This document shows positions 1 to 64,000 of a DNA stretch of 64,000 nucleotides, one piece after another (positions within the stretch are counted from its first letter, which is position 1; each line of letters opens with the position of its first letter). Source of the stretch: Schizochytrium sp. TIO01 (taxonomy: Eukaryota > Sar > Bigyra > Thraustochytrida > Thraustochytriidae); contig SMSO01000034.1 in NCBI GenBank assembly GCA_004764695.1, forward strand, positions 1,443,501 to 1,507,500. The letters run 5' to 3'. Both the position numbers and the translations under genes were made by a program. Below the pieces are notes generated by a model, which did not search any database, was not told the origin of the DNA, and was given only the letters and a program-made list of their open reading frames with translations.

Positions 1-1583
1 AACATAGTTTTTAAGGTATTCGTATAGAACCCCTAGCTTGCTTAATTGATAATTATTTATTTTAGTGCTAAAATTGTTGTCTTGGTATTTATACCATTGA
101 TGAAAACGATTGTTTTTTTTTTAATTCAAGAAAAATAAAATTGGAAAATCATCGGGGAGCCGACTGGCTAACCACTAGGAGTTATATAATGTATGGTAAA
201 AGGATATATCGTGCACGGTATGGAATGCAAGTGGACTTGGAACAGCACGAGTCGGAGGTGACCTAAGGGTAAATGGTGTGTACCAGGTTTAGTATCCTCG
301 CGTGCATTTTAGGTGATGGAGTAGAGACGATAATAGGATGGATAGGTTTACGATTATAGATATGGTGCTTTAGGAGAGAATGGGTGTAGAATGCTATCCT
401 GGGAAAGGGGACGGTAGGAACAGGCTTTGATATTTTGGTGTAATTAGGTCTGGCAGGAGCAGAGGTGGAGAATGTATCATTTGGATTAAGAGGAGTGTAT
501 TAATGTATAGCATCCTTGCTTGGGCCACGTAGAGTTGAAATATAGGTGTTGACATAAACTTAAGGTCACCACACGACATTGTAGAATGATCACGCCCGTG
601 TTTTCTTCAACGAACAGTACTAATCCTTTTTGGAGGTCCGATGAATCATGCCCCCCCCCACCATTCAGTTGCAAACTTGTTAGCTTGTACGTTCGCAATC
701 TAGCTAGTTCAGATTTAGCTGGAACGTGCTCGCCATTAACGACGATCGTCGCACTTAGAATTGTATAGTCAATGAGTTTTCTAAAACGATGGCCATGCTT
801 AGATTGATATTCTCGAGGACTAAGACAAGAATTAACGCAGATGAATGGAGCAGGGATAAATCTCGCTCTATCATGCTGTAGCAGTCTGACGCTTCACCTA
901 AATTAGTAGCTCCTTGATTGAGGTTCAGATTGTCCAGTCGATCCTAAAGATGTGAGTTAGTTTCACTATGATGTCCCATATTCTTTGAAAAAATAGAAAG
1001 ACAAGACAAATCCAGAAACAGAATAATTGGGGTATCAACCCTATCCTCCGATCGTCAAACGAAACCCAAGCGCTTGAATATGTGAAGTGCGCTTATTTCC
1101 ATAAGAAAAGAAGAAGATGATGACGAGGATGTCAATGACAATGACCATGATATTTGACAACTACCGTGGGATTACTACTTCTTTTTAATTTAATAAACAG
1201 AAAAGAAAGTGGGAAAAAAAGAAAGTATAGGTACCATGGCACATCTCGATCAAAAATCTAAAGGAACTCTGTCTTGACGCCAACAATTCTATACTCGCGG
1301 ATTGTAGATCATATTAGTTTGTGTTTCGGCAAGCCCAAGCTCAACAAGTTGCTCACGTTACAGAACCATATAACAATCACCTAAAGGGATTGATCCAACC
1401 TAGGTATCCACTAGGAGCTATATAGCTGTTATTAGTAGTCTTGAAGGCGATTAAAGAATGGAGAACACCTCTTTGCAAAGCTTCAACGCACCCCAAGTTT
1501 AAATCATTTGTCGTGCGTAAAGCTATCTTCTCCAAGCCTTGACTTTATTATATTTCAAGCAAACCCGTAACAATCGCCAGGTG
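1..1583. other. intergenic, no gene recognised
   Basis: AT-rich DNA with only short reading frames (60-70 codons) that lack protein-like composition. A GA-rich patch near 1105-1150 and a C run near 650-660 are low-complexity sequence. The last part should hold the promoter and 5' UTR of the PNP-oxidase-like gene that follows, but no clear motif was seen. Confidence 0.6.
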
Positions 1584-2309
1584 ATGCGAGCTAAGATGCA
1601 GGACGGTACGCTCCTGGCGTGGAGTGAGAGGATTCACTCGAGCATCGCGAAGTCCCGCAAAGTATTTGGCGGCAACTTTGTCCAACTAGCCACGGTCAAC
1701 TCTGCAGGAGCTCCTTCATGTCGCACAATTGTTTTCCGTGGTTTCTTTAAAGGACAGAATGAGCGAAATGCAATGCGTTTCATTACGAATGCGCACGCGG
1801 AGAAAGTCCATCAAGCAAAGTCAAACAACAAAGGGGAGCTAGTTTGGTGGTTTTCTGAATCCAGGGAGCAATATCGCATTTCGGGCGAGCTTGAAACCGT
1901 TGGACCCGAAGCCGTGGATGATAAGCTCTGTGATCTTAGGAGACGCCAGTGGCGCGAGCTGTCGGACAAGGCACGGGAGCAATTCTTTTGGCCCAAACCA
2001 CGAACTCCTTTGCCAGAATCTGTAGAAAACTTCGAGGAGCTCGCTCCTGAACCAGGTATCCCCATAGGTGGTCGCGAGGCTGATGGCGAAGGTGAAATTC
2101 TACCCCCACCTGATACTTTTGTTGTACTTCTGCTCTGGCCGACATATGTCAAGTATCTAGATCTTAAACTCAACTATGCTCAAGAAGACGAACTTGTATC
2201 AAACAAATCAGAAGATGAAATCAAAGCAAAACGAACCCCAGGCACATCGTCACGGCTGGTTTCCGAGGGGGAGAACTGTTCTTGGCAAATGACTCGTGTG
2301 AGTCCATAA
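1584..2309 (+). CDS. pyridoxamine 5'-phosphate oxidase-like flavoprotein (Alr4036 type)
   Basis: A 241-residue protein of the split-barrel FMN-binding superfamily, most like the eukaryotic/cyanobacterial Alr4036 branch of PNP-oxidase-like proteins. The N-terminal third has the typical 'FVQLATV...G.PSCRTIVFRGF' strand pair that lines the flavin site. It is followed by a segment on side-chain discrimination ('WWFSESREQYRISGELE') and an arginine-rich helix ('RRRQWRELSDKAREQFFWP'). The protein ends with the family's terminal 'W...RVSP' element, so it looks full length. The frame is open a little further upstream but has no ATG there; the ATG at 1584 is the first, with another at 1596. The substrate cannot be read from sequence: family members bind FMN, and true pyridoxal-phosphate synthesis is not assured. 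No introns are needed. Confidence 0.85.
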   Translation: MRAKMQDGTLLAWSERIHSSIAKSRKVFGGNFVQLATVNSAGAPSCRTIVFRGFFKGQNERNAMRFITNAHAEKVHQAKSNNKGELVWWFSESREQYRISGELETVGPEAVDDKLCDLRRRQWRELSDKAREQFFWPKPRTPLPESVENFEELAPEPGIPIGGREADGEGEILPPPDTFVVLLLWPTYVKYLDLKLNYAQEDELVSNKSEDEIKAKRTPGTSSRLVSEGENCSWQMTRVSP

Positions 2310-2674
2310 TATCAGTGATAGGCTTAATCCATTGATAGTCACATTCATGTGACTGAGTTCAGTTGCTCTATCTGTTTTTATTTTTTCAGGCATTTCAACT
2401 ATTGATCAGTCCAAACCATAAATCTTGGATGAGCGACCTTGGCGTGAAGTTACGTTACATTTTTAACGAGAGTGGTTTCTGGTATAAAAAGATTAGGACA
2501 TAGCTTAACTAGAGCTCACGCTCTTTGCAATTAAATATCAAGCAATTATGAAATTAGTCGACACAGAAAAGAAAAAAATGCGCCAGATGCCCTTCAAAAA
2601 AAAGTCAGAGAATCATTATCAGCCCTGTATTAAAAGTATTTTGTACACGGGGATATACATAATCTAGCATAAAA

Positions 2675-3685
2675 TTATCTTCCCTCAACCACTTCTATGA
2701 ATGTTGCGACATGTTTGCTCAACATGAGTGCCATCTGGAGGTCAGCTTCAGTAAAATGCCCTTCATGTTCTTCAGGATTCTTGTTAATTATCTGAATGGC
2801 GCCAATAACCTTCTCTTCTGAAGTTTTGATGGGCATAACAATACAGGACCGAGTTCGGAAGCCTGTCTTTTTATCCACATCAGGATTAAATCGTTCATCT
2901 TGGTATGCATCAGCAACTTCAACAGGTTCGCCGTGCTGCACAGCCCACCCAACTAAACCCTGGTTACCTCGTACGCGAATCTCATCCTTTTCACCCGTTG
3001 CCACCTTGCTCCAAAGCTCGCCTGTTTCTCCATCTACAAGCCAGAGGGTCGCGCGCTCTGCATGAACAAGTTTGTGGCCATCATTCATAACGCTCTGAAA
3101 GATACTTGTCAGCTCATTGGCCCTTTTCATACGCTCTGCAGCTGTGGTATCCTTGAAAAGCAAAATAGACATGCCAAGTAAGCACCCGGTGAGCACGCCA
3201 AGGCAGCTACCGAGGGTCCTCGCCATACGGCACGGTTTCATGTCAAGTTGCATCTCACTCAAGTGATGCCGTGGAAGATCAAGCTTAGCCACAGCAGCGT
3301 CAACAATGTTACTAAAGAAAACACCCGAGAAGTCGCTGACGCATTGACCACATGCTGCTGCTGTGAGAGATGATAGGCCAAACGTAACACCAAGCGAAAG
3401 ATCGATCATCTCCCCGACATTAAGCATGATAACGTTATCTGCAAAGCCAAAAGCCACCATTGGCACAGATGCGTGAAAGGCAACCAGCATCAATTGTCTC
3501 TGCGTTGGTGTTCCCATTGCTGATTCTGAAGCTTCTGAAGATAGCATGCGTCTTACTCCTGAAGTACTCTTACGACACACTGCATCGTTCGACTTCCAAA
3601 GACCTGGAAGTCGCCTCGAAGCAGAGAGTCGCAACGAAGTTTGCTTCGTAAGCACAGCGGTCCTTGGGCGTAGACCCAAAATCAT
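2675..3685 (-). CDS. TMEM65-domain protein fused to a C-terminal GAF domain, probably mitochondrial
   Basis: From the first ATG (3685) this encodes 336 residues. Residues 1-65 are rich in Arg, Ser and Leu with almost no acid, as in a mitochondrial presequence ending near 'RRMLSSEAS'. Residues about 70-190 match the TMEM65 family: hydrophobic helices around 'VPMVAFGFADNVIMLNVGE', 'GLSSLTAAACGQCVSDFSG' and 'GSCLGVLTGCLLGMSILLF'. Residues about 205-330 form a GAF domain with the typical 'LVGWAVQHGEPVEVADAY...RFNPDVD' core, and an N-K...F...D pattern near 'INKNPEEHEGHF' that resembles the NKFDE-type motif of cyclic-nucleotide GAF domains. TMEM65 in animals is an inner mitochondrial membrane protein linked to sodium/calcium exchange. 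The minus-strand frame stays open upstream to about 3880 (coiled-coil-like sequence ending at an AG acceptor-like site), so an extra 5' exon is possible. Ligand and topology are inferred. Confidence 0.8.
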   Translation of the reverse strand: MILGLRPRTAVLTKQTSLRLSASRRLPGLWKSNDAVCRKSTSGVRRMLSSEASESAMGTPTQRQLMLVAFHASVPMVAFGFADNVIMLNVGEMIDLSLGVTFGLSSLTAAACGQCVSDFSGVFFSNIVDAAVAKLDLPRHHLSEMQLDMKPCRMARTLGSCLGVLTGCLLGMSILLFKDTTAAERMKRANELTSIFQSVMNDGHKLVHAERATLWLVDGETGELWSKVATGEKDEIRVRGNQGLVGWAVQHGEPVEVADAYQDERFNPDVDKKTGFRTRSCIVMPIKTSEEKVIGAIQIINKNPEEHEGHFTEADLQMALMLSKHVATFIEVVEGR

Positions 3686-3880
3686 CTTCCGAACAGTATT
3701 TGCAGGTATCAACACTCCTGGTCTCGCGTTGTCTCGCCGAAGGATGTCTTGAAGCAATGCCTGGAGCTCCTTGATGTGCTTTCGTAACTGTTTGTATTTC
3801 CCTCGTTGCTGACTATTATTTTCTTTAAAGTGCCCTGGGTGGTAGGATACTATAGCATGAACAATAGTACCGAAAGAATC

Positions 3881-4547
3881 ATCCTATATTGGAAGAAGTA
3901 AGAGATTCCGTTGAGGCAACAAAAGAAATGGATCCAAATGGATACTGCTTTTGTTGTGTCTTGTGTGAGGATGTTGTGTTACCTGCTGAAAGCTATCTCA
4001 TCCTTCTCAGGTTTGCAGTAAAATTGAAGAAAAAAGCTGCTAGTAAAGCAATCGACGGCGAGCTGCTACGGTTTCCTAAATTGTGATTAGATTTTGCAAG
4101 TTTTAGAAAAAGAAGAAAGAAGAAGGATGTTCATTAGGCTAGTCTTTGACTAAACTGACAAGACAATTTTGAAGTCCACAGGAGTAGAATGATCAAGAAA
4201 CTGTGCGTTGGTTTGTCTCAACCATGGTGCTGATGTGACTATGGTTTCGGAAAGTAAATATGAGTATCGGAGAATAATGAAGAGATGACTACCACTTAGT
4301 TTCATTGCGAGAGAAATGAGCATGACTTAGTCATTGTTTCTTTGGTTTGTTTATAACTCTGTCTGCTCATCCACTTTCATTGCAAATTTGGAGGTCAAAC
4401 AACTTGAAGGCGCACGCTTTCTGAAATAACAGAAGGAGAAGGTAGGTAGGTAGGTGGTAGTGTTATATGTCAAATGATGTAATTCTAAATGAGTGAAGGT
4501 ATTACTTTCGATGTACAATACAATAAGACACTTTTCTTAGGAGAATG
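3881..4547. other. intergenic; possible upstream exon of the TMEM65-GAF gene
   Basis: On the minus strand an AG acceptor-like site lies just above 3880, and there is an open segment with a GTAACA donor-like end around 3990-4060. The simplest join of the two breaks the frame, so no exon is called. The plus-strand frame here has no ATG near its start. A short GGTA-type microsatellite lies at 4441-4454. Nothing else was recognised. Confidence 0.35.
4441..4454. repeat. (GGTA)n microsatellite
   Basis: Three to four copies of the GGTA/TAGG tetranucleotide between two convergent or tail-to-tail gene ends. The same motif recurs at several other intergenic places in this window. Confidence 0.8.
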
Positions 4548-6446
4548 TCACTGGCAAGCATCGGGGCTCGACACTTTGATCTTGGCATCATCATCCGTTC
4601 GCCAAGGAAATAGCCCATCGCACTTCTCTACTATCACTGCTGCGTTAGGGTCTACATAATTACGATATTTCATCTTCTTTTGAACAGACTTTTTGAACGG
4701 GAAGCAGAGATTCGAATCATAAAATGGAACTACTGAAGTCTTGTGTTCCCTGATGCGAAGTCTGATCTTAAGAAGAGTTTCATCACTAATTGTTGTACTA
4801 AGATCATACAGTTCAGATGGGTCATTTGTCACATCAAAAAGACAAAACGAGCTCCAACATGATGGATAGCCTATACGTTTTACTTCTGCGAGAAATGTAG
4901 CATTATACTGGGGGTCTGTTGATAAGAGTTCATCTGGAATGACGATACGATCGCCCAAGTCGCCGACGTCTGGAATATACTTGGTTTGTGCCATGTAACC
5001 ACCGGCGCTTTCGATCTTTCCAGGATAGCCTCGAATATATTTCAAAATGCGGTCGTTATCTTCATCGTACCACAAGAATGCATAGCGTGCAGCCTCGGCA
5101 AAAAGCTGCACAGGCAGCTCTGTTCGAGGGGAGCTTCCATTACTAAGAATAGCTTGCCATTGATCTACACCGTCTTCACCCAAGGCAGTGTTGTTGCGAT
5201 CAAGCCCAATGATAGATAGAAGTGTAGCTGGCACATCAACGCCTGAGAAAAGCCCATTATAAGAGCCCCCTCGGCGGCTCACTGGAATAATATTAGTGCT
5301 ATTCGAATAAAAGTAACCTAGCGTACGGACACCACCTTCCCATGAAGTAAACTTGCCACCTCGCAAAGGGAAGTTCCGCCCAGCACGGATTCGGTGATTC
5401 TCAGAGGTACCACAGTATTGTGGATTGACTTCTTCATCGTGCCCACCATTATCTGAGATGAATATAAAAATGGTATCTTCCCACATGCCTTTAAATTGAA
5501 GGGCATTCACAACCTGTGCGATTGCTTTATCAAGTGCACTCACCATACCTGCGTATTGTAAGCGTAGGGTTGTCAAGCATGTCAGGTTTCCTAAAGACTC
5601 GGACATGTTCACATTTAGATCTTGCATTGATGTTGGGCTTTCAATTGGGGCATGTGGAGAGGCCCATGATAAAAACAGGAATAATGGACGGCTAGTGTCA
5701 TGGTTTCGGATGATGCGTTCAGCCTCATCAGCAAAAAACCAATCAGAGTATTCTACATTTGCTAAGACTGATTCACTCACAGCTCTAATTTCACCACCAC
5801 GAGTACTGTTCACTACGGCAGGTACTGTAGTGCACTGGGTGGCCTTTTCATTTGCACAAACTACCGCATCAGACTTCATAGCCTTTTTCCCAAGCTTACA
5901 CATGCAAACCTCCCTTAGTAAAGCTCCAGGTTGCATATGGTTTGTACCTCCAGTATAGTAACCAAGAAAAGAGTCAAAGCCTCTTTCGACAGGAACAAAC
6001 TTTCGTTCGTAATAACCAAGGTGCCACTTGCCAATAGCATGAGTTGAATAGTTCGCGTCAGAGAGGATCGAAGGGAGTAAGGTCATACTTGTCTGAAGTC
6101 CACATGGAAGCTTGTCAGGTGGTGCGAAGTTCAAGTCTGTTTGCTGGCCGTATTTATGCGGGTAAATTCCTGACAGTAGTAAGGATCGCGACGGTGAGCA
6201 GAAACGAGCCATGTAAAGGCGATCAAACCGAATACCATCGTTTGCAAGTTTATCAATTGTTGGAGAGTATACCTTGCCATCATTTTGATAGCCCACGTCC
6301 CAATATCCAAGATCATCAGCTAGCGAAAGGACAATGTTGTACTTTTTAGCAATACCACCGATGATGACTGAGCTCCAAACACAGGCCAAAAGAAGTATTT
6401 GAGCTACTGGGCAGCTCCAACGTGCTAACCTAACTGGGGCTCCCAT
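4548..6446 (-). CDS. secreted arylsulfatase, formylglycine (Cys) type
   Basis: A 632-residue sulfatase, single exon. The N-terminus has a basic start and a hydrophobic stretch (about residues 15-31), consistent with a signal peptide. The first catalytic strand carries the metal-binding pair D44-D45 in 'SLADDLGYWDVGY'. The active-site signature is 'CSPSRS' with C83, the residue that the formylglycine-generating enzyme would oxidise. 'AIGKWHLGYY' (K140, H142) and 'ISDNGG' (D332, N333) supply the remaining sulfate and calcium contacts. 'FPLRGGKFTSWEGGVRTLGYF' matches the arylsulfatase B/I/J branch. The length fits the family. Likely role: hydrolysis of sulfate esters on polysaccharides or glycosaminoglycans outside the cell or in lysosome-like vacuoles; the substrate is unknown. 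All catalytic residues that could be checked are present. Confidence 0.92.
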   Translation of the reverse strand: MGAPVRLARWSCPVAQILLLACVWSSVIIGGIAKKYNIVLSLADDLGYWDVGYQNDGKVYSPTIDKLANDGIRFDRLYMARFCSPSRSLLLSGIYPHKYGQQTDLNFAPPDKLPCGLQTSMTLLPSILSDANYSTHAIGKWHLGYYERKFVPVERGFDSFLGYYTGGTNHMQPGALLREVCMCKLGKKAMKSDAVVCANEKATQCTTVPAVVNSTRGGEIRAVSESVLANVEYSDWFFADEAERIIRNHDTSRPLFLFLSWASPHAPIESPTSMQDLNVNMSESLGNLTCLTTLRLQYAGMVSALDKAIAQVVNALQFKGMWEDTIFIFISDNGGHDEEVNPQYCGTSENHRIRAGRNFPLRGGKFTSWEGGVRTLGYFYSNSTNIIPVSRRGGSYNGLFSGVDVPATLLSIIGLDRNNTALGEDGVDQWQAILSNGSSPRTELPVQLFAEAARYAFLWYDEDNDRILKYIRGYPGKIESAGGYMAQTKYIPDVGDLGDRIVIPDELLSTDPQYNATFLAEVKRIGYPSCWSSFCLFDVTNDPSELYDLSTTISDETLLKIRLRIREHKTSVVPFYDSNLCFPFKKSVQKKMKYRNYVDPNAAVIVEKCDGLFPWRTDDDAKIKVSSPDACQ

Positions 6447-7360
6447 TTTATGCCAACGTCAATTTTCTTTACGCTATGCAAAAAACAGCTCTTTAAAGCG
6501 CAGAGCTCTCGTCTCTCGGATGTCCTGGGGTTAAGGTTGTGTAGAGCTCTAGCACAGTTGAAGTTGTTGACCGCGCTTTGACACTCCTGAATCAGCTCAG
6601 GCTACACTGCGTGCAGGCGAGAGCTTTGTTCACCTGACAAAGCTGTATTAGACCTGCGCCCTCAATAGCATGCGTGCAGGTCTTCCCCCAAAGCTATGAA
6701 TACGATTTGATTTAGTTCTGTAGAGCTTTTGACGCGTCCCTCGCTGCCGCAATCGCCGAGCTGTGCAAGTGCTGCGTTTCTTTTTAAAACTGAAAAGGAA
6801 TTATAAAAGACACAAAGTAATGATTTTGTAGTAAAGGTTGAAAGTGCTTCCCCTTTTATAGTAAGGTTTTGATTTTAAATCACATTTTTTATTACACATG
6901 GTTTACGTTCAGAATCGCACGCGCACTTTTGTGCCTATGTCAGAGTTGCCTCTGCGAGGGACGTGACAGTGTCTTTGCTGGGATTTTTATTTCGTAAGGC
7001 AAGCAACTAGTCAACATCGTCGTTGGAAGTAAGGCGTGTCAAAGAAGCGGCAACTTTAGACTGGGAAGGCATGTTAAGCTGGTTAAGCTCTCGTTGGAAA
7101 CTCGTGAGTGAAAATCACGGACATGGGTTTGGAAGGCCCCAAGACCCAATGCTCTGCCTCTGTAGCGCTAAATAATTATTGGACTATTCCCTAGATTGTT
7201 TTAATGTAATTTTTAAAGTGTTATCCGGAATAGGCTTCAAGTTGTTTCTCTAAACGAATCATTCCACTAGATTAAGTAGGTGCAGATTATCAACCTGGCT
7301 GGTCGCTTCCAAAGGCTACCTACTGGCTTATAATGAAACCGTCATGTTTGAGGAGGTGCT

Positions 7361-7489
7361 ATGCAGCGTCTCACGAGTAAAGTTCGCCGTTTCTTTGTCA
7401 AGTTGACTCGCCATGCTCACAAACACAGCTACCGTCGCTCGCCTCATTTCTCATTATTGGAATGCATTGACGACTTGAAGTGTCCTTAA
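7361..7489 (+). CDS. possible 42-residue basic small protein
   Basis: An ATG-initiated 42-codon frame in otherwise featureless DNA. The predicted peptide is rich in Arg, Lys and His in its first half, with a possible amphipathic helix ('LTSKVRRFFVKLTRH'), and ends 'DDLKCP'. It has no recognised family and could be chance; only the charge pattern and ATG-to-TAA integrity support it. Confidence 0.12.
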   Translation: MQRLTSKVRRFFVKLTRHAHKHSYRRSPHFSLLECIDDLKCP

Positions 7490-9649
7490 GCACCCCGAGA
7501 AACCATAGTACCAAGAGGATCGAATTTCTTGAGCTTTACTCTCAGTTCAAGATGATTAAGTAGTTACTGGACACATTATTTTTTTAAATAACTTTTCTTT
7601 TCAAATCAAACGTGAGCTAGAAGATAGTCGGCCACTCTTCACACTCTTATCTAAGAGAGTTCTGCGTTCCAAACTACAATACTTTGAGATTGCTAAAGAC
7701 GTCAATTTTATGGGCAGTACCTAGCCTATATTCAAGTGGTCTTCAAGTTGTTTACCACGGAGAAAAGACAAGCCTCGACGAAATACTATGTGAATGATTT
7801 GAAGTTGAATAGTTGCATCCATCCATTTAAAGTTCAGGGCAGCGTTTGCAAAAGTGCAGGGGAACGGAGGGAACTAGAAAAGAATAGAACGACAACTTGT
7901 TTCAACTTTTCACATTCATAGCAGGTGGGTAACAATTGTATGTATTTTGTGGGATTAAAAAACAAAGAGACAATTGATTTACCTTACGAGTTGACAAAGA
8001 TCTCACAAAATCTAACACTCGAGTCTCTTGGCAAATTGTTTCCATCTAGGCCTAGATTTTTGTTGTTGTTGGGGGGTTACCATCTTTAAAATTACATTTA
8101 CATAACAAACATAGCAAGTGGTGTTGTTTTATTTAGAAACCTTTATATAAAAGCATTTTAAATGTCTGGACAGCCTTTTAAAAACAATGTTTAACTTTAA
8201 TCTTAGTCAAGAAATGCAACAAGTAAGAGTGGAATTTAAATCTTTGAGTATCGTGCTTCAGTACTCCTTACACTGCTTAAGTCGGCCAGAAAGCTTTATT
8301 TTAGTGGCAAGCTCTACCGCTAGACGTGTAGCCCAAACAATATTTCCGCACTTGTATCTGCCAGAAATATTAAAAAAAAATAGCACAAAGGTATTCAGAC
8401 TACGTTCTGTTATGGCTTAAATTTTTTACCCAAATGAAAAGATTTTGACTCATAAAAGTGAGGCTATTTTCTCCTAAATGTACTACGTTTCGTTATCAGC
8501 ACTACTTTAGTGCGTTCTATGGAACATTCTGCACTTGGTGTAGTTTTTACCCAAAAGAAGAATAAGAATCAAATGAGGGAGGGAACGACCTCGAGTACAA
8601 CAAACTTGTGCTCTTCTTGACGCAGTCGAGATTCCCTTCTTCTACTATGCTAGACCAAATTGAACATTTTTGACTGAGCTACAAAGTTACCGCTCCGTTC
8701 TATCATCGTCTAAGGAAGACCCTTGTAGGAGAATATAGGATCGCATGCCTCGATGCTCTAGTGCTTCCACAAGAACGAAGGTTTCAGGCTATTCTACCCA
8801 TGATTCAAATTGGCACAGACTGTGATTGATTGGTGGGTAGCAATTTTCAGAGTGCTCGTGCTGGTTGGCGCTGGTATAGATTGATGGTTATCAGGTCCTG
8901 CTCCTGAGAATTAGTTAGTCTAAAATAAATAGCCTTGATGCGAGAATATCAAATCAGCTAACACCCGTTTTTCTGTAGGAACTAAGTACGAAAAGCTCTG
9001 TCTTCCATTCGACGAACATGGTGTTGTATAAAAGTGCCAGTGGCTCTTCTATTGTGGGTCGACCTGCGACTTATTGATTGTTGTCTTAAATGAGCAACCA
9101 ATCTGATGCTCTATGAGACTTCGAGAGATATTGATCATAGAAAACTGCAAGATAAATACAAAACAGCGTTGATTGTGTATCAAGAACTTCAAACAGCTAT
9201 GTCTAAAGTGGTAAGGTAAGGTTCACCAGTATTGCAGGTAAGGCAATAAACATTTAGCAGTCTCTTTAGCTTAGCACATTTCACAAACTCTTCATCAGCT
9301 TTAGTTCTTTGAAAAAAGTATAGGCGCTTTTATTTGATTCACCAATGTTATTCACAGGCAAGCGAATGAACTTATCTTTGGTATTTGCTGGTGATTGGCG
9401 CAGGTATTTTTGGACACAAGGAGGTCTTAGACGCATGGACGCCAAGGTATTACTTATCTAGTCTAGGTGCTATTGCCAAGAAACATTCCCATTCGTCAAG
9501 GCAGAAATGAAATTCTTTTCATAGGAAAATTATCATTCGATCATTGCTTAAGCAGGCTAGGCAGGTTAGTCTCTAAACGTACTTGAATTTGTTGCATCAG
9601 CACAGCATGGTATACTATACTACTAACCCCATAGATATATATATAAAGA

Positions 9650-9665
9650 TAGTAGGTAGGTAGGT
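9650..9665. repeat. (TAGG)n microsatellite
   Basis: Four near-perfect TAGG units directly after an AT dinucleotide run (about 9634-9646). Confidence 0.8.
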
Positions 9666-11637
9666 CCCTAGCTAGGTACCGCTGCTGGTAGTGACCTGAG
9701 AAAGTACTAAGTAGGTAGAACTTAACTAAGTAACTATTGCATGTCTCGATTTCTTACTGGAATTACTTGTAGCTCTGCTGCCTCCTGGCACGCACTCTAT
9801 GCATGTCCAGTACGGAGAGACTAGCTAGCACGGCCTGCGACAAGTTTGAGCGTACTGGCATACTCCAGCTAAGACTTCTACGACTTCTTCAGTATTGCGT
9901 TTCGAGCAAGTGACGCTGGTGTTTAATTATCAACTATCCCCCAAAGCACAATAACTTCTAACCAGCAGCAGCTGAAAAGCCCTTCTCTAGAGATGAATTG
10001 GTACCTAGTAGGTGTCAAACTTCGATATCTCGATGGTTATTTTGCCAAATGGAAACTTCATTATTTGGTCGCCTCTAACATGTGTTTATGTATAGACCAA
10101 CCATGGTTGTATCATATCACATCAATGCTCGAAAGATTAGTGCGTAATTAATTCATGAATGGACGCATACTCTCATACGTCGAGGACTATGGCGAAACGT
10201 CTTTGAGCGCTCACAGCTTAAGCCATCCCAATGTGCACTATGTTACGCAGCATTCTCAATTGCCGAGATGAGGCTCTACAATCGAACGCCACACCTGCTT
10301 TTGCAGTTCGCATTGGTCGTCGGTCACGGCGCCCAAGCTGCTGATGATTGATATCAATGCCTTGCGAAAGCTTTCAACCTCCACCAAAGGCAGCGCTCAT
10401 TTTGTAGGGCTTTGGCCATCGAGCTCCAGCTCTCCCACAGCAGTACGTGCACTCTTGTTCTCGACAACGAGAACACATTGAATGTCGGTGACGATAGGAA
10501 ACACAACTCAACGTACCATCCTCCCACAGAAGTTTATCAGAGCGAGCGCAAGAACTCCAACGAGTTCGTCACCATCTGCGCAGACGATCGCAGCTTTCTC
10601 TGGGTAAGAACTCGCAGGCAAACTTGCAGACAAGCAACCTCGTGGGAGACCAAGCCAAGGCTTGAGAACGCGGCAGCGGCAGCAGCGGTCAGACTTGTCG
10701 TCGTGGTTCAGGATTGGAGAGGACCAATTTGATGTAAGGGGTGCTTCGTTTCAGTCTTGATGAACTAACTCTGAGGAAAGCATGGATTGCTCGTAATAAA
10801 ACGAGCATGCTAACGGACTTTGGACACGCATTTGCTGTAGCTTGGTTCGGAAAGGGCGAACGGAGCACACGAAGCAGCTCGACCTTCCTTGTTCTGGTTT
10901 CTTTGTTTGTCTGTAATCGACGAAAGCACCACCGCCGATTTTATAGATTTTAAGGCACGTGAAGAAAGAAGAAAACTACGCTGCTGGATATGGCTAGCGT
11001 GGCGTGGAAGAGTTTACAGCCTGAGATCAAGATCGGTAGAGAAACCACCCACTGCCAGCGGCGGTGCCGAAGGGGACCAGGCACGGGGTCTTGGGCCCAG
11101 CTCGATTGCAGTCTCAAGAATACTAAGCTTTATTGTCTTCTTCGTTCCTGATCCGTCTAAGATTGATTATCTTTTATATAATACCTTCAACAGAAAATAA
11201 AACAAATTGAAAAAAATTGTCCACCAGCGAATAGGGGTTATATACCCTAAACTATAGCACTCGCCTGGCTCGGGTCCCTTCCTTTAAGTGTGGCCTTCCA
11301 CAATCTCTTCAGAATAGGTGAGTCAGAGTTTCACTCTTCTACTTTCATTGACCTCTGACAAGAAAACTCAGGCCCTCTGAAGCAGAGGAAGGGGTCTGAG
11401 AAAGAACTGCCGTCCTCAAGCGCGACTGGTCTGGCCTGGATATAGAGCAAGAGGAAGGAAACCCTGCGGTCTTTAAGGGGACTCTGGAGATATTCTGTAC
11501 TTCGAGTTCGCCTGCGAATGCTAACAGGAAATTTGGCAATTCCAATGCTCGCTTCTTCAGCGCCATTTCATTTCATGCTGCGTATTCTGTGTTTGATATT
11601 CGCGACAAGGGCGTTCTCGGCCGCCGTGTCGATATCT

Positions 11638-12006
11638 TCAGTCGAAGGAATCAGTCTGTGTCAACCGTCTCGTAACTAGCTGGTTATCGACCTCGACGTT
11701 GCTCTCGACACCTGTGGTTATTGATCTGAGCTTTTGCAGAAAATGCGACGCTTGTGGAGCTCGCTTGGCCGCCATGAATTCACCATCTGAAGGACTCCGT
11801 TTCGTTTCGTCAATGGGATTTCTTTCTCTAGGGAGCCCGTGAAGATTGCAGTCGTTTACAAGCTCAAGGCGAGCAGCCCTATTCGCCACAAAAGAGAACA
11901 TGGCGGAGCCTCGCGCATCGAGGCACGAAGAGAACAAGGAAATGGCTTCGTAATTGTCCTCGTTTTCATATGTGCAGAGTGCCAAAGAAGCACATTGAAA
12001 CTTCAC
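11638..12006 (-). CDS. uncertain reading frame, unknown product
   Basis: A 122-codon ATG frame on the minus strand, preceded 6 bases upstream by another minus-strand frame (12012-12296, 94 codons) and followed by a third (11345-11566, 73 codons). The predicted peptide is mixed in composition with alternating polar and hydrophobic segments, and no domain was recognised. The three frames could be exons of one gene, but no GT-AG pairs that keep the frame were found. The giant gene starts 600 bases away on the opposite strand, so this could also be its upstream region. Confidence 0.18.
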   Translation of the reverse strand: MKFQCASLALCTYENEDNYEAISLFSSCLDARGSAMFSFVANRAARLELVNDCNLHGLPRERNPIDETKRSPSDGEFMAAKRAPQASHFLQKLRSITTGVESNVEVDNQLVTRRLTQTDSFD

Positions 12007-12605
12007 AGCGGCTAGATGTAGCTTCGCTCAGATTGTCGCAAGTTGTCGCTGTACCACCAGTGATGGAGTAAACCCGATCTGTAACTGGAATGCCTTTCCG
12101 TCACAAGGTTTTGTGCGTTAAGTAGTCTCTGCAATTCCAGGTAAGATTTCCTCTTTCTGTAAACCAAGCAATCAAAACAAACAACGCCGAGCACATATTT
12201 ACATCCCGTTGCACAACTATAAAGTTGGTTATTCTCTAGAGTATGGTCGGTGATTGCAAACCTTTGAAAGGTTGCTTTGTCGTTCGAAGACCCCATGAAC
12301 GAACCGAATGCCCTTTCACTTTCTTTACGTCGCTTTGGTCTCTGTTTCGATGATGGACGATCTTATGACTTCTAAAACTCATGAGAAAGGAAGAAGGAAT
12401 TAGTTTTATTCCTTTTCGTGATCGTGATCATTGTAAGAGTAATTTATCATGAACTTTAATTAGGCCTTATAAACAAATAAACAAATAAACAAATTAAGAA
12501 GAAAGAAGAAAGAAGAATGATGATGATAATAATTGAGGTAAGAGACAGAAAACCTGGCAAACAAAGCATCATTTCGTCAATGCGCGGAGGCTGCAGCGAC
12601 GCAGG

Positions 12606-15600
12606 ATGTCGGGTCCCGAGCGGCGGCGCCCTCGCGTGAGTAGTGGAGGCTCAGGACCGTCGGGCCTTGGGTCTCGTAGCAACGTATGGGCTGCGTCGCA
12701 GGCTTCCAACGGCCGCGGGGACCCGGACTGGCGCATCGATGCCAACCCTGACAACGACAGCACTGACAAGAACGACAACAACGAACTCAATAATGAATTC
12801 AACGATAAAGAAAGAACTGCCATTGGCGGCGGAAATAATGGAACTCAAGGTCGACGAGGAGCTTACGCAGCTTCGAAACGCAATAGTAGTCACCGAAACG
12901 GGTACCGGGGCGGTCCTGAAGAAATTGCAAACCTTGAAATGAGGCAAGGGGATTTTTTCGAAGAGGATGCAGATCGTGACATTCAATATCGTGACGAAAT
13001 GTACAACGAGATCGATGGCCTTGAAAATCATGAGGATGATGAAGACGATGCAGGCATGCCTTGGACGCAGGTTCCTGAAAATAGCGGTGCTCGAAGGCGC
13101 AAAGATCGAGGTGGTCTTCAGATGTTACTGCACGACGACGACATCCAATCTATACCGACCTCTGTCTCGCCATCAGTAGCCAGCTCTTCTGTGCAAAGTC
13201 TATTTCGTAGGAACGCCTATAGCAACTACAATGGTAACAGTAACTACAGCGGCAGCAACTACAATCGGAGTGGCAAAAACTACAACAACAGCGGTGGGAG
13301 TAGCAGCAATAATAGCGGCGGACGTGGCAGTAGTGTGCTTTCGAAGAAAAACTCGAGGCTAGCGCAGGAACTTTCTATGAGCAGAAACCTAGACTCGAGA
13401 AGACTTCATGATAGCTGGGCTCACTCTTCGTCTTCCATGGGGTCATCAAGACCGTCACTTTATTCAAACTCCTCTCAAGGCTTCTTGCAAAAGTCCTGGG
13501 GGGTCCTGAGGGGGTCAAAACATCCACCATCATCAGGAGGCACTCATAGTCAATCCCAAACAGCGAGTACAACTACAAGGTCCTGGTCGGCTTCAGTGCC
13601 CACAATGATTCTTGTCGGTGTGATCTCTGTGTATGGAGTGTTGTCAGTGTTTGTAAATTTAGGCTTTAGGCTTTTAGGAATTCAACTACCGATGTTGCTT
13701 GCGCCGATTCTCCTCATTGTTATTTCTGGAATTATATTAGCGCGCCCTGGCACTTTGGCGTCGCTGCTTTGTACAGGTATCAACCTGGTGGCACAAAGGG
13801 CAATTGGGCTAAACACACGCGCTGAAATTGGCCGCATCGATCTTCTTCGCCGCCGCATCGATGGCATGGGTATTTACTGGGAGGATGTTTCAATCGTTGA
13901 AATTGAGGAGATCTCATTGCAGTTTACATCTCGAGCGATGCACGAATTTCATGGCCCGACTAGACCATTACTGACCCTCATGGTGAGTGGCGTTCATATT
14001 AACATGTTACATGCCCTGATTGAAGCGTTCTTAAACTCCGGAGCCGTATCAATGAGTTCAAAACAGCAAACTGGACAACAGTCGCCATCTTCTATGGACT
14101 CAACAGCAGGTCCTTCTGCAGGACCTGGGTCGCCAGCTCCGCCTAGTAATCTGCCAAGTACAAATATTAATAGCAGGGGCTCTGCTGGGCAACAAGGAGG
14201 GTCTAATAGTCAGGCCACTTCTGAACAGCAGTTCTTGCGCCAAAAGCAACAAAAGAAGCTTGAGAATCAACAGAAGCTTTTTGGACGAATCGTGTGGATT
14301 AGTGGCTTCTTGGTTGCAGAAGTTGATCGAGTAAATCTTCGATTTATCTCGAGTGATGTCAACTTTGATCTTCAGGCTCATAATCTACTACTTTCATGCT
14401 CGAAGCGAATTGTTTCTGGCCACAAAGACTCGCAGAAAACGGAAAGGTATTCTTCTGGTAGTAGAGGTATTGAAATTGGCGGAGCAAGCATGAACACTAA
14501 TCCTAAAACACCCGATAGTAGTTTTGCGTGGACTGCAAATGAACTGTTGACAATTGCTGAAACGAGACTCACAATGGGGAAGTTTTCTATTGACGTGGGT
14601 TGTGGCTTGAATGCTACCCCAATTTTCAATTTAGATGGCCTTTGTATTGAGGCAGGAGTTGCACACTCCTCAGAGAGTGGGTCTCACCCAGTCTGTGCAT
14701 GCCTTTCAGGCTCAAAACAGAATGTAGGAAACCGCGCCTCACTCCCCAATGGAGGGTTTTTAATTCACAATCTCTCAATAGGGGCAAATGAAATTGACTT
14801 GTTAGCCTCTCATAATCTTGTGGCAGCGCTTCGTGTGGTTATTGGTCTTCAGAAAAAGTCTCATATTAATCATTTGCCGCATGATGGTGGAAGAAACCAC
14901 TTCATGCCAGATGCTTCTGAATCAGCCACTGCTCCACTTGATACACAGGAGGACCTGGCTACAATGTCCGCAGAACGTCGCATTGAGCTTTCGCGCAAAG
15001 AGCGTTTGCCAGGCTTGCGTAAGTCGCGCACTTCTTCAGAACTTTCAGAGGATACTGCTATGAGTGAGCTCTCGATCGATTCCGCAGGCTGGGAGTGTGA
15101 AAGGTGCCGTTTTTATAACCAGCCTTTAGATCTGGTATGCACAGTTTGCAAAATGCCGTCTGATTCTGACGCTGCAAATACTGAGTCTTCTGAAGCACAC
15201 GCAGGCGTAGCTCAGGCACCCAAGGCAAAGTCTCGATCTGCAACCTTGGAACCTCAGGAATTCGGAGCCTCAAAGAAAAGGCCTTCCAATATTCAAGACA
15301 AATCTAGGAGACCTGTTCCAGGCACTCTCGCAATGGATGATTTTCTCCAAGTACATGGTGATGACAATATTGAGGAGGATGAAAAGGACGAAGAGGAAGA
15401 CGAAGAAGATGAGGAGGAGGAAGAGGACTCTCCAGGTAGTATGTCCCACAAACCCAAGGAAGCAGTCAGGTCAGCCCCGGAGGTAATCTTGCAGAGTTTG
15501 CTGCGGAAACTTCCCACTCTTTGCGAGGTCCAAATCTCGACGCTTCTTTTCGCTGTTCAGGGCGAACGTGCATCACAAACGATAGGTGGCGGGGCCATCT

Positions 15601-18600
15601 TGCACTGTCAAGTCCAAGGACAACTAGCTATAACCCAAGCCAAACCTCCTCCTGGTATATATGAAGAATCTCAAAAGCTTGTTTCAAGATCGATTGTGCT
15701 GAATTCACGCATACAGCACTTGACCGGTGCTGTGCTCCCATGCTCATTTGAACGCATTGCAGCAAACCAAATTTCAATGCGAGAAAGCAGAAACTTTATG
15801 CTACTTCCCGAACTAAGAAAGCATACTTTCTTGCAAGTTCGAGATATTGAAACACGTTTCACAGCTGATATTAATGTCACCAAAGGTAACCGTAATGATC
15901 CGTCTTTAAAAGATACGTCGACCTCTCCTCCAAAATCTACACGAGGTGATGACCGTAGCGACATCTCGAGTGATGACATTGAAGGTATAGACGTCTCGAA
16001 AAGGGACAGTAGCTCAGCTTCTGAAGATAACAGTGACGAAGAGGATGAAACTCTCAATGCTGGTGAAAGGGGCAGTCTAGGCACCCTAAATAAAGAGCCT
16101 GGTCGTGCATGGAGTTGTCCAATTTGCAACAACCGCAACACAGGTTCTGATCAAGTTTGTGGGCTATGCCAAGAACCATACGACGCAGTTGTTGTTCGTC
16201 CAGCATCTTGGTTTGACATGTCTCCTATTTCTGGGGGCGCATTAAAAACTGCGCAAAATGATCATCATCATGATACTTCTATTCGTGTAGAGCTTCATGT
16301 CCGCCAACCAGAAGTCCAGGCCAGCTTAACTGCGTTTGAATGCCTAACAAATCTAAAAGGTGCCTTGACACAAGTAGATGATGATGAGGATGACGAGGAT
16401 GACGAGGATGGTAATGATTACGATGATGCGGACGAATTAGAACCCGGAACGATCTTACATTCAGGCCGCGGGACAACGAAGGGGGGTGAAACCCCCAAAG
16501 CTAGCCAACCAGCAGTCGTCATAGGTCACGGCATGGCGGAAGACGACTCTACCGAGATTCAACCCAGCAAGCCCGTGCCGAAAAAATCTGCATTTACTCC
16601 TTGGATGTCAGAAGTTATTGGTGTCTCTTTTACTAGGACTGTCCGCTTGCACTTCGAGGTGAGTGAAGCATCTTGCAGAGTGCTTCCAATGACGCCAGTT
16701 TCCTCGCGTAAGTCTGTTAACATGGGCACAACTATTAGTGCTACACAGGTTACGGCAGAACTGCACAAGATTACCTTTAAAATTAAACTTGATCATGCTA
16801 TACCACCCGCACTTGCAGCGCTTGCATTGCGTAACGCTCGCAATGCTCGTAAGTCTGGCAAGCCTTTGACTGGTCAAAAACATGGAGTCCAAGTCATGTT
16901 CGGTGCGTCAGACATTTCTATAGGCCCCATGTCAATTTGGCAAGTATTTACAGCTCGCGAAGCAAAGTACAGGGCCAATGAAGTTAGTCAGTGGAGCACA
17001 CAAGTTCCTATCGGTAATGTGGATCTAGATGAGAGCAAACGAAGATCTCGACTTGTTCATGTGTCAGGACCAATTTCCACAAATGTTCGGCTTCAATGGG
17101 AGAAGTCTGCTTCAGGTCCACGTTTAGCAGCTGTGAAAGTTCTCGGGTCAGATCCAGGCGTCCGGATCAACCTTCATGGCGCTTCTGTGTTGCGTATTCT
17201 TGCGCTTGTCTATGATTACTCAAATGAATATTTGCGTTGCTTTAAAACGCAACTCCAGCCAACTCATGTTGGTCGTGGGAACACTAATTTTCCTCAACAC
17301 ACGCGAAAGGAGAATCAGCCTAAAGGACCTCGAGCTGCTGTTGCGTCATCTACAGGGCCGACAGCTTCCGCTATAAAGCAAGCCCAGTTTTTGACGGCAC
17401 TCAAAACTAAACTCCAAGTTTCAATTACCTTTAAAAAGCTGTCTGTTGCAGTCCATGCTGTTGATAGTCTTACAAATACAAGGCACGCGTTTCGTCTATC
17501 ACTGCCTGAACTTTCCATTGACGCCTGCGGAGACAAGCCAATCAAACTTCGGTTGCGGAAAACAACGGGTTCACTTGCAACCAGCACGAATACAAGCTCC
17601 ATGGGTACATACAATCCATTTTTCAAGTGCAGCAAGATCTCGCTCGACATAATATTCGGGAAGTCCGAAATTGCAAATGTGCCCCTTACTACTTTGGATA
17701 TGAAGATGTACCTTGTTCAAGTGACACAAGGGCCAGATATCCAGTTCGGTCTTGCATTGCAGGCCTTGCTTCGTCAGCGCAAAGCTTTGCGCCAAGGGCT
17801 CAGAGATCTAGCAGCTCGTCGCGTTATTCTGAAGTCTTCATCTGCAAGGAGCTCACCTACAAACATGAGTCAACATCAACCTAACAGTGCTACAAGCACA
17901 TATTCCCCGCTAACAGGAGTTAGCTCCCCTACGGGCTATGCCTCTGGCGTCAATAGCGTTTTTGCAGCAAGTTTCGACCCGTCAAAGCCATTGTTTGTGT
18001 CTCCAAAAGTTGATACGCGCAAAACAGTACAGCAAAGCTCAAGTGCGAAGAAAGGGTCGCACCGGCAGATCCATATCAAACTGCAAGTGGACGAGCTGCT
18101 GCTACGCTTCTTGCACGATGAAGACAGTTTCGTTGAAGATCCAAGACTCGAAAAGTATCGGCCATCAAAGAACAGCACTGCAAAGTCAATTCCGCCTTAT
18201 ATTGGTTATATTTGCCTTGAAAAGACATCGATCGGTTTAGAATGGGATAGTGTTGAGCACTCAAAAGAAGGACTAATTGATTTAGTGTGGGCATTTGATG
18301 ATTGTTCAAGTGACACAATTCCACGAGCAGCACATGCCCACGGATTTTCTTTTGCTCTGGGAGCACGGATTTTCCAGTTCGACGTTTCACACTCTCTCTT
18401 TCAGCTGCGCAATCATAAACGCCCCCTTGCAGAGGCATGGTCTCTCTCTGTCGCTCGGCCCTGCACCATTGTGCTAGCAGAACTCCGAGGTACGTCTGCA
18501 TGCATCTCAACTGTAGATGTTGTTCTCAGCGAGGCCTTCCCTGGTATTTTTTCTCATGATGTTACTCTTGAGCCGCAAACTATGCTTGATTCAATGTCTC

Positions 18601-21600
18601 TTCACCCATACGGAGTCCTTTTCAAGGACCTCCCGCGAGCTGCTGTACCTTTGAAGACCTACTACGATGTGGATCTTGTATGCGCCCAGCTGAATGTAGC
18701 CTATGGAGAATGTCTTTCTGCAACTTTGCGTGCCTTCGATGTTGCATTCTCCAGAATGCTGCCGAAGTCATCTGACAAGCGCTCGCCGAGATTAGGATTC
18801 TGGGACAAGCTGCGTTACCTTTTTCATGGCCTGCTTAACATCCATGCAAAACGTGCAAGCGTTCGTCTACTTACGTTGTCTCCATGGCATGGTGACACTG
18901 GTCTTTTGATCTCAGGCAATGATCTTCAATTGAGGAACCTGCGTGAAATCCATGAGAAGCCTGGCAGCCACTTGCGGAAGGGAAGGCGCGGTATTGATGA
19001 TTCTAGAAAGAGGCTTGCGAAGCACCAGTCTAATAGCCGATCTATGGCATCAGATGGTTCAGCACGGGATGTCATGGACTGGAACTCTTTCTTTGTACCA
19101 ATGTCAAGGCATGGATCTATTCGCTCACGGAACCACAGTACAGGTTCCACTGGTCGAGATTCTTTTGAAACAGCAACTTTGAATAATTCTGACACTGGTA
19201 CTGGTGATGGCAATAATATGGGCCAGAATGTTCCCATTGCTAGAGAGTGGGAAATAACTAGCCACCAATTTGTACTGAGCGCAATTCGTAATGACCGTGC
19301 AAACAAAGTTTTGCAAACTACCCTTCTCACAGCGCCTCGTACGCGATTACATGTTTCGTTTCGATGGGGCCAGAACTCTACTCTTGATCACTATGTACAG
19401 CTTATGCATGCGCCTGATGCTCGGCCGTGGAATATTGACGACATGTATGCGGACTTTCGCTCAGATGGTTTAGATCTTGGTCTCAAATTTGAATTCGGTG
19501 TTGCAGCGCGGGTGGATCATGGAGGCAAACACGAAACACCGCCAGGAAGCCCAAGTATAGGCTTGCAGTATACCGGTGAGGTGGTTTCCCCACCAAGACT
19601 GAATCCCACGCCTGAAAACAGGGCTGATGACGACGATGACGACGATGATGCTTCAGATACTCTATATCCTACAGTAACCTTGTGTTGGAGCTCATATCCG
19701 TATCTCTGCGAAATTCGCCGCGCTTTTGCTCCTCTGGGGCCATCTCGTACACCACCAGAAAAGGCAACCTTTGCAAGGCTGTTAACCCGTCTCCGTATCG
19801 GTATCTTGGCTGACCGTCCACGCGTTTTGTGGTGGGAGGAACCTCACTCTGAGGCTGCTTTGTTTCTTGCTGCAGACTCTGTAGTGACCAGGATTGAGTA
19901 CATTCGCCCTCCAGACGAAGGAATTGATTGGGCTCCACCTTGTGGATACCCCCCCAAATGGAAGCAACACGCACTTTTGGTTCAATGCTCGATGGTACAA
20001 AGCCATTTCATCCCAAGAGCCATGCCATACCTTTCCATGGCTGACTCCGCAATTCTTCTAGAGGAAAGAACTTATGTTGATGCGACCGGTTGCGGCTGGA
20101 GATTCTCAAACACCTTCCCCCCTCCACCGATGGCGACTTTGGAAGCAATGAGCTCATCTTCCAAGGATGAAGACAATCCGGCCCAGAAGCTCCCAGCCTC
20201 TGAGCCATGGGTCATGACCCCTGCTATCATGCTGACCGCTGGTCAGTGGCAACAGATGCAGGCTTCAATGAAAACCAGAGAATCCATGACTTCCCAAGAC
20301 TCATTTTATACGTTTAATGATGAGGACCCGGGAGATGACTCTGTTTTTACAATTCGTATGGACGAAGTGCGGCTTCGATGGGCTATGAGTATCCGCGATG
20401 CGCTCTTCATGGTTGTTGGGAGTGTAATGTTTGCGTTTCGACTGCAGTCAAAGGTCGACGAAAGACTTCGAGAAGAAGCATTTCTTGCTGCAGATTCTCA
20501 AGCGCTTCTGCTGCTCGCGAAACATAAACAAAAACAATTGAAAGGAAATCTTCCTTCTGATGATCAAGTAAGTACGGACTCTGTCATCATTCGGGAGAGT
20601 TCTACCTCGCTACAGGGGGATGACAATTCGGCTCCGGAAGGCCAGCAAGATGTAGAAGCGGCACAACGTAAGGCTCAGTTTGACGGGCACTTCTTTGGTC
20701 CCTTAGTAGACTTTGAAGATGCATTTGCGCCAGAGAAGCCCCCGAGTGCTTTCATGGCTGATTTGTTGCGCAGAAGCGATCGTGCTTTGAATGGGCGTAA
20801 ATATAAGGCACCAACGGCTTATGTAGAGCATTGGGTTCATGATGAGCAGTCTCTTCGCCTGGAACAAGAAACCACTGGGAAAGACTCCGGTGATGATTCC
20901 TCCGGGAAGGATGTTCCAGGAAACGCGTCCAATGATGTCTCTGAAGGAAACCTTTTTAATGACGCTAGCGGAAGCTTTCCAGATGATGACATGGGAGCAC
21001 AAGGTCATGACGATGCCCAAAGCACGACGACTTCTGAGGCTCATGGAGAGGAAGCAGGACAACTGGAGTTCCTTGTCAAACTACGCTGGGGCCAGGTATT
21101 TCTGCGTGCTGATTCCGACGCCGCTTTTGTGACAGGAGAAGTTGCTACTATTCGTACTTTCAAGAGCCTCATGCAATGTTTTGAGCGCCTGACAAATACT
21201 GAAATGCCAGGGTTTGAGATGATACGAAAAGAAGTCGACGTCCAGGTACGTGGAGCACAGGTCTTCACACTCACGTCAGAACACGCTGAGGAACGTCGAG
21301 AGCGCTGTACTCCTTGGGTCGATTTGCGACGCAATTACGAGTCTCTCTGCTTTACCGATACTTTGCAAGATTATGCATTCTGTTTTCATGTAGATGATGA
21401 GTTCCGATTGGGCTCTGAATATGAGTCTGAAGATACTATCGCACGAACAACTTCCCATCATCGCCGAAATGTAGATACTTTGGGTGGATCGGGGAAGGGC
21501 AAGGGCTCAATCGATCACAGACCAGCCCTTGAGCGAATGAATTTCTCTATTCGTGAGCTTTCCTATGCGATTGTTCCTCCCGAGTCCGCAGCACAGGCTA

Positions 21601-24600
21601 AACAGTACTCCCCAAGTGATGCTCGAGTTCCTAAAGGCAGGTTTCTTCTAAATTTACCTAGTCTCAATATCAATCTGGACTCGCGTTCCTTTTTTGATAT
21701 TTTGGGTGTTATCCGCAAATTATTGCTTGTTATGCCTTCTCCAGATTACACAGCTCTACTGAAAAAGGCTAATGTTCGCGATGAGAAGTCCCACCCAAGC
21801 CACAGTCGTGGAGAATCTGGAGACTGGGAAGACTCTTTCGGTGATCTCGATATGGATGGAGATTTTGAAGATAGTGATTCTGACCTTGGACAACCAATTC
21901 ACAAAGTTCAAGCGTTACTTGGAGATGATTTTGTGGATGATGATATTACACCCAGTGATTTAGATTCATTGGTGGAAGATGCATCTACAACCGATTCCGT
22001 TGATGCAAGGCCTCACGGCGCAGCACACTCACGCTCAAGGTCCGTTGAGCTTCCGTCTGAGAAGCGACGAGTACATCATAAGCCAACGCAAAGTGAGGTT
22101 GGTGTAATCGGTCTTGACGCTGGAGATTTGGCAGCTATTCAACGTGAAGCACAACATATCCGCACTGGCTCAAAGGGTTCATTTTCGGGTCGTTCGTCAC
22201 AGATGCGAAGAGGACAGACGTTTGTGGGAAATATCTCCTCTCGATTAAGGCCACGCGCTCGTGCAAATACTGGCTCTGCTGCGGCTTCTGTTGCAGGATC
22301 GGTTGGGAGCCACAATTCAGGGCGAAATCGCCGGGAGTCAATTATAGGTGGCAAGCAGCTGTTGTCCGAAGCGGAGGCTGAACTGATGAGTAGCAACAAT
22401 AGTTTTGGGGTGCTAAAAAAGATAATTGAGCGACTTCTTGGTGCACGCACTGTTGAGGAGAAGGCGCGCGAATCGGAGCTGGTCTATTCCATTGGTGAAG
22501 CCAACATTTATCTTGTAGAGGACGGAAACCCACCGAATTCAGGAGGGACTCAGCAACGTAAGGACGAAAGCCAAGGTGGTAAAGTAGAGTTCAGTCGGGT
22601 GATGATGCAGATATTTAACTTGCGTGGATCCCATACTTTTGCTAATGATGGGTCAACTCGTGTACAAATTTCTCTAGGCGACTTGCTTGTATCCGACATA
22701 ATGCAAGCGAACTGCAGTTTCCGCGATATTTTGCGAGGTTATGTCGTCAGTTCAGGATCAAATGATTCCTCGCGTGTTCCACTCTTACGTGTTGATGCAA
22801 AAACACAACCACATTTTATTGTTGGAGATTATAAGGTCAACGTCTATGAAATGCTTCAAGTACTCATTTACCCTGGTGCACCTTCATATCGCCTGGCTGT
22901 TCATTTGACTTACGACGCTGCAACATTTTTCATGCGCTTTTTTCAATCAGAGGCTGATGAAGATTTTAGTGACGACACAGCCCTTATCCTTGCGCCCACT
23001 AAGGTTTCCTCCACAGAAACACATTCATCGTCGTCCGATCATAAGCTTGGCTTGCAAGATGATCTCACAAGCATCGGCACCAGTGGAAATCCTGGAGGAG
23101 TGCCACGATCTCGAGGTGGAAGTCTTTCCGACGAGGCTGTCGAACTTGCTCTATTGGCCGGTCCCCAAGACACTGGAGCGCCTCAACCACAACGAATCAT
23201 TCGTAGCGGCTATATTTTGAAGCGTGGGCGTAACGACATCTCCTGGGCTGCTGGCCGAGTTCGACGCAACTTTTGTCAGCTAAAGGTTGTTCGGACTGAA
23301 GGGGGCGACGGGCACCAAGTCGTTTTGGAATATTACCGCTCAGAGTTAGAAACCCGCCTGAGATTACCTCCAAGGGGAACAGTTTATTTGAAAGATGTTG
23401 TGGTTCTAGATTTTTCTCAAGATCTGGGCGCTCCAAAGCATGCTCTGGATATGATTGTCCAGTCTTCAGCCGCTGTGTCACGAGGTCGCGCGGATCCAGA
23501 CGCTTTAGCACGTACAATAACCTATACATTTTCGCCTGATTTAAGCGGGCGGCGTAATCGTACAGCACATCCAAATGTTGCTTCTGCTGAGTGGATTGCT
23601 GCTATGCGGCCATTTGTTCGTAAGAATGTTCTCGGCGATGACATCACCAAGGTACTAAAGGACGAATCTCATCGTCAGACATTTGATGATATTACATCAC
23701 ATGCTTTGAAGCTCTTTGTTAGTCATGCACAGAGGCGTGCGGCTGCGGCAACTGTTAGCGCGCAACGTCGGGAGAATCAGTCGAAGGCACTCATTGAGTA
23801 CGGTCTTGCTAGACCAGATGTTCGTATGGCCTCGAATGAAGGAATTCCGCTAGAAATGTTGCGTGATTCAAAACAGTACGAATTATTTCTCACACAGAAT
23901 CGGGCCAAGCGGTATCTTCTCTCTAAGAGACGTGCTTCTGCGATGGGTCTGCTTGACAGTGACACAATTCGCATGCATTCTGGAGAGCTAGTTGATTTAG
24001 TTTACATGAAATACATGAGGACTTCGGGCCTTTATATCTCTGTTGCACTGCAAGGGTTCCCTTACTTTGGCAAATTGAATAATAAAAGAGCAGAATGTGC
24101 AGCGATTAAGCTGCACTTCCGGCTTTTCACCTGGCAAAAGTTTTTTGGCTTCATGCGCCAAAGACTGACACGTAGTTTGATCAAATCCCTGATGTTTACT
24201 GGCGCGGCGGGAGCACGTAATCGAGAGCGTAATATGATGCGCGAAGCTGCCGAACAAGCTGGTCGTGAAGCTCTCGCTAAAGAATTCAACGAGGAGCGTG
24301 CTAAAGCAGGAGCTGCGGTGAAAGCGTCTGCTAACGCCAAGGCAGCGACGTCTGCGAGCAGTAGTCACGGTGGAAGCTCTGATCGAGCAGCTTCGACTGG
24401 TCGGAAGTTACCTAGCCGACAACAGGTAAAAGAAATTTTTACGAAGAAACTAAGTTCAGGATCTAAATCCCCAAATTCTGCTGATGCAACGGTGGGGACT
24501 AATCGGAGTGTAACGAGCCCAAATTCTGCGAGCTCGACAAGTGAACCGCAACATCGACGAAACCTACGTATATCTATTGGCATTAAGACCCCATCGATAT

Positions 24601-24713
24601 CATCGACAACAGCTACAGCGAGCTCGACTCGCGGACCATCAAGCACACATGATTGCATTGAAGAGGAAAGTCAGATTGATAGTGATGATGATCCTCACCA
24701 CCACTTACACTGA
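12606..24713 (+). CDS. giant bridge-like lipid transfer protein, FMP27/SABRE/Hobbit (BLTP2) family, with zinc fingers and PH-like domain
   Basis: One uninterrupted frame of 4035 codons. Residues 1-320 are disordered, rich in Ser, Asn, Gly and acid. A hydrophobic double segment at about 333-380 is the membrane anchor, and what follows reads like the start of the repeating beta-groove. Two RanBP2-type zinc fingers (W-x-C-x2-C-x10-C-x2-C) lie at 829-851 and 1169-1190, with acidic runs near 920-945. The family hallmark 'GFWDK' occurs at residue 2064, followed by 'LRYLFHGLLNIHAKRASVRLL' as in FMP27/SABRE proteins. A proline/tryptophan-rich segment near 2440-2500 ('WAPPCGYPPKWKQHALLVQC') corresponds to the family's WPPW region. 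A PH-like domain sits at about 3530-3675 ('SGYILKRG...', ending '...EWIAAM'), and the C-terminal hallmark region at about 3795-3865. BLTP2/SABRE proteins form long channels that move lipids between ER and plasma membrane. The zinc fingers and the size (typical members have about 2200-2800 residues) are unusual. No introns are required. Confidence 0.88.
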   Translation: MSGPERRRPRVSSGGSGPSGLGSRSNVWAASQASNGRGDPDWRIDANPDNDSTDKNDNNELNNEFNDKERTAIGGGNNGTQGRRGAYAASKRNSSHRNGYRGGPEEIANLEMRQGDFFEEDADRDIQYRDEMYNEIDGLENHEDDEDDAGMPWTQVPENSGARRRKDRGGLQMLLHDDDIQSIPTSVSPSVASSSVQSLFRRNAYSNYNGNSNYSGSNYNRSGKNYNNSGGSSSNNSGGRGSSVLSKKNSRLAQELSMSRNLDSRRLHDSWAHSSSSMGSSRPSLYSNSSQGFLQKSWGVLRGSKHPPSSGGTHSQSQTASTTTRSWSASVPTMILVGVISVYGVLSVFVNLGFRLLGIQLPMLLAPILLIVISGIILARPGTLASLLCTGINLVAQRAIGLNTRAEIGRIDLLRRRIDGMGIYWEDVSIVEIEEISLQFTSRAMHEFHGPTRPLLTLMVSGVHINMLHALIEAFLNSGAVSMSSKQQTGQQSPSSMDSTAGPSAGPGSPAPPSNLPSTNINSRGSAGQQGGSNSQATSEQQFLRQKQQKKLENQQKLFGRIVWISGFLVAEVDRVNLRFISSDVNFDLQAHNLLLSCSKRIVSGHKDSQKTERYSSGSRGIEIGGASMNTNPKTPDSSFAWTANELLTIAETRLTMGKFSIDVGCGLNATPIFNLDGLCIEAGVAHSSESGSHPVCACLSGSKQNVGNRASLPNGGFLIHNLSIGANEIDLLASHNLVAALRVVIGLQKKSHINHLPHDGGRNHFMPDASESATAPLDTQEDLATMSAERRIELSRKERLPGLRKSRTSSELSEDTAMSELSIDSAGWECERCRFYNQPLDLVCTVCKMPSDSDAANTESSEAHAGVAQAPKAKSRSATLEPQEFGASKKRPSNIQDKSRRPVPGTLAMDDFLQVHGDDNIEEDEKDEEEDEEDEEEEEDSPGSMSHKPKEAVRSAPEVILQSLLRKLPTLCEVQISTLLFAVQGERASQTIGGGAILHCQVQGQLAITQAKPPPGIYEESQKLVSRSIVLNSRIQHLTGAVLPCSFERIAANQISMRESRNFMLLPELRKHTFLQVRDIETRFTADINVTKGNRNDPSLKDTSTSPPKSTRGDDRSDISSDDIEGIDVSKRDSSSASEDNSDEEDETLNAGERGSLGTLNKEPGRAWSCPICNNRNTGSDQVCGLCQEPYDAVVVRPASWFDMSPISGGALKTAQNDHHHDTSIRVELHVRQPEVQASLTAFECLTNLKGALTQVDDDEDDEDDEDGNDYDDADELEPGTILHSGRGTTKGGETPKASQPAVVIGHGMAEDDSTEIQPSKPVPKKSAFTPWMSEVIGVSFTRTVRLHFEVSEASCRVLPMTPVSSRKSVNMGTTISATQVTAELHKITFKIKLDHAIPPALAALALRNARNARKSGKPLTGQKHGVQVMFGASDISIGPMSIWQVFTAREAKYRANEVSQWSTQVPIGNVDLDESKRRSRLVHVSGPISTNVRLQWEKSASGPRLAAVKVLGSDPGVRINLHGASVLRILALVYDYSNEYLRCFKTQLQPTHVGRGNTNFPQHTRKENQPKGPRAAVASSTGPTASAIKQAQFLTALKTKLQVSITFKKLSVAVHAVDSLTNTRHAFRLSLPELSIDACGDKPIKLRLRKTTGSLATSTNTSSMGTYNPFFKCSKISLDIIFGKSEIANVPLTTLDMKMYLVQVTQGPDIQFGLALQALLRQRKALRQGLRDLAARRVILKSSSARSSPTNMSQHQPNSATSTYSPLTGVSSPTGYASGVNSVFAASFDPSKPLFVSPKVDTRKTVQQSSSAKKGSHRQIHIKLQVDELLLRFLHDEDSFVEDPRLEKYRPSKNSTAKSIPPYIGYICLEKTSIGLEWDSVEHSKEGLIDLVWAFDDCSSDTIPRAAHAHGFSFALGARIFQFDVSHSLFQLRNHKRPLAEAWSLSVARPCTIVLAELRGTSACISTVDVVLSEAFPGIFSHDVTLEPQTMLDSMSLHPYGVLFKDLPRAAVPLKTYYDVDLVCAQLNVAYGECLSATLRAFDVAFSRMLPKSSDKRSPRLGFWDKLRYLFHGLLNIHAKRASVRLLTLSPWHGDTGLLISGNDLQLRNLREIHEKPGSHLRKGRRGIDDSRKRLAKHQSNSRSMASDGSARDVMDWNSFFVPMSRHGSIRSRNHSTGSTGRDSFETATLNNSDTGTGDGNNMGQNVPIAREWEITSHQFVLSAIRNDRANKVLQTTLLTAPRTRLHVSFRWGQNSTLDHYVQLMHAPDARPWNIDDMYADFRSDGLDLGLKFEFGVAARVDHGGKHETPPGSPSIGLQYTGEVVSPPRLNPTPENRADDDDDDDDASDTLYPTVTLCWSSYPYLCEIRRAFAPLGPSRTPPEKATFARLLTRLRIGILADRPRVLWWEEPHSEAALFLAADSVVTRIEYIRPPDEGIDWAPPCGYPPKWKQHALLVQCSMVQSHFIPRAMPYLSMADSAILLEERTYVDATGCGWRFSNTFPPPPMATLEAMSSSSKDEDNPAQKLPASEPWVMTPAIMLTAGQWQQMQASMKTRESMTSQDSFYTFNDEDPGDDSVFTIRMDEVRLRWAMSIRDALFMVVGSVMFAFRLQSKVDERLREEAFLAADSQALLLLAKHKQKQLKGNLPSDDQVSTDSVIIRESSTSLQGDDNSAPEGQQDVEAAQRKAQFDGHFFGPLVDFEDAFAPEKPPSAFMADLLRRSDRALNGRKYKAPTAYVEHWVHDEQSLRLEQETTGKDSGDDSSGKDVPGNASNDVSEGNLFNDASGSFPDDDMGAQGHDDAQSTTTSEAHGEEAGQLEFLVKLRWGQVFLRADSDAAFVTGEVATIRTFKSLMQCFERLTNTEMPGFEMIRKEVDVQVRGAQVFTLTSEHAEERRERCTPWVDLRRNYESLCFTDTLQDYAFCFHVDDEFRLGSEYESEDTIARTTSHHRRNVDTLGGSGKGKGSIDHRPALERMNFSIRELSYAIVPPESAAQAKQYSPSDARVPKGRFLLNLPSLNINLDSRSFFDILGVIRKLLLVMPSPDYTALLKKANVRDEKSHPSHSRGESGDWEDSFGDLDMDGDFEDSDSDLGQPIHKVQALLGDDFVDDDITPSDLDSLVEDASTTDSVDARPHGAAHSRSRSVELPSEKRRVHHKPTQSEVGVIGLDAGDLAAIQREAQHIRTGSKGSFSGRSSQMRRGQTFVGNISSRLRPRARANTGSAAASVAGSVGSHNSGRNRRESIIGGKQLLSEAEAELMSSNNSFGVLKKIIERLLGARTVEEKARESELVYSIGEANIYLVEDGNPPNSGGTQQRKDESQGGKVEFSRVMMQIFNLRGSHTFANDGSTRVQISLGDLLVSDIMQANCSFRDILRGYVVSSGSNDSSRVPLLRVDAKTQPHFIVGDYKVNVYEMLQVLIYPGAPSYRLAVHLTYDAATFFMRFFQSEADEDFSDDTALILAPTKVSSTETHSSSSDHKLGLQDDLTSIGTSGNPGGVPRSRGGSLSDEAVELALLAGPQDTGAPQPQRIIRSGYILKRGRNDISWAAGRVRRNFCQLKVVRTEGGDGHQVVLEYYRSELETRLRLPPRGTVYLKDVVVLDFSQDLGAPKHALDMIVQSSAAVSRGRADPDALARTITYTFSPDLSGRRNRTAHPNVASAEWIAAMRPFVRKNVLGDDITKVLKDESHRQTFDDITSHALKLFVSHAQRRAAAATVSAQRRENQSKALIEYGLARPDVRMASNEGIPLEMLRDSKQYELFLTQNRAKRYLLSKRRASAMGLLDSDTIRMHSGELVDLVYMKYMRTSGLYISVALQGFPYFGKLNNKRAECAAIKLHFRLFTWQKFFGFMRQRLTRSLIKSLMFTGAAGARNRERNMMREAAEQAGREALAKEFNEERAKAGAAVKASANAKAATSASSSHGGSSDRAASTGRKLPSRQQVKEIFTKKLSSGSKSPNSADATVGTNRSVTSPNSASSTSEPQHRRNLRISIGIKTPSISSTTATASSTRGPSSTHDCIEEESQIDSDDDPHHHLH

Positions 24714-24931
24714 TTCCTATGTTGTTTGCGAAGGGCGTACTAGATTGTGAAAACCAAATATTGATTTATTTTGTGTGTGTATATATAAATCTTTGAGTAG
24801 ATCCTATGTGACCATACTTTACCTCGAGGAAACTTGTTGCAGAAAGAAGTTTGATTATAATAATAATAAAAACAAGGAACAGAGAAAGGCTATTTTAAAG
24901 GTGGCTGTAACATTTTTAATTAGTCTCTAAT
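24714..24931. other. short convergent 3' flank
   Basis: About 220 bases between the ends of two convergent genes. AT-rich, with a TG run and a TAA repeat (about 24857-24868), and presumably the two 3' UTRs. No terminator or polyadenylation motif stands out. Confidence 0.5.
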
Positions 24932-25996
24932 TTACTCTTTGTCGAGAGTATACTTTTCAATATCATCGAGGTCGTTATCCACGAGAGATTGGTAGGTAGC
25001 TTCTACCATATCCTTCAAAGAATAGTACTTGAGCCCAAGGCCCCCGTCAGAAACGGGCTTTTCTGATTGTGAAATATTCATTTTGGTACGGTTGGGGGGT
25101 GGGTGACCAGCGCCAGCAGGGGGGATATCATCATCAACCTCCGTGGGAAGCTTGGCCTTTCGTTCATCAGAAACATTATCAGATTCCTTGAGAACCTGCA
25201 TCACTTCCGCAATCATGGGTACAGCACCGACCAAGACATTGCGCTGGCCCCAGCCTGCCCAGTCAAGATCTTGTCGAGCAGCAATCACGTGAGCGCGAGC
25301 TACATCGCGAACATCCACAACTGCGATGGACTGCTGCTTGATCTTGGGTGCACTAAAGTAGCCAATGATGGTGTTGCAACTTGTGTTGAGATGTGTCTGA
25401 CCCGGTAACATAGGTCCAAAGATCAAGCACGGGTTCATCACACTGAGCTTGAACGGGCAATCATCCTTTGCAGCAAGTTCCCAGGCAAGGCGTTCTGCTA
25501 GGACCTTGGAAAGACAGTAAAAGTTCTTTTTCTCTTCAAGAACATCAGCATCACTCCAATCCTCCTCGCTAAATGCTTCCTCTAAAGGTTTGGTTCCATA
25601 GGCCATGTATACAGCGGCCGTGCTGCTCGTGAGGACAACGCGCTCGACTCCCTTGGCTGCGCAGGCCTCAAGGACTGTGCGCGTGCCTTCAAGGGCAGGC
25701 TCAACAAGTTTGGCGCGACCAGAGTCATCGTGGTTCATAAAAAACGGCGACGCTGTGTGAATGACGATCTTGCATCCCTCAATGGCCGCATCAAAAGATC
25801 CTTTCTTGGTAAGGTCGCATCCAGAGAACATCTTTAGCCTTTCCGCGGCACCATCTAGATTCTGCAGAAAGTCTGTCTTGGCCTCAGATCTCGTCGTGCC
25901 GTGTACTTCAAAGCCTGCATCTAGAGCCTCCTTGACAACCCAGCTTCCCAGGAAACCTGTGGCGCCAGTCACGCATACCTTCACTGTCTCCGACAT
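24932..25996 (-). CDS. extended SDR reductase (dihydroflavonol reductase / cinnamoyl-CoA reductase-like)
   Basis: A 354-residue NAD(P)-dependent reductase of the extended short-chain dehydrogenase class. The N-terminal Rossmann motif is 'TGATGFLGSW' (G11, G14, G17). The catalytic pair is Y160 and K164 in 'FYCLSKVLAERL', with the preceding Ser/Thr region 'VVLTSSTAAVY'. 'VVDVRDVARAHVIA' and 'NPCLIFGPMLPG' are typical of the dihydroflavonol-4-reductase/anthocyanidin reductase/cinnamoyl-CoA reductase clade. Such enzymes occur widely in protists that make no flavonoids, so the natural substrate is more likely a small aldehyde or ketone. The C-terminal 60 residues ('VDDDIPPAGAGHPPPNRTKM...') look partly disordered. 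Starts at a clear ATG; single exon. Confidence 0.9.
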   Translation of the reverse strand: MSETVKVCVTGATGFLGSWVVKEALDAGFEVHGTTRSEAKTDFLQNLDGAAERLKMFSGCDLTKKGSFDAAIEGCKIVIHTASPFFMNHDDSGRAKLVEPALEGTRTVLEACAAKGVERVVLTSSTAAVYMAYGTKPLEEAFSEEDWSDADVLEEKKNFYCLSKVLAERLAWELAAKDDCPFKLSVMNPCLIFGPMLPGQTHLNTSCNTIIGYFSAPKIKQQSIAVVDVRDVARAHVIAARQDLDWAGWGQRNVLVGAVPMIAEVMQVLKESDNVSDERKAKLPTEVDDDIPPAGAGHPPPNRTKMNISQSEKPVSDGGLGLKYYSLKDMVEATYQSLVDNDLDDIEKYTLDKE

Positions 25997-26489
25997 TCTG
26001 CTCGCAGACCTTTATTATTATTCGCCCTCCGCTCCTGTGGCTACACCTCTTGACTCTTGCCTGTCACCTCGCAGATGCCTCCGCGATTGATTCTGTTTCG
26101 GGTTTGCAGCCAACTCCAAGTTCACCTCAGCCGGGGGTCATTCTGGGCACTGCACCTGCGCTTCCTGATATTATCTTCCATATCCTCTGGTTTGCCTCCT
26201 GCGGTAAACACGCTCCAAACACGCAGAGTACACCCGTTCCGACGTCGATCATCACTTCTCAAAGCTCTCAATAGGTCGCAGAACTCTCAACTTCTGTGGA
26301 GTCGAGAGCGCTTCGAAAGCGAGAAAGATCTGACGAACGGACTTTGTCGAGCGTGAGGCCTCAAGGAGCGTTGCGGAGGGTTTGCAAGCAGTTTCGGGGT
26401 CGTAGGCCAAGGTTTCGAGAGATAGTGGATGGCGGTGAGTACGAGACGGAATGGGAATCGAACGAAGATCTCAAGATCCGATCTTTAGT

Positions 26490-26700
26490 GTTTACTGTTT
26501 AGTGTTTAATGGTTAATGTTTAATCTTCAAAAGTTTAATGTTTTACCTTTCAGGTGTTATTCTGTAACCTTTGAAGTCGATAGTATCTTTAAACTTTGAG
26601 GTTTGATGTTATGGGCTTTGAGGTTTTGATGTTTCATGTTTGAGCTTTGAGCTTTGAGCTCTTCAAGTTTGATGTTTTCAGCTTTGCGCTTTACTCCGGT
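26490..26700. repeat. degenerate tandem low-complexity repeat (GTTTAATG / GCTTTGAG)
   Basis: About 200 bases made of loosely repeated words such as TTTAGTGTTTA, GTTTAATG, TTTGAGGTTTTGATG and GAGCTTTGAG, with strong T+G bias on this strand. It looks like replication slippage products that have since diverged. Confidence 0.7.
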
Positions 26701-27430
26701 ATTTGTGGATGTTTATAACTCACGTCGGATCATGGTGCACACGTGTGCATGTGAAGATGGATGCAAAAGTTCGCGGAGGTTGATGGAGTACTCTCATTTA
26801 CACAAGTGCCAAAGTTCGAAGTATTGGAGCCACTCTTGACAGCAGATGCCATTGGGATGGGCTTTCATTGAGGCTCGGGCATTTCGTGACGTGACTGAGG
26901 CAAATACTAAACCTTGTTCAGGAGGACGAATCAAGTGCACGAGTTACGAGAGGCGATGGATGCTCCCGGTGGATGCTCGAGGAGCAAGCACCGATCAGTC
27001 TTTGATCTCGACCATCGAGCAACTTATTTGTATGCGCGTGCCGTTTTGGAGCAGAGTTCTGACGCTTCGCTTCGAGTTCGTTCTGGTTCTGTTCTCAGCT
27101 GGACACTAAGCTTGCGCAATTAAATCGGACGCAACGATTATGCCAGCGTGGCTCTGCGTACACTCCACCATGAAGCGAGTTTTGCGCCAATGCCAAAGCT
27201 TTCTTGCGAGCGTGGATTTCATTTGCTATTGGGTACCTCGGTTCTTAGAGATTGCAGAAGAATTGCTTCAAAGAGTGTACCAGGGAGCGGCTGCGGAATT
27301 GATGACGGAGTGGTTCCTGATCAATGCATAATTTTGTAGGGGCACTGACGTAGTCGAGAAGTCGCAATCGCAGCACATTCATAATTCTATTGGCTTTAGA
27401 ATAATTTATTATAATCTACTTGCAATCGTG

Positions 27431-27462
27431 GGTAGGTAGGTAGGTAGGTAGGTAGTAGGTAG
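27431..27462. repeat. (TAGG)n microsatellite
   Basis: Six consecutive TAGG units plus one interrupted unit, the longest occurrence of this motif in the window. Confidence 0.9.
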
Positions 27463-27726
27463 ATGATTGCTCGCATAATGTGAAACGAGTAGAAATGGTC
27501 TATAGTGACTTACAGATTTAATTAACTAAACGCAACAATCTTGAAGATATACCCACCTACTACGACATAAAAGGGTTGGGAGAATATAAAGGTTGGAGCA
27601 AGGGCGCGTGAGACTTTTCGTGAGATAGTTTGAGCACTTGAAATCAAAGTAGGATTGAGGATGAAGAGAGGAAAAGAATAAAAAGGAGATCTAAGTTACA
27701 GATTCGAACATGGGGAAAAGGCGATA

Positions 27727-30196
27727 TTAAAACTCAAGTTCTTCAAGACCGAGAAGAAATGGGCTCAAGAGTGGGACTAGTCTTGCACGAGCACAAAGTT
27801 CGTGACGCAGGTCAGCGATTCGTAGAAGCGATTCGTGCATTCGTCTTTGCTTACTAGCGTTAATGTGATCGCTGTTCGCATCCTTCGACGAATTTTTTAC
27901 CCTTTCGCTATTCTTCTGTTCCTCTAAAGTCTCTCGGGCACGTTTACGGCCCATAGGCAATTTAAAAGCGCAAGAGACAATAATTGCAGATTGAAGCTCA
28001 TCCAGTACTTGGAGCGCATGTTTTTCAACTTTGTATAATTTTGTAAGCCGCAAATTAATGTCAAGTGCAGCACGGATTGACTCAATGAGAGTGTTGCTGT
28101 ATAATTGCAAGCATTTTTGTTAGCATTTTGTAAGGACAATTGGAACCGGGCATCATCTCTTGGACTTACTCTGATGAGTCTAGACTGTAAATTATTGCAG
28201 CGATGCAGGCATCCAAACCAAGATATAAAAACGAGCGTTAGGATAGGGAGATTTTCTCACTATAAGCAATTTGGAGCTTTACTTACATCAAGTTTGTCAA
28301 AACTTCATTTTCTCTTACTGCACCTGCAAGCGCTTCTGTTCCATGTATACCAATGTCATTCCTTCCCACACTACCCAATGCATATTTGTTAAAAGTAAAA
28401 TAGATCAATTAGTTTCTGTCTGGCGATGGGCCTCATGCGTTTTCACTTACTTCAAATATGTGAGAGATTTGTTCATTTTGAAGGCATCCACAAGTGCTTG
28501 TGCGTCTGCAAAATCAAAATCGGAGTCTGGAATACTTAAATCTGCAAGAGATGCACTGGTTTGCAGTGCATCTGCCAGGGCATGGGCTCCTTCGTCTCCA
28601 ATAGCATTTCTGAAGAGACTGTTGGATCAGTCACATGGCACAATGTCAGTTTCCATAAACAGAATACAGGACTCAAAAGAGGAACTTACTCTAGTCTCGT
28701 CAAACGAGTATTTTCTTTGAGGGCCTGTGCTAGCTTTTGAGCCCCCTGCGCTTTAATATTATTGTATCGAACACTTTGACAGGGTAATTGCGTTAGGCTG
28801 TGTGGTTTGTAGATGAGGTGTGTCATACGGTCACTTACTTTAATTCAACAAGGTCAAAGTTTGTCTTTAATACCTGTGCTATTGCCTCTGCACCTTCGTT
28901 GCCAATTTGATTGCCACTCATACTATTTTTCAAATACCAACGTTAATGAAATTGCTGTTTTTCTGTAACGAATACAACTCAAAACTTACTCAAGGATTCG
29001 AATCTTACTATTACGGGCTAAGAGATCTGCTACTGCCCGAGCCCCTGTGGGTTGCACAGAATTAGCACAAAGACTATAAGGTTTGGGATGATTCAGTGTT
29101 AGTTGGTACTGCTGCGAAACAGAGCAAGATGACAAGCCAACGTACTTGAGATCTGCCACGGTCGGATGGTCATGAAGAGCTGAGGCTATGAAACTTGCAC
29201 CCTCTGGGCCCAGCTCGTTTCCAGCAAAACTAATTCCCATTAAGCAGTATTTCGACATTTCCTTGTTAGCATTTGTGTGGTCTACATGGTGTCTTTTTGG
29301 AATAAATAACGCACCTGATAAATTTAAGAGCACGGTTTGCTCTGAGCCCACTAGCAATAGCACTCGCGCCTTTGGAGCCAATGCAGTTTTCACGAAGGCT
29401 ATGTTGCGCAGTGTTGTTATACTTTATGTTAGAGTTTGGATTTCAGGCAATACAAAGAAAAATCTGAAGGTGAACGTACTTTAAGTATTCCAGAGTTTCA
29501 TTATCTTTCAAGAGTGTACCAATGATTTGGGCACCCATATCGCCAATATCATTATTAAAGAGACTAAGTAAACGAATGTTAATTTCTGACGCTCTCAAGC
29601 TACCGTATATGGGATGTACTTACCTTAGATGTTTAATGCCCTTCAAGCTTTCTGAAAGATTTCGGATACCTTCGGCTCCAATCTCGTTTGCTTCGATGCT
29701 GTCAATACGTGGTTCGAAAGGTTAGTGAAAGTTGAAGTTGGGTTTTATTCTGTCTCACAAGTGAAAACTTACGCAAGAATTGGAAGGCCAGGTCTTTTCG
29801 CCAAGCCCTTGGCAAGAATGCATGCTCCTTGTGAGCCTAACGCATTCCCATACAAAGTCAACGACACGATACTTTTGTTTTGCGCAAGAGCTTGCGACAA
29901 TAGTTGTGCATCATTTTCGCATAAACAAAGTCCATGGAGTTTAAGTTTCTTCAATGTTGTGCTACTTTGGACAGCCTTCATCAATTCTTTGATGTCTAAA
30001 GCAACGGCTCGATCGAATTCAATTCTGTTTACATGATTATGTTCGCGATTCGAAGTTAGCGATAGACTTAGATGTGATGAAGATTTGTTAGAGTCCGTCT
30101 TCAGGATTTGTAGACTTACGAAATATCTGCCTCGCCTCTGCATATTTTTACAAGAGCATTGCTTAACTTTGTGGCATCATCTTCGCCGTTCATCAT
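27727..30196 (-). CDS. leucine-rich repeat protein, ribonuclease-inhibitor (NLRC3-like) type, 13 exons
   Basis: Reconstructed CDS (minus strand): exons 30120-30196, 29773-30024, 29624-29698, 29480-29563, 29315-29398, 29146-29229, 28990-29073, 28839-28922, 28690-28773, 28451-28618, 28287-28370, 28170-28184 and 27727-28096. This totals 1545 bases, an exact multiple of three, giving 514 residues. Every intron is GT-AG, phase 2 and 60-102 bases long; donors are GTAAG-like, with GTACGT or GTGCGT in three. Most exons are 84 bases, which is one 28-residue repeat with consensus 'N.IG..GA.ALA.AL..N..L..L'; two exons hold three and two repeats. About 14 repeats form a curved LRR solenoid of the RNI type, normally a protein-binding scaffold. 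The C-terminal 100 residues are helical and charged with a basic patch ('GRKRARETLEEQKN'). There is no NACHT or other signalling domain, and the binding partner is unknown. The frame is open above the ATG to a TAA at 30260-30262, so a further 5' exon is not excluded. Confidence 0.85.
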
Positions 30197-30264
30197 TTTC
30201 ACGATGGCGTTCCTTTGCCTGTCCGAAAGAGTCTCCCTAGGTTTAATTAATCGCTGCAATTACA

Positions 30265-30645
30265 ATGGCTGACTTTGGTTTTGGTTTTGGTTTTGGTTTT
30301 GGTTATGCCCCGTCTGAATCAGCTGGCTTGCTTGGGGTTGTCAGACCTTGCCTACGCTTAGTACTGAAGCAGTTGAACTCGCCTCTGTTATCTTTTTATG
30401 AGGGCTTCCCAAGCCCAAGTCGAGTGATCGTCTTTGCCAACCCAATAAGCAAGGCCTCACGGTGGCCACCGAGCAAGCTCTCGTCGATCTCTGGTCTGCA
30501 CTCGGCCAAGGCAAAGCGGAAAGGGTTTTGGAAGTCACCGGCGACCTCACCTCGGAAAGAAGCTTTTGAGCTTGATGATGACGATGATGAAGATGATGAT
30601 GATGTTAGTGAGAAAAGAATTGATTTCATTAAAAATGGAAAATGA
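30265..30645 (+). CDS. uncertain 126-residue frame with FG repeats and Asp-rich tail
   Basis: ATG-initiated frame that starts in a TTTTGG hexamer run (encoding Phe-Gly repeats) and ends in a GAT-rich run (encoding poly-Asp). It lies head-to-head with the LRR gene, 68 bases away. The minus strand of the same DNA also holds an ATG frame (30396-30629) with a poly-Ser tract, which could be a 5' exon of the LRR gene. Both low-complexity ends favour chance openness, and the middle has no recognised domain. Not a confident gene. Confidence 0.22.
   Translation: MADFGFGFGFGFGYAPSESAGLLGVVRPCLRLVLKQLNSPLLSFYEGFPSPSRVIVFANPISKASRWPPSKLSSISGLHSAKAKRKGFWKSPATSPRKEAFELDDDDDEDDDDVSEKRIDFIKNGK
30268..30305. 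repeat. (TTTTGG)n hexanucleotide repeat
   Basis: Five to six tandem TTTTGG units just upstream of the LRR gene. Confidence 0.9.
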
Positions 30646-33600
30646 GCATGATGATGAGAAGAACATTAAATTTATTAAAAACAATAATATAAAGAAAGTT
30701 AAAAAACACCTACTAATAAATAGTATATGCCTACATTTGTAGGTAGTGTACTTTGTGGAGTACTGAGAAGAAATATAAGGTCATTTGAGAAGTGACCCAA
30801 GATCAAGCAAGTTGGATCTCCATGTCACTGTCAAAGACGAAGTAGGTGGCTCGCGTAAGGCCAAGGCCAAGACTGTGAGGTTCAGTACAACGAGAATCAG
30901 CGCCGACTCCAGCCTCCTGGCGAAAAGAAACACCGCTGAGGGGAAGAGGTTCTGCTTTGCTTTGTTCTAGCATTCATGGATTTCCGCTAAGAAGTCGCAA
31001 GAGCGTCCGGACATCAGTCGCCAAGTAGTTTCCAGGCAATCTCCGTTAAAAATTGAAACAAGTATCTATGAACAAGGCCCCGTTTGGACGAGTGTGGGTC
31101 CTCTTTTATTTTCGCGCCCAATCCTTAAGTCTCCGAAGCGTTCCGAATAAACTGTTGCGCAGAATTTGTGGCATTCCCCATATTCTTATCTCCAGAAATG
31201 GCGCAAGGCTATCGATGCGCATGCATATCCACAACTTCGCAATACTTTAGCACGTCTTGTCACTATGCGGCTGTTACACGCGACAATTTGTTCTGTTAGT
31301 TGAGCTCCAAATGTTGACGAGTTTACAAAATCGCAGTATGGGAGTGACCTCTACCGACGTACGTCATCGTAGCATTCTAACAAACGTATTTGGCACTTAG
31401 CTTACTGATGACGAGGTGTTATATCTTTTCCGCAGCACATACATGACGATCTTAAATAGATGTACCCACACGCTCGATGTGATGATTTGCAGCGATTGAT
31501 TCGCTCATTTCACAACACATTTCTTTAAATTAAAATTGTTTTCCAGATGATTGATTCATTAAATAATGTTCTTTTTTTATATATTTTTAATGTAATGCAG
31601 TGGTTAGCAGTCGAGGATTAGAATATTAACGAAATCAAGCAAAGAGCAAATGCTAAATAGGATTCTCCTGGTCTATTAGGCAGCTTCTTCAAGAGGCAGT
31701 AGTATAGCCTGGTTTTCCTCACCCCCCCTCTTTGTACAGCCCGGCTCCTAGCAATTTCGCCGCTTTCCTGAAGCTAAGTTGAGGACAGGACACTTTTGTA
31801 CTGAATACCATGATTGCTAGTGCCGTCTGCTTATAAAATGAAACTTAATACAGGCCTATATTAAGTCTCAAAGGGCCGACGGAGGCGGAGGGTTTCTTTC
31901 GGGTATGTCCACATCTGAGTGATGCTGCGGAGATAGATGTTATTCGAATTGACTTGGTTTTTAACTGTCCGAGTGTAGTAGAAGGAGCGACACCAGAAAC
32001 TTCTCACTTCTGAATGCCCTGAATATGATTAAAATGTACCAGGAGTGCTTGACACGAACTTCGAGGAAGATGTAAATATGGGGGATCATTAGGCGACAAA
32101 CGTCATTGCATACGAAGAACGTCAACCCTGCGAAAGGTACACAATTACCCAGCTAGTAACTTGAAAGAAGCTGCGACTAGAAGAGGGGTTGTACAGTTGT
32201 CCTAAGCTCAAGTTCTGTACCTAACAGGAAATGGTGTGGTAAAGAAGTTTACTCAGAACCTTACCTGAGTTGATTTTTAGATGTCATTGAAGTTAGCAAT
32301 TGTTCTTGACACTTTTGAAGGGGTGTTTATACTATCGAATAGTAGTTGAAGGAATGGGGTATTCTAAGCTCATCTTTAAGGCAAGCTTCAAAGTTAGCTT
32401 GGTTATCGTTTGTTTGCGTTGGGCAGTTTTTGTTTTGTTTTTGTTTTTAGGAATCTGTTTCATGATTTATTAGACAACTGTATACGTTACCGATGTATTT
32501 TTGCTTTTAGAAATCGGGTTATGTTCTGATTGTCTAGAGTGAATTTTTTGTGCAAAACATATTATTCACCTTTATGTATGCGAAAATTGTTTAATCTCAA
32601 GAGTTGCTGTTATATTCCTCAGAATAAATTTGTCGTGAGGCAGTGGAAGAAATTCATCCAATGCGCAATGTAGAGATATAAGAGTTTGCAACGTGCAAAG
32701 TTGTTTTGTTCAGAGCTTGAAAGCATCATCATCTTGGTAGTAACGTTGTTGTTTCTTTCATCATATAAATTAGTAGCCTCGTTTCTCTCTTTTTGCTTTG
32801 CTCTGCCACAACAGCTTTGATACTGCGGAATACGATACATTGTTCAGACGTAGACGACTTTACCATTGCCATTGCTACATTTTTATTTTTTTCTTTTCCT
32901 TTTTTTTGAGGAGTGCTTTGCTGCATGAAGAGTAATTATGTGGGTATCTTCTTTTCACTTGACATCCGTCGCTTGTGTGCATATTCATGGAGTATTACTC
33001 GCTGCGACGCCTCTGCGCTTGGGTTTCACAACCTGGATGCGAAAGTGAAAGATGAATTTCCACCGTAAGGTTCTCGAAACCCGCTCTCAATAACGATAGC
33101 TCTCAACTTTGACACTAAAACCGACCCTGAACGTATCAAAACTAACCTACACTAACTTCAACTTAATTATTTTTCATGACCCTTTCAACTCTCCAAGTAC
33201 CCTTTACCCAATTCGCAACTACTCCCAGACCAGCACGCCGCTTTTGAGAGCGCCAAACAGCTTAGCAGCCTCTATTGTTATACTTATTACCTTAAATAGA
33301 AGGGAGGTGGGTACCTCTGATGTAGCACACCAGCGCACACACACTCATATATTACTTCAGCCACTGCACTGAAGTGCTTCGCACGTCTCCAGACAACATG
33401 ACTTCCATTGCTCTCAGAAGCATTCCTTGTCTCGCTCAAGTTCAGAGTTCACAGTTGCAGCAGTGAACATTAACAACCATCCAAAGAAACGATCGATGTG
33501 TAACCGCCGCTGGAGTGCCCATTCTTCACTTGCGTACCCTTTAACCTATTATACTGCAGGCTTATTAATAGAGTATCAATGAGTCATACAATGGGTTATG

Positions 33601-33972
33601 CTCCCCATTATAGGCTATCCGGCTCCAAGATTTCTGGGAAAAAGTTTCAAGAGATTGGGATATCACTTACCTGACGAGTAGGACCTATCAATAGCAGTAG
33701 GGTAGAACTTGCGGAATACTATATAGAAGAGAGAGGAAAAGAAAAAGAAAGCCTAACGACGCAGACTCTCAAAAGTTAGTAAAGTCAAGCCCAATCAATC
33801 AAACCCGAATCTTGTGCTCCCGGCCTCCCCGTAGAGCTTGCAACGCACGGCGTGGTTTCAAGCACAACGTGAACACGAGCTCCATTTATCTGAAGCATTG
33901 TCGTGAAGCTTGCTGTGAGGTCTGCGTTGAGAGCGTCTTCTTTGTGATAGATCACTCTTGTTTTCGTTCAAG
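30646..33972. other. intergenic, no gene recognised
   Basis: About 3.3 kb, AT-rich, with only short frames. The plus-strand frame at 30785-30970 has a basic, Ser/Lys-rich composition but no ATG at its start and no match. A small inverted repeat (CCTACA...TGTAGG) lies near 30730-30744. The T-rich stretches at 31567-31600 and 32880-32910 are simple sequence. Confidence 0.5.
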
Positions 33973-34662
33973 ATGAGCCTTGTGGAACAGGCCATGCAAA
34001 AGGCCAAGAATGCCAAGAAGCCGTCGCTGAAGAGTGTCCGCGGCGCCACTAGTGACGAAAACAAGCCTCCACAGAAACTCTCGCTGACCGATCAGGCCAT
34101 GCTGAGGGCCAAACAGAGCGTGGTCTCGTCCCCAGCGTCTAAAACTGAGCCCAGGAAATCTCGCACGCCTAGCACAGCTGGCAAAAAGCGCACAGAAGTC
34201 CGCGCTCGCAGTAAGTCTAGATCTCGTGTTGTACCTGCTGCTCCTGTCTTTGAAGAAACCGTACAGGAGGACCCAGAGGAGGTGGAAGAGTATGACTTTG
34301 AAGAGAATGCCAGGATTGATAATCAGGGTAGCATCGATGTGGCTGAGGTCGAAACAGCCGATGGTGAGGATGATGAGATCATCTCTCCTGAGAAGGTTGA
34401 GGAGGCCAGTGACGAGGAGGTTCATGAAGAGTCTGATGACGCAGACACTGATGTCGAGGAGCTCGTAACAAAGAGCTCAGAGATCACGGAGGTTGTGAAG
34501 CCGTCGGAAAAGGCCTTCTCGGTAGCCGAGGGTGTCATCATTCTCTTCATTGTTCTCACTATTATTCTCTTCGTTATGGGCGACCCGCGTCCTTTTATGC
34601 ATGAAGCGCTCGCTGATGTCAAACAGACCTATCAGCAAATTGCCGCTCCTTCTAGCAAGTAA
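33973..34662 (+). CDS. C-terminally anchored membrane protein of unknown function
   Basis: 229 residues from the ATG at 33973. The N-terminus holds a duplicated motif: 'SLVEQAMQKAKNAKK' at residues 2-16 and 'SLTDQAMLRAKQSV' about 35 residues later, with a shared S-L-x-[ED]-Q-A-M-x-[KR]-A-K pattern. A basic Ser/Pro/Lys/Arg stretch follows ('RKSRTPSTAGKKRTEVRARSKSRSR'), then a long acidic region of Glu, Asp and Val (about 85-170). A hydrophobic segment 'GVIILFIVLTIILFVMG' (about residues 185-202) is a single transmembrane helix, leaving roughly 28 residues beyond it. The layout suggests a cytosolic, disordered protein tethered to the ER or outer mitochondrial membrane by its C-terminus. No known family was recognised. 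Codon use and composition look like those of neighbouring genes. Confidence 0.7.
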   Translation: MSLVEQAMQKAKNAKKPSLKSVRGATSDENKPPQKLSLTDQAMLRAKQSVVSSPASKTEPRKSRTPSTAGKKRTEVRARSKSRSRVVPAAPVFEETVQEDPEEVEEYDFEENARIDNQGSIDVAEVETADGEDDEIISPEKVEEASDEEVHEESDDADTDVEELVTKSSEITEVVKPSEKAFSVAEGVIILFIVLTIILFVMGDPRPFMHEALADVKQTYQQIAAPSSK

Positions 34663-36006
34663 TGATAGGAATTACGGTGTACCGGGCCAGTTTTTCTGGC
34701 CTTGTTCTTGGTTGGACTGGGTGATTCAAATCTGATTTTTTGAAGTGTTGTAACTCATGCAAAGCATTACGTTTGGCATATCCGAGAGAGACTTTCGAAA
34801 GCTGCTTGGCTTGAGTCCTTTGTCATTTGTATTCTCTCGTATGATATCATGGGTACCACTCACAGCATGACATTTGTGTTGAGCCCACTTCTCCATGTGC
34901 ATCAGGTCGTTCTCGTTAATATCTCTGAGCGTATGGTTGCGCGCTCCAATGCTTCCTCCATCATCGCGTCTTGGTTTGAGGTTTCCTTTACTCTCATGCT
35001 CGATCTCCCTTTCCTTGTAAATTCCAAGGCAGGGATTAAACGTTTATATATGTGTGCTTGCATATGCACGGAGCGCCTTTTCTGCTGACATCAAGCAAAC
35101 TTTGTCTCTGTTGGAAGCTCGCAACTGAAATTATAATGTGCACATATATCTGTTTGTTGCAAATCAGATAATAATACAGAAAAAGAAAAAAGCAATATAG
35201 ATAAGCGCCCTAAGCGAAGGTAGTGCTGCTTCGAAATGCCTTAGTTGCTCAATGGTTCTATTGCATAATTATATTTTAAATGATGTGATACAATGACTCC
35301 TTTGTATAGTTATATAAAATTTCTTGCTCCTTTTTCAAAACTTTTTCCCAACCATTTCGTCGTGAAAATCTCGTGCATGTTGACGAGATCTGCCGGAAAG
35401 ATTCTTTGGAGGTAAACCTACCGTTCAGAGACTTCGCAACGGCTAGATAGATGCAATGCTGGTATGTCAAAATATTGATTCTGTCTGTTCAGTATTGATG
35501 ACTAAAATTCGAATGGCTCTGCGAATGCCCTGAAGGTAAACGATAACTAGAATATATGATTTATTATAGCATTGCCACGAGAATAATCATACATATATAT
35601 CACTTCGTGCCACACTGTATTAATGTACCAGATAAGTCTTTTTAAAGTCTGGCACGTGTGTCCTTGCTTCTATTAATTTCCCAAACCGGAGTGGGCTTCT
35701 TTAACTAGGCAACAAAAGATAAGCAGCTCAATGTAGGCAAAAGATCAAGATTTGGATCAAGTAAACGCACATAATTCTGCAAGAAACCAACCACGGGGCC
35801 TCAAAGTAAAGAAAGATTTGTGAATCAGCCAAAGCTTCGTTTATATTGATGATGGTGATGGTGATGGAATTGTTGATGGAATGTAGCAAATGAAGCACAC
35901 ACCTATGGTGGCGACGAATGAAAACATAACAGCAGCAGCAAATAGGATGTCATTGGAGTAAGAATAAAACAAATGGAACTTGCTTTGGGATGACTAGGGT
36001 ATTACT
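34663..36006. other. intergenic, convergent 3' flanks
   Basis: About 1.3 kb between the 3' ends of two convergent genes. Contains a GATGGT/GATGGA repeat near 35849-35880. The plus-strand frame at 34849-35088 is unrecognised and probably chance. Confidence 0.5.
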
Positions 36007-36906
36007 TTACGCTCTGCAGTTGTTTAAGTCAACCACAAAGATGTCGGTGGCACCGAGGCGTTGTAAGTCATCCATGATGTTGTTGACGTCGCTGGTGGCG
36101 ACCATGGCACCAACAGACACCCATGACTCGTCAGCGAGCGGTGTGATAGTGGGCTTCTTCTTGCCCGGAGTCACCTTGGAAGCCTCCTCAAGCTTTTCGC
36201 GAGAAACATTGTAGTAGATCATCTTGTTCTTGCGAGCCAAGAGGTATCCCTCAATGCGCTTGCGGAGCATGTCGATAATCTCATCATGCGTGCTGTGCGG
36301 GTTAGCAATGACCACAGTCTCAGTGGTGATCAAAGTCGAGACAATCTCGAGACCAGCTGCGCGCATAGTGGTTCCGGTCTCTACGAGATCCACAACAGCA
36401 TCTGCCAATCCAAGACCGCAAGCAGCTTCCACAGAGCCCGAAATAGAGCGCACCTTAGTGTCCGCGTTACCTTCCGTGTCGAGCTCATCAAAGTACTTTT
36501 TGGTCAAGTACGGGAACGAGGTTGCAATGCGCTTGCCAACGACCATTTTGGGGTCCGTGATGCAGTCCTTGATGGGAGCTTGGAGAGCGAGCTGACACTT
36601 GCCAAATCCAGTGCGGATAAGCTCCTTGACCTCGACATTAGCCTCAGCGACCATGTCTTGGCCAGTGAGACCGATATCGACATTACCTTCTCCAACGAAA
36701 CGAGCAATGTCCTTGGCAGGGAGGAAGACAATTTTGATAGGGAGGGAGGGGCACAGGGCGATGTCCTGTCGTGGTGCGCGGTGGTACTCAAGACCGATGC
36801 CAGAGAGGAGCTGGTTGCACTTCTCAAAGAGACGGCCCTTCTTGGGCACAGCGAGAAGGCAGAGGCCATCGCCACACTCAGACATGGAGGCGTCCACGCC
36901 GGCCAT
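36007..36906 (-). CDS. hisG: ATP phosphoribosyltransferase, long form (first step of histidine synthesis)
   Basis: 299 residues from the ATG at 36906. The enzyme joins ATP and phosphoribosyl pyrophosphate, the first and feedback-regulated step of histidine biosynthesis (called HIS1 in fungi). The catalytic domain begins 'LCLLAVPKKGRLFEKCNQLL' and includes 'ARFVGEGNVDIGLTGQDMVAE' and the PRPP-binding loop region 'DAVVDLVETGTTMRAAGLE'. The last ~75 residues ('KKPTITPLADESWVSVGAMV...') are the regulatory ACT-like domain found only in the long form, which binds histidine. Length and domain order are typical of plants, fungi and many bacteria. The frame is open by two codons upstream of the ATG with no other ATG. 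Presence of the gene implies the cell makes its own histidine. Single exon. Confidence 0.95.
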   Translation of the reverse strand: MAGVDASMSECGDGLCLLAVPKKGRLFEKCNQLLSGIGLEYHRAPRQDIALCPSLPIKIVFLPAKDIARFVGEGNVDIGLTGQDMVAEANVEVKELIRTGFGKCQLALQAPIKDCITDPKMVVGKRIATSFPYLTKKYFDELDTEGNADTKVRSISGSVEAACGLGLADAVVDLVETGTTMRAAGLEIVSTLITTETVVIANPHSTHDEIIDMLRKRIEGYLLARKNKMIYYNVSREKLEEASKVTPGKKKPTITPLADESWVSVGAMVATSDVNNIMDDLQRLGATDIFVVDLNNCRA

Positions 36907-37104
36907 TTTCACAAACAGACAACCGCGAAGGGACCTAGCGACAACCTAGCGCAACGGCGACTATGGATGCTCGCAACTTAGCACCCAACAGCGGCAGTTA
37001 TCGCCTCGGGGTGCGACGATGAAGCGGTGAGGGAACGAATTCGTGCTTTGCTGCCTTTGCTTCTGTGCGCTTATTATTCGCCTATTTTCTACTCATTCAC
37101 TCTC

Positions 37105-37164
<60 letters not shown>

Positions 37165-37165
37165 T
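37105..37165. repeat. (CTTT)n microsatellite
   Basis: About fifteen uninterrupted CTTT units, followed by a few ATTC units, 200 bases upstream of the hisG start. Confidence 0.95.
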
Positions 37166-37418
37166 CATTTATTCATTCATTCAACACCTTCGATTTGCTG
37201 TTTACTTTTTTTGCCTCGAACATCACTGATACATACATACATTACTTATGGAAGCACCACCATCGTCTTTTCTTATCGTCTTCGAGTTTATCTTTCCCCA
37301 AAGTCCAAGTCTGAAGATGCGGCAGACCCATCAGAACAACAGACGAGCAAACAAACGACGGTCACTCACGCCAAGGTTGCCACGCAGCAAGCAAGCAAAC
37401 AAAGCAAACAAAGCAAAC

Positions 37419-37445
37419 AATCAATCAATCAATCAATCAATCAAT
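37419..37445. repeat. (AATC)n microsatellite
   Basis: About six AATC units, preceded by AAAGC/AAGC repeats. Confidence 0.9.
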
Positions 37446-37650
37446 TTGCAATCGCATCTTAGTCCCCAAAGCCAAAACGCCATGCGAGATCGGCAATAAT
37501 TTGTTCAAGAAAGCATCTTCTGACCCATAGTGCGCTCGCTTATTGCGCTAATAAGTAAAACTTTGGTTTTGGAGTACTTTGCTTTCATCCGCTTTTCATA
37601 TGTTGACCTCTCCATACTATTCCAAAGTTCACCGTTGAACGAAACTAATT

Positions 37651-37780
37651 TTATTCCATTCCATTAATTCCATTCCATTCCATTGATTTTATTCCATTCC
37701 ACTAATTCCATTCCATTTATTCCATTTATTCCATTCCATTCCATTTATTCCGTTCTATTCTGTTCCGTTCTATTCCATGC
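37651..37780. repeat. (ATTCC)n pentanucleotide array, imperfect
   Basis: A 130-base array of ATTCC units with occasional TT insertions and C-to-G changes towards the end. Confidence 0.9.
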
Positions 37781-37819
37781 TGCAATTGTACTCTCGCAAA
37801 GCTATGGTCTAGAAATCTG

Positions 37820-38045
37820 CGGAGAGCCGCCTTCGCACGCTCCAGAGCCGCTGCGCGCTGCCCTGGGCGTCGACAATTAATTCGTCCCAGAGCTCCTGCG
37901 GCTGCCGGGCCCCATTAAGACAGCGTTTCCTCGCCCTCCTCGCAGCTCTGAGGCGGCGCCGCTGCTGCTTCGCTGCTTCTTCGCGGCGTCGCAGTGCTGC
38001 TGGTGGCCACCGCAAGATGCGCTCGGCCGCGTCGCCGCAGCCCGT
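37820..38045. other. GC-rich island, function unknown
   Basis: Roughly 225 bases of strongly GC-rich, CpG-rich sequence inside AT-rich DNA, with sharp edges. It has GCTGC and CGGC runs and is followed by a CCCAATTAAGTGGCCCAT segment. No start codon or domain was recognised. It could be a promoter-associated CpG island or a non-coding RNA. Confidence 0.4.
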
Positions 38046-39515
38046 TTAGAGGCCCAATTAAGTGGCCCATAGGCCGAAAAAAGAATCTAATGGGGGCGCT
38101 ACGTGGCTGGGTAGTAGCTAGGTAGGTCTGAGTAGGGTCGGGTAGCTGAAACTGGTAGCAGTGAGGAGCAGCGACACTCTGGGAAAGCAGTCTTTCACGT
38201 TGATGGTATGGACATGGATCGATGACGATTATGATGTTATGCAGATTAAAAGACGTGTTGTAGAATGTTCACACGCTACACTATTTATTCTATGCTGTAC
38301 TATTATCGCACGAAATGACTCGTGAACAAAGTAATTTGATTTATTGTTATTTAATATTGTTTTATTATCTTTAGTTTTCATGTATTAATTTCTTTAATTA
38401 AAAAAAAAAAAAAAAAAAGGAGCGCCATCTTCGAAGTGCCAAGAAGGAGCGCGGAATGATGATGATTGAGCAACAGATCTTGAGATCTTGATTGCACAAA
38501 CGAATCATTGCACAAATGAATGAAGGAATCCTTGCACAGATGAGTGACTGACTGACTGAAAGTATGGAGGAGGTGGAGGTGGCTTGGGCTTAGACAGAAT
38601 GGGATCGAGTGCGAATGGAACAGCTCAGCTGCGTTTTTGGCTTGCAGAACGCCGACAGAATGTGCGGATGGAATGTAGAATCTTGGAGGGCGGAGCATGT
38701 GTTGGTTGAAGTTATGTATGATTGCTCTGCCGCAGTGATTTCAGTTGGAGAACTTCTTCGGATACTTAGGATAATGTAATGCAGCAGATACCAAGCAACT
38801 GAGAAATGCGAGCGAGTTCGAGGAGTTTGACATTTGCAAACGGTGTTTTGATTAAAAAGTGGGTGGCAAAGAGGTGATTTGTTGTTGTTGAGCTACGCAG
38901 CGAGTGAAGAACTGCGATAGGGCATCGCGCCGAGCAAGCGGATTCATATAGGCTTTCTTCAAGACCTGCATCTGCAGAGACGAAAATCTTGAACCGGGGA
39001 AAAACTAAAAAGCCAAAACTAAGGTTTGTGTCTTTTTGCTCCTTTTTGTTTTCATTGTTTTGATTTGTTTTTTAATTTTTATGACTGCAATGAATTGGAA
39101 AGAGAGCTGAGAGCGCACACGAGAAGACTGCACTGGTCGCCAAAGACGTCAGTGAGATTCGAACAAAGCAACGAGCGCTGGTCTCGCGCCTACTCGTATG
39201 GTCCTCGACATTTCGACATTTCAGTCACCGTCATAGGAGAGAAGATTAAGGAAATCCTCCTGATCGATCTGCGGCGTCAAAGTTGTCCTGAGAACAACAA
39301 AGGAAAAAGAAAAAAGAAAACCCAAAGATTCAACTAAAGAAATGATTATCTTTTATGCAGTTGTTCAAAGACTTCGCAGAGCGAAAACGCGGCTCTGCTT
39401 GGACGAAGCTCGCACGAAGTAGAGGGCACCACTCTGCGCAAACCTTGTGCAGACAGCCTCTGCAGGTAGAGTTGCTTGAGAGCAGCGGCATACCTTTTGG
39501 TGCTTTCAAAGCGCC

Positions 39516-40184
39516 ATGAGGTTCCGCATCTGTGGAGGCCTCGATGCACCCGACTGGGTGCTTGCGCAAACGGCGGAGCTCAACGCTCTGCCCGAAGACG
39601 AGGTGAGGAAGCTCGCTGCAGAGTCGGCCAGGATGATATTAAAGTCCTCGCAAAGGTTTGAAGAGCATCAAGGCGGCGACCCAGAAGATGCGCAGGAAGA
39701 TGCAAAAGTAGGAACCTTGGATGACCAAACTGAAGTTGTTGTTGATAAATCTTCGAGTGGTTCTTCCTTAAATGATGCTGCGGTGAAGTCAGAGTTGCAA
39801 GGTGTCCATCGAAGTGCCACGCAAGGACTTGTTGATTTTATTGTGGAAAGCAGCTGCAAGTACAGCGTGTGTGGACAAACACTCGTTAATGAACTGACGC
39901 AACTCGGTTTGAGTAACCAGGCAGCAATAAAATTGGACGATGTAATCCAGGAACAATGGACTGCCCTACAACGCGGACTTCGCCTTTCCATTTTGAGAAT
40001 CGCAAGACCTGCACCAAGAGAGCCCGTCCGCTCAGAAGTTTTGGTAGAAGACCGCTCCGTAAAGGTCTCCATTCCTGTGGATAGTCAGGAACCCATTACA
40101 TTTTCAGCCTCACAAGCAAAACTAGCGCTTCTTGTAGAGGAACTCTCCCATGCCGTGAACACCGCTGCAAGGTTTGCGCGTTGA
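39516..40184 (+). CDS. COMMD4: COMM domain-containing protein 4 (COMMD4)
   Basis: 222 residues. The first residues, 'MRFRICGGLDAPDWVLAQ', match the conserved start of COMMD4 almost position for position. A disordered, acidic insert follows (about residues 48-90). The helical HN region then resumes ('GLVDFIVESSCKYSVCGQTLVNELTQLGL'), and the COMM domain occupies about residues 140-222, ending with the amphipathic helix 'KLALLVEELSHAVNTAARFAR'. COMMD proteins assemble into a ten-membered ring in the Commander complex, which works with the CCC and retriever parts to recycle membrane proteins from endosomes. The acidic insert makes this copy about 20 residues longer than animal COMMD4. Single exon, clear ATG. 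Confidence 0.9.
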   Translation: MRFRICGGLDAPDWVLAQTAELNALPEDEVRKLAAESARMILKSSQRFEEHQGGDPEDAQEDAKVGTLDDQTEVVVDKSSSGSSLNDAAVKSELQGVHRSATQGLVDFIVESSCKYSVCGQTLVNELTQLGLSNQAAIKLDDVIQEQWTALQRGLRLSILRIARPAPREPVRSEVLVEDRSVKVSIPVDSQEPITFSASQAKLALLVEELSHAVNTAARFAR

Positions 40185-40453
40185 GTCTTGTACAGACTAA
40201 ACATTTCCCTCACAAAGTAGTTACTTGGGACATGATAGATATGCACGAGGACGACCACTCTGCCACTGCGCTACAATAGATTATAAGGAACTTGGGACAA
40301 GCAGAAGAAGGGAGTAAGGGGACATAATCTTTGTGTCCCGTGGTGTCAAGGTGAAACGGACATTTTCGGGGAGGGACCATCCATGTACCTGGAATTCGCC
40401 ACGAAAGCCCATTATGTGGTCACAAGTATGGGTACGGGAAAGAAGTTTTTGTG

Positions 40454-42598
40454 ATGTGCAGCAGTTCCAGAAGCTGGACATCCGACAACGTCGCTTTGAA
40501 GTTCCACATGGATGTACAAGATTTAGACGTGCATGATGACAAGAATGGAAACCGAGGAATAGCAACCGCAGCCCTAAGCCTTGAGATTGCTGCGCATCGA
40601 GGTTTTGATATTTGGCGTGGCTTCCCGGACGAAAGTTTAAGCACGCTTAGTGCTTTAAGATTACGTAGGCTATACTGGCGTTGGCAGATACAGTTTATTC
40701 TTCGTGCCTGTGCTTGGTGCCTGCTCTTACTGGGAGGTTGGGATGGATTGTATTTATGCACCCCACGGTCTTCTTTCGCAGAAACATGTTCACTACAACA
40801 TGCCACAAAGGGAGTCCAAGCTGCCGAAGTTCTTTCGCTAGTTCCTTTATTTATAGCATATGTTATCCAGGTTCTTTATAAAGGTGGGAATATCATTCAC
40901 CAAGACAAGTGGTTCCTCTTTACAGGAATTTCTTTGGTTGTATGTTTGTTGTCTCTCTTTGTGCATATCGTTGTACTTTCCATGTTGACAAGTGATGAAA
41001 GTCAGCGAGCTATCGCAGCACAGGTTTCATGGGTCTCGCGAGCCGTTCTTCGTCCAGTACCACTTTTGCATATTTCCCCGGATGTACGGCGCTCCATGAT
41101 GAACTTGCTCCTTTTGGTGCCCCATACTTTGGGTGTATTTTTTGTGGTCATTATTCTCACATTTGTGTTTGGATTGTTTGGTAGAATCATCGTGCTAGAT
41201 TCGGTAGTGCCTGGTAGCGACTTTGGACTTGAGGGAAATGGATTTGATTCTTTATACAACAGTCTTGTGACCGTATTCTGGTGGGGATTCGGTGGCAATG
41301 GTCCTGAACCTGGAGATCAAAGCGGGGAGCCTGGGTACAAAGCTGGGAATTTCTGGGCCTTCTATTGGGTTATCTACACTGTATTGCAGATGTTTTATGT
41401 AATTCAGGTCGTCTTAGCTTTTGTATTTGACAAATATTGCAGTTGGGCTTCTCAGGATGTTGCTCGAGAATCTGCTTTCAGGCAACGTGAAGCCTGTATA
41501 TTGTTAGAATTTTTGAGGGTGTCGATCGAGGGGTCAGATAGTAAAATTTCACAAGATCATTTGAATGCTCTAAACCTAGGTATGCAAAGTTTTCATCATT
41601 TTGGATTTTATCCTTTTGAGTTGGAGATAGAGACCTGTGACGACCCCGCATCGTATGTTAATTTGATTGTCACAAATAAGAAACCGTATGTGTCGCGGCG
41701 AGCTTCTAATATAATGCGGTTATTACGATGGGTTTTAGAAAACCGTTTGAGTATGGTGATCTACCGCGTCTCGGCATGTCTCAACGCAGCATTACTTCTT
41801 ATTTCACATGAAAATAATGGGGACTTATCAGTCATTGGAGCTAGCAAACCAGCAGCTGATGCGTTCTTGTTGATCTTTGCTCTTGCATTTCTGTGCGACC
41901 TAATTATTGCTCTATTGGTCTATGGAACATATCCTCGTCCATTTCCACTACGAGACAGCCCTGCACTTATGAGATATATAATCACTTCAATTGCGCTTGG
42001 TATTACGCTTATTCACGCGTGTTTTCGCACTGAAGTGCGCTTACGATCTTTGCATCTCGAGTTTCACTCACTGCTGTTGTTACAGGTACTTGATGCAGTC
42101 CGGATTGTCCCTTCGGTTGATCTCTCAATCCGTATATTGGCTCGTGTTGCTCCAGCAATGAGGAGTTTGATTTTAGCACTACTCTGTGCCATGTACTCCT
42201 GGTCAGTAATTGGTGTAGCTATCCACCAAGGTCAGCTTGTTCGAACCAATGTTGATCTTCAGGACAATTCAAGTGGGACACTTTTCACGATGAACTTTAA
42301 CTCCGTCTTTGGCGGAGTCTATACACTCTTTATGGCCATTTATGGAAACAACATACAGCAGTTTACGGCACAATTTTACATAACTGCAGGGGCCCTTGGA
42401 GTGGGCCATTTCCTTCTTTTTTATCTATGGGGAACCCTTGTTGCAGCCAATGTAGTTGTGTCAGCACTCTTAGATGTTCACCAATCGATAATGGAGGAAA
42501 ATAAGGATGTTAAGACAGATCCATCGTCCTCATTATCCGGGGCTATGGTATTTCCTGAGCCTGAGAAGGAATCAATATTGTCTAAAGAGAAGAAATAA
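40454..42598 (+). CDS. two-pore channel (TPC)-like cation channel
   Basis: 714 residues from the ATG at 40454; an alternative ATG lies at 40508. The protein has two six-helix repeats. Repeat I runs from about residue 75 to 330, with a pore loop at 'FDSLYNSLVTVFWWGFGGNGPEP' and S6 'WVIYTVLQMFYVIQVVLAFVFDKY'. A linker with 'ESAFRQREACILLEFLRV' resembles the TPC post-S6 region. Repeat II (about 430-680) has an S4 with arginines at 'VRIVPSVDLSIRILARVAPAMRSL', a pore at 'FNSVFGGVYTLFMAIYGNNIQQF' and S6 'GHFLLFYLWGTLVAANVVVSALL'. TPCs sit in endolysosomal or vacuolar membranes as dimers and conduct sodium or calcium. The sparse S4 charges suggest weak voltage sensing. No EF hands were seen between the repeats. 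A different two-repeat cation channel family is the main alternative. Confidence 0.72.
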   Translation: MCSSSRSWTSDNVALKFHMDVQDLDVHDDKNGNRGIATAALSLEIAAHRGFDIWRGFPDESLSTLSALRLRRLYWRWQIQFILRACAWCLLLLGGWDGLYLCTPRSSFAETCSLQHATKGVQAAEVLSLVPLFIAYVIQVLYKGGNIIHQDKWFLFTGISLVVCLLSLFVHIVVLSMLTSDESQRAIAAQVSWVSRAVLRPVPLLHISPDVRRSMMNLLLLVPHTLGVFFVVIILTFVFGLFGRIIVLDSVVPGSDFGLEGNGFDSLYNSLVTVFWWGFGGNGPEPGDQSGEPGYKAGNFWAFYWVIYTVLQMFYVIQVVLAFVFDKYCSWASQDVARESAFRQREACILLEFLRVSIEGSDSKISQDHLNALNLGMQSFHHFGFYPFELEIETCDDPASYVNLIVTNKKPYVSRRASNIMRLLRWVLENRLSMVIYRVSACLNAALLLISHENNGDLSVIGASKPAADAFLLIFALAFLCDLIIALLVYGTYPRPFPLRDSPALMRYIITSIALGITLIHACFRTEVRLRSLHLEFHSLLLLQVLDAVRIVPSVDLSIRILARVAPAMRSLILALLCAMYSWSVIGVAIHQGQLVRTNVDLQDNSSGTLFTMNFNSVFGGVYTLFMAIYGNNIQQFTAQFYITAGALGVGHFLLFYLWGTLVAANVVVSALLDVHQSIMEENKDVKTDPSSSLSGAMVFPEPEKESILSKEKK

Positions 42599-43320
42599 AT
42601 GAATGAATGAAAAATGTATGAATATGTGTAGTACTGTTCTGTTCGGTTTGTCTCGGTTGTTTGTGATGGAGTCCCTTATCTATTTATCTATTTATCTGTT
42701 TGCATGTTTGTTCAGTTGCCCGCCGGTCTCAAGGTCTGCATAGCTTATGTCTTTAATATAGGTCATCATCAGTACCAACCTTGCAAAACATCTAAAGGAG
42801 CTAAATGCGCTCTAAACCTTTAGGATTTTCGTAAGAAGATATCACCAAGGCTATGCAGCAGCGCAGCACAATCCAAAGAAAACCATATCTTGCCTACGCC
42901 CCTCTATTTCTTTGTGAAATATGAAACGAACAATTTTATGTGGATTGTACCTCGGTGTGCGTGAATGGAAACAGGCAACTAGTGTAAATCCATTAACGCC
43001 ACCATCAAAGTCTGTACTCCAGCGCCACCTCCTAATACTAGAGAGGAGACATTCGCGAATCTTAGAGACCACGGCGGTGTACATCCCACCTCACAGAAGG
43101 GCGTGTGCATCTCACAGAATGTTTTTGAGCTGATCTTCATGCACAACCCACTGCCACACGAAGACATAAAGGGAAAGGAAAACAGTGGAAATATAAACCC
43201 ATATTGAAGAGACATAGATATATAGAAAATATATATCCTCCACATTGATCGACGATTCACGGGATCGCCAAGATCCTCGTTTCCAAGATCCTCGTTATAG
43301 AAAATACAAGTGTGGTATAT
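42599..43320. other. intergenic, convergent 3' flanks
   Basis: About 720 bases between convergent genes. TATC/TTTA simple repeats near 42680-42700, then nondescript AT-rich sequence; no gene recognised. Confidence 0.5.
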
Positions 43321-43863
43321 CTAGCGCCGGTATCCGCCTCCATTTCCCCGATCGTGACGCCCCCCCGAGCGATCATAGCGTCCACCGCCAGATCTGCCTC
43401 CTCGGCCTCGATCTCTGTCTCGATCGCGGTCTCGATCTCCTCCGCCGCCACCCCGGCGATTGGAAGGTTGTTGTTGATCTTGTTGCTGGTCTTGATCTTT
43501 GGAAGACCCGGGAGCAAGCAATCCAGTGCGTTCCGTGCCTGCTCCTTGAGGAATGTACCTCCGTTTAGAGGTCTTGAACTTGAGTACACGCTTAAACATT
43601 GGGCTATGCGCGAGGACGTCGGGTAAGATGACCATCTTGATCATGCTACCACGCATATACATGCGCTCAAGCTTGACAACCTCGCCGTCAGCGTCGGTGC
43701 GACGCACATTTTTCATGTGAAGGTTCATCATGTCATCTGTCTGATCAAGGAAGCCGCAGTACAGGTCGCCGTGCACGCTCTCCACCGTCACCATCACGCC
43801 CTCAGCATCATATAGAAGTGCGAGTGGGATGCCAATGCTGGCGCCCTGACCGGTGACCGCCAT
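43321..43863 (-). CDS. SNRPD3: small nuclear ribonucleoprotein Sm D3
   Basis: 180 residues from the ATG at 43863. The Sm1 motif ('GIPLALLYDAEGVMVTVESVHGDLYCGFLDQTDDMMNLHM') and Sm2 motif ('LERMYMRGSMIKMVILPDVL') align with Sm D3, including the RG-S-x-I RNA-binding turn. Sm D3 is one of seven subunits of the ring around U1, U2, U4 and U5 snRNAs. The C-terminal tail (about residues 100-180) is longer than in animals and rich in Gly, Arg and Asp, with Asp-Arg and Arg-Gly repeats, probable targets of arginine methylation. The frame is open 23 codons further upstream, but the conserved family start lies at this ATG. Confidence 0.93.
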   Translation of the reverse strand: MAVTGQGASIGIPLALLYDAEGVMVTVESVHGDLYCGFLDQTDDMMNLHMKNVRRTDADGEVVKLERMYMRGSMIKMVILPDVLAHSPMFKRVLKFKTSKRRYIPQGAGTERTGLLAPGSSKDQDQQQDQQQPSNRRGGGGGDRDRDRDRDRGRGGRSGGGRYDRSGGRHDRGNGGGYRR

Positions 43864-44378
43864 GTCGCTGACAAGCGAGAGAAAGAGAGGGACGCGGAGG
43901 CCTGAGGACGCTAGGAAAGCGCCAACTCGCACCGGGGAGACCGCGGCGAAAGAGCGAAGAGAGGTTTTGCTTGCTTGCTCCTGTTTGTTGTTTATCCTAA
44001 TTTATGGCTATCTATGAAATACTGTTAGGATAAAAAATGGTGTACCAAAGATGGTATACCCACATATATTTAAGAAACAGGGAATATGCACATACTACTG
44101 TAAAGCAACGAAATGCCAGTGAAGGCTAGATACATTTATGTTTTGGTGTGAAAGTAATGAAGCGTGAAATCAAAATTTGGCGTTAGTTTTGTTGAAGTTT
44201 TTAATTATAAGAATTCATCCTAATAGCTGGAATTAATCTAGGAGTTCGAAAAACAGGCGAGTCACCCTGAACTAAGGCATCCTGCAAATGCGAGCAAAGT
44301 CACAATGACACAATCATTTGTGAGAATGAAATGAAACATTCAAGAAAGGCAAGAAGTAATAATACAGTCTGAAATTGA
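43864..44378. other. intergenic, no gene
   Basis: About 510 bases between the Sm D3 start and the 3' end of the next minus-strand gene. AT-rich, no motif recognised. Confidence 0.5.
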
Positions 44379-45896
44379 TCAGTTTAAAATGCGATACATT
44401 AGCCGCGTAGCGTAATCAATGCTTGCCTGCTTAGATACCAAATCGTCCAGGACTAGGCGAGGAAGACTAGAACAAGAAGAAGAAGAAGAAGAGGCGGGAG
44501 ACGGCAGTTCATAATAAGTCATTGCACGGAACGCACGTGCCCAAGCTTCGAATACGATACCACTCACAGGGTCTTTGCACGAGTACGCATGAATTTGAAG
44601 CATATCTGCAAGTTTTTGCTCAGTCTCCCCAGCACCAGGTAAAACCATTGGTGTATACAATACATTGCGAATTCGATGCACAGAACTCCAATATCGTCGT
44701 TCCATATCTTCCAAGAGGGCATCAACTGGTGAAGTAAAAAGAACACTCACTGGTACCTGCTCGTGAGATATCAACGTCTCAGACCTTAAAGAGTCACTTT
44801 TATCCTCCTCAATATGAAAGAAATGAGCTCCTTTGCCAGATGGTTCGCCCCACGAGCGTGGAGAGATACTTTTAACATTAGCACGGAAGATTGGGGCTGT
44901 TTCTGAATATGCTAGTAACTGCTCCAGGTCTGTAAAAATATGCGTTTGAAACATTCGCATAAGGCCCTCCAGCTGTCGAATCTGTGCGTGTGAAAGGATA
45001 AGTATATCCGACCCCGCAGAGAAAACAATCTCGTCATCCACTGAGCCTGAGCAGACAACAAGATCCACCTGGGCATTTCTTAAGCTTGACAGAATACGAT
45101 TTACACGATGTGTGGTAAGTGGTGCATTCGATTGAAATAGTGCCGGTCCAACGGTAGCAACGAGTTGAGGATCCAATCGGGCAGCTTGGTGTGATCCAAG
45201 GTCTGCAGAACGAAGTGAAAGACTGTTCCTAAGCAAAGCAATTCGACGAATCTTAAAAGGCCCGCCGCGATCAATCCAAGTCTGTACTGTGGCCTGATTA
45301 GAAGGTAAAAGCAGGCCTGGAAAGACGTGTACATTTCTAGTAAATCCAGATTTCACTCTGTGAAGCAAAATTGCTCCAGTATCACAAAACCCGTTGTCTA
45401 AGCTGAGACGACGTACAGTCTTGACAGCTGCATCGTGCACACTGTCTTCATCAGGACCATGTCGAAGTGCTTCTAAACTGGTTGGGTCATCAAGCACGTT
45501 CTTGCAATTCTTGGCAAGTTTCTCTAATAGAAACGCAAGCACAATGCTCGCTACTTCGTGATTAGACTGCGCAATGCGAGAAGGTGCTATTGAATATGTA
45601 TGCCTCACATATGATATTTGAGTGCACAGCTCCCTAATTAATGCAAGCATAGAAGATACTCCACAACCACATTGTTGACGATGGTCAGTGCAAGCCCGAT
45701 AGAGCAGATCTCCGGCACGAGTTGACGCACATGTAACTTGAAGAACCTCAAGCGGATCAGCCGTGAGGCTTGAATTCAATGTTTTTGGATCGACGACAGC
45801 TTTCCAGCACCTATGCGGCCCATAAAAGCCACGACATGCTTCACATAAGGCTCGAATTTGGACAAGTGTGAAATCAGTTTTGCTCGACGGGTTCAT
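44379..45896 (-). CDS. MKKS: BBS6/MKKS-type chaperonin-like protein
   Basis: 505 residues, related to group II chaperonins (CCT) but divergent. The N-terminal equatorial part has the weakened 'ACRGFYGPHRCWKAVVD' motif where CCT subunits bind nucleotide, then 'QQCGCGVSSMLALIRELC', where true chaperonins have the G-D-G-T catalytic loop; the loss of catalytic residues is a mark of the BBS chaperonins. The apical part contains 'DLVVCSGSVDDEIVFSAG'. A 'GKGAHFFHIEED' segment matches MKKS particularly well, as does 'LYTPMVLPGAGETEQKLADML' in the C-terminal equatorial domain. BBS6 works with BBS10, BBS12 and CCT to assemble the BBSome for ciliary trafficking, so a flagellated stage is likely. BBS10 or BBS12 are alternatives. 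An acidic/Ser-rich patch near the C-terminus comes from an AGA/GAA repeat. Confidence 0.72.
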   Translation of the reverse strand: MNPSSKTDFTLVQIRALCEACRGFYGPHRCWKAVVDPKTLNSSLTADPLEVLQVTCASTRAGDLLYRACTDHRQQCGCGVSSMLALIRELCTQISYVRHTYSIAPSRIAQSNHEVASIVLAFLLEKLAKNCKNVLDDPTSLEALRHGPDEDSVHDAAVKTVRRLSLDNGFCDTGAILLHRVKSGFTRNVHVFPGLLLPSNQATVQTWIDRGGPFKIRRIALLRNSLSLRSADLGSHQAARLDPQLVATVGPALFQSNAPLTTHRVNRILSSLRNAQVDLVVCSGSVDDEIVFSAGSDILILSHAQIRQLEGLMRMFQTHIFTDLEQLLAYSETAPIFRANVKSISPRSWGEPSGKGAHFFHIEEDKSDSLRSETLISHEQVPVSVLFTSPVDALLEDMERRYWSSVHRIRNVLYTPMVLPGAGETEQKLADMLQIHAYSCKDPVSGIVFEAWARAFRAMTYYELPSPASSSSSSCSSLPRLVLDDLVSKQASIDYATRLMYRILN

Positions 45897-45976
45897 CTCA
45901 GAGCTTGCGTGTATAGAATTGAAATTCTGATTTGCTGGCGACCGTGAACAAAACTGATAGCGCAGAGCACTATGAC

Positions 45977-46255
45977 TTATTCTTTAAACCACGACTGAAT
46001 GGGTTGTACCACCGATTCCGTTGCGCGGTCTTGTTTTTCCTTGGCCTTGCTGATGGCCACAGCCGTGGTCTCCAAAGTTCTCGACAGTTTGTCGATGCGG
46101 GCACGCACCGCTGCGAGCGAGACAAGGGCAGTCGAGGCTTCCTCTGCCGTGAGCTGGGCGTCACCACTCGAGCTCATTGCCAATTTCTGCGAGCTCCAGC
46201 CTTGCTTGACCCGTAATGAAAGCTGCAATAACTGTTCTGGGTGAATGAGAGTCAT
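45977..46255 (-). CDS. small helical protein of unknown function
   Basis: 92 residues from a clear ATG, lying 80 bases upstream of the MKKS-like gene on the same strand. Rich in Ala, Ser, Leu and Lys, predicted mostly helical. The first part, 'MTLIHPEQLLQLSLRVKQGW', has a motif that recalls small subunits of larger complexes. The second half ('VRARIDKLSRTLETTAVAISKAKEKQDRATESV') is a likely coiled coil. A role as a small subunit of a complex (for example BLOC or Mediator type) is possible, but no family could be named. Confidence 0.42.
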   Translation of the reverse strand: MTLIHPEQLLQLSLRVKQGWSSQKLAMSSSGDAQLTAEEASTALVSLAAVRARIDKLSRTLETTAVAISKAKEKQDRATESVVQPIQSWFKE

Positions 46256-47019
46256 CGTTGGAATCTATTGCTCTCTAGAGATGTAAAACCATTTTTTTCT
46301 AATTTGCCATTTACTTTTCGAGCAGCTCATTTATTCTTTTACTCCTAATTAATGCACCTTTATTTTAAAGGCTGCATCATTGAAAAGTCGCGAAGTCGAG
46401 CCAAAGACACAGAGTCCGAGCGAGACCTGTGCGTATGCAAGCGAAAACATCATTGTTAACCTTTTTCGTGTAACAATTTCTCAAAAAAAAAATTAAAATC
46501 ATTAAACTAGGAGTCAAAATCAATTTCATTCCAGACTCATATTTTTCTAAAACAGGAAATCAACATCGAGTCTACAGGAAGACTCACAGGCAGGTTCTCT
46601 CCTTTATGTCCTCGTAGCCAGCTGCGCTTGTTTGGAATAAGCAAGATATACACCAACATGTGCCAGATTTTGACGAGTTTGTAGGTACCGCATCTTAGTG
46701 ATCACATGTTTTTTTGGGCCTCTTTCAGTTCCTGTAATGTCATTTTCTCTACGGTTAGACCTCTTTTTGATCCAGTTTTACGACTTTCGATACACAGTAG
46801 GAGATTCATATAGATAGTGGTAGTACATACTAGAAAAACTAAACTCTATTTTTAATTTTGTTTCTTTAGAAAGAAAGTTGAATCGCTAAATTGCAATGCA
46901 GCAATTATTGGAGTACTCGACGTACCCGACGACGGACCTCGCGTCAGGCCTGCGGCGGAGCCACCAAAGCCGTACGAGGGCGGCAAAACCGCTGACGTGG
47001 GTCTTAAAGAGTTCGCAGG
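46256..47019. other. divergent promoter region
   Basis: About 760 bases between a minus-strand and a plus-strand gene, so the promoters of both should lie here. AT-rich with an A run near 46481-46490. No consensus element recognised. Confidence 0.4.
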
Positions 47020-49068
47020 ATGGAGTCTCGGGTCCTGGCAGTGAAGTCTGCCCTCGCCGAGGCCGGATGGAGTAGTCTTGGAGACGACGTGCATGGCGCT
47101 CCAACTAGCCGCGATAACGGTGTGCGCTCACTCACAGGGGCAGAAATAAACGCCCTCGAGGCAAGTGGAAACTCATGCGGACCTGAAGGGTGGAGCTTTT
47201 GCGTGCATGTACGAGAAGGCTTTGATGTACGTGCCATCAAGGGCTGCCTCTTCTTGGGACAAAATGTCCTGGGTAAGCTCGACTCGAGCTGCACGGGTCA
47301 CCGCGGCCTGCCAGCAGGAATATACTACTCTACCCTGAAAGATTGTTTCGTCGATGACAATGCTCGCATATCCCACTGTGAGCTCGTGCAGGAGACCTTT
47401 GTTGGAGCGAAAGCATGCATTTCAAGGTGCGGGACTCTAACGCGGAAGACAGCATGTTCATCGATCCCCAATATGGTAGTGGAGAGGAAGCCATCTACTT
47501 TTGGGAATGGCGGAGATATCCCTGTTGTCATTGGCACTGGGGGTCGCGATGTCAGAGTGTATGCAGAAATGGATCTTGAGGAGGCTTGTGCTGTGGCCGC
47601 GAATCGCCATGATAAGTCGCTCCAAGAGGCACACTTGAAACGCGTAAGGGAGTTTATGGATAATATTGCACTACCGATGAACATTGTTGACCAATGTGCA
47701 GCAGTGGAATCATGTGTATATCTCTCTGATGTGTTTGTTGGAGAAGCTGCAGAAATTAGCGGCTCTCATATGGAGAATGTCACGGTCCTGTCTAGTGCTG
47801 CGGAGCCGACTGTGGTACGCGCAGGAGCAGATGTGCGGAATTCAATTCTTCAATGGAAAGTCAAAGTTGATAGTCAAAGTGTGGTAAGCAACTCATTTAT
47901 GTGTGTTTGTAGTCATGCCGAACGGCATGGCAAGTTGCTTGACTCCATTCTTGGGCCATACTCTGGAGTTGCCGAAGGTGAGATCTCGGAAAGTCTTGTC
48001 GGTCCTTTTGTGGGATTCCATCACCAAGCCTTGCTGATTGCAAGCTACTGGCCTGCAGGTCGCGGCAATGTAGGCTATGGTGCCAATGTTGGTAGTAACC
48101 ACACAGGAAAGGCACCTGACCAGGAACTATGGCATGGTGAAGGGGTTTTCTATGGTCTGGGCTGTTGTGTAAAGTTTCCCTCGGACTTCTCAAGGGCGCC
48201 CTACACATTAGTTGCGACTGGAGTGACAACTTTGCCTCAGCGAGTAACCATGCCCTTTTCTTTAATCAGTGGTCCGCAACATGTTCCAGAGGGTTTAAGT
48301 CCTGCTATCAACCAGATTTTCCCTGGTTGGGTACTGTCACAGAACATGTATTCGGTAATGCGAAATGAATTCAAGTACAAGGATCGCGCTAACAAGACTA
48401 GTCGTGTCACAATTCGTTATCAGGTGCTGCGTCCTCAAATCATTGCTATGATGCGTACCGCCCGTGATGAGCTCTTACTCAACAAGGTGAATAACGATAG
48501 TGATCCGAAAGGCCAAAGAGTGTACACAGACCGCGATTTCCCAGGACTAGGGAAAAATTTTATGACCGAAAGTTCTCGCCAAGAGGCTGTAGAGGCATTT
48601 ACCCATTTTATGATCTTTTTTGCGGCACGTGAAGTTTTCCATAGCGTTTGTCGCGAAGGAGCCGTTCAGATAGTTGATGATGCTCTGGCAGAACCGGTGC
48701 AGGGATACTCAGTTGTCGAACCTACCATGGACTACATTGACACGGGTACTCATCCCGATTCACCTGAGTCAATTGCTGAGGCTTGGTTTCTTGCTAGCAC
48801 GATCCTTCATGTAGAGGCAGAAGAATTACTAGCAAGTGGAGTTAAGGGCATTCTATCTTGGTACCGCGACGCTCTCTGGCAATTAGAAGAGCGTGTACGC
48901 GTATCCAAGAAGAAGGACGAATCACGAGGAAAACGTATTATTCCTGGTTATATGGATGCCCATGGTACTGTTGACGAAGATGATAAGGTTGTCCGACGCC
49001 TCCGCGAGGAGACTGAGCGCACTTGCGCTCGCATTGACGATATATTGGCGGGGTTTCCACGCCTTTAA
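47020..49068 (+). CDS. DUF4954 protein (left-handed beta-helix, sugar-nucleotidyltransferase-like)
   Basis: 682 residues, single exon. It matches the DUF4954 family, known mainly from Bacteroidota, Spirochaetota and other bacteria. Diagnostic segments in order: 'LTGAEINALEASGN', 'GFDVRAIKGCLFLGQNVLGKL', 'GLPAGIYYSTLKDCFVDDNARISHCELV', 'NGGDIPVVIGTGGRDVRVYAEM', 'VVSNSFMCVCSHAERHGKLLDSILGPYSGVAEGEIS', 'VGFHHQALLIASYWPAGRGNVGYGANVGSNHTGKAPDQE' and 'GPQHVPEGLSPAINQIFPGWVLSQNMYSVMRNEFKYKDR'. The repeated hexapeptide-like pattern suggests a left-handed beta-helix as in GlmU or LpxA. The C-terminal ~200 residues are helical and end in 'RLREETERTCARIDDILAGF'. No bacterial ribosome site or operon partner is seen. 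The function is unknown; a sugar-nucleotide-binding or scaffold role is inferred. Confidence 0.82.
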   Translation: MESRVLAVKSALAEAGWSSLGDDVHGAPTSRDNGVRSLTGAEINALEASGNSCGPEGWSFCVHVREGFDVRAIKGCLFLGQNVLGKLDSSCTGHRGLPAGIYYSTLKDCFVDDNARISHCELVQETFVGAKACISRCGTLTRKTACSSIPNMVVERKPSTFGNGGDIPVVIGTGGRDVRVYAEMDLEEACAVAANRHDKSLQEAHLKRVREFMDNIALPMNIVDQCAAVESCVYLSDVFVGEAAEISGSHMENVTVLSSAAEPTVVRAGADVRNSILQWKVKVDSQSVVSNSFMCVCSHAERHGKLLDSILGPYSGVAEGEISESLVGPFVGFHHQALLIASYWPAGRGNVGYGANVGSNHTGKAPDQELWHGEGVFYGLGCCVKFPSDFSRAPYTLVATGVTTLPQRVTMPFSLISGPQHVPEGLSPAINQIFPGWVLSQNMYSVMRNEFKYKDRANKTSRVTIRYQVLRPQIIAMMRTARDELLLNKVNNDSDPKGQRVYTDRDFPGLGKNFMTESSRQEAVEAFTHFMIFFAAREVFHSVCREGAVQIVDDALAEPVQGYSVVEPTMDYIDTGTHPDSPESIAEAWFLASTILHVEAEELLASGVKGILSWYRDALWQLEERVRVSKKKDESRGKRIIPGYMDAHGTVDEDDKVVRRLREETERTCARIDDILAGFPRL

Positions 49069-49725
49069 AAAACATAAAGTTAATTTGTTCTTTTACTTTG
49101 AATTTCCCATTCTTCGGATCGTTCGTTGGTGAAACCATCCATGAATCCTTCACTACAGCTAACAGTCTGCAGCTAGAAATGAAAGCAGCACTTACGCATC
49201 ATTCTTCAGCTCGCGAACAATCAAAATTCAACTAAGATTCTGTAGAGAAAATATGTGGGGGCAAGACTGTGTCAGAGTTTCAAGAAAGGGAGAAGAAAAA
49301 AACATGAGTGATGTCTATACACTGCAATGCAAATAATATACAGGCAAGGAGAATGTATGAGGACGCAGAGCAAACCCGAATCGTGTTGCTTTTTCTAGAA
49401 GCAGCAAGGCGGATTGCCATGAACACGGCGTGTGGAAACGCTATGTGCATCTGGTAAGCTGTGGAACTGCCACAGCGAGCAAAATTGAGCGGCTGTAAGA
49501 GCCTTGAATGCTCTCTGGTCGCTCAGAGTATCTCGTCTTTAGATGATAACGCACATCATCCGTTGATTTGTAAATCGACTGCACGGATTGAGCTCCAAAC
49601 ACGTAGAAAGGGAGTGGGGCGAAAAGACAATGGATTACAACCAAAGGTGAGAGTGCGGGCGCAAGAGAAGTAGAGGAACAGATGCTTGGCATAGGCCGCA
49701 TCGTCTGGGAGAAGTGTCTACTAAT
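49069..49725. other. intergenic, convergent 3' flanks
   Basis: About 660 bases between the ends of two convergent genes. Short frames here (for example at 49441-49701) are unrecognised. Confidence 0.5.
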
Positions 49726-50220
49726 TCAAAAGTAGGTGGATGCCCTCCTGCTGAAAGAGCTTCGCCTGCGGTTAGCACACTCTACCTCCTTGCCGTCGAG
49801 AGTGAGCCCGAGGCGCTTTGCAGATTTGCGAGTAAGCGAACGACGCTCAGCTGCTGTGAGGTTGGTAGAACGGCCCTTTGAAGAGGAAGACTTGTTAGAC
49901 GGGAGATCGCGAGCAATGTCATCCTGTTCGTCAAAGTCATCGTCCGTCTCAACATGCTCGTGCTCAACATCCTCTAGACCAGTCTCGCTTTCGCGCGGGC
50001 TGTTGGAGCGCTTGCTTGAGGAGAAGATTGAAAAGGAGCGAGCACTCTTGAGCTTACTTAGATAGCTACCTGATGAAGGTCTCGACCAGCTGCTTCCACT
50101 GCTGCGGTTTGAGGAGGGCTCCTCATGAAGAGTGGCGTCCTCGTACATGGCAAATCCAGACGGTGCAGCAGTCTGTACTGCGAGGCTCGAGCCGCTAGAC
50201 CACTTGGCTTGCGTCTTCAT
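49726..50220 (-). CDS. Ser-rich basic protein of unknown function
   Basis: 164 residues from a clear ATG. The first 75 residues are Ser-rich ('SSNRSSGSSWSRPSSGSY'). Then comes an acidic block with repeated Glu, Asp and Val (about 80-105). The C-terminal part ('TAAERRSLTRKSAKRLGLTLDGKEVECANRRRSS') is basic and looks the most conserved. Several R-x-x-S type sites could be phosphorylated. No domain was recognised, and most of the protein is predicted disordered. Coding is supported by length, ATG and regular composition only. Confidence 0.5.
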   Translation of the reverse strand: MKTQAKWSSGSSLAVQTAAPSGFAMYEDATLHEEPSSNRSSGSSWSRPSSGSYLSKLKSARSFSIFSSSKRSNSPRESETGLEDVEHEHVETDDDFDEQDDIARDLPSNKSSSSKGRSTNLTAAERRSLTRKSAKRLGLTLDGKEVECANRRRSSFSRRASTYF

Positions 50221-50991
50221 TTTCCTTTTCCGACTACGTTTCCCTCACTCCAGCTGCTCCACGAAATTTGGATTTGTAGTACCTCAAAGTTAATATATGC
50301 GTAATGCGGGAATGTTCAAGCTGTCGCCGAGGAAATGAAGACTTCCTTCCTCCGGTGCACGTGAAATCTCAAGCTAAGTTAAAACCAGACAGTAGAAACG
50401 GTGCACGTGCCGCTGTAGTCTACTAGGGCTTGCGGTCGGCGCTTGTTGTGACCCGGAACTGTGTCGCTCTGATAGCGGCAGCAGCAGAAGCACTAGCGTT
50501 TCTGGGCTGGGCCTTGAGCAGCTGGGATGTTGCGATTCTGCTTTCGTGCAGCGGGCTCGTGCCACCGCGGATCGATTGATGATTGCTCAAGTGAGCAATA
50601 CTGGGATGTCTTGTGTGAGAAATTGTAAAAGACAGACAGAAAAATAGTTGAAAAGAAACCTTGCTACGGCTTACTAACATCTCACTAATCACTCACACCC
50701 TGGCTGGCACTTTTTTGGTAATTTCAATTGAGAGATAACATTAATAAACAATTTTTCACTTTTAAAAACAAACTTTTTTTAAATCATTGAAAGAGAGTCT
50801 TTTATTAAATTTTGTTTTGGTTATGATTGTGATTCTTTACCATCCTCCTCCTGCACCAAGAGAACGTTAAGCTGCCAATCAGCAAATAGAGATAATCTTC
50901 TCACTTCGTCGTTGCTTCTTCTCAGGCACTTCTGAAGTCCTTCTTCGCCGGTCTCGCTCTTTTTCATAGTGGGCCCATAGCAGCTACTCTT

Positions 50992-51008
50992 AAGAGGGTC
51001 ACCCTCTT
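50992..51008. repeat. perfect 17-bp inverted repeat
   Basis: AAGAGGGT-C-ACCCTCTT, a perfect 8-bp inverted repeat around one base. It could bind a dimeric protein or be chance. Confidence 0.7.
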
Positions 51009-51511
51009 GAACTCAGAAACAGCGAGCTCCTCGCACTATTTAATTATTATTAGTAGTATTAGAATTAGTATTATTTGCAAAGCAGGAAGGTACTTCCCTA
51101 ACCTAATAGTACTCCCTAGTTGAGGGTATAATAGAGAATTTCTTTCCACAATGTGTTGAAAGGACTACTACATAAAGCGACGTACCATCATGTCTTCATC
51201 AGTGTCGCCTTGAGAAGAGATTTATCCTCCCGTGGTATGTAGACACACAGTAGCACCCATCACCTTGCATGCAAGCTGTCGTTCCCTGAAGAATTAAGCT
51301 CAACCAACTATCATGATTCTGATATGCTAAGAATGTCTTCTGTTGAAGGTAGAACCGGAACCCACTAACTAAGGAGGTATCTGCTTTAGTTGTAATTTAA
51401 AACTTTTATTTTTTTAATTAGTTGAGAAAATATTCTCTACTACTGGCGACCACCTAAGACAAAGTGGCCCCCAAAATCTTGCGATGTAGAAGGTAAAACC
51501 TTTCGGGAAAG

Positions 51512-51566
51512 GCCCAATGCCCTCGCTCACGCTCTGATAAGAAGGGCCTCTCAATGGGCATTGGGC
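51512..51566. repeat. hairpin-forming inverted repeat
   Basis: GCCCAATGCCC at 51512-51522 is perfectly complementary to GGGCATTGGGC at 51556-51566, with 33 bases between. A stem of 11 pairs is expected if transcribed. Confidence 0.6.
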
Positions 51567-52054
51567 TCCTCGCTCTCATCCTCCATGGTGTGGACTCTCC
51601 TTTCTTCAAGCTGATTGCTTAGACCTTTGGCTTGCGAGTGAAGATTTCAGCCTCTGCACTTTCAGAGAGAATTAATGTCTGAATGAAAACAGTTTTATTT
51701 TATGTTTTTATTAAGTTAGCTAGTATCTACTTACCTACCTACTTACCTGGTCTACGAAATATACGATTAAAACTTTTTTGTATGCATTTTGCCTCTTTTT
51801 CTTTTCCTTTAAAAAAAGAAAAAGGAAAAAAAAAAAGAAGAAAAAAGCAATTGGAGATGAGAACGACTACTTCAAGAAGATGACTGACGATTCCGCCTTC
51901 TAGGAGTATATCACACTGCAAGTCTTGGTTCTCACTCTGGGATCCCGGCGGCCGATCTCATTCATTTCGAGCACGTCACCACAAATAAAAAGACCTAGGC
52001 ACTTTTTTTCCCGATACAGATTCCATAGGAATTACTTTGATCCTGTATGATTCT

Positions 52055-52082
52055 TTTATTATTATTATTATTATTATTATTT
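52055..52082. repeat. (TTA)n microsatellite
   Basis: About nine TTA units. Confidence 0.9.
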
Positions 52083-53548
52083 AAAGAATTATAAATTGAG
52101 AGTCCGTACTACGTTCCTGCATCAGTTTACGTGGCACGCGTCTCCCTTGCAGGCGTGTGTATATGTGCCGCGACAGCTTCTGTAGCCTCAATTTCCGCAA
52201 GTGAGTCCGAGACGTTGAGTCCCATGGCTGCTCGCATGGTTCTTGCAACTTGGATGATGGTCGATTGCTAGCACGTGCCGATTATCTGCTCGCAAGAGAT
52301 CTCCATTCCCAGACCATCGAAATGATCATCAATAAATAGCGACACCGATCGATTGCACAAATGTCCACCGTGGCGAGAAGATTTCAATCGGATAATGGGT
52401 CCTACCTACCTATGTGTCCATCTACTAGCTAGGACGAGAGGAAATGAATATGCAGAGACTATGATAACCGGTATCGAGGCGAGATTTTCATCACCTTGCG
52501 GCACCTTGAGGTAATTCTTGTCGTGGGATAAATAGGTACGTACCTGCCTAGTAGCTTAAGTCAGTAGCACAACCATGCCTAAGGAGCCCAATTCAACTGC
52601 ACTCTACGAAGTTTGTACCCTGATTTCCTAGAGAGCAGCAATCTTGACAACGACTGCCTGTCAAAATATTTTAGTTTTATTCTACCGTCATATTTGTACA
52701 TATTTAATTAAAATAATAATAGTAATAATACTAATGGTGACTATTTTTATTTTTTTTAACAATAAAGATTAAAAAACAGATTAGAAAAAGATCATAGTCA
52801 TCTCATTTGAAATAGAATAAAAAGTGTAATCTGTGTGCCTACGAGCTGATGATTATTGCACACGTCTGGTAGACCCCCATCACGAGTGAATCTAAAGCTT
52901 AGCGGCAGGAGCCACGGCAAGAATCTGAGAGATAGCGTGCGCATGAATGAGTAAATTCAAGAGGCATGAATGGGAATCGTGAGCAGGAAAGGAATTGCGA
53001 GCAAAACTTCGCATCATACGAAAAGATATAGCAAATCCACTCTTTAAGTCAATTTTGAAACCTATTAGAATGAGAAGAGATGCTTCCAAAAGCTTCGGCC
53101 TTCCCCCCTTTGTCGCGCTTCCTACACGAGTTCAATGCGCGTGCACCGAAAGCAGGAAGAACCCTTCATGAAACAAATGAAGAATCATCATCAACATCAT
53201 CATCATCAGAATCGCAATCATCCTAAAAATCCCATTGGGATAGTTAGTAGGTAGCGCTCTACATACTTACGTACGCCCTCAACATTTTGATGATAGTTTT
53301 GTGATGATCTGCAAAAGAGATTATGAGAACCGCACATAAATGGTGCCAGCAGCATGGTATATAAAAGGGAACTTAAAGAATGAAATTTTTGCCATTTAAT
53401 TATCAAGTGGGTATATTATTTGAAGCTTGAATAGAAAGTTGTTCGTTCTTCGAATACCTTTCAAAGTAGCTAGTGCTTGCGTTGCTTATTCTACATATAC
53501 ATACCTACAACCTGAGGCAAAGAGTTCTGACGCATGGTTTTGAGCCCG

Positions 53549-53699
53549 ACGCACTCCCACTACTCAGAGGTAATAAGTTTTGATCTCTTAGTTTGTTAAA
53601 CCGCGGCTCATTTGAGCTCGAAGCTCGCCTTCAACATATGGTCAAGAACATTACGCACTCTCACTACTCAGAGGTAATAAGTTGAAATCTCTTAGCTTG
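53549..53699. repeat. 47-bp direct repeat, two copies 104 bp apart
   Basis: Copy 1 at 53549-53595 and copy 2 at 53653-53699 differ at only a few positions; both contain ACTACTCAGAGGTAATAAGT. The 57 bases between are unrelated. Confidence 0.85.
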
Positions 53700-56600
53700 G
53701 GTAAAAACCCAAGCCCTATCAATCATTCCTTACTCGAACAGTAAGCGGCAAGCGTGTGCAATCATTCTTGATTAAAACGATCAGTATTCTCCCCTCCCCC
53801 TCCCCCTCCTCCTAATTCCGGTGTGTAAATTATTGCGATCTCAAAAGGCTAGGGAGGTACCTTTATACTTTACTACGACGCCTCAAGACATGTAGACACA
53901 TGTACACAGGAGGTGGTCCAAGGGCTGCTTGGGCGCGTGGTCAGATCTTGATTCTTGGTGATGCGGCATGAACAAGGATACTAGGATCATATTCTAGTTT
54001 TAATGCCCCGCCCCTTCCGCTATCAGGGGTTAAAGTAAGACCAAGATACGGGGTTTCGCAGCACACGCGTGGCACGAAAAGGGTATACACTCAAATCCTC
54101 GCGCATGCATGCCAAGTCATGAACCTGAAGAAAAGCAATTACATAATCATGGTGAAGGGAAAACCCGGCCCCGCTCGCACACTCTGCTCCTGCTTCCTTG
54201 AACTACTCGCTTTTATTGAGCCTAGTTTAGAAATTCAACAGCCTTCTACGGTAATTTATTTTCTACAAGATTGATGTTATGATGACCAGATGCATCTTTA
54301 TTCCTTCAACCTGAAGGTGATTGGCCATAACGAATCGAAGGTGAAGTGACAGACTCTTCTTGCCTTTGCTTGTTGCCAGGAAAAGGAGCAACTTCATGAA
54401 ATGGCACGAAACATACCTGATCTTTCAAACACGATAAACAAGATTTACTAAAACGGCCAAAGTTTTACTATTTTGATTTGTTCAGGCAGACCACCACAAT
54501 TATCGCGACGCACATTCGATTTACGAAAATGTAGGTTTTGCCAAAGCCACTAACAAAGGCTGTATCAGTGTGAACCTTAGCTACCCGCGGCTTGTTTGAT
54601 TTTCTTCATCCACTGGTGTGAAAACAACTCAATTGCCTAAGACTCCAATCATGATAACTAAGGGCCCGAAGGTTGCTGCTGAAGACGAATTGCTTGAAGG
54701 CCCGCATGAATTAATTTGACAGCTCGCAGCTATCGTTTGCAACTCAATATCTCACTACTTTACAAAGCAGAACCTGGTCATGTACATTCTTATCTCTTTC
54801 GAGTACTGATAGGTTACTATTAAGTAAGAAGTCAGCAGCTATTCTCAGTTCGCAATACGAGATAAGCAGGCTTTCTTAAAAGTAGTTCAGAGGAGTCATG
54901 TCTGAATACAGTGAGTCTAAGTCTTAGTTTATTGTTTAAAAAAAAAAAGGAATCGCGGTAAGGGCGAAACTGCAGCACAGATTAGTTGCAGCCGTCGAGC
55001 CATCCAAAATACCTTCATATCGACTTATCAGTCCTTTGCCATCTTCTCTGCAGAAGAGGTGACCCCCCTTGAAGACTCTCAAGTCTACAGCATATTTAGC
55101 GTGCCAGGTTGTTTTCAAGGTGACCCCTAACCTTTTCATAAAGAAGAGAAGGACAAATCAGCTCAACTGATCCTAAACATTACTAGTAGGTACACTACGT
55201 ACGATTTATTCCACCACGTTTGTGGCAAAACTCTGTTGGCATCATCGGACTCGACATATGAACAAATGATAAAACTTTAAGTATTTCTTTAAATTTGTTA
55301 AGATTTAACAATTATAAATGTAGGAAGGCCGTCAGCAACAGTCGTAACTGATTTGATATTACCCTTGCCAGCCAACGAGCTTTTTTTCAAAAGCTGTCAC
55401 AGCTCATGACGAATTGACGATAATTGCTTTGGTTGTTGAAGAAAGTTTTACAAAAGAAAAGATCTACTACATGTTCTACATAAAGGTTTCACTTCATTTC
55501 ATTTTTTTACTCTTTTTTTATTAAATCAACTAAACTATAAAAGAATGTTTGAAAAGTCCCATGGCTTTTAGTATGGTAGGTAGTAGTAGCACTGAAAATA
55601 GAATCCAAACGTTCAGAAAGCCCTTCTCCACGTGCAGGGAATGGCTTTTGATTACCACTGAGCTTAGAATAAATAAATTAAGGGGTGCAGGTTATAAGTA
55701 ATCGGAGTTGTGCAAGGTGTGTGATTTGTGATGATGTCCTCTGAAGTTTCTAAGTCTGCGCTGGAGAATCAGCGGACTTGATATTCAATGTGTCCGAGGA
55801 GGAACTCGAACAGCAAGAGTCAGCTAATGACCTCACAGCGACATGAAACGTGATTGCTTGGTAAGGCGAAAATGACGAAATTGAAACACCGTTGGATATT
55901 TGCTTACTTCCCGCCGGGGAGAGGAAATCTCACGCCCACAGCTAGCACACCCAGTCCACCTTGAGAGCTAAGACTGTTAAAACCATGATCGCGTCGTGAA
56001 AACTTAAAACCTGGAAACAAACGCTTCAGTCTTGCGAAAGCTCACCCTGGACTTGTTTGCGCACGTTCAAGCTTGTCAACCTACATGCTGCAATGATACA
56101 GTGAATGCTGGATTGTAGAGTGACCAGCCAATGATATGAATTTACATATTTAATTTTTAAATTAATAAAACTTTAATTTTAACATATCTAAAGTAGTATT
56201 TAGATATATTTGATATACATACATATTATAAAAAGAGTTTTCGAAAGAATTTATTTTACATCATGGATGTTAAGGTCTAAGTTTTTCTGGAGAGATACCC
56301 TCAAGACAAGAACTGGAGGGGCATTAACTTTGTGTGCCTGATAATATTTGATGTGTGCCACCGTTTAAACTCTGTTTTGTCTGCCAGGCAGAATAAGTAC
56401 GAGGTGTTATTTTGTATAACGACTTTTTTCTTCTTCATTCCAATTTATTGTTAATTGTTTTGTTTTTTAATACTTCATAAGAACTTGGACCTGCAACACT
56501 CAAAAGTGAAAGAATCCATTTTTGTAGTGTCTGTCTTTTTTCTTTCCTATTTTTTAAAGTTAGCTTATTATCTCCTCTCTTTAACTTTTCTCTTGTTGGA

Positions 56601-59600
56601 AGGATTAGGAAGGCTCTGTGAATCTCTGAGTCCCTTACTGGTAAAAAGAAATTGAGAGCTCATTCGTAAGTTCCGAAGACATCCCATGTGAAGAAGGAGT
56701 GAGTCCCTTCAAATTGGCGTGTGGCCCAAATCCTCCGTGCCCGTTGCCCACTGCCAATCGTAATCCAAGGTGGGTAAGGCATGATTGGTAGCCGTGGAAT
56801 TGCCGTCATGCTCCATCATTGCTCATCGTGATTCTAAAGTAATTAGGTTCTTCAACTTGAAGTTGACACTCGTAAAGCTGCTGAAGTATTATAATAGAGT
56901 ATAATAGTTTCTGAGATGCATTGCAGATTTAATGCCCAGTGAGTAAGTCGGGCGACGGGAACAAAGCATGGTACCGCTCGATAGAACTGCGCAAACGCCT
57001 TTATATGGCTATCCGCAAGCCTATTCCAGCTGGAAACTTTATGAATGGAAATGAATGTGAAGTGTTCTGCGATGGCCTGAGCACTGCAACTAGTAGTCTA
57101 GAATCCACTACCGACCTCTAGATAATTTACAACGTCATCGTTTTGCATACTTCAGAACTGTACCTACTACCAACCTCCCTTGTAGAAGCAGTGGGTAGGT
57201 GGTACCCAGTAGAACATGAGAATGAGAGAATGTAGCCACATACTATCTCCCACCATCGTCCCCCGCTCAACACCAGAATCAACCTTTAACGCAGGATTGG
57301 CAATTGCAACCAGCCAAAAGTCGACCGTCACTACCCGGAAATTGAGGTTGAGAAACTGCAGTGAGTGGTCTAAGGAACTCAGGATATACCACGCTTACTT
57401 TCCAGGATCTGCCGGGGATAAGTAAAAGGAGGTGATGTTGCAAAAACTGTCTCGTATAGGCAACTTGAGCTCAATAAGTGAGACTTTTCTTTTCGTTTGT
57501 TGATGCTACCCTTGCAGGTAGATGGAGGTAGTAGAACTGTGCAACGCAGGCTGTAGCGTTCTGTGACCTGAATTGCTTGCGAATGGTTGGAGAAGAACCT
57601 GATTTCTTATTGTCAAATTACAAACTACAAATGCAACTTGATGCAACATTGTCGTGACCATGTTTAAACTAGTTCTACCTTATAGCGATTTGTCCTTTCC
57701 ACTTCTTCTACTAAATATTTAAGTGTAGTAGTACCATGTTTACTTTTGTGGATAGGTTGGCGCACGAGGGAGTCGTATTTGGCGTATTATGTGTATAAAA
57801 CGCTCCTTGCAAAGTTCTCTACGGTTCTTAATCTTAACGAGATACTTGTTAAGTAATCTTGAGATCGCAGATGCCTTTAGATTATATCGGAGGGATAGTA
57901 ATTTAAGGATATCAATAGCTGATAATCCACATTTCATTTGAAAATGTGAAATATCTTCTTCGCCATTCATTCAAATATATACCTTACCTACCTACCTACG
58001 TAGGGACCATCACTTCACAAAAATAAAGATTTACGTTTACAATGAGCCAACCCACTTGAACCAACAGAATCCTCAATATAGCAACACGACTAGTATTTCA
58101 GGTAGTGAGTATTATGAGAAGGTCTGCACCCTCTCGACGTGTGCGATATCTGGAAGCTTAGATTCGCCCACCCTGGCCAAGCTGCGCAGATGCTAGGAAG
58201 CCACTCGCAGGTATCCTATTTTCGGCAGGAAGCTTGTCCAATTAGAGCAATTGAAGTATAGCGTGTACCTTAATACTAGGTTGGAAATTACGCACGCAAT
58301 GCTTTTTATTAGACTTACATGACGGACCGAAAATCTCCCAATGCTGACCCGCAGCTCAAAGAACCCTTGTCTTGGGTCATTGCAGAAGATCCAATGAATG
58401 AGATTATTTCGCCAATGCAATTCTTCCCCTTGAAACCTTTTTTTAGATTGATCAAGCCTTATGGGCTTTGGAAAGCTTTGCAAGCCTGGCGATGATCTAG
58501 CTTGTCTTTTAACAGTTAACTGATCAGCTGACCAATAGCTTTAAATTTATTATACTGAACCATCGGCGTTTGCATATAACTCAACCTCGAGTAATTACCT
58601 CACGTCTCACTCGTGCAAGCCCAACAGATAGAGCTATATTTTGAATTATTAGAGAGCCTGATGATAAAATTTTTCTCTTGGCATTTTACTGAGCATGTTT
58701 ATCTCTTGTGACCTCAAATGAATAATTGAACTCATCAGAAATGGCTTGGATGGGTGGGCATGTCTCACATTTGCGAATCCCTGCCAGAGACTTCTTTAAC
58801 TAACTCCTGGTTTCCCTAAACACACAGAAAACTATACATAAACAGTATTCATAAAAATAGAGAGTGGAAATTATGGCATATCAGTTTTGGATACTGTTTA
58901 AATGATTTGGGCTTAAACCAGTTCATTCACCTTGACCAGATGGCAGCTTAAGCGTTGAGACACATACAGCAAAATTTAGAGCTTGGTATAGTACTACTAC
59001 GTTGCTCAAAAGACATTCTAAGTCATTGTATCTATAATATAGACGCCATGGATATTTTCTACTTTCTAGCTGCTCATTCAGATATCTTTGTTTCTCAATA
59101 CAAACGTTGAAAGTTTTCCTATTTGCTCGACATCCGTTTATTCCAGATCATGACCCGCCATTCTCTAATTCAGAGGAGTTCTGATGTGACTCACATAATC
59201 TCAGAATCGAACTTAACAATCTGCCCAGCAGAGGCATCTCTGAGAAACTGCTATTTGCTGTCGGAATTCTAAATCTTATTAATCAACTCCAAAGATGTCT
59301 GCGCAAAATGTATAACAAATCACAATTTGCTCCATCAAGGTACATTGAGAAACGTGTGGCGTCGACCCACCTCGAAATATTCGATCTAAGGACAAATGTT
59401 TACCCACCATTGCAAGGAACAGAATGGTTAATATATAAAGCAGACAATTCCCTAAGACATGAGTTAAACAGTGCAATATCTGCTAAACCCTCGCATCCCG
59501 AAAAGGGCAGATTCTTTGCTCATTCATGCACAGAGGAGACAAACATAATTTATTCAAATATAAATGTCCGTCTCATTCCAATTTTCGCCCCTCTTCATCC

Positions 59601-60961
59601 AACTTTATTAAGCTTGAAGGCGGAGGACGGTTCTTCAAGAATTACGTCTATATTGCATTCCTACAACCTGATACCCCCGCTTCGTTTAAAATAAAACTGC
59701 ACCAGCAAACCTCCATGATGCTCATCTAAATTCTTCCATGGAGCAGGAAAAGGTACTCCGTTGTCATAAGCCGTTTGTCCAAACGCTCCTAGCTAGCAGC
59801 TTGAGCATGCGACCAAACTTCGCGATGGTTAATTTAGGACACTCATTCACAACAAGGAAATCTGCCGTACAGTAGTTTCGGAAGAACCTATATCTCTCAA
59901 TCACATAGCCAGCATCACCATACCCAGAATCGATTCTTGCCCCATGCCACGAGTTCCGAACCACGGCACCGATTCGCAAGAACGGTCCCCATCCCATACA
60001 ACAGCTCAATTCCATGAAATTACAGCAGTTTGAGCTTAGAACCTTCATTTAACAGCAACTTGTGCCCTTGACTCTGCCTTTACTCCATCATCTGCATTTA
60101 GGTTTGCAAGTCACCACCCAGCAACCGAAACCATACATACATGTTGAAAACCATCATTGACAGAGTCCTCGTTATCTTCAAGCACCTAGGGAAGAATAGT
60201 GAGATTGGCGAATCGTTTCTTTAATAGCCAGAGCATCGAAGAAACGCCTTCTAGATAGACCACTTTCGGAGGTATTTTAAACCACTTTCGGAACCGCCAG
60301 CGCGCGCCTCGAAGTCTTGAAATCTAAAGCAGACTCGATTCCAGGCGCGCGCGACTCAATATCAGGCACGCGAGGCGAAGCAGCGAGGGTCTTGGCCTTC
60401 AGGAAGCCAGCCGCCCAACGGCCAGATCCATAAATAGCTTCAGGCGGACGAAGTTCTTGTGCGTCCCGCGTTCATTAGCAAGCAAATATATTCATTCTTC
60501 TGCAGACCACTTCACAGCAGCTCCGCGGGTCCAGAGTCAGCAAAGCAACAACAGGGGAGAATAACAACCGGCTTGACCAGCTGAGTTGCAGGACTTGGTA
60601 GGGAATCCTCGAGCTTGAGAACAACGGAATTTTGGGAATTATCTAGACTCAAGAAAGCCGTCGTCAACCTCAATCGCAAACCGACTTTCGTAACCGAGAC
60701 AAGTCTTGCTGTAGTAGATTACGAACACACTCTTTCTGACAAAGAGAAAAAGGAGACTTAGGGCCGATTTCTTATTGAAACAGACGTCAAACGCTTTGGA
60801 AGCGCAAAAGACCATCTGCTTTCTTACGTACCTACCTCGTTATCCATTCACCTAACGAGCAAGCTAATCGAGTATTGCGCGCCGAGGGATTGGACAATCA
60901 ATATATTATACCTATATTGTGCGAGCGTCAGTTCAACTTTGCCCCTTTCTAAGAGAGAAAA

Positions 60962-61585
60962 ATGGTGCGTCTTGGCTTTGACGGCGAAATGTCTGTCATC
61001 ACTGACGGTGTTTATGTAGGGCGCTACCGGGCAGCGCGCGATATGGCTTTTCTCAAGAAGCATGGCATCACACACATTGTTAACTGCGCAGCGTCTTCAT
61101 GCGAATCAATGTATCCCGCAGAGTTTACGTACCTTAATCTACCTCTGAAAGATGAGCCTGCCTCTGAAGAGCAGCTTCACCTGCCCCTTACTCCGCTTGC
61201 TAGATTCATCCCCTCCGCATCCTTCTTTATTCAGGATTGTCTTGACAATGGTGGTCGTGTCATGGTCCACTGCCGCAAAGGCATCTCACGCTCAGTTTCC
61301 ATCGTAGCTGGCTACCTCATGTACGAGCGTGGTGCAAGCCTGGTCGAAGCACTCACGTTGGTGCGGAGGCGTCGTAAGGTAGCTGACCCAAATGTCTGGT
61401 TTGTGGAGGATCTGAAGCTGTACCAAATGAAGCTGGAACTCGATCGATTCAATCGTTTTCGTGCCGCTGCAAACATCACTCGTCCAATTGTAGACGTTGG
61501 TCATCGTAAGCATCCGCACATTGGTCCGCAGACCTCGAACAACACTGCCCCTGCAACAGCAGAATCCTGTGTTGGGACGGCCTAG
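60962..61585 (+). CDS. dual-specificity protein phosphatase
   Basis: 207 residues. The active-site loop is 'HCRKGISRS', fitting H-C-x5-R-S, with catalytic C104 and R110. The general acid is probably D64 in 'LPLKDEPA'. The N-terminal fold markers 'ITDGVYVGRYRAARD' and 'LKKHGITHIVNCAA' are typical of small DUSPs, as is 'GYLMYERGASLVEALTLVRRRR' after the loop. The last ~45 residues are low in structure. DUSPs remove phosphate from Tyr and Ser/Thr in MAP kinases or other substrates; no kinase-docking domain is present, so this is an atypical DUSP. The protein is small and probably cytosolic. The start is a clear ATG; a GC-rich segment lies about 600 bases upstream. Confidence 0.93.
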   Translation: MVRLGFDGEMSVITDGVYVGRYRAARDMAFLKKHGITHIVNCAASSCESMYPAEFTYLNLPLKDEPASEEQLHLPLTPLARFIPSASFFIQDCLDNGGRVMVHCRKGISRSVSIVAGYLMYERGASLVEALTLVRRRRKVADPNVWFVEDLKLYQMKLELDRFNRFRAAANITRPIVDVGHRKHPHIGPQTSNNTAPATAESCVGTA

Positions 61586-62581
61586 GTCAATTATACCGTG
61601 TCTTTAATGCTGCTTGATTACTACTGGGGTGTACATGATATGAAATTTATCTCTTCAGAAGTCTTTGCGGTTTTGGTTGTATTAGTTTCCTTACGGAGGA
61701 AATATTCCTTGACAAAACCACTGTGAAAATGATGATACAATTAAATTAATTCATCAATTAAACAAACAAAAACCCAGGCCGAGATTGGCAGCATCACAGC
61801 ACATATAGCTTGATTACCCAAGTTGATGCTGTAGATCGCACCGACGTAAAAAACAAGTGAAACTCGACAAATTCCCTTTGCCCCTAGGTTTATTTCTAAA
61901 ATTTCTTTAAGCACGCATCAGTATCAAAAGTGCTGAGCGGACTCCATCCATAATCTTAGCGTTGGAGAAAACCTATATATATATATATATATATATACAT
62001 GCTCTCCCCCCTCAAGACTCCTACAGCAGAAGTCCTAAATGCATGTACCTACCATCATTTTGGCATATGCTTACCCCAAAAGATAAATTGGAGATCACTA
62101 TTAATCATTGATTACCTAGTTGAACAAAAAAAAAACTACATGCAGGGATGCAAAGCATAGCTTCTGAATTTCTATAAATTATGCCAAAGCCTAGAGCTAT
62201 CAAGTTTTACCTTCTGCTTTGCCTGGTCTTGCAGGAAAACAATGCAACGTAGATCTATACTGACTAAACATATGACACATATACAGACACACTTTACTTT
62301 TTTAAAATCATTGCAATTTTTCATATGCTTGCTTTCGGGGTTTCATTATGTCTTGTTTATACAGCCATCTGTGTGAAATAGTTGAATAAGTCATAACCAT
62401 ATGCCATATATCGGTTCGTTCAATACGGGTACTTAGATGTTTTAATAGTCATCTACGACTATTTCTGCTCCTTATGTTGCAACTGCCGCAATAACTTTTT
62501 ATTGAAAGAGACAAAGAAACAGATTCGAAGTACAAGGCAGCAAGCTTTCGTTGAACGTCTGCAGCATTGCAGCTTGGGGCT
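61586..62581. other. intergenic, no gene recognised
   Basis: About 1 kb, AT-rich, with an (AT)n run at 61973-61997. An upstream exon of the following gene is possible but not seen. Confidence 0.5.
61973..61997. repeat. (AT)n microsatellite
   Basis: About twelve AT units. Confidence 0.9.
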
Positions 62582-63901
62582 ATGGAGGCTGACAATGGAG
62601 ACACTCGAAGCATTGGATTGCTATCTCCAGGCTGGACTGTGGCAGAGGTACCCTTCAGAGACGATGACGCAAGTATTGAGGATGATGGTGAAACTGGGTC
62701 CTCAAAGCTGTTCAGGTCTGAGTCCTGGGACGCCTCAATTGTATACGGAATCACAAAGCTTGATGAGGCGGGAGAAATCTCTGCATTGGAGGTTAGTGTA
62801 GACTGCATCGAGGTTCAAGGCTACGACTCAGACTCAGAGGTTTTCCTCGAACAACTTAATATGCTGTCCTTGAATGACCATGACAATGATAACGAGCTTT
62901 TGGAAAGCCACTTCCATGCTAATATTGAAGCCGCATCCAGAACGCAACCAAAAGGAATTTCGAACAAACTAGAAAGTGTCAAGGAAGATCCATTCACAAC
63001 TAGTAGACCACATGGCCAACAGAAGTTAAACAAAAAGAAAGAAGAGAAAGCACCTATCGCTGTCCTGAACCCGTTTATGGACCCAATGCGTGTTCATTTC
63101 CCTCCTTGGGAAGAAGTGTTTGCAGAGATCGTTTACGAGGATGACCCAGAAGATCTAATAAAGTCTTCTGGTGATCTGGATATGAGCATTGATTTGCTCT
63201 CTGCCTTGAATCCTGAAGGCTTGGAAAATGCAACTCCTGTAAAATGCATCAATCCGCCGCTAATGCGGAAAGAACACTTCGCCCTGGCATTAGAATCAAA
63301 TGCTCCCATTGCTCATCTCCGAACACCATTCATTGACAAGGTACCAGCCTCTGCAACTAAACGCGGGCAGATAGGTAATCGACGACCTCTCCCGGCTCTG
63401 CGGAAAGGGATGGATACTCCTTCGACACCCGGAGCATTCTTACTTCCAGACTCGCCTACGCACCACAAAGACACGAATCATCTTTGCATGGCAGATTTGT
63501 ATTCGCAGGCGCTTACTACGGACGTATCGTTGTGGCCAACACCCATCTCACATAATGATAGAAGCGACCGTCGTAATTTAGAACGCTCGCCTGCTTCATT
63601 TATGTCAGATGCTTCACCCATTCGAATGACAATCCCATCCCCTTCTCCATTCAAATACTCGTCTATGAGCGGTGGGGACACTACCAACAGTATGCCATCC
63701 CCACTGTCATTGCGAAGCACACCCACATCTCCAAACTCTCCCCGAGACCCCTTATCTTCATCCGATTCTGCTACGCAATGGAGCACCCCTGTAGGTGAAC
63801 GAGCTGGTGCTATTGTGTCGAGTGTGGAATCCTGTTTAGGACGTCAGCTAAAACATACCCCTGCTAGGCGTTATCCTCGTGACCTAGCCAGCCCATGGTA
63901 A
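62582..63901 (+). CDS. Ser/Thr-Pro-rich protein of unknown function
   Basis: 439 residues from the ATG at 62582. The first half is acidic, with a segment around 'MDPMRVHFPPWEEVFAEIVYEDDPEDL' that is compact and could be a short interaction motif. The second half is Ser/Pro-rich with many S-P and T-P sites ('DTPSTPG', 'PLSLRSTPTSPNSPRDP', 'SATQWSTPVGERAG'), typical of substrates of CDK or MAP kinases. No domain was recognised, and most of the protein is predicted disordered. It follows the DUSP gene by 1 kb on the same strand; any functional link is speculation. The protein ends with a stop 99 bases before the window end. Confidence 0.55.
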   Translation: MEADNGDTRSIGLLSPGWTVAEVPFRDDDASIEDDGETGSSKLFRSESWDASIVYGITKLDEAGEISALEVSVDCIEVQGYDSDSEVFLEQLNMLSLNDHDNDNELLESHFHANIEAASRTQPKGISNKLESVKEDPFTTSRPHGQQKLNKKKEEKAPIAVLNPFMDPMRVHFPPWEEVFAEIVYEDDPEDLIKSSGDLDMSIDLLSALNPEGLENATPVKCINPPLMRKEHFALALESNAPIAHLRTPFIDKVPASATKRGQIGNRRPLPALRKGMDTPSTPGAFLLPDSPTHHKDTNHLCMADLYSQALTTDVSLWPTPISHNDRSDRRNLERSPASFMSDASPIRMTIPSPSPFKYSSMSGGDTTNSMPSPLSLRSTPTSPNSPRDPLSSSDSATQWSTPVGERAGAIVSSVESCLGRQLKHTPARRYPRDLASPW

Positions 63902-64000
63902 TAAAAGTAAACACAAAACTGCAGCGCGTGCAGAACAAGAAAACAGAAGTTTGCATATACATATCCATCCATCCCTTCATCAATCAGCATTAAGGATGAA
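63902..64000. other. window end, 3' flank
   Basis: Only about 100 bases, AT-rich; nothing recognised. Confidence 0.5.

Follow-up and report, generated by a model that had tools for sequence, protein, structure and literature searches.

The window, as we call the whole 64-kb stretch of DNA that was analysed (located in contig C33), carries an LRR gene composed mainly of exons that each encode one repeat. We consider it likely, with a probability of roughly three in four, that this gene is an old product of one-repeat cassettes, and that the same gene class is still exchanging cassettes and the codons of four residues per repeat (X1–X4) at about 95 other loci. The architecture, in which one repeat occupies one 84-nt exon between phase-2 introns, is genome-wide and occurs in two age classes. 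The window gene is an old, settled member of this large class, while the young members form tandem arrays, many of them adjoining rDNA.

The Thirteen-Exon Gene of the Window

The gene was rebuilt from its splice signals on the minus strand (30196–27727), with 1545 nt of exon sequence including the stop codon and 514 encoded aa; the exons are listed in order in Table 1. A sequence-only reading of the same DNA had placed 13 exons totalling 1545 nt with no internal stop at 27727–30196, and the rebuilt model reproduced this exactly, adding the strand, which had been left unstated. The exon sizes given there (seven of 84 nt, one of 168, one of 252, and one of 75) were obtained again, as was the claim that all introns are in phase 2 and 60–102 nt long, which in the model predicted from splice signals applies to 12 of 12. 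Donors are GTAAGT, GTACGT, or GTGCGT, and acceptors end in CAG, TAG, or AAG. Eleven of the introns split the RI-type 28-residue LRR at one codon position (LxxL-x|L), and the twelfth, on the 3' side of the 15-nt microexon, lies five codons past this common cut position.

When the 64-kb window was scanned for open exons of the form AG-84-GT that bear an LRR signature, nine were found on the minus strand and none on the plus strand, so the 84-nt pattern of the gene is not a product of chance. Judged by these sequence signals, the 13-exon gene in the window is real, and its expression and splicing, like those of the array genes described below, are presumed. The least certain part of the model is the putative microexon, because the frame would also be kept if it were skipped. 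At the other end of the gene, the reading frame of exon 1 is open slightly 5' of the inferred start codon.

Table 1. Exons of the window gene (window positions, in transcript order) and selected tandem LRR exon cassette arrays with hypervariable concave-face codons (contig positions)
Feature	Location	Strand	Description	Basis or remark
Exon 1	30120..30196	-	N-terminal, 77 nt, MMNGEDDATKLSNALVKICRGEADIS	donor GTAAGT; start codon inferred
Exon 2	29773..30024	-	252 nt = 3 repeats	splice-signal model
Exon 3	29624..29698	-	75 nt, single repeat minus 3 residues	splice-signal model
Exon 4	29480..29563	-	84 nt, one LRR: LFNNDIGDMGAQIIGTLLKDNETLEYL	splice-signal model
Exon 5	29315..29398	-	84 nt, one LRR	splice-signal model
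Exon 6	29146..29229	-	84 nt, one LRR	splice-signal model
Exon 7	28990..29073	-	84 nt, one LRR	splice-signal model
Exon 8	28839..28922	-	84 nt, one LRR	splice-signal model
Exon 9	28690..28773	-	84 nt, one LRR	splice-signal model
Exon 10	28451..28618	-	168 nt = 2 repeats	splice-signal model
Exon 11	28287..28370	-	84 nt, one LRR	splice-signal model
Exon 12	28170..28184	-	putative 15-nt microexon	strong splice signals, ttacag / GTAAGT
Exon 13	27727..28096	-	370 nt, degenerate last repeat and basic C-terminal tail	stop at 27727
Array L039	C3:25473-31292			
Array L040	C3:2297976-2303498			
Array L041	C4:2700-9420			
Array L042	C4:246577-265487			
Array L044	C5:1793907-1797800			

The spliced protein matches Pfam LRR_6 (PF13516) at 4.9e-36 and comprises a short N-terminus, a run of about 12 repeats of 28 residues, and a basic tail. 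Its serial 28–29-residue repeats of the form LxxLxLxxNxIxxxGaxxLaxaL make it a member of the RI-type (RNI-like) LRR proteins, and it aligns with the ribonuclease inhibitors of pig and human at 1e-27 to 1e-30. Pfam searches returned no match beyond the LRRs, the basic C-terminal tail included, and detected neither a NACHT or NB-ARC domain nor a ROC-COR GTPase domain in the protein. Comparison of its C-terminus with the C-termini of the array proteins gave no significant similarity. The product would most likely be a fixed intracellular protein-binding scaffold, namely a soluble LRR protein of the RI type.

The sequence-only reading had also described the rest of the window as free of introns, which largely holds: roughly a dozen further genes that match Pfam families each occupy a single open frame, and about 30 kb contain no long frame. 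Among these genes is an unbroken 4035-aa frame of the Hobbit/FMP27 family at 12606–24713, with a weak RanBP-type zinc-finger match. A degenerate ATTCC pentamer array lies at 37650–37778. Elsewhere in the genome, matches to PfaA-type PUFA synthase (C4:608161-617209) are split between an open frame of 1031 aa and a second one of 2172 aa and do not lie in a single frame, and no light-harvesting proteins were found in the genome. Taken with the size and GC of the genome and its dispersed 5.8S genes, these traits suggest that it belongs to a thraustochytrid such as Aurantiochytrium.

Two Age Classes of One Architecture

The 12 full 84-nt repeat units of the window gene have a mean nucleotide identity of 42% and a maximum of 57%, and adjacent units are no more alike than distant ones. 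Where two repeats carry the same residue, the codon is also the same in 32.3% of positions, against 32.5% expected from codon usage. With such low identity and no excess of shared synonymous codons, the gene gives no sign of recent exon copying, an outcome that the sequence-only reading had named as one that would refute it; its duplications, if they are duplications, are saturated. A comparison of exons, proposed as a way to find recent duplicates, accordingly yielded none.

The genome searched comprises 64 Mb in 37 contigs of one assembly. An exon-end pattern specific to 84-nt LRR exons has 1329 matches in it, compared with 95 when the spacing is shifted by one base and 174 when the pattern is run backward as a control; its sensitivity is about 95% for array exons and 64% for old exons. 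Seven other multi-exon LRR loci with short frames (L031–L037) and L043 consist chiefly of 84-nt phase-2 exons of one repeat each. Among the well-scored exons of these loci, 56 of 68 are exactly 84 nt long, and 60 of 68 are 84 or 168 nt. The old class is represented by the window gene and seven other sampled loci, in which within-gene exon identity is 39–50% and synonymous sites are saturated. In the young class, formed by the arrays, exons are mostly 82–89% identical, and matching residues have a common codon in 78–98% of cases.

The genome also contains many LRR genes that have repeats of this kind and no introns. L021 (C35:71912-72820) has an intronless 422-aa frame and is the top match of human LRRC34 in the genome. 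L004 (C8:217836-219017) and L003 (C13:5733192-5734373) contain the same intronless 506-aa LRR frame with near-identical scores, and represent either a duplicate or a redundant contig.

The rDNA-Linked Cassette Arrays

The unit of an array is an 84-nt exon with an intron of about 300 nt, which gives a cassette of about 380 nt with a spacing of mostly 345–480 nt. Intact AG-84-GT boundaries and an open frame are found in 149 of the 151 units with a conserved core. The array genes have a common C-terminal exon, for which 105 matches were obtained at about 95 loci; it is open in nearly all of them, and its acceptor is also in phase 2. Neither a signalling domain nor any other Pfam family was recognised in the terminal exons of the arrays, and a search of viral contigs found no relatives of the C-terminal exon.

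At least 37 array loci have a 5.8S gene among the matches listed at a distance of no more than 20 kb, a count that is a lower bound on the linkage, and all 37 are on the same strand as that gene. These loci are located mostly 3.5–6 kb upstream, and 29 further array loci lie near contig ends. The 5.8S genes themselves are dispersed, with at least 40 copies of identical score. In contigs C6, C13, C24, C33, and C34, rDNA units and array genes occur in opposed pairs inside large scaffolds; such internal facing pairs may be chromosome ends that were joined in scaffolding. A (CTTG)n microsatellite of variable length separates the conserved N-terminal exon from the first LRR exon in L039, L040, L042, and L044. 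Repetitive arrays of this kind are easily misassembled. Some of the copies come from small unplaced contigs, and C10 is a small contig; in L054, two exons are frameshifted, and its comparison with L053, which is out of register by one unit, was left aside.

Variable Residues and Their Exchange

Over 42 aligned array units, diversity is 0.07–0.10 in introns and low in most of the exon, and it rises to mostly 0.4–0.74 at exon nucleotides 5–9, 14, 16, and 82–84. Even with introns that are about 98.4% identical, units differ from one another at 62% of the variable nucleotides, and the same applies to units with distant introns. The variable residues are X1–X4 of the motif SL-X1-L-X2-X3-N-X4-I, which forms the strand and turn lining the predicted concave face. 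Amino-acid entropy reaches 3.5 bits at X2, 3.5 at X3, and 2.7 at X4. The remaining positions nearly all stay at about 1 bit or below, with codon 8 (S/D) as the exception at 1.6 bits. The X1–X4 residues form 128 combinations among 138 distinct array exons, which is near-random. Most array exons carry C at the third position of X3, so changes at this residue are mainly nonsynonymous.

In porcine ribonuclease inhibitor, the residues matching the variable stretch are LWLWECDI, and the matching residues of ribonuclease inhibitor include known ligand contacts. The concave face of LRR proteins is often the site of ligand binding (PMC3138743).

Within array exons, X2, X3, and X4 show mutual linkage, but X2 and the X1 of its own exon, about 75 nt apart, are unlinked. 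Linkage is nearly complete between X1 and the synonymous Leu base that precedes it (z 51). A comparison of near-identical copies illustrates how such states are replaced. Arrays L050 and L052 contain the same 12 units and are 98.9% identical over 5.3 kb; they differ at 7 of 144 variable sites (4.9%), 17 of 864 framework sites (2.0%), and 30 of 4266 intron sites (0.7%). Their differences come in blocks: ATC to TGA at X1, TATGGC to TCCTAC at X2X3, and, at codon 8, two exons with GAC in place of TCA. These states are all present in other array units. In a unit-level alignment of L055 and L056, the five leading units and the last unit are identical, and units in the middle were gained or lost.

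Proposed Mechanism and Alternative Explanations

The unit of growth of the class would be an exon together with its intron, that is, an 84-nt exon with phase-2 introns at the common cut position within the repeat. Since both ends of this cassette are in phase 2 and its length is a multiple of 3, it is symmetric, and recombination could add, remove, or exchange whole repeats without a frameshift. The process is probably still active at the approximately 95 loci that have the conserved C-terminal exon in common, many of which adjoin rDNA. Exchange would keep the framework and the introns of the arrays alike, with X1–X4 staying maximally diverse as they are reshuffled by gain and loss of cassettes and by the exchange of short blocks, presumably through gene conversion. 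Selection for new binding specificities is most likely behind this diversity. Exon duplication is the best account of the architecture of the class. The earlier proposal that exons were copied by duplication thus holds for the class, in which array cassettes are visibly duplicated, and does not extend to recent copying in the window gene. Similarly, the predicted gain of repeats without frame change is found in recent array copies, which gain and lose whole cassettes in frame, and not in the window gene, where recent duplicates are absent. For the settled genes, whose introns are no longer alike, an origin by the same cassette duplication as in the arrays is presumed.

An intronless ancestor could instead have gained introns independently at the same site in each repeat, without its exons ever being duplicated as cassettes. 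Such an origin would suit the exons of the window gene, which are alike only in the LRR consensus, as well as exons 2 and 10, which have no introns at their internal repeat boundaries, and the many LRR genes of the same repeat type without introns. However, introns inserted independently would need to have landed on one of 84 positions eleven times in this gene, and to have repeated this at the other loci sampled. In near-identical array units, introns were copied along with the exons, so cassette duplication demonstrably produces this architecture here, and parallel insertion is unlikely. The arrays could also be regarded as non-coding satellites or pseudogenes with mutational noise at the variable codons, a reading suggested by their high-identity tandem units, their position beside rDNA, and a few broken copies. 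It is difficult to reconcile with the splice boundaries and frame kept in almost every unit, the open C-terminal exon, the placement of variation at codons of predicted surface residues, and the third-position C at X3 and third-position T at X1 held by most array exons; we consider it improbable. The saturation of variable sites even among units with nearly identical introns might further indicate dedicated hypermutation aimed at these codons, that is, random mutagenesis in place of the exchange of existing variants. Yet a restricted codon set recurs at the variable sites, the Leu base is tied to X1, and where near-identical copies carry a new state, that block also occurs in other units. Together these observations point to the exchange of existing variants and leave targeted hypermutation with a low probability.

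Two further alternatives concern the window gene itself. The sequence-only reading saw in it a variable recognition protein, and it could be argued that its repeats are now being gained, lost, or skipped, given that all its internal exons are symmetric, so that skipping or gain would preserve the frame, and that the same exon architecture is dynamic in the arrays. This is very unlikely. The gene is a single locus inside a chromosome, and its distance from the nearest 5.8S gene among the matches listed exceeds 400 kb. Its exons have reached saturation and include neither recent duplicates nor a synonymous signal, and nothing in it shows variability; variable recognition would fit the young rDNA-linked arrays and not this gene. 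The other alternative is a conserved ciliary LRRC34-like protein that would be a structural part of the zoospore flagellum, encoded by a gene whose introns are simply ancestral. The best sequence matches of the window protein in the PDB do include the axonemal LRR proteins MOP84A and LRRC34, but these matches are restricted to generic repeats. A search with human LRRC34 leads to another gene, one without introns (C35:71915-72736; 3e-28), and does not list the window locus, whose short exons lower its score in such a search. As human LRRC34 best matches another gene, this identity seems unlikely.

Comparison with Known LRR Systems

In the thraustochytrid literature searched, no description of these LRR genes was found by title or abstract. 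Lamprey VLRs are assembled somatically from germline LRR cassettes. The arrays resemble them in their LRR cassettes, conserved framework, variable concave-face residues, and templated exchange, and differ in that assembly in the lamprey is somatic, whereas the variation described here lies in the genome assembly. The array genes would fit a changing recognition repertoire, a role suggested by the pattern of variation, as their end exons contain no recognised receptor or signalling domain. Tentatively, and with slightly less than an even chance, the approximately 95 rDNA-linked, mostly subtelomeric LRR genes may constitute a VLR-like germline system of recognition or self/non-self discrimination, independent of the arrays of Tetrahymena and brown algae.

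Human NLRs and ribonuclease inhibitor contain RI-class LRRs in short, frame-preserving exons of whole repeats, with in-frame splicing variants (PMC6642158). The genes presented here likewise carry RI-class LRRs on short frame-preserving exons of whole repeats; in contrast to the NLRs, no NACHT or effector domain was found in them, and rDNA-linked arrays of near-identical cassettes are not described in that work (PMC6642158). Brown-algal ROCO genes have 72-bp phase-2 LRR exons that undergo exon shuffling and diversifying selection, and are candidate immune receptors (PMC11378527). The likeness lies in one LRR per exon and in phase 2, probably within the same supergroup. The window protein has no equivalent of the 72-bp exons and the ROC-COR GTPase of those genes. 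The array termini match no Pfam family.

Together with the brown-algal genes, the closest parallel is that of Tetrahymena, in which arrays of 90-bp LRR exons with a phase-2 bias and with old and young groups were described as possibly unique to that organism (PMC6564038). Its young arrays are concentrated in subtelomeric and pericentromeric regions, and their exon number shifts by ectopic recombination (PMC6564038). The genes described here similarly have LRR exons in tandem that share a single exact length, introns that are almost always in phase 2, and two age groups. The phase-2 bias is found in all 12 introns of the window gene and at the junctions of the array and C-terminal exons. Location near chromosome ends and changing exon number characterize the arrays and not the internal, settled window gene, which is the counterpart of the older Tetrahymena group. 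The exons are 84 nt long here and 90 bp there, and the lineage is another one; RI-type repeats, many rDNA-linked arrays, and variation confined to concave-face codons are the features of the present system. A parallel system with a different exon length and in a different lineage suggests that symmetric phase-2 LRR cassettes have repeatedly given microbial eukaryotes a way to build large and changing repertoires of binding proteins. In the arrays, framework and binding residues are so clearly set apart that diversification becomes directly measurable, and the window gene offers a picture of such a gene once change has stopped.
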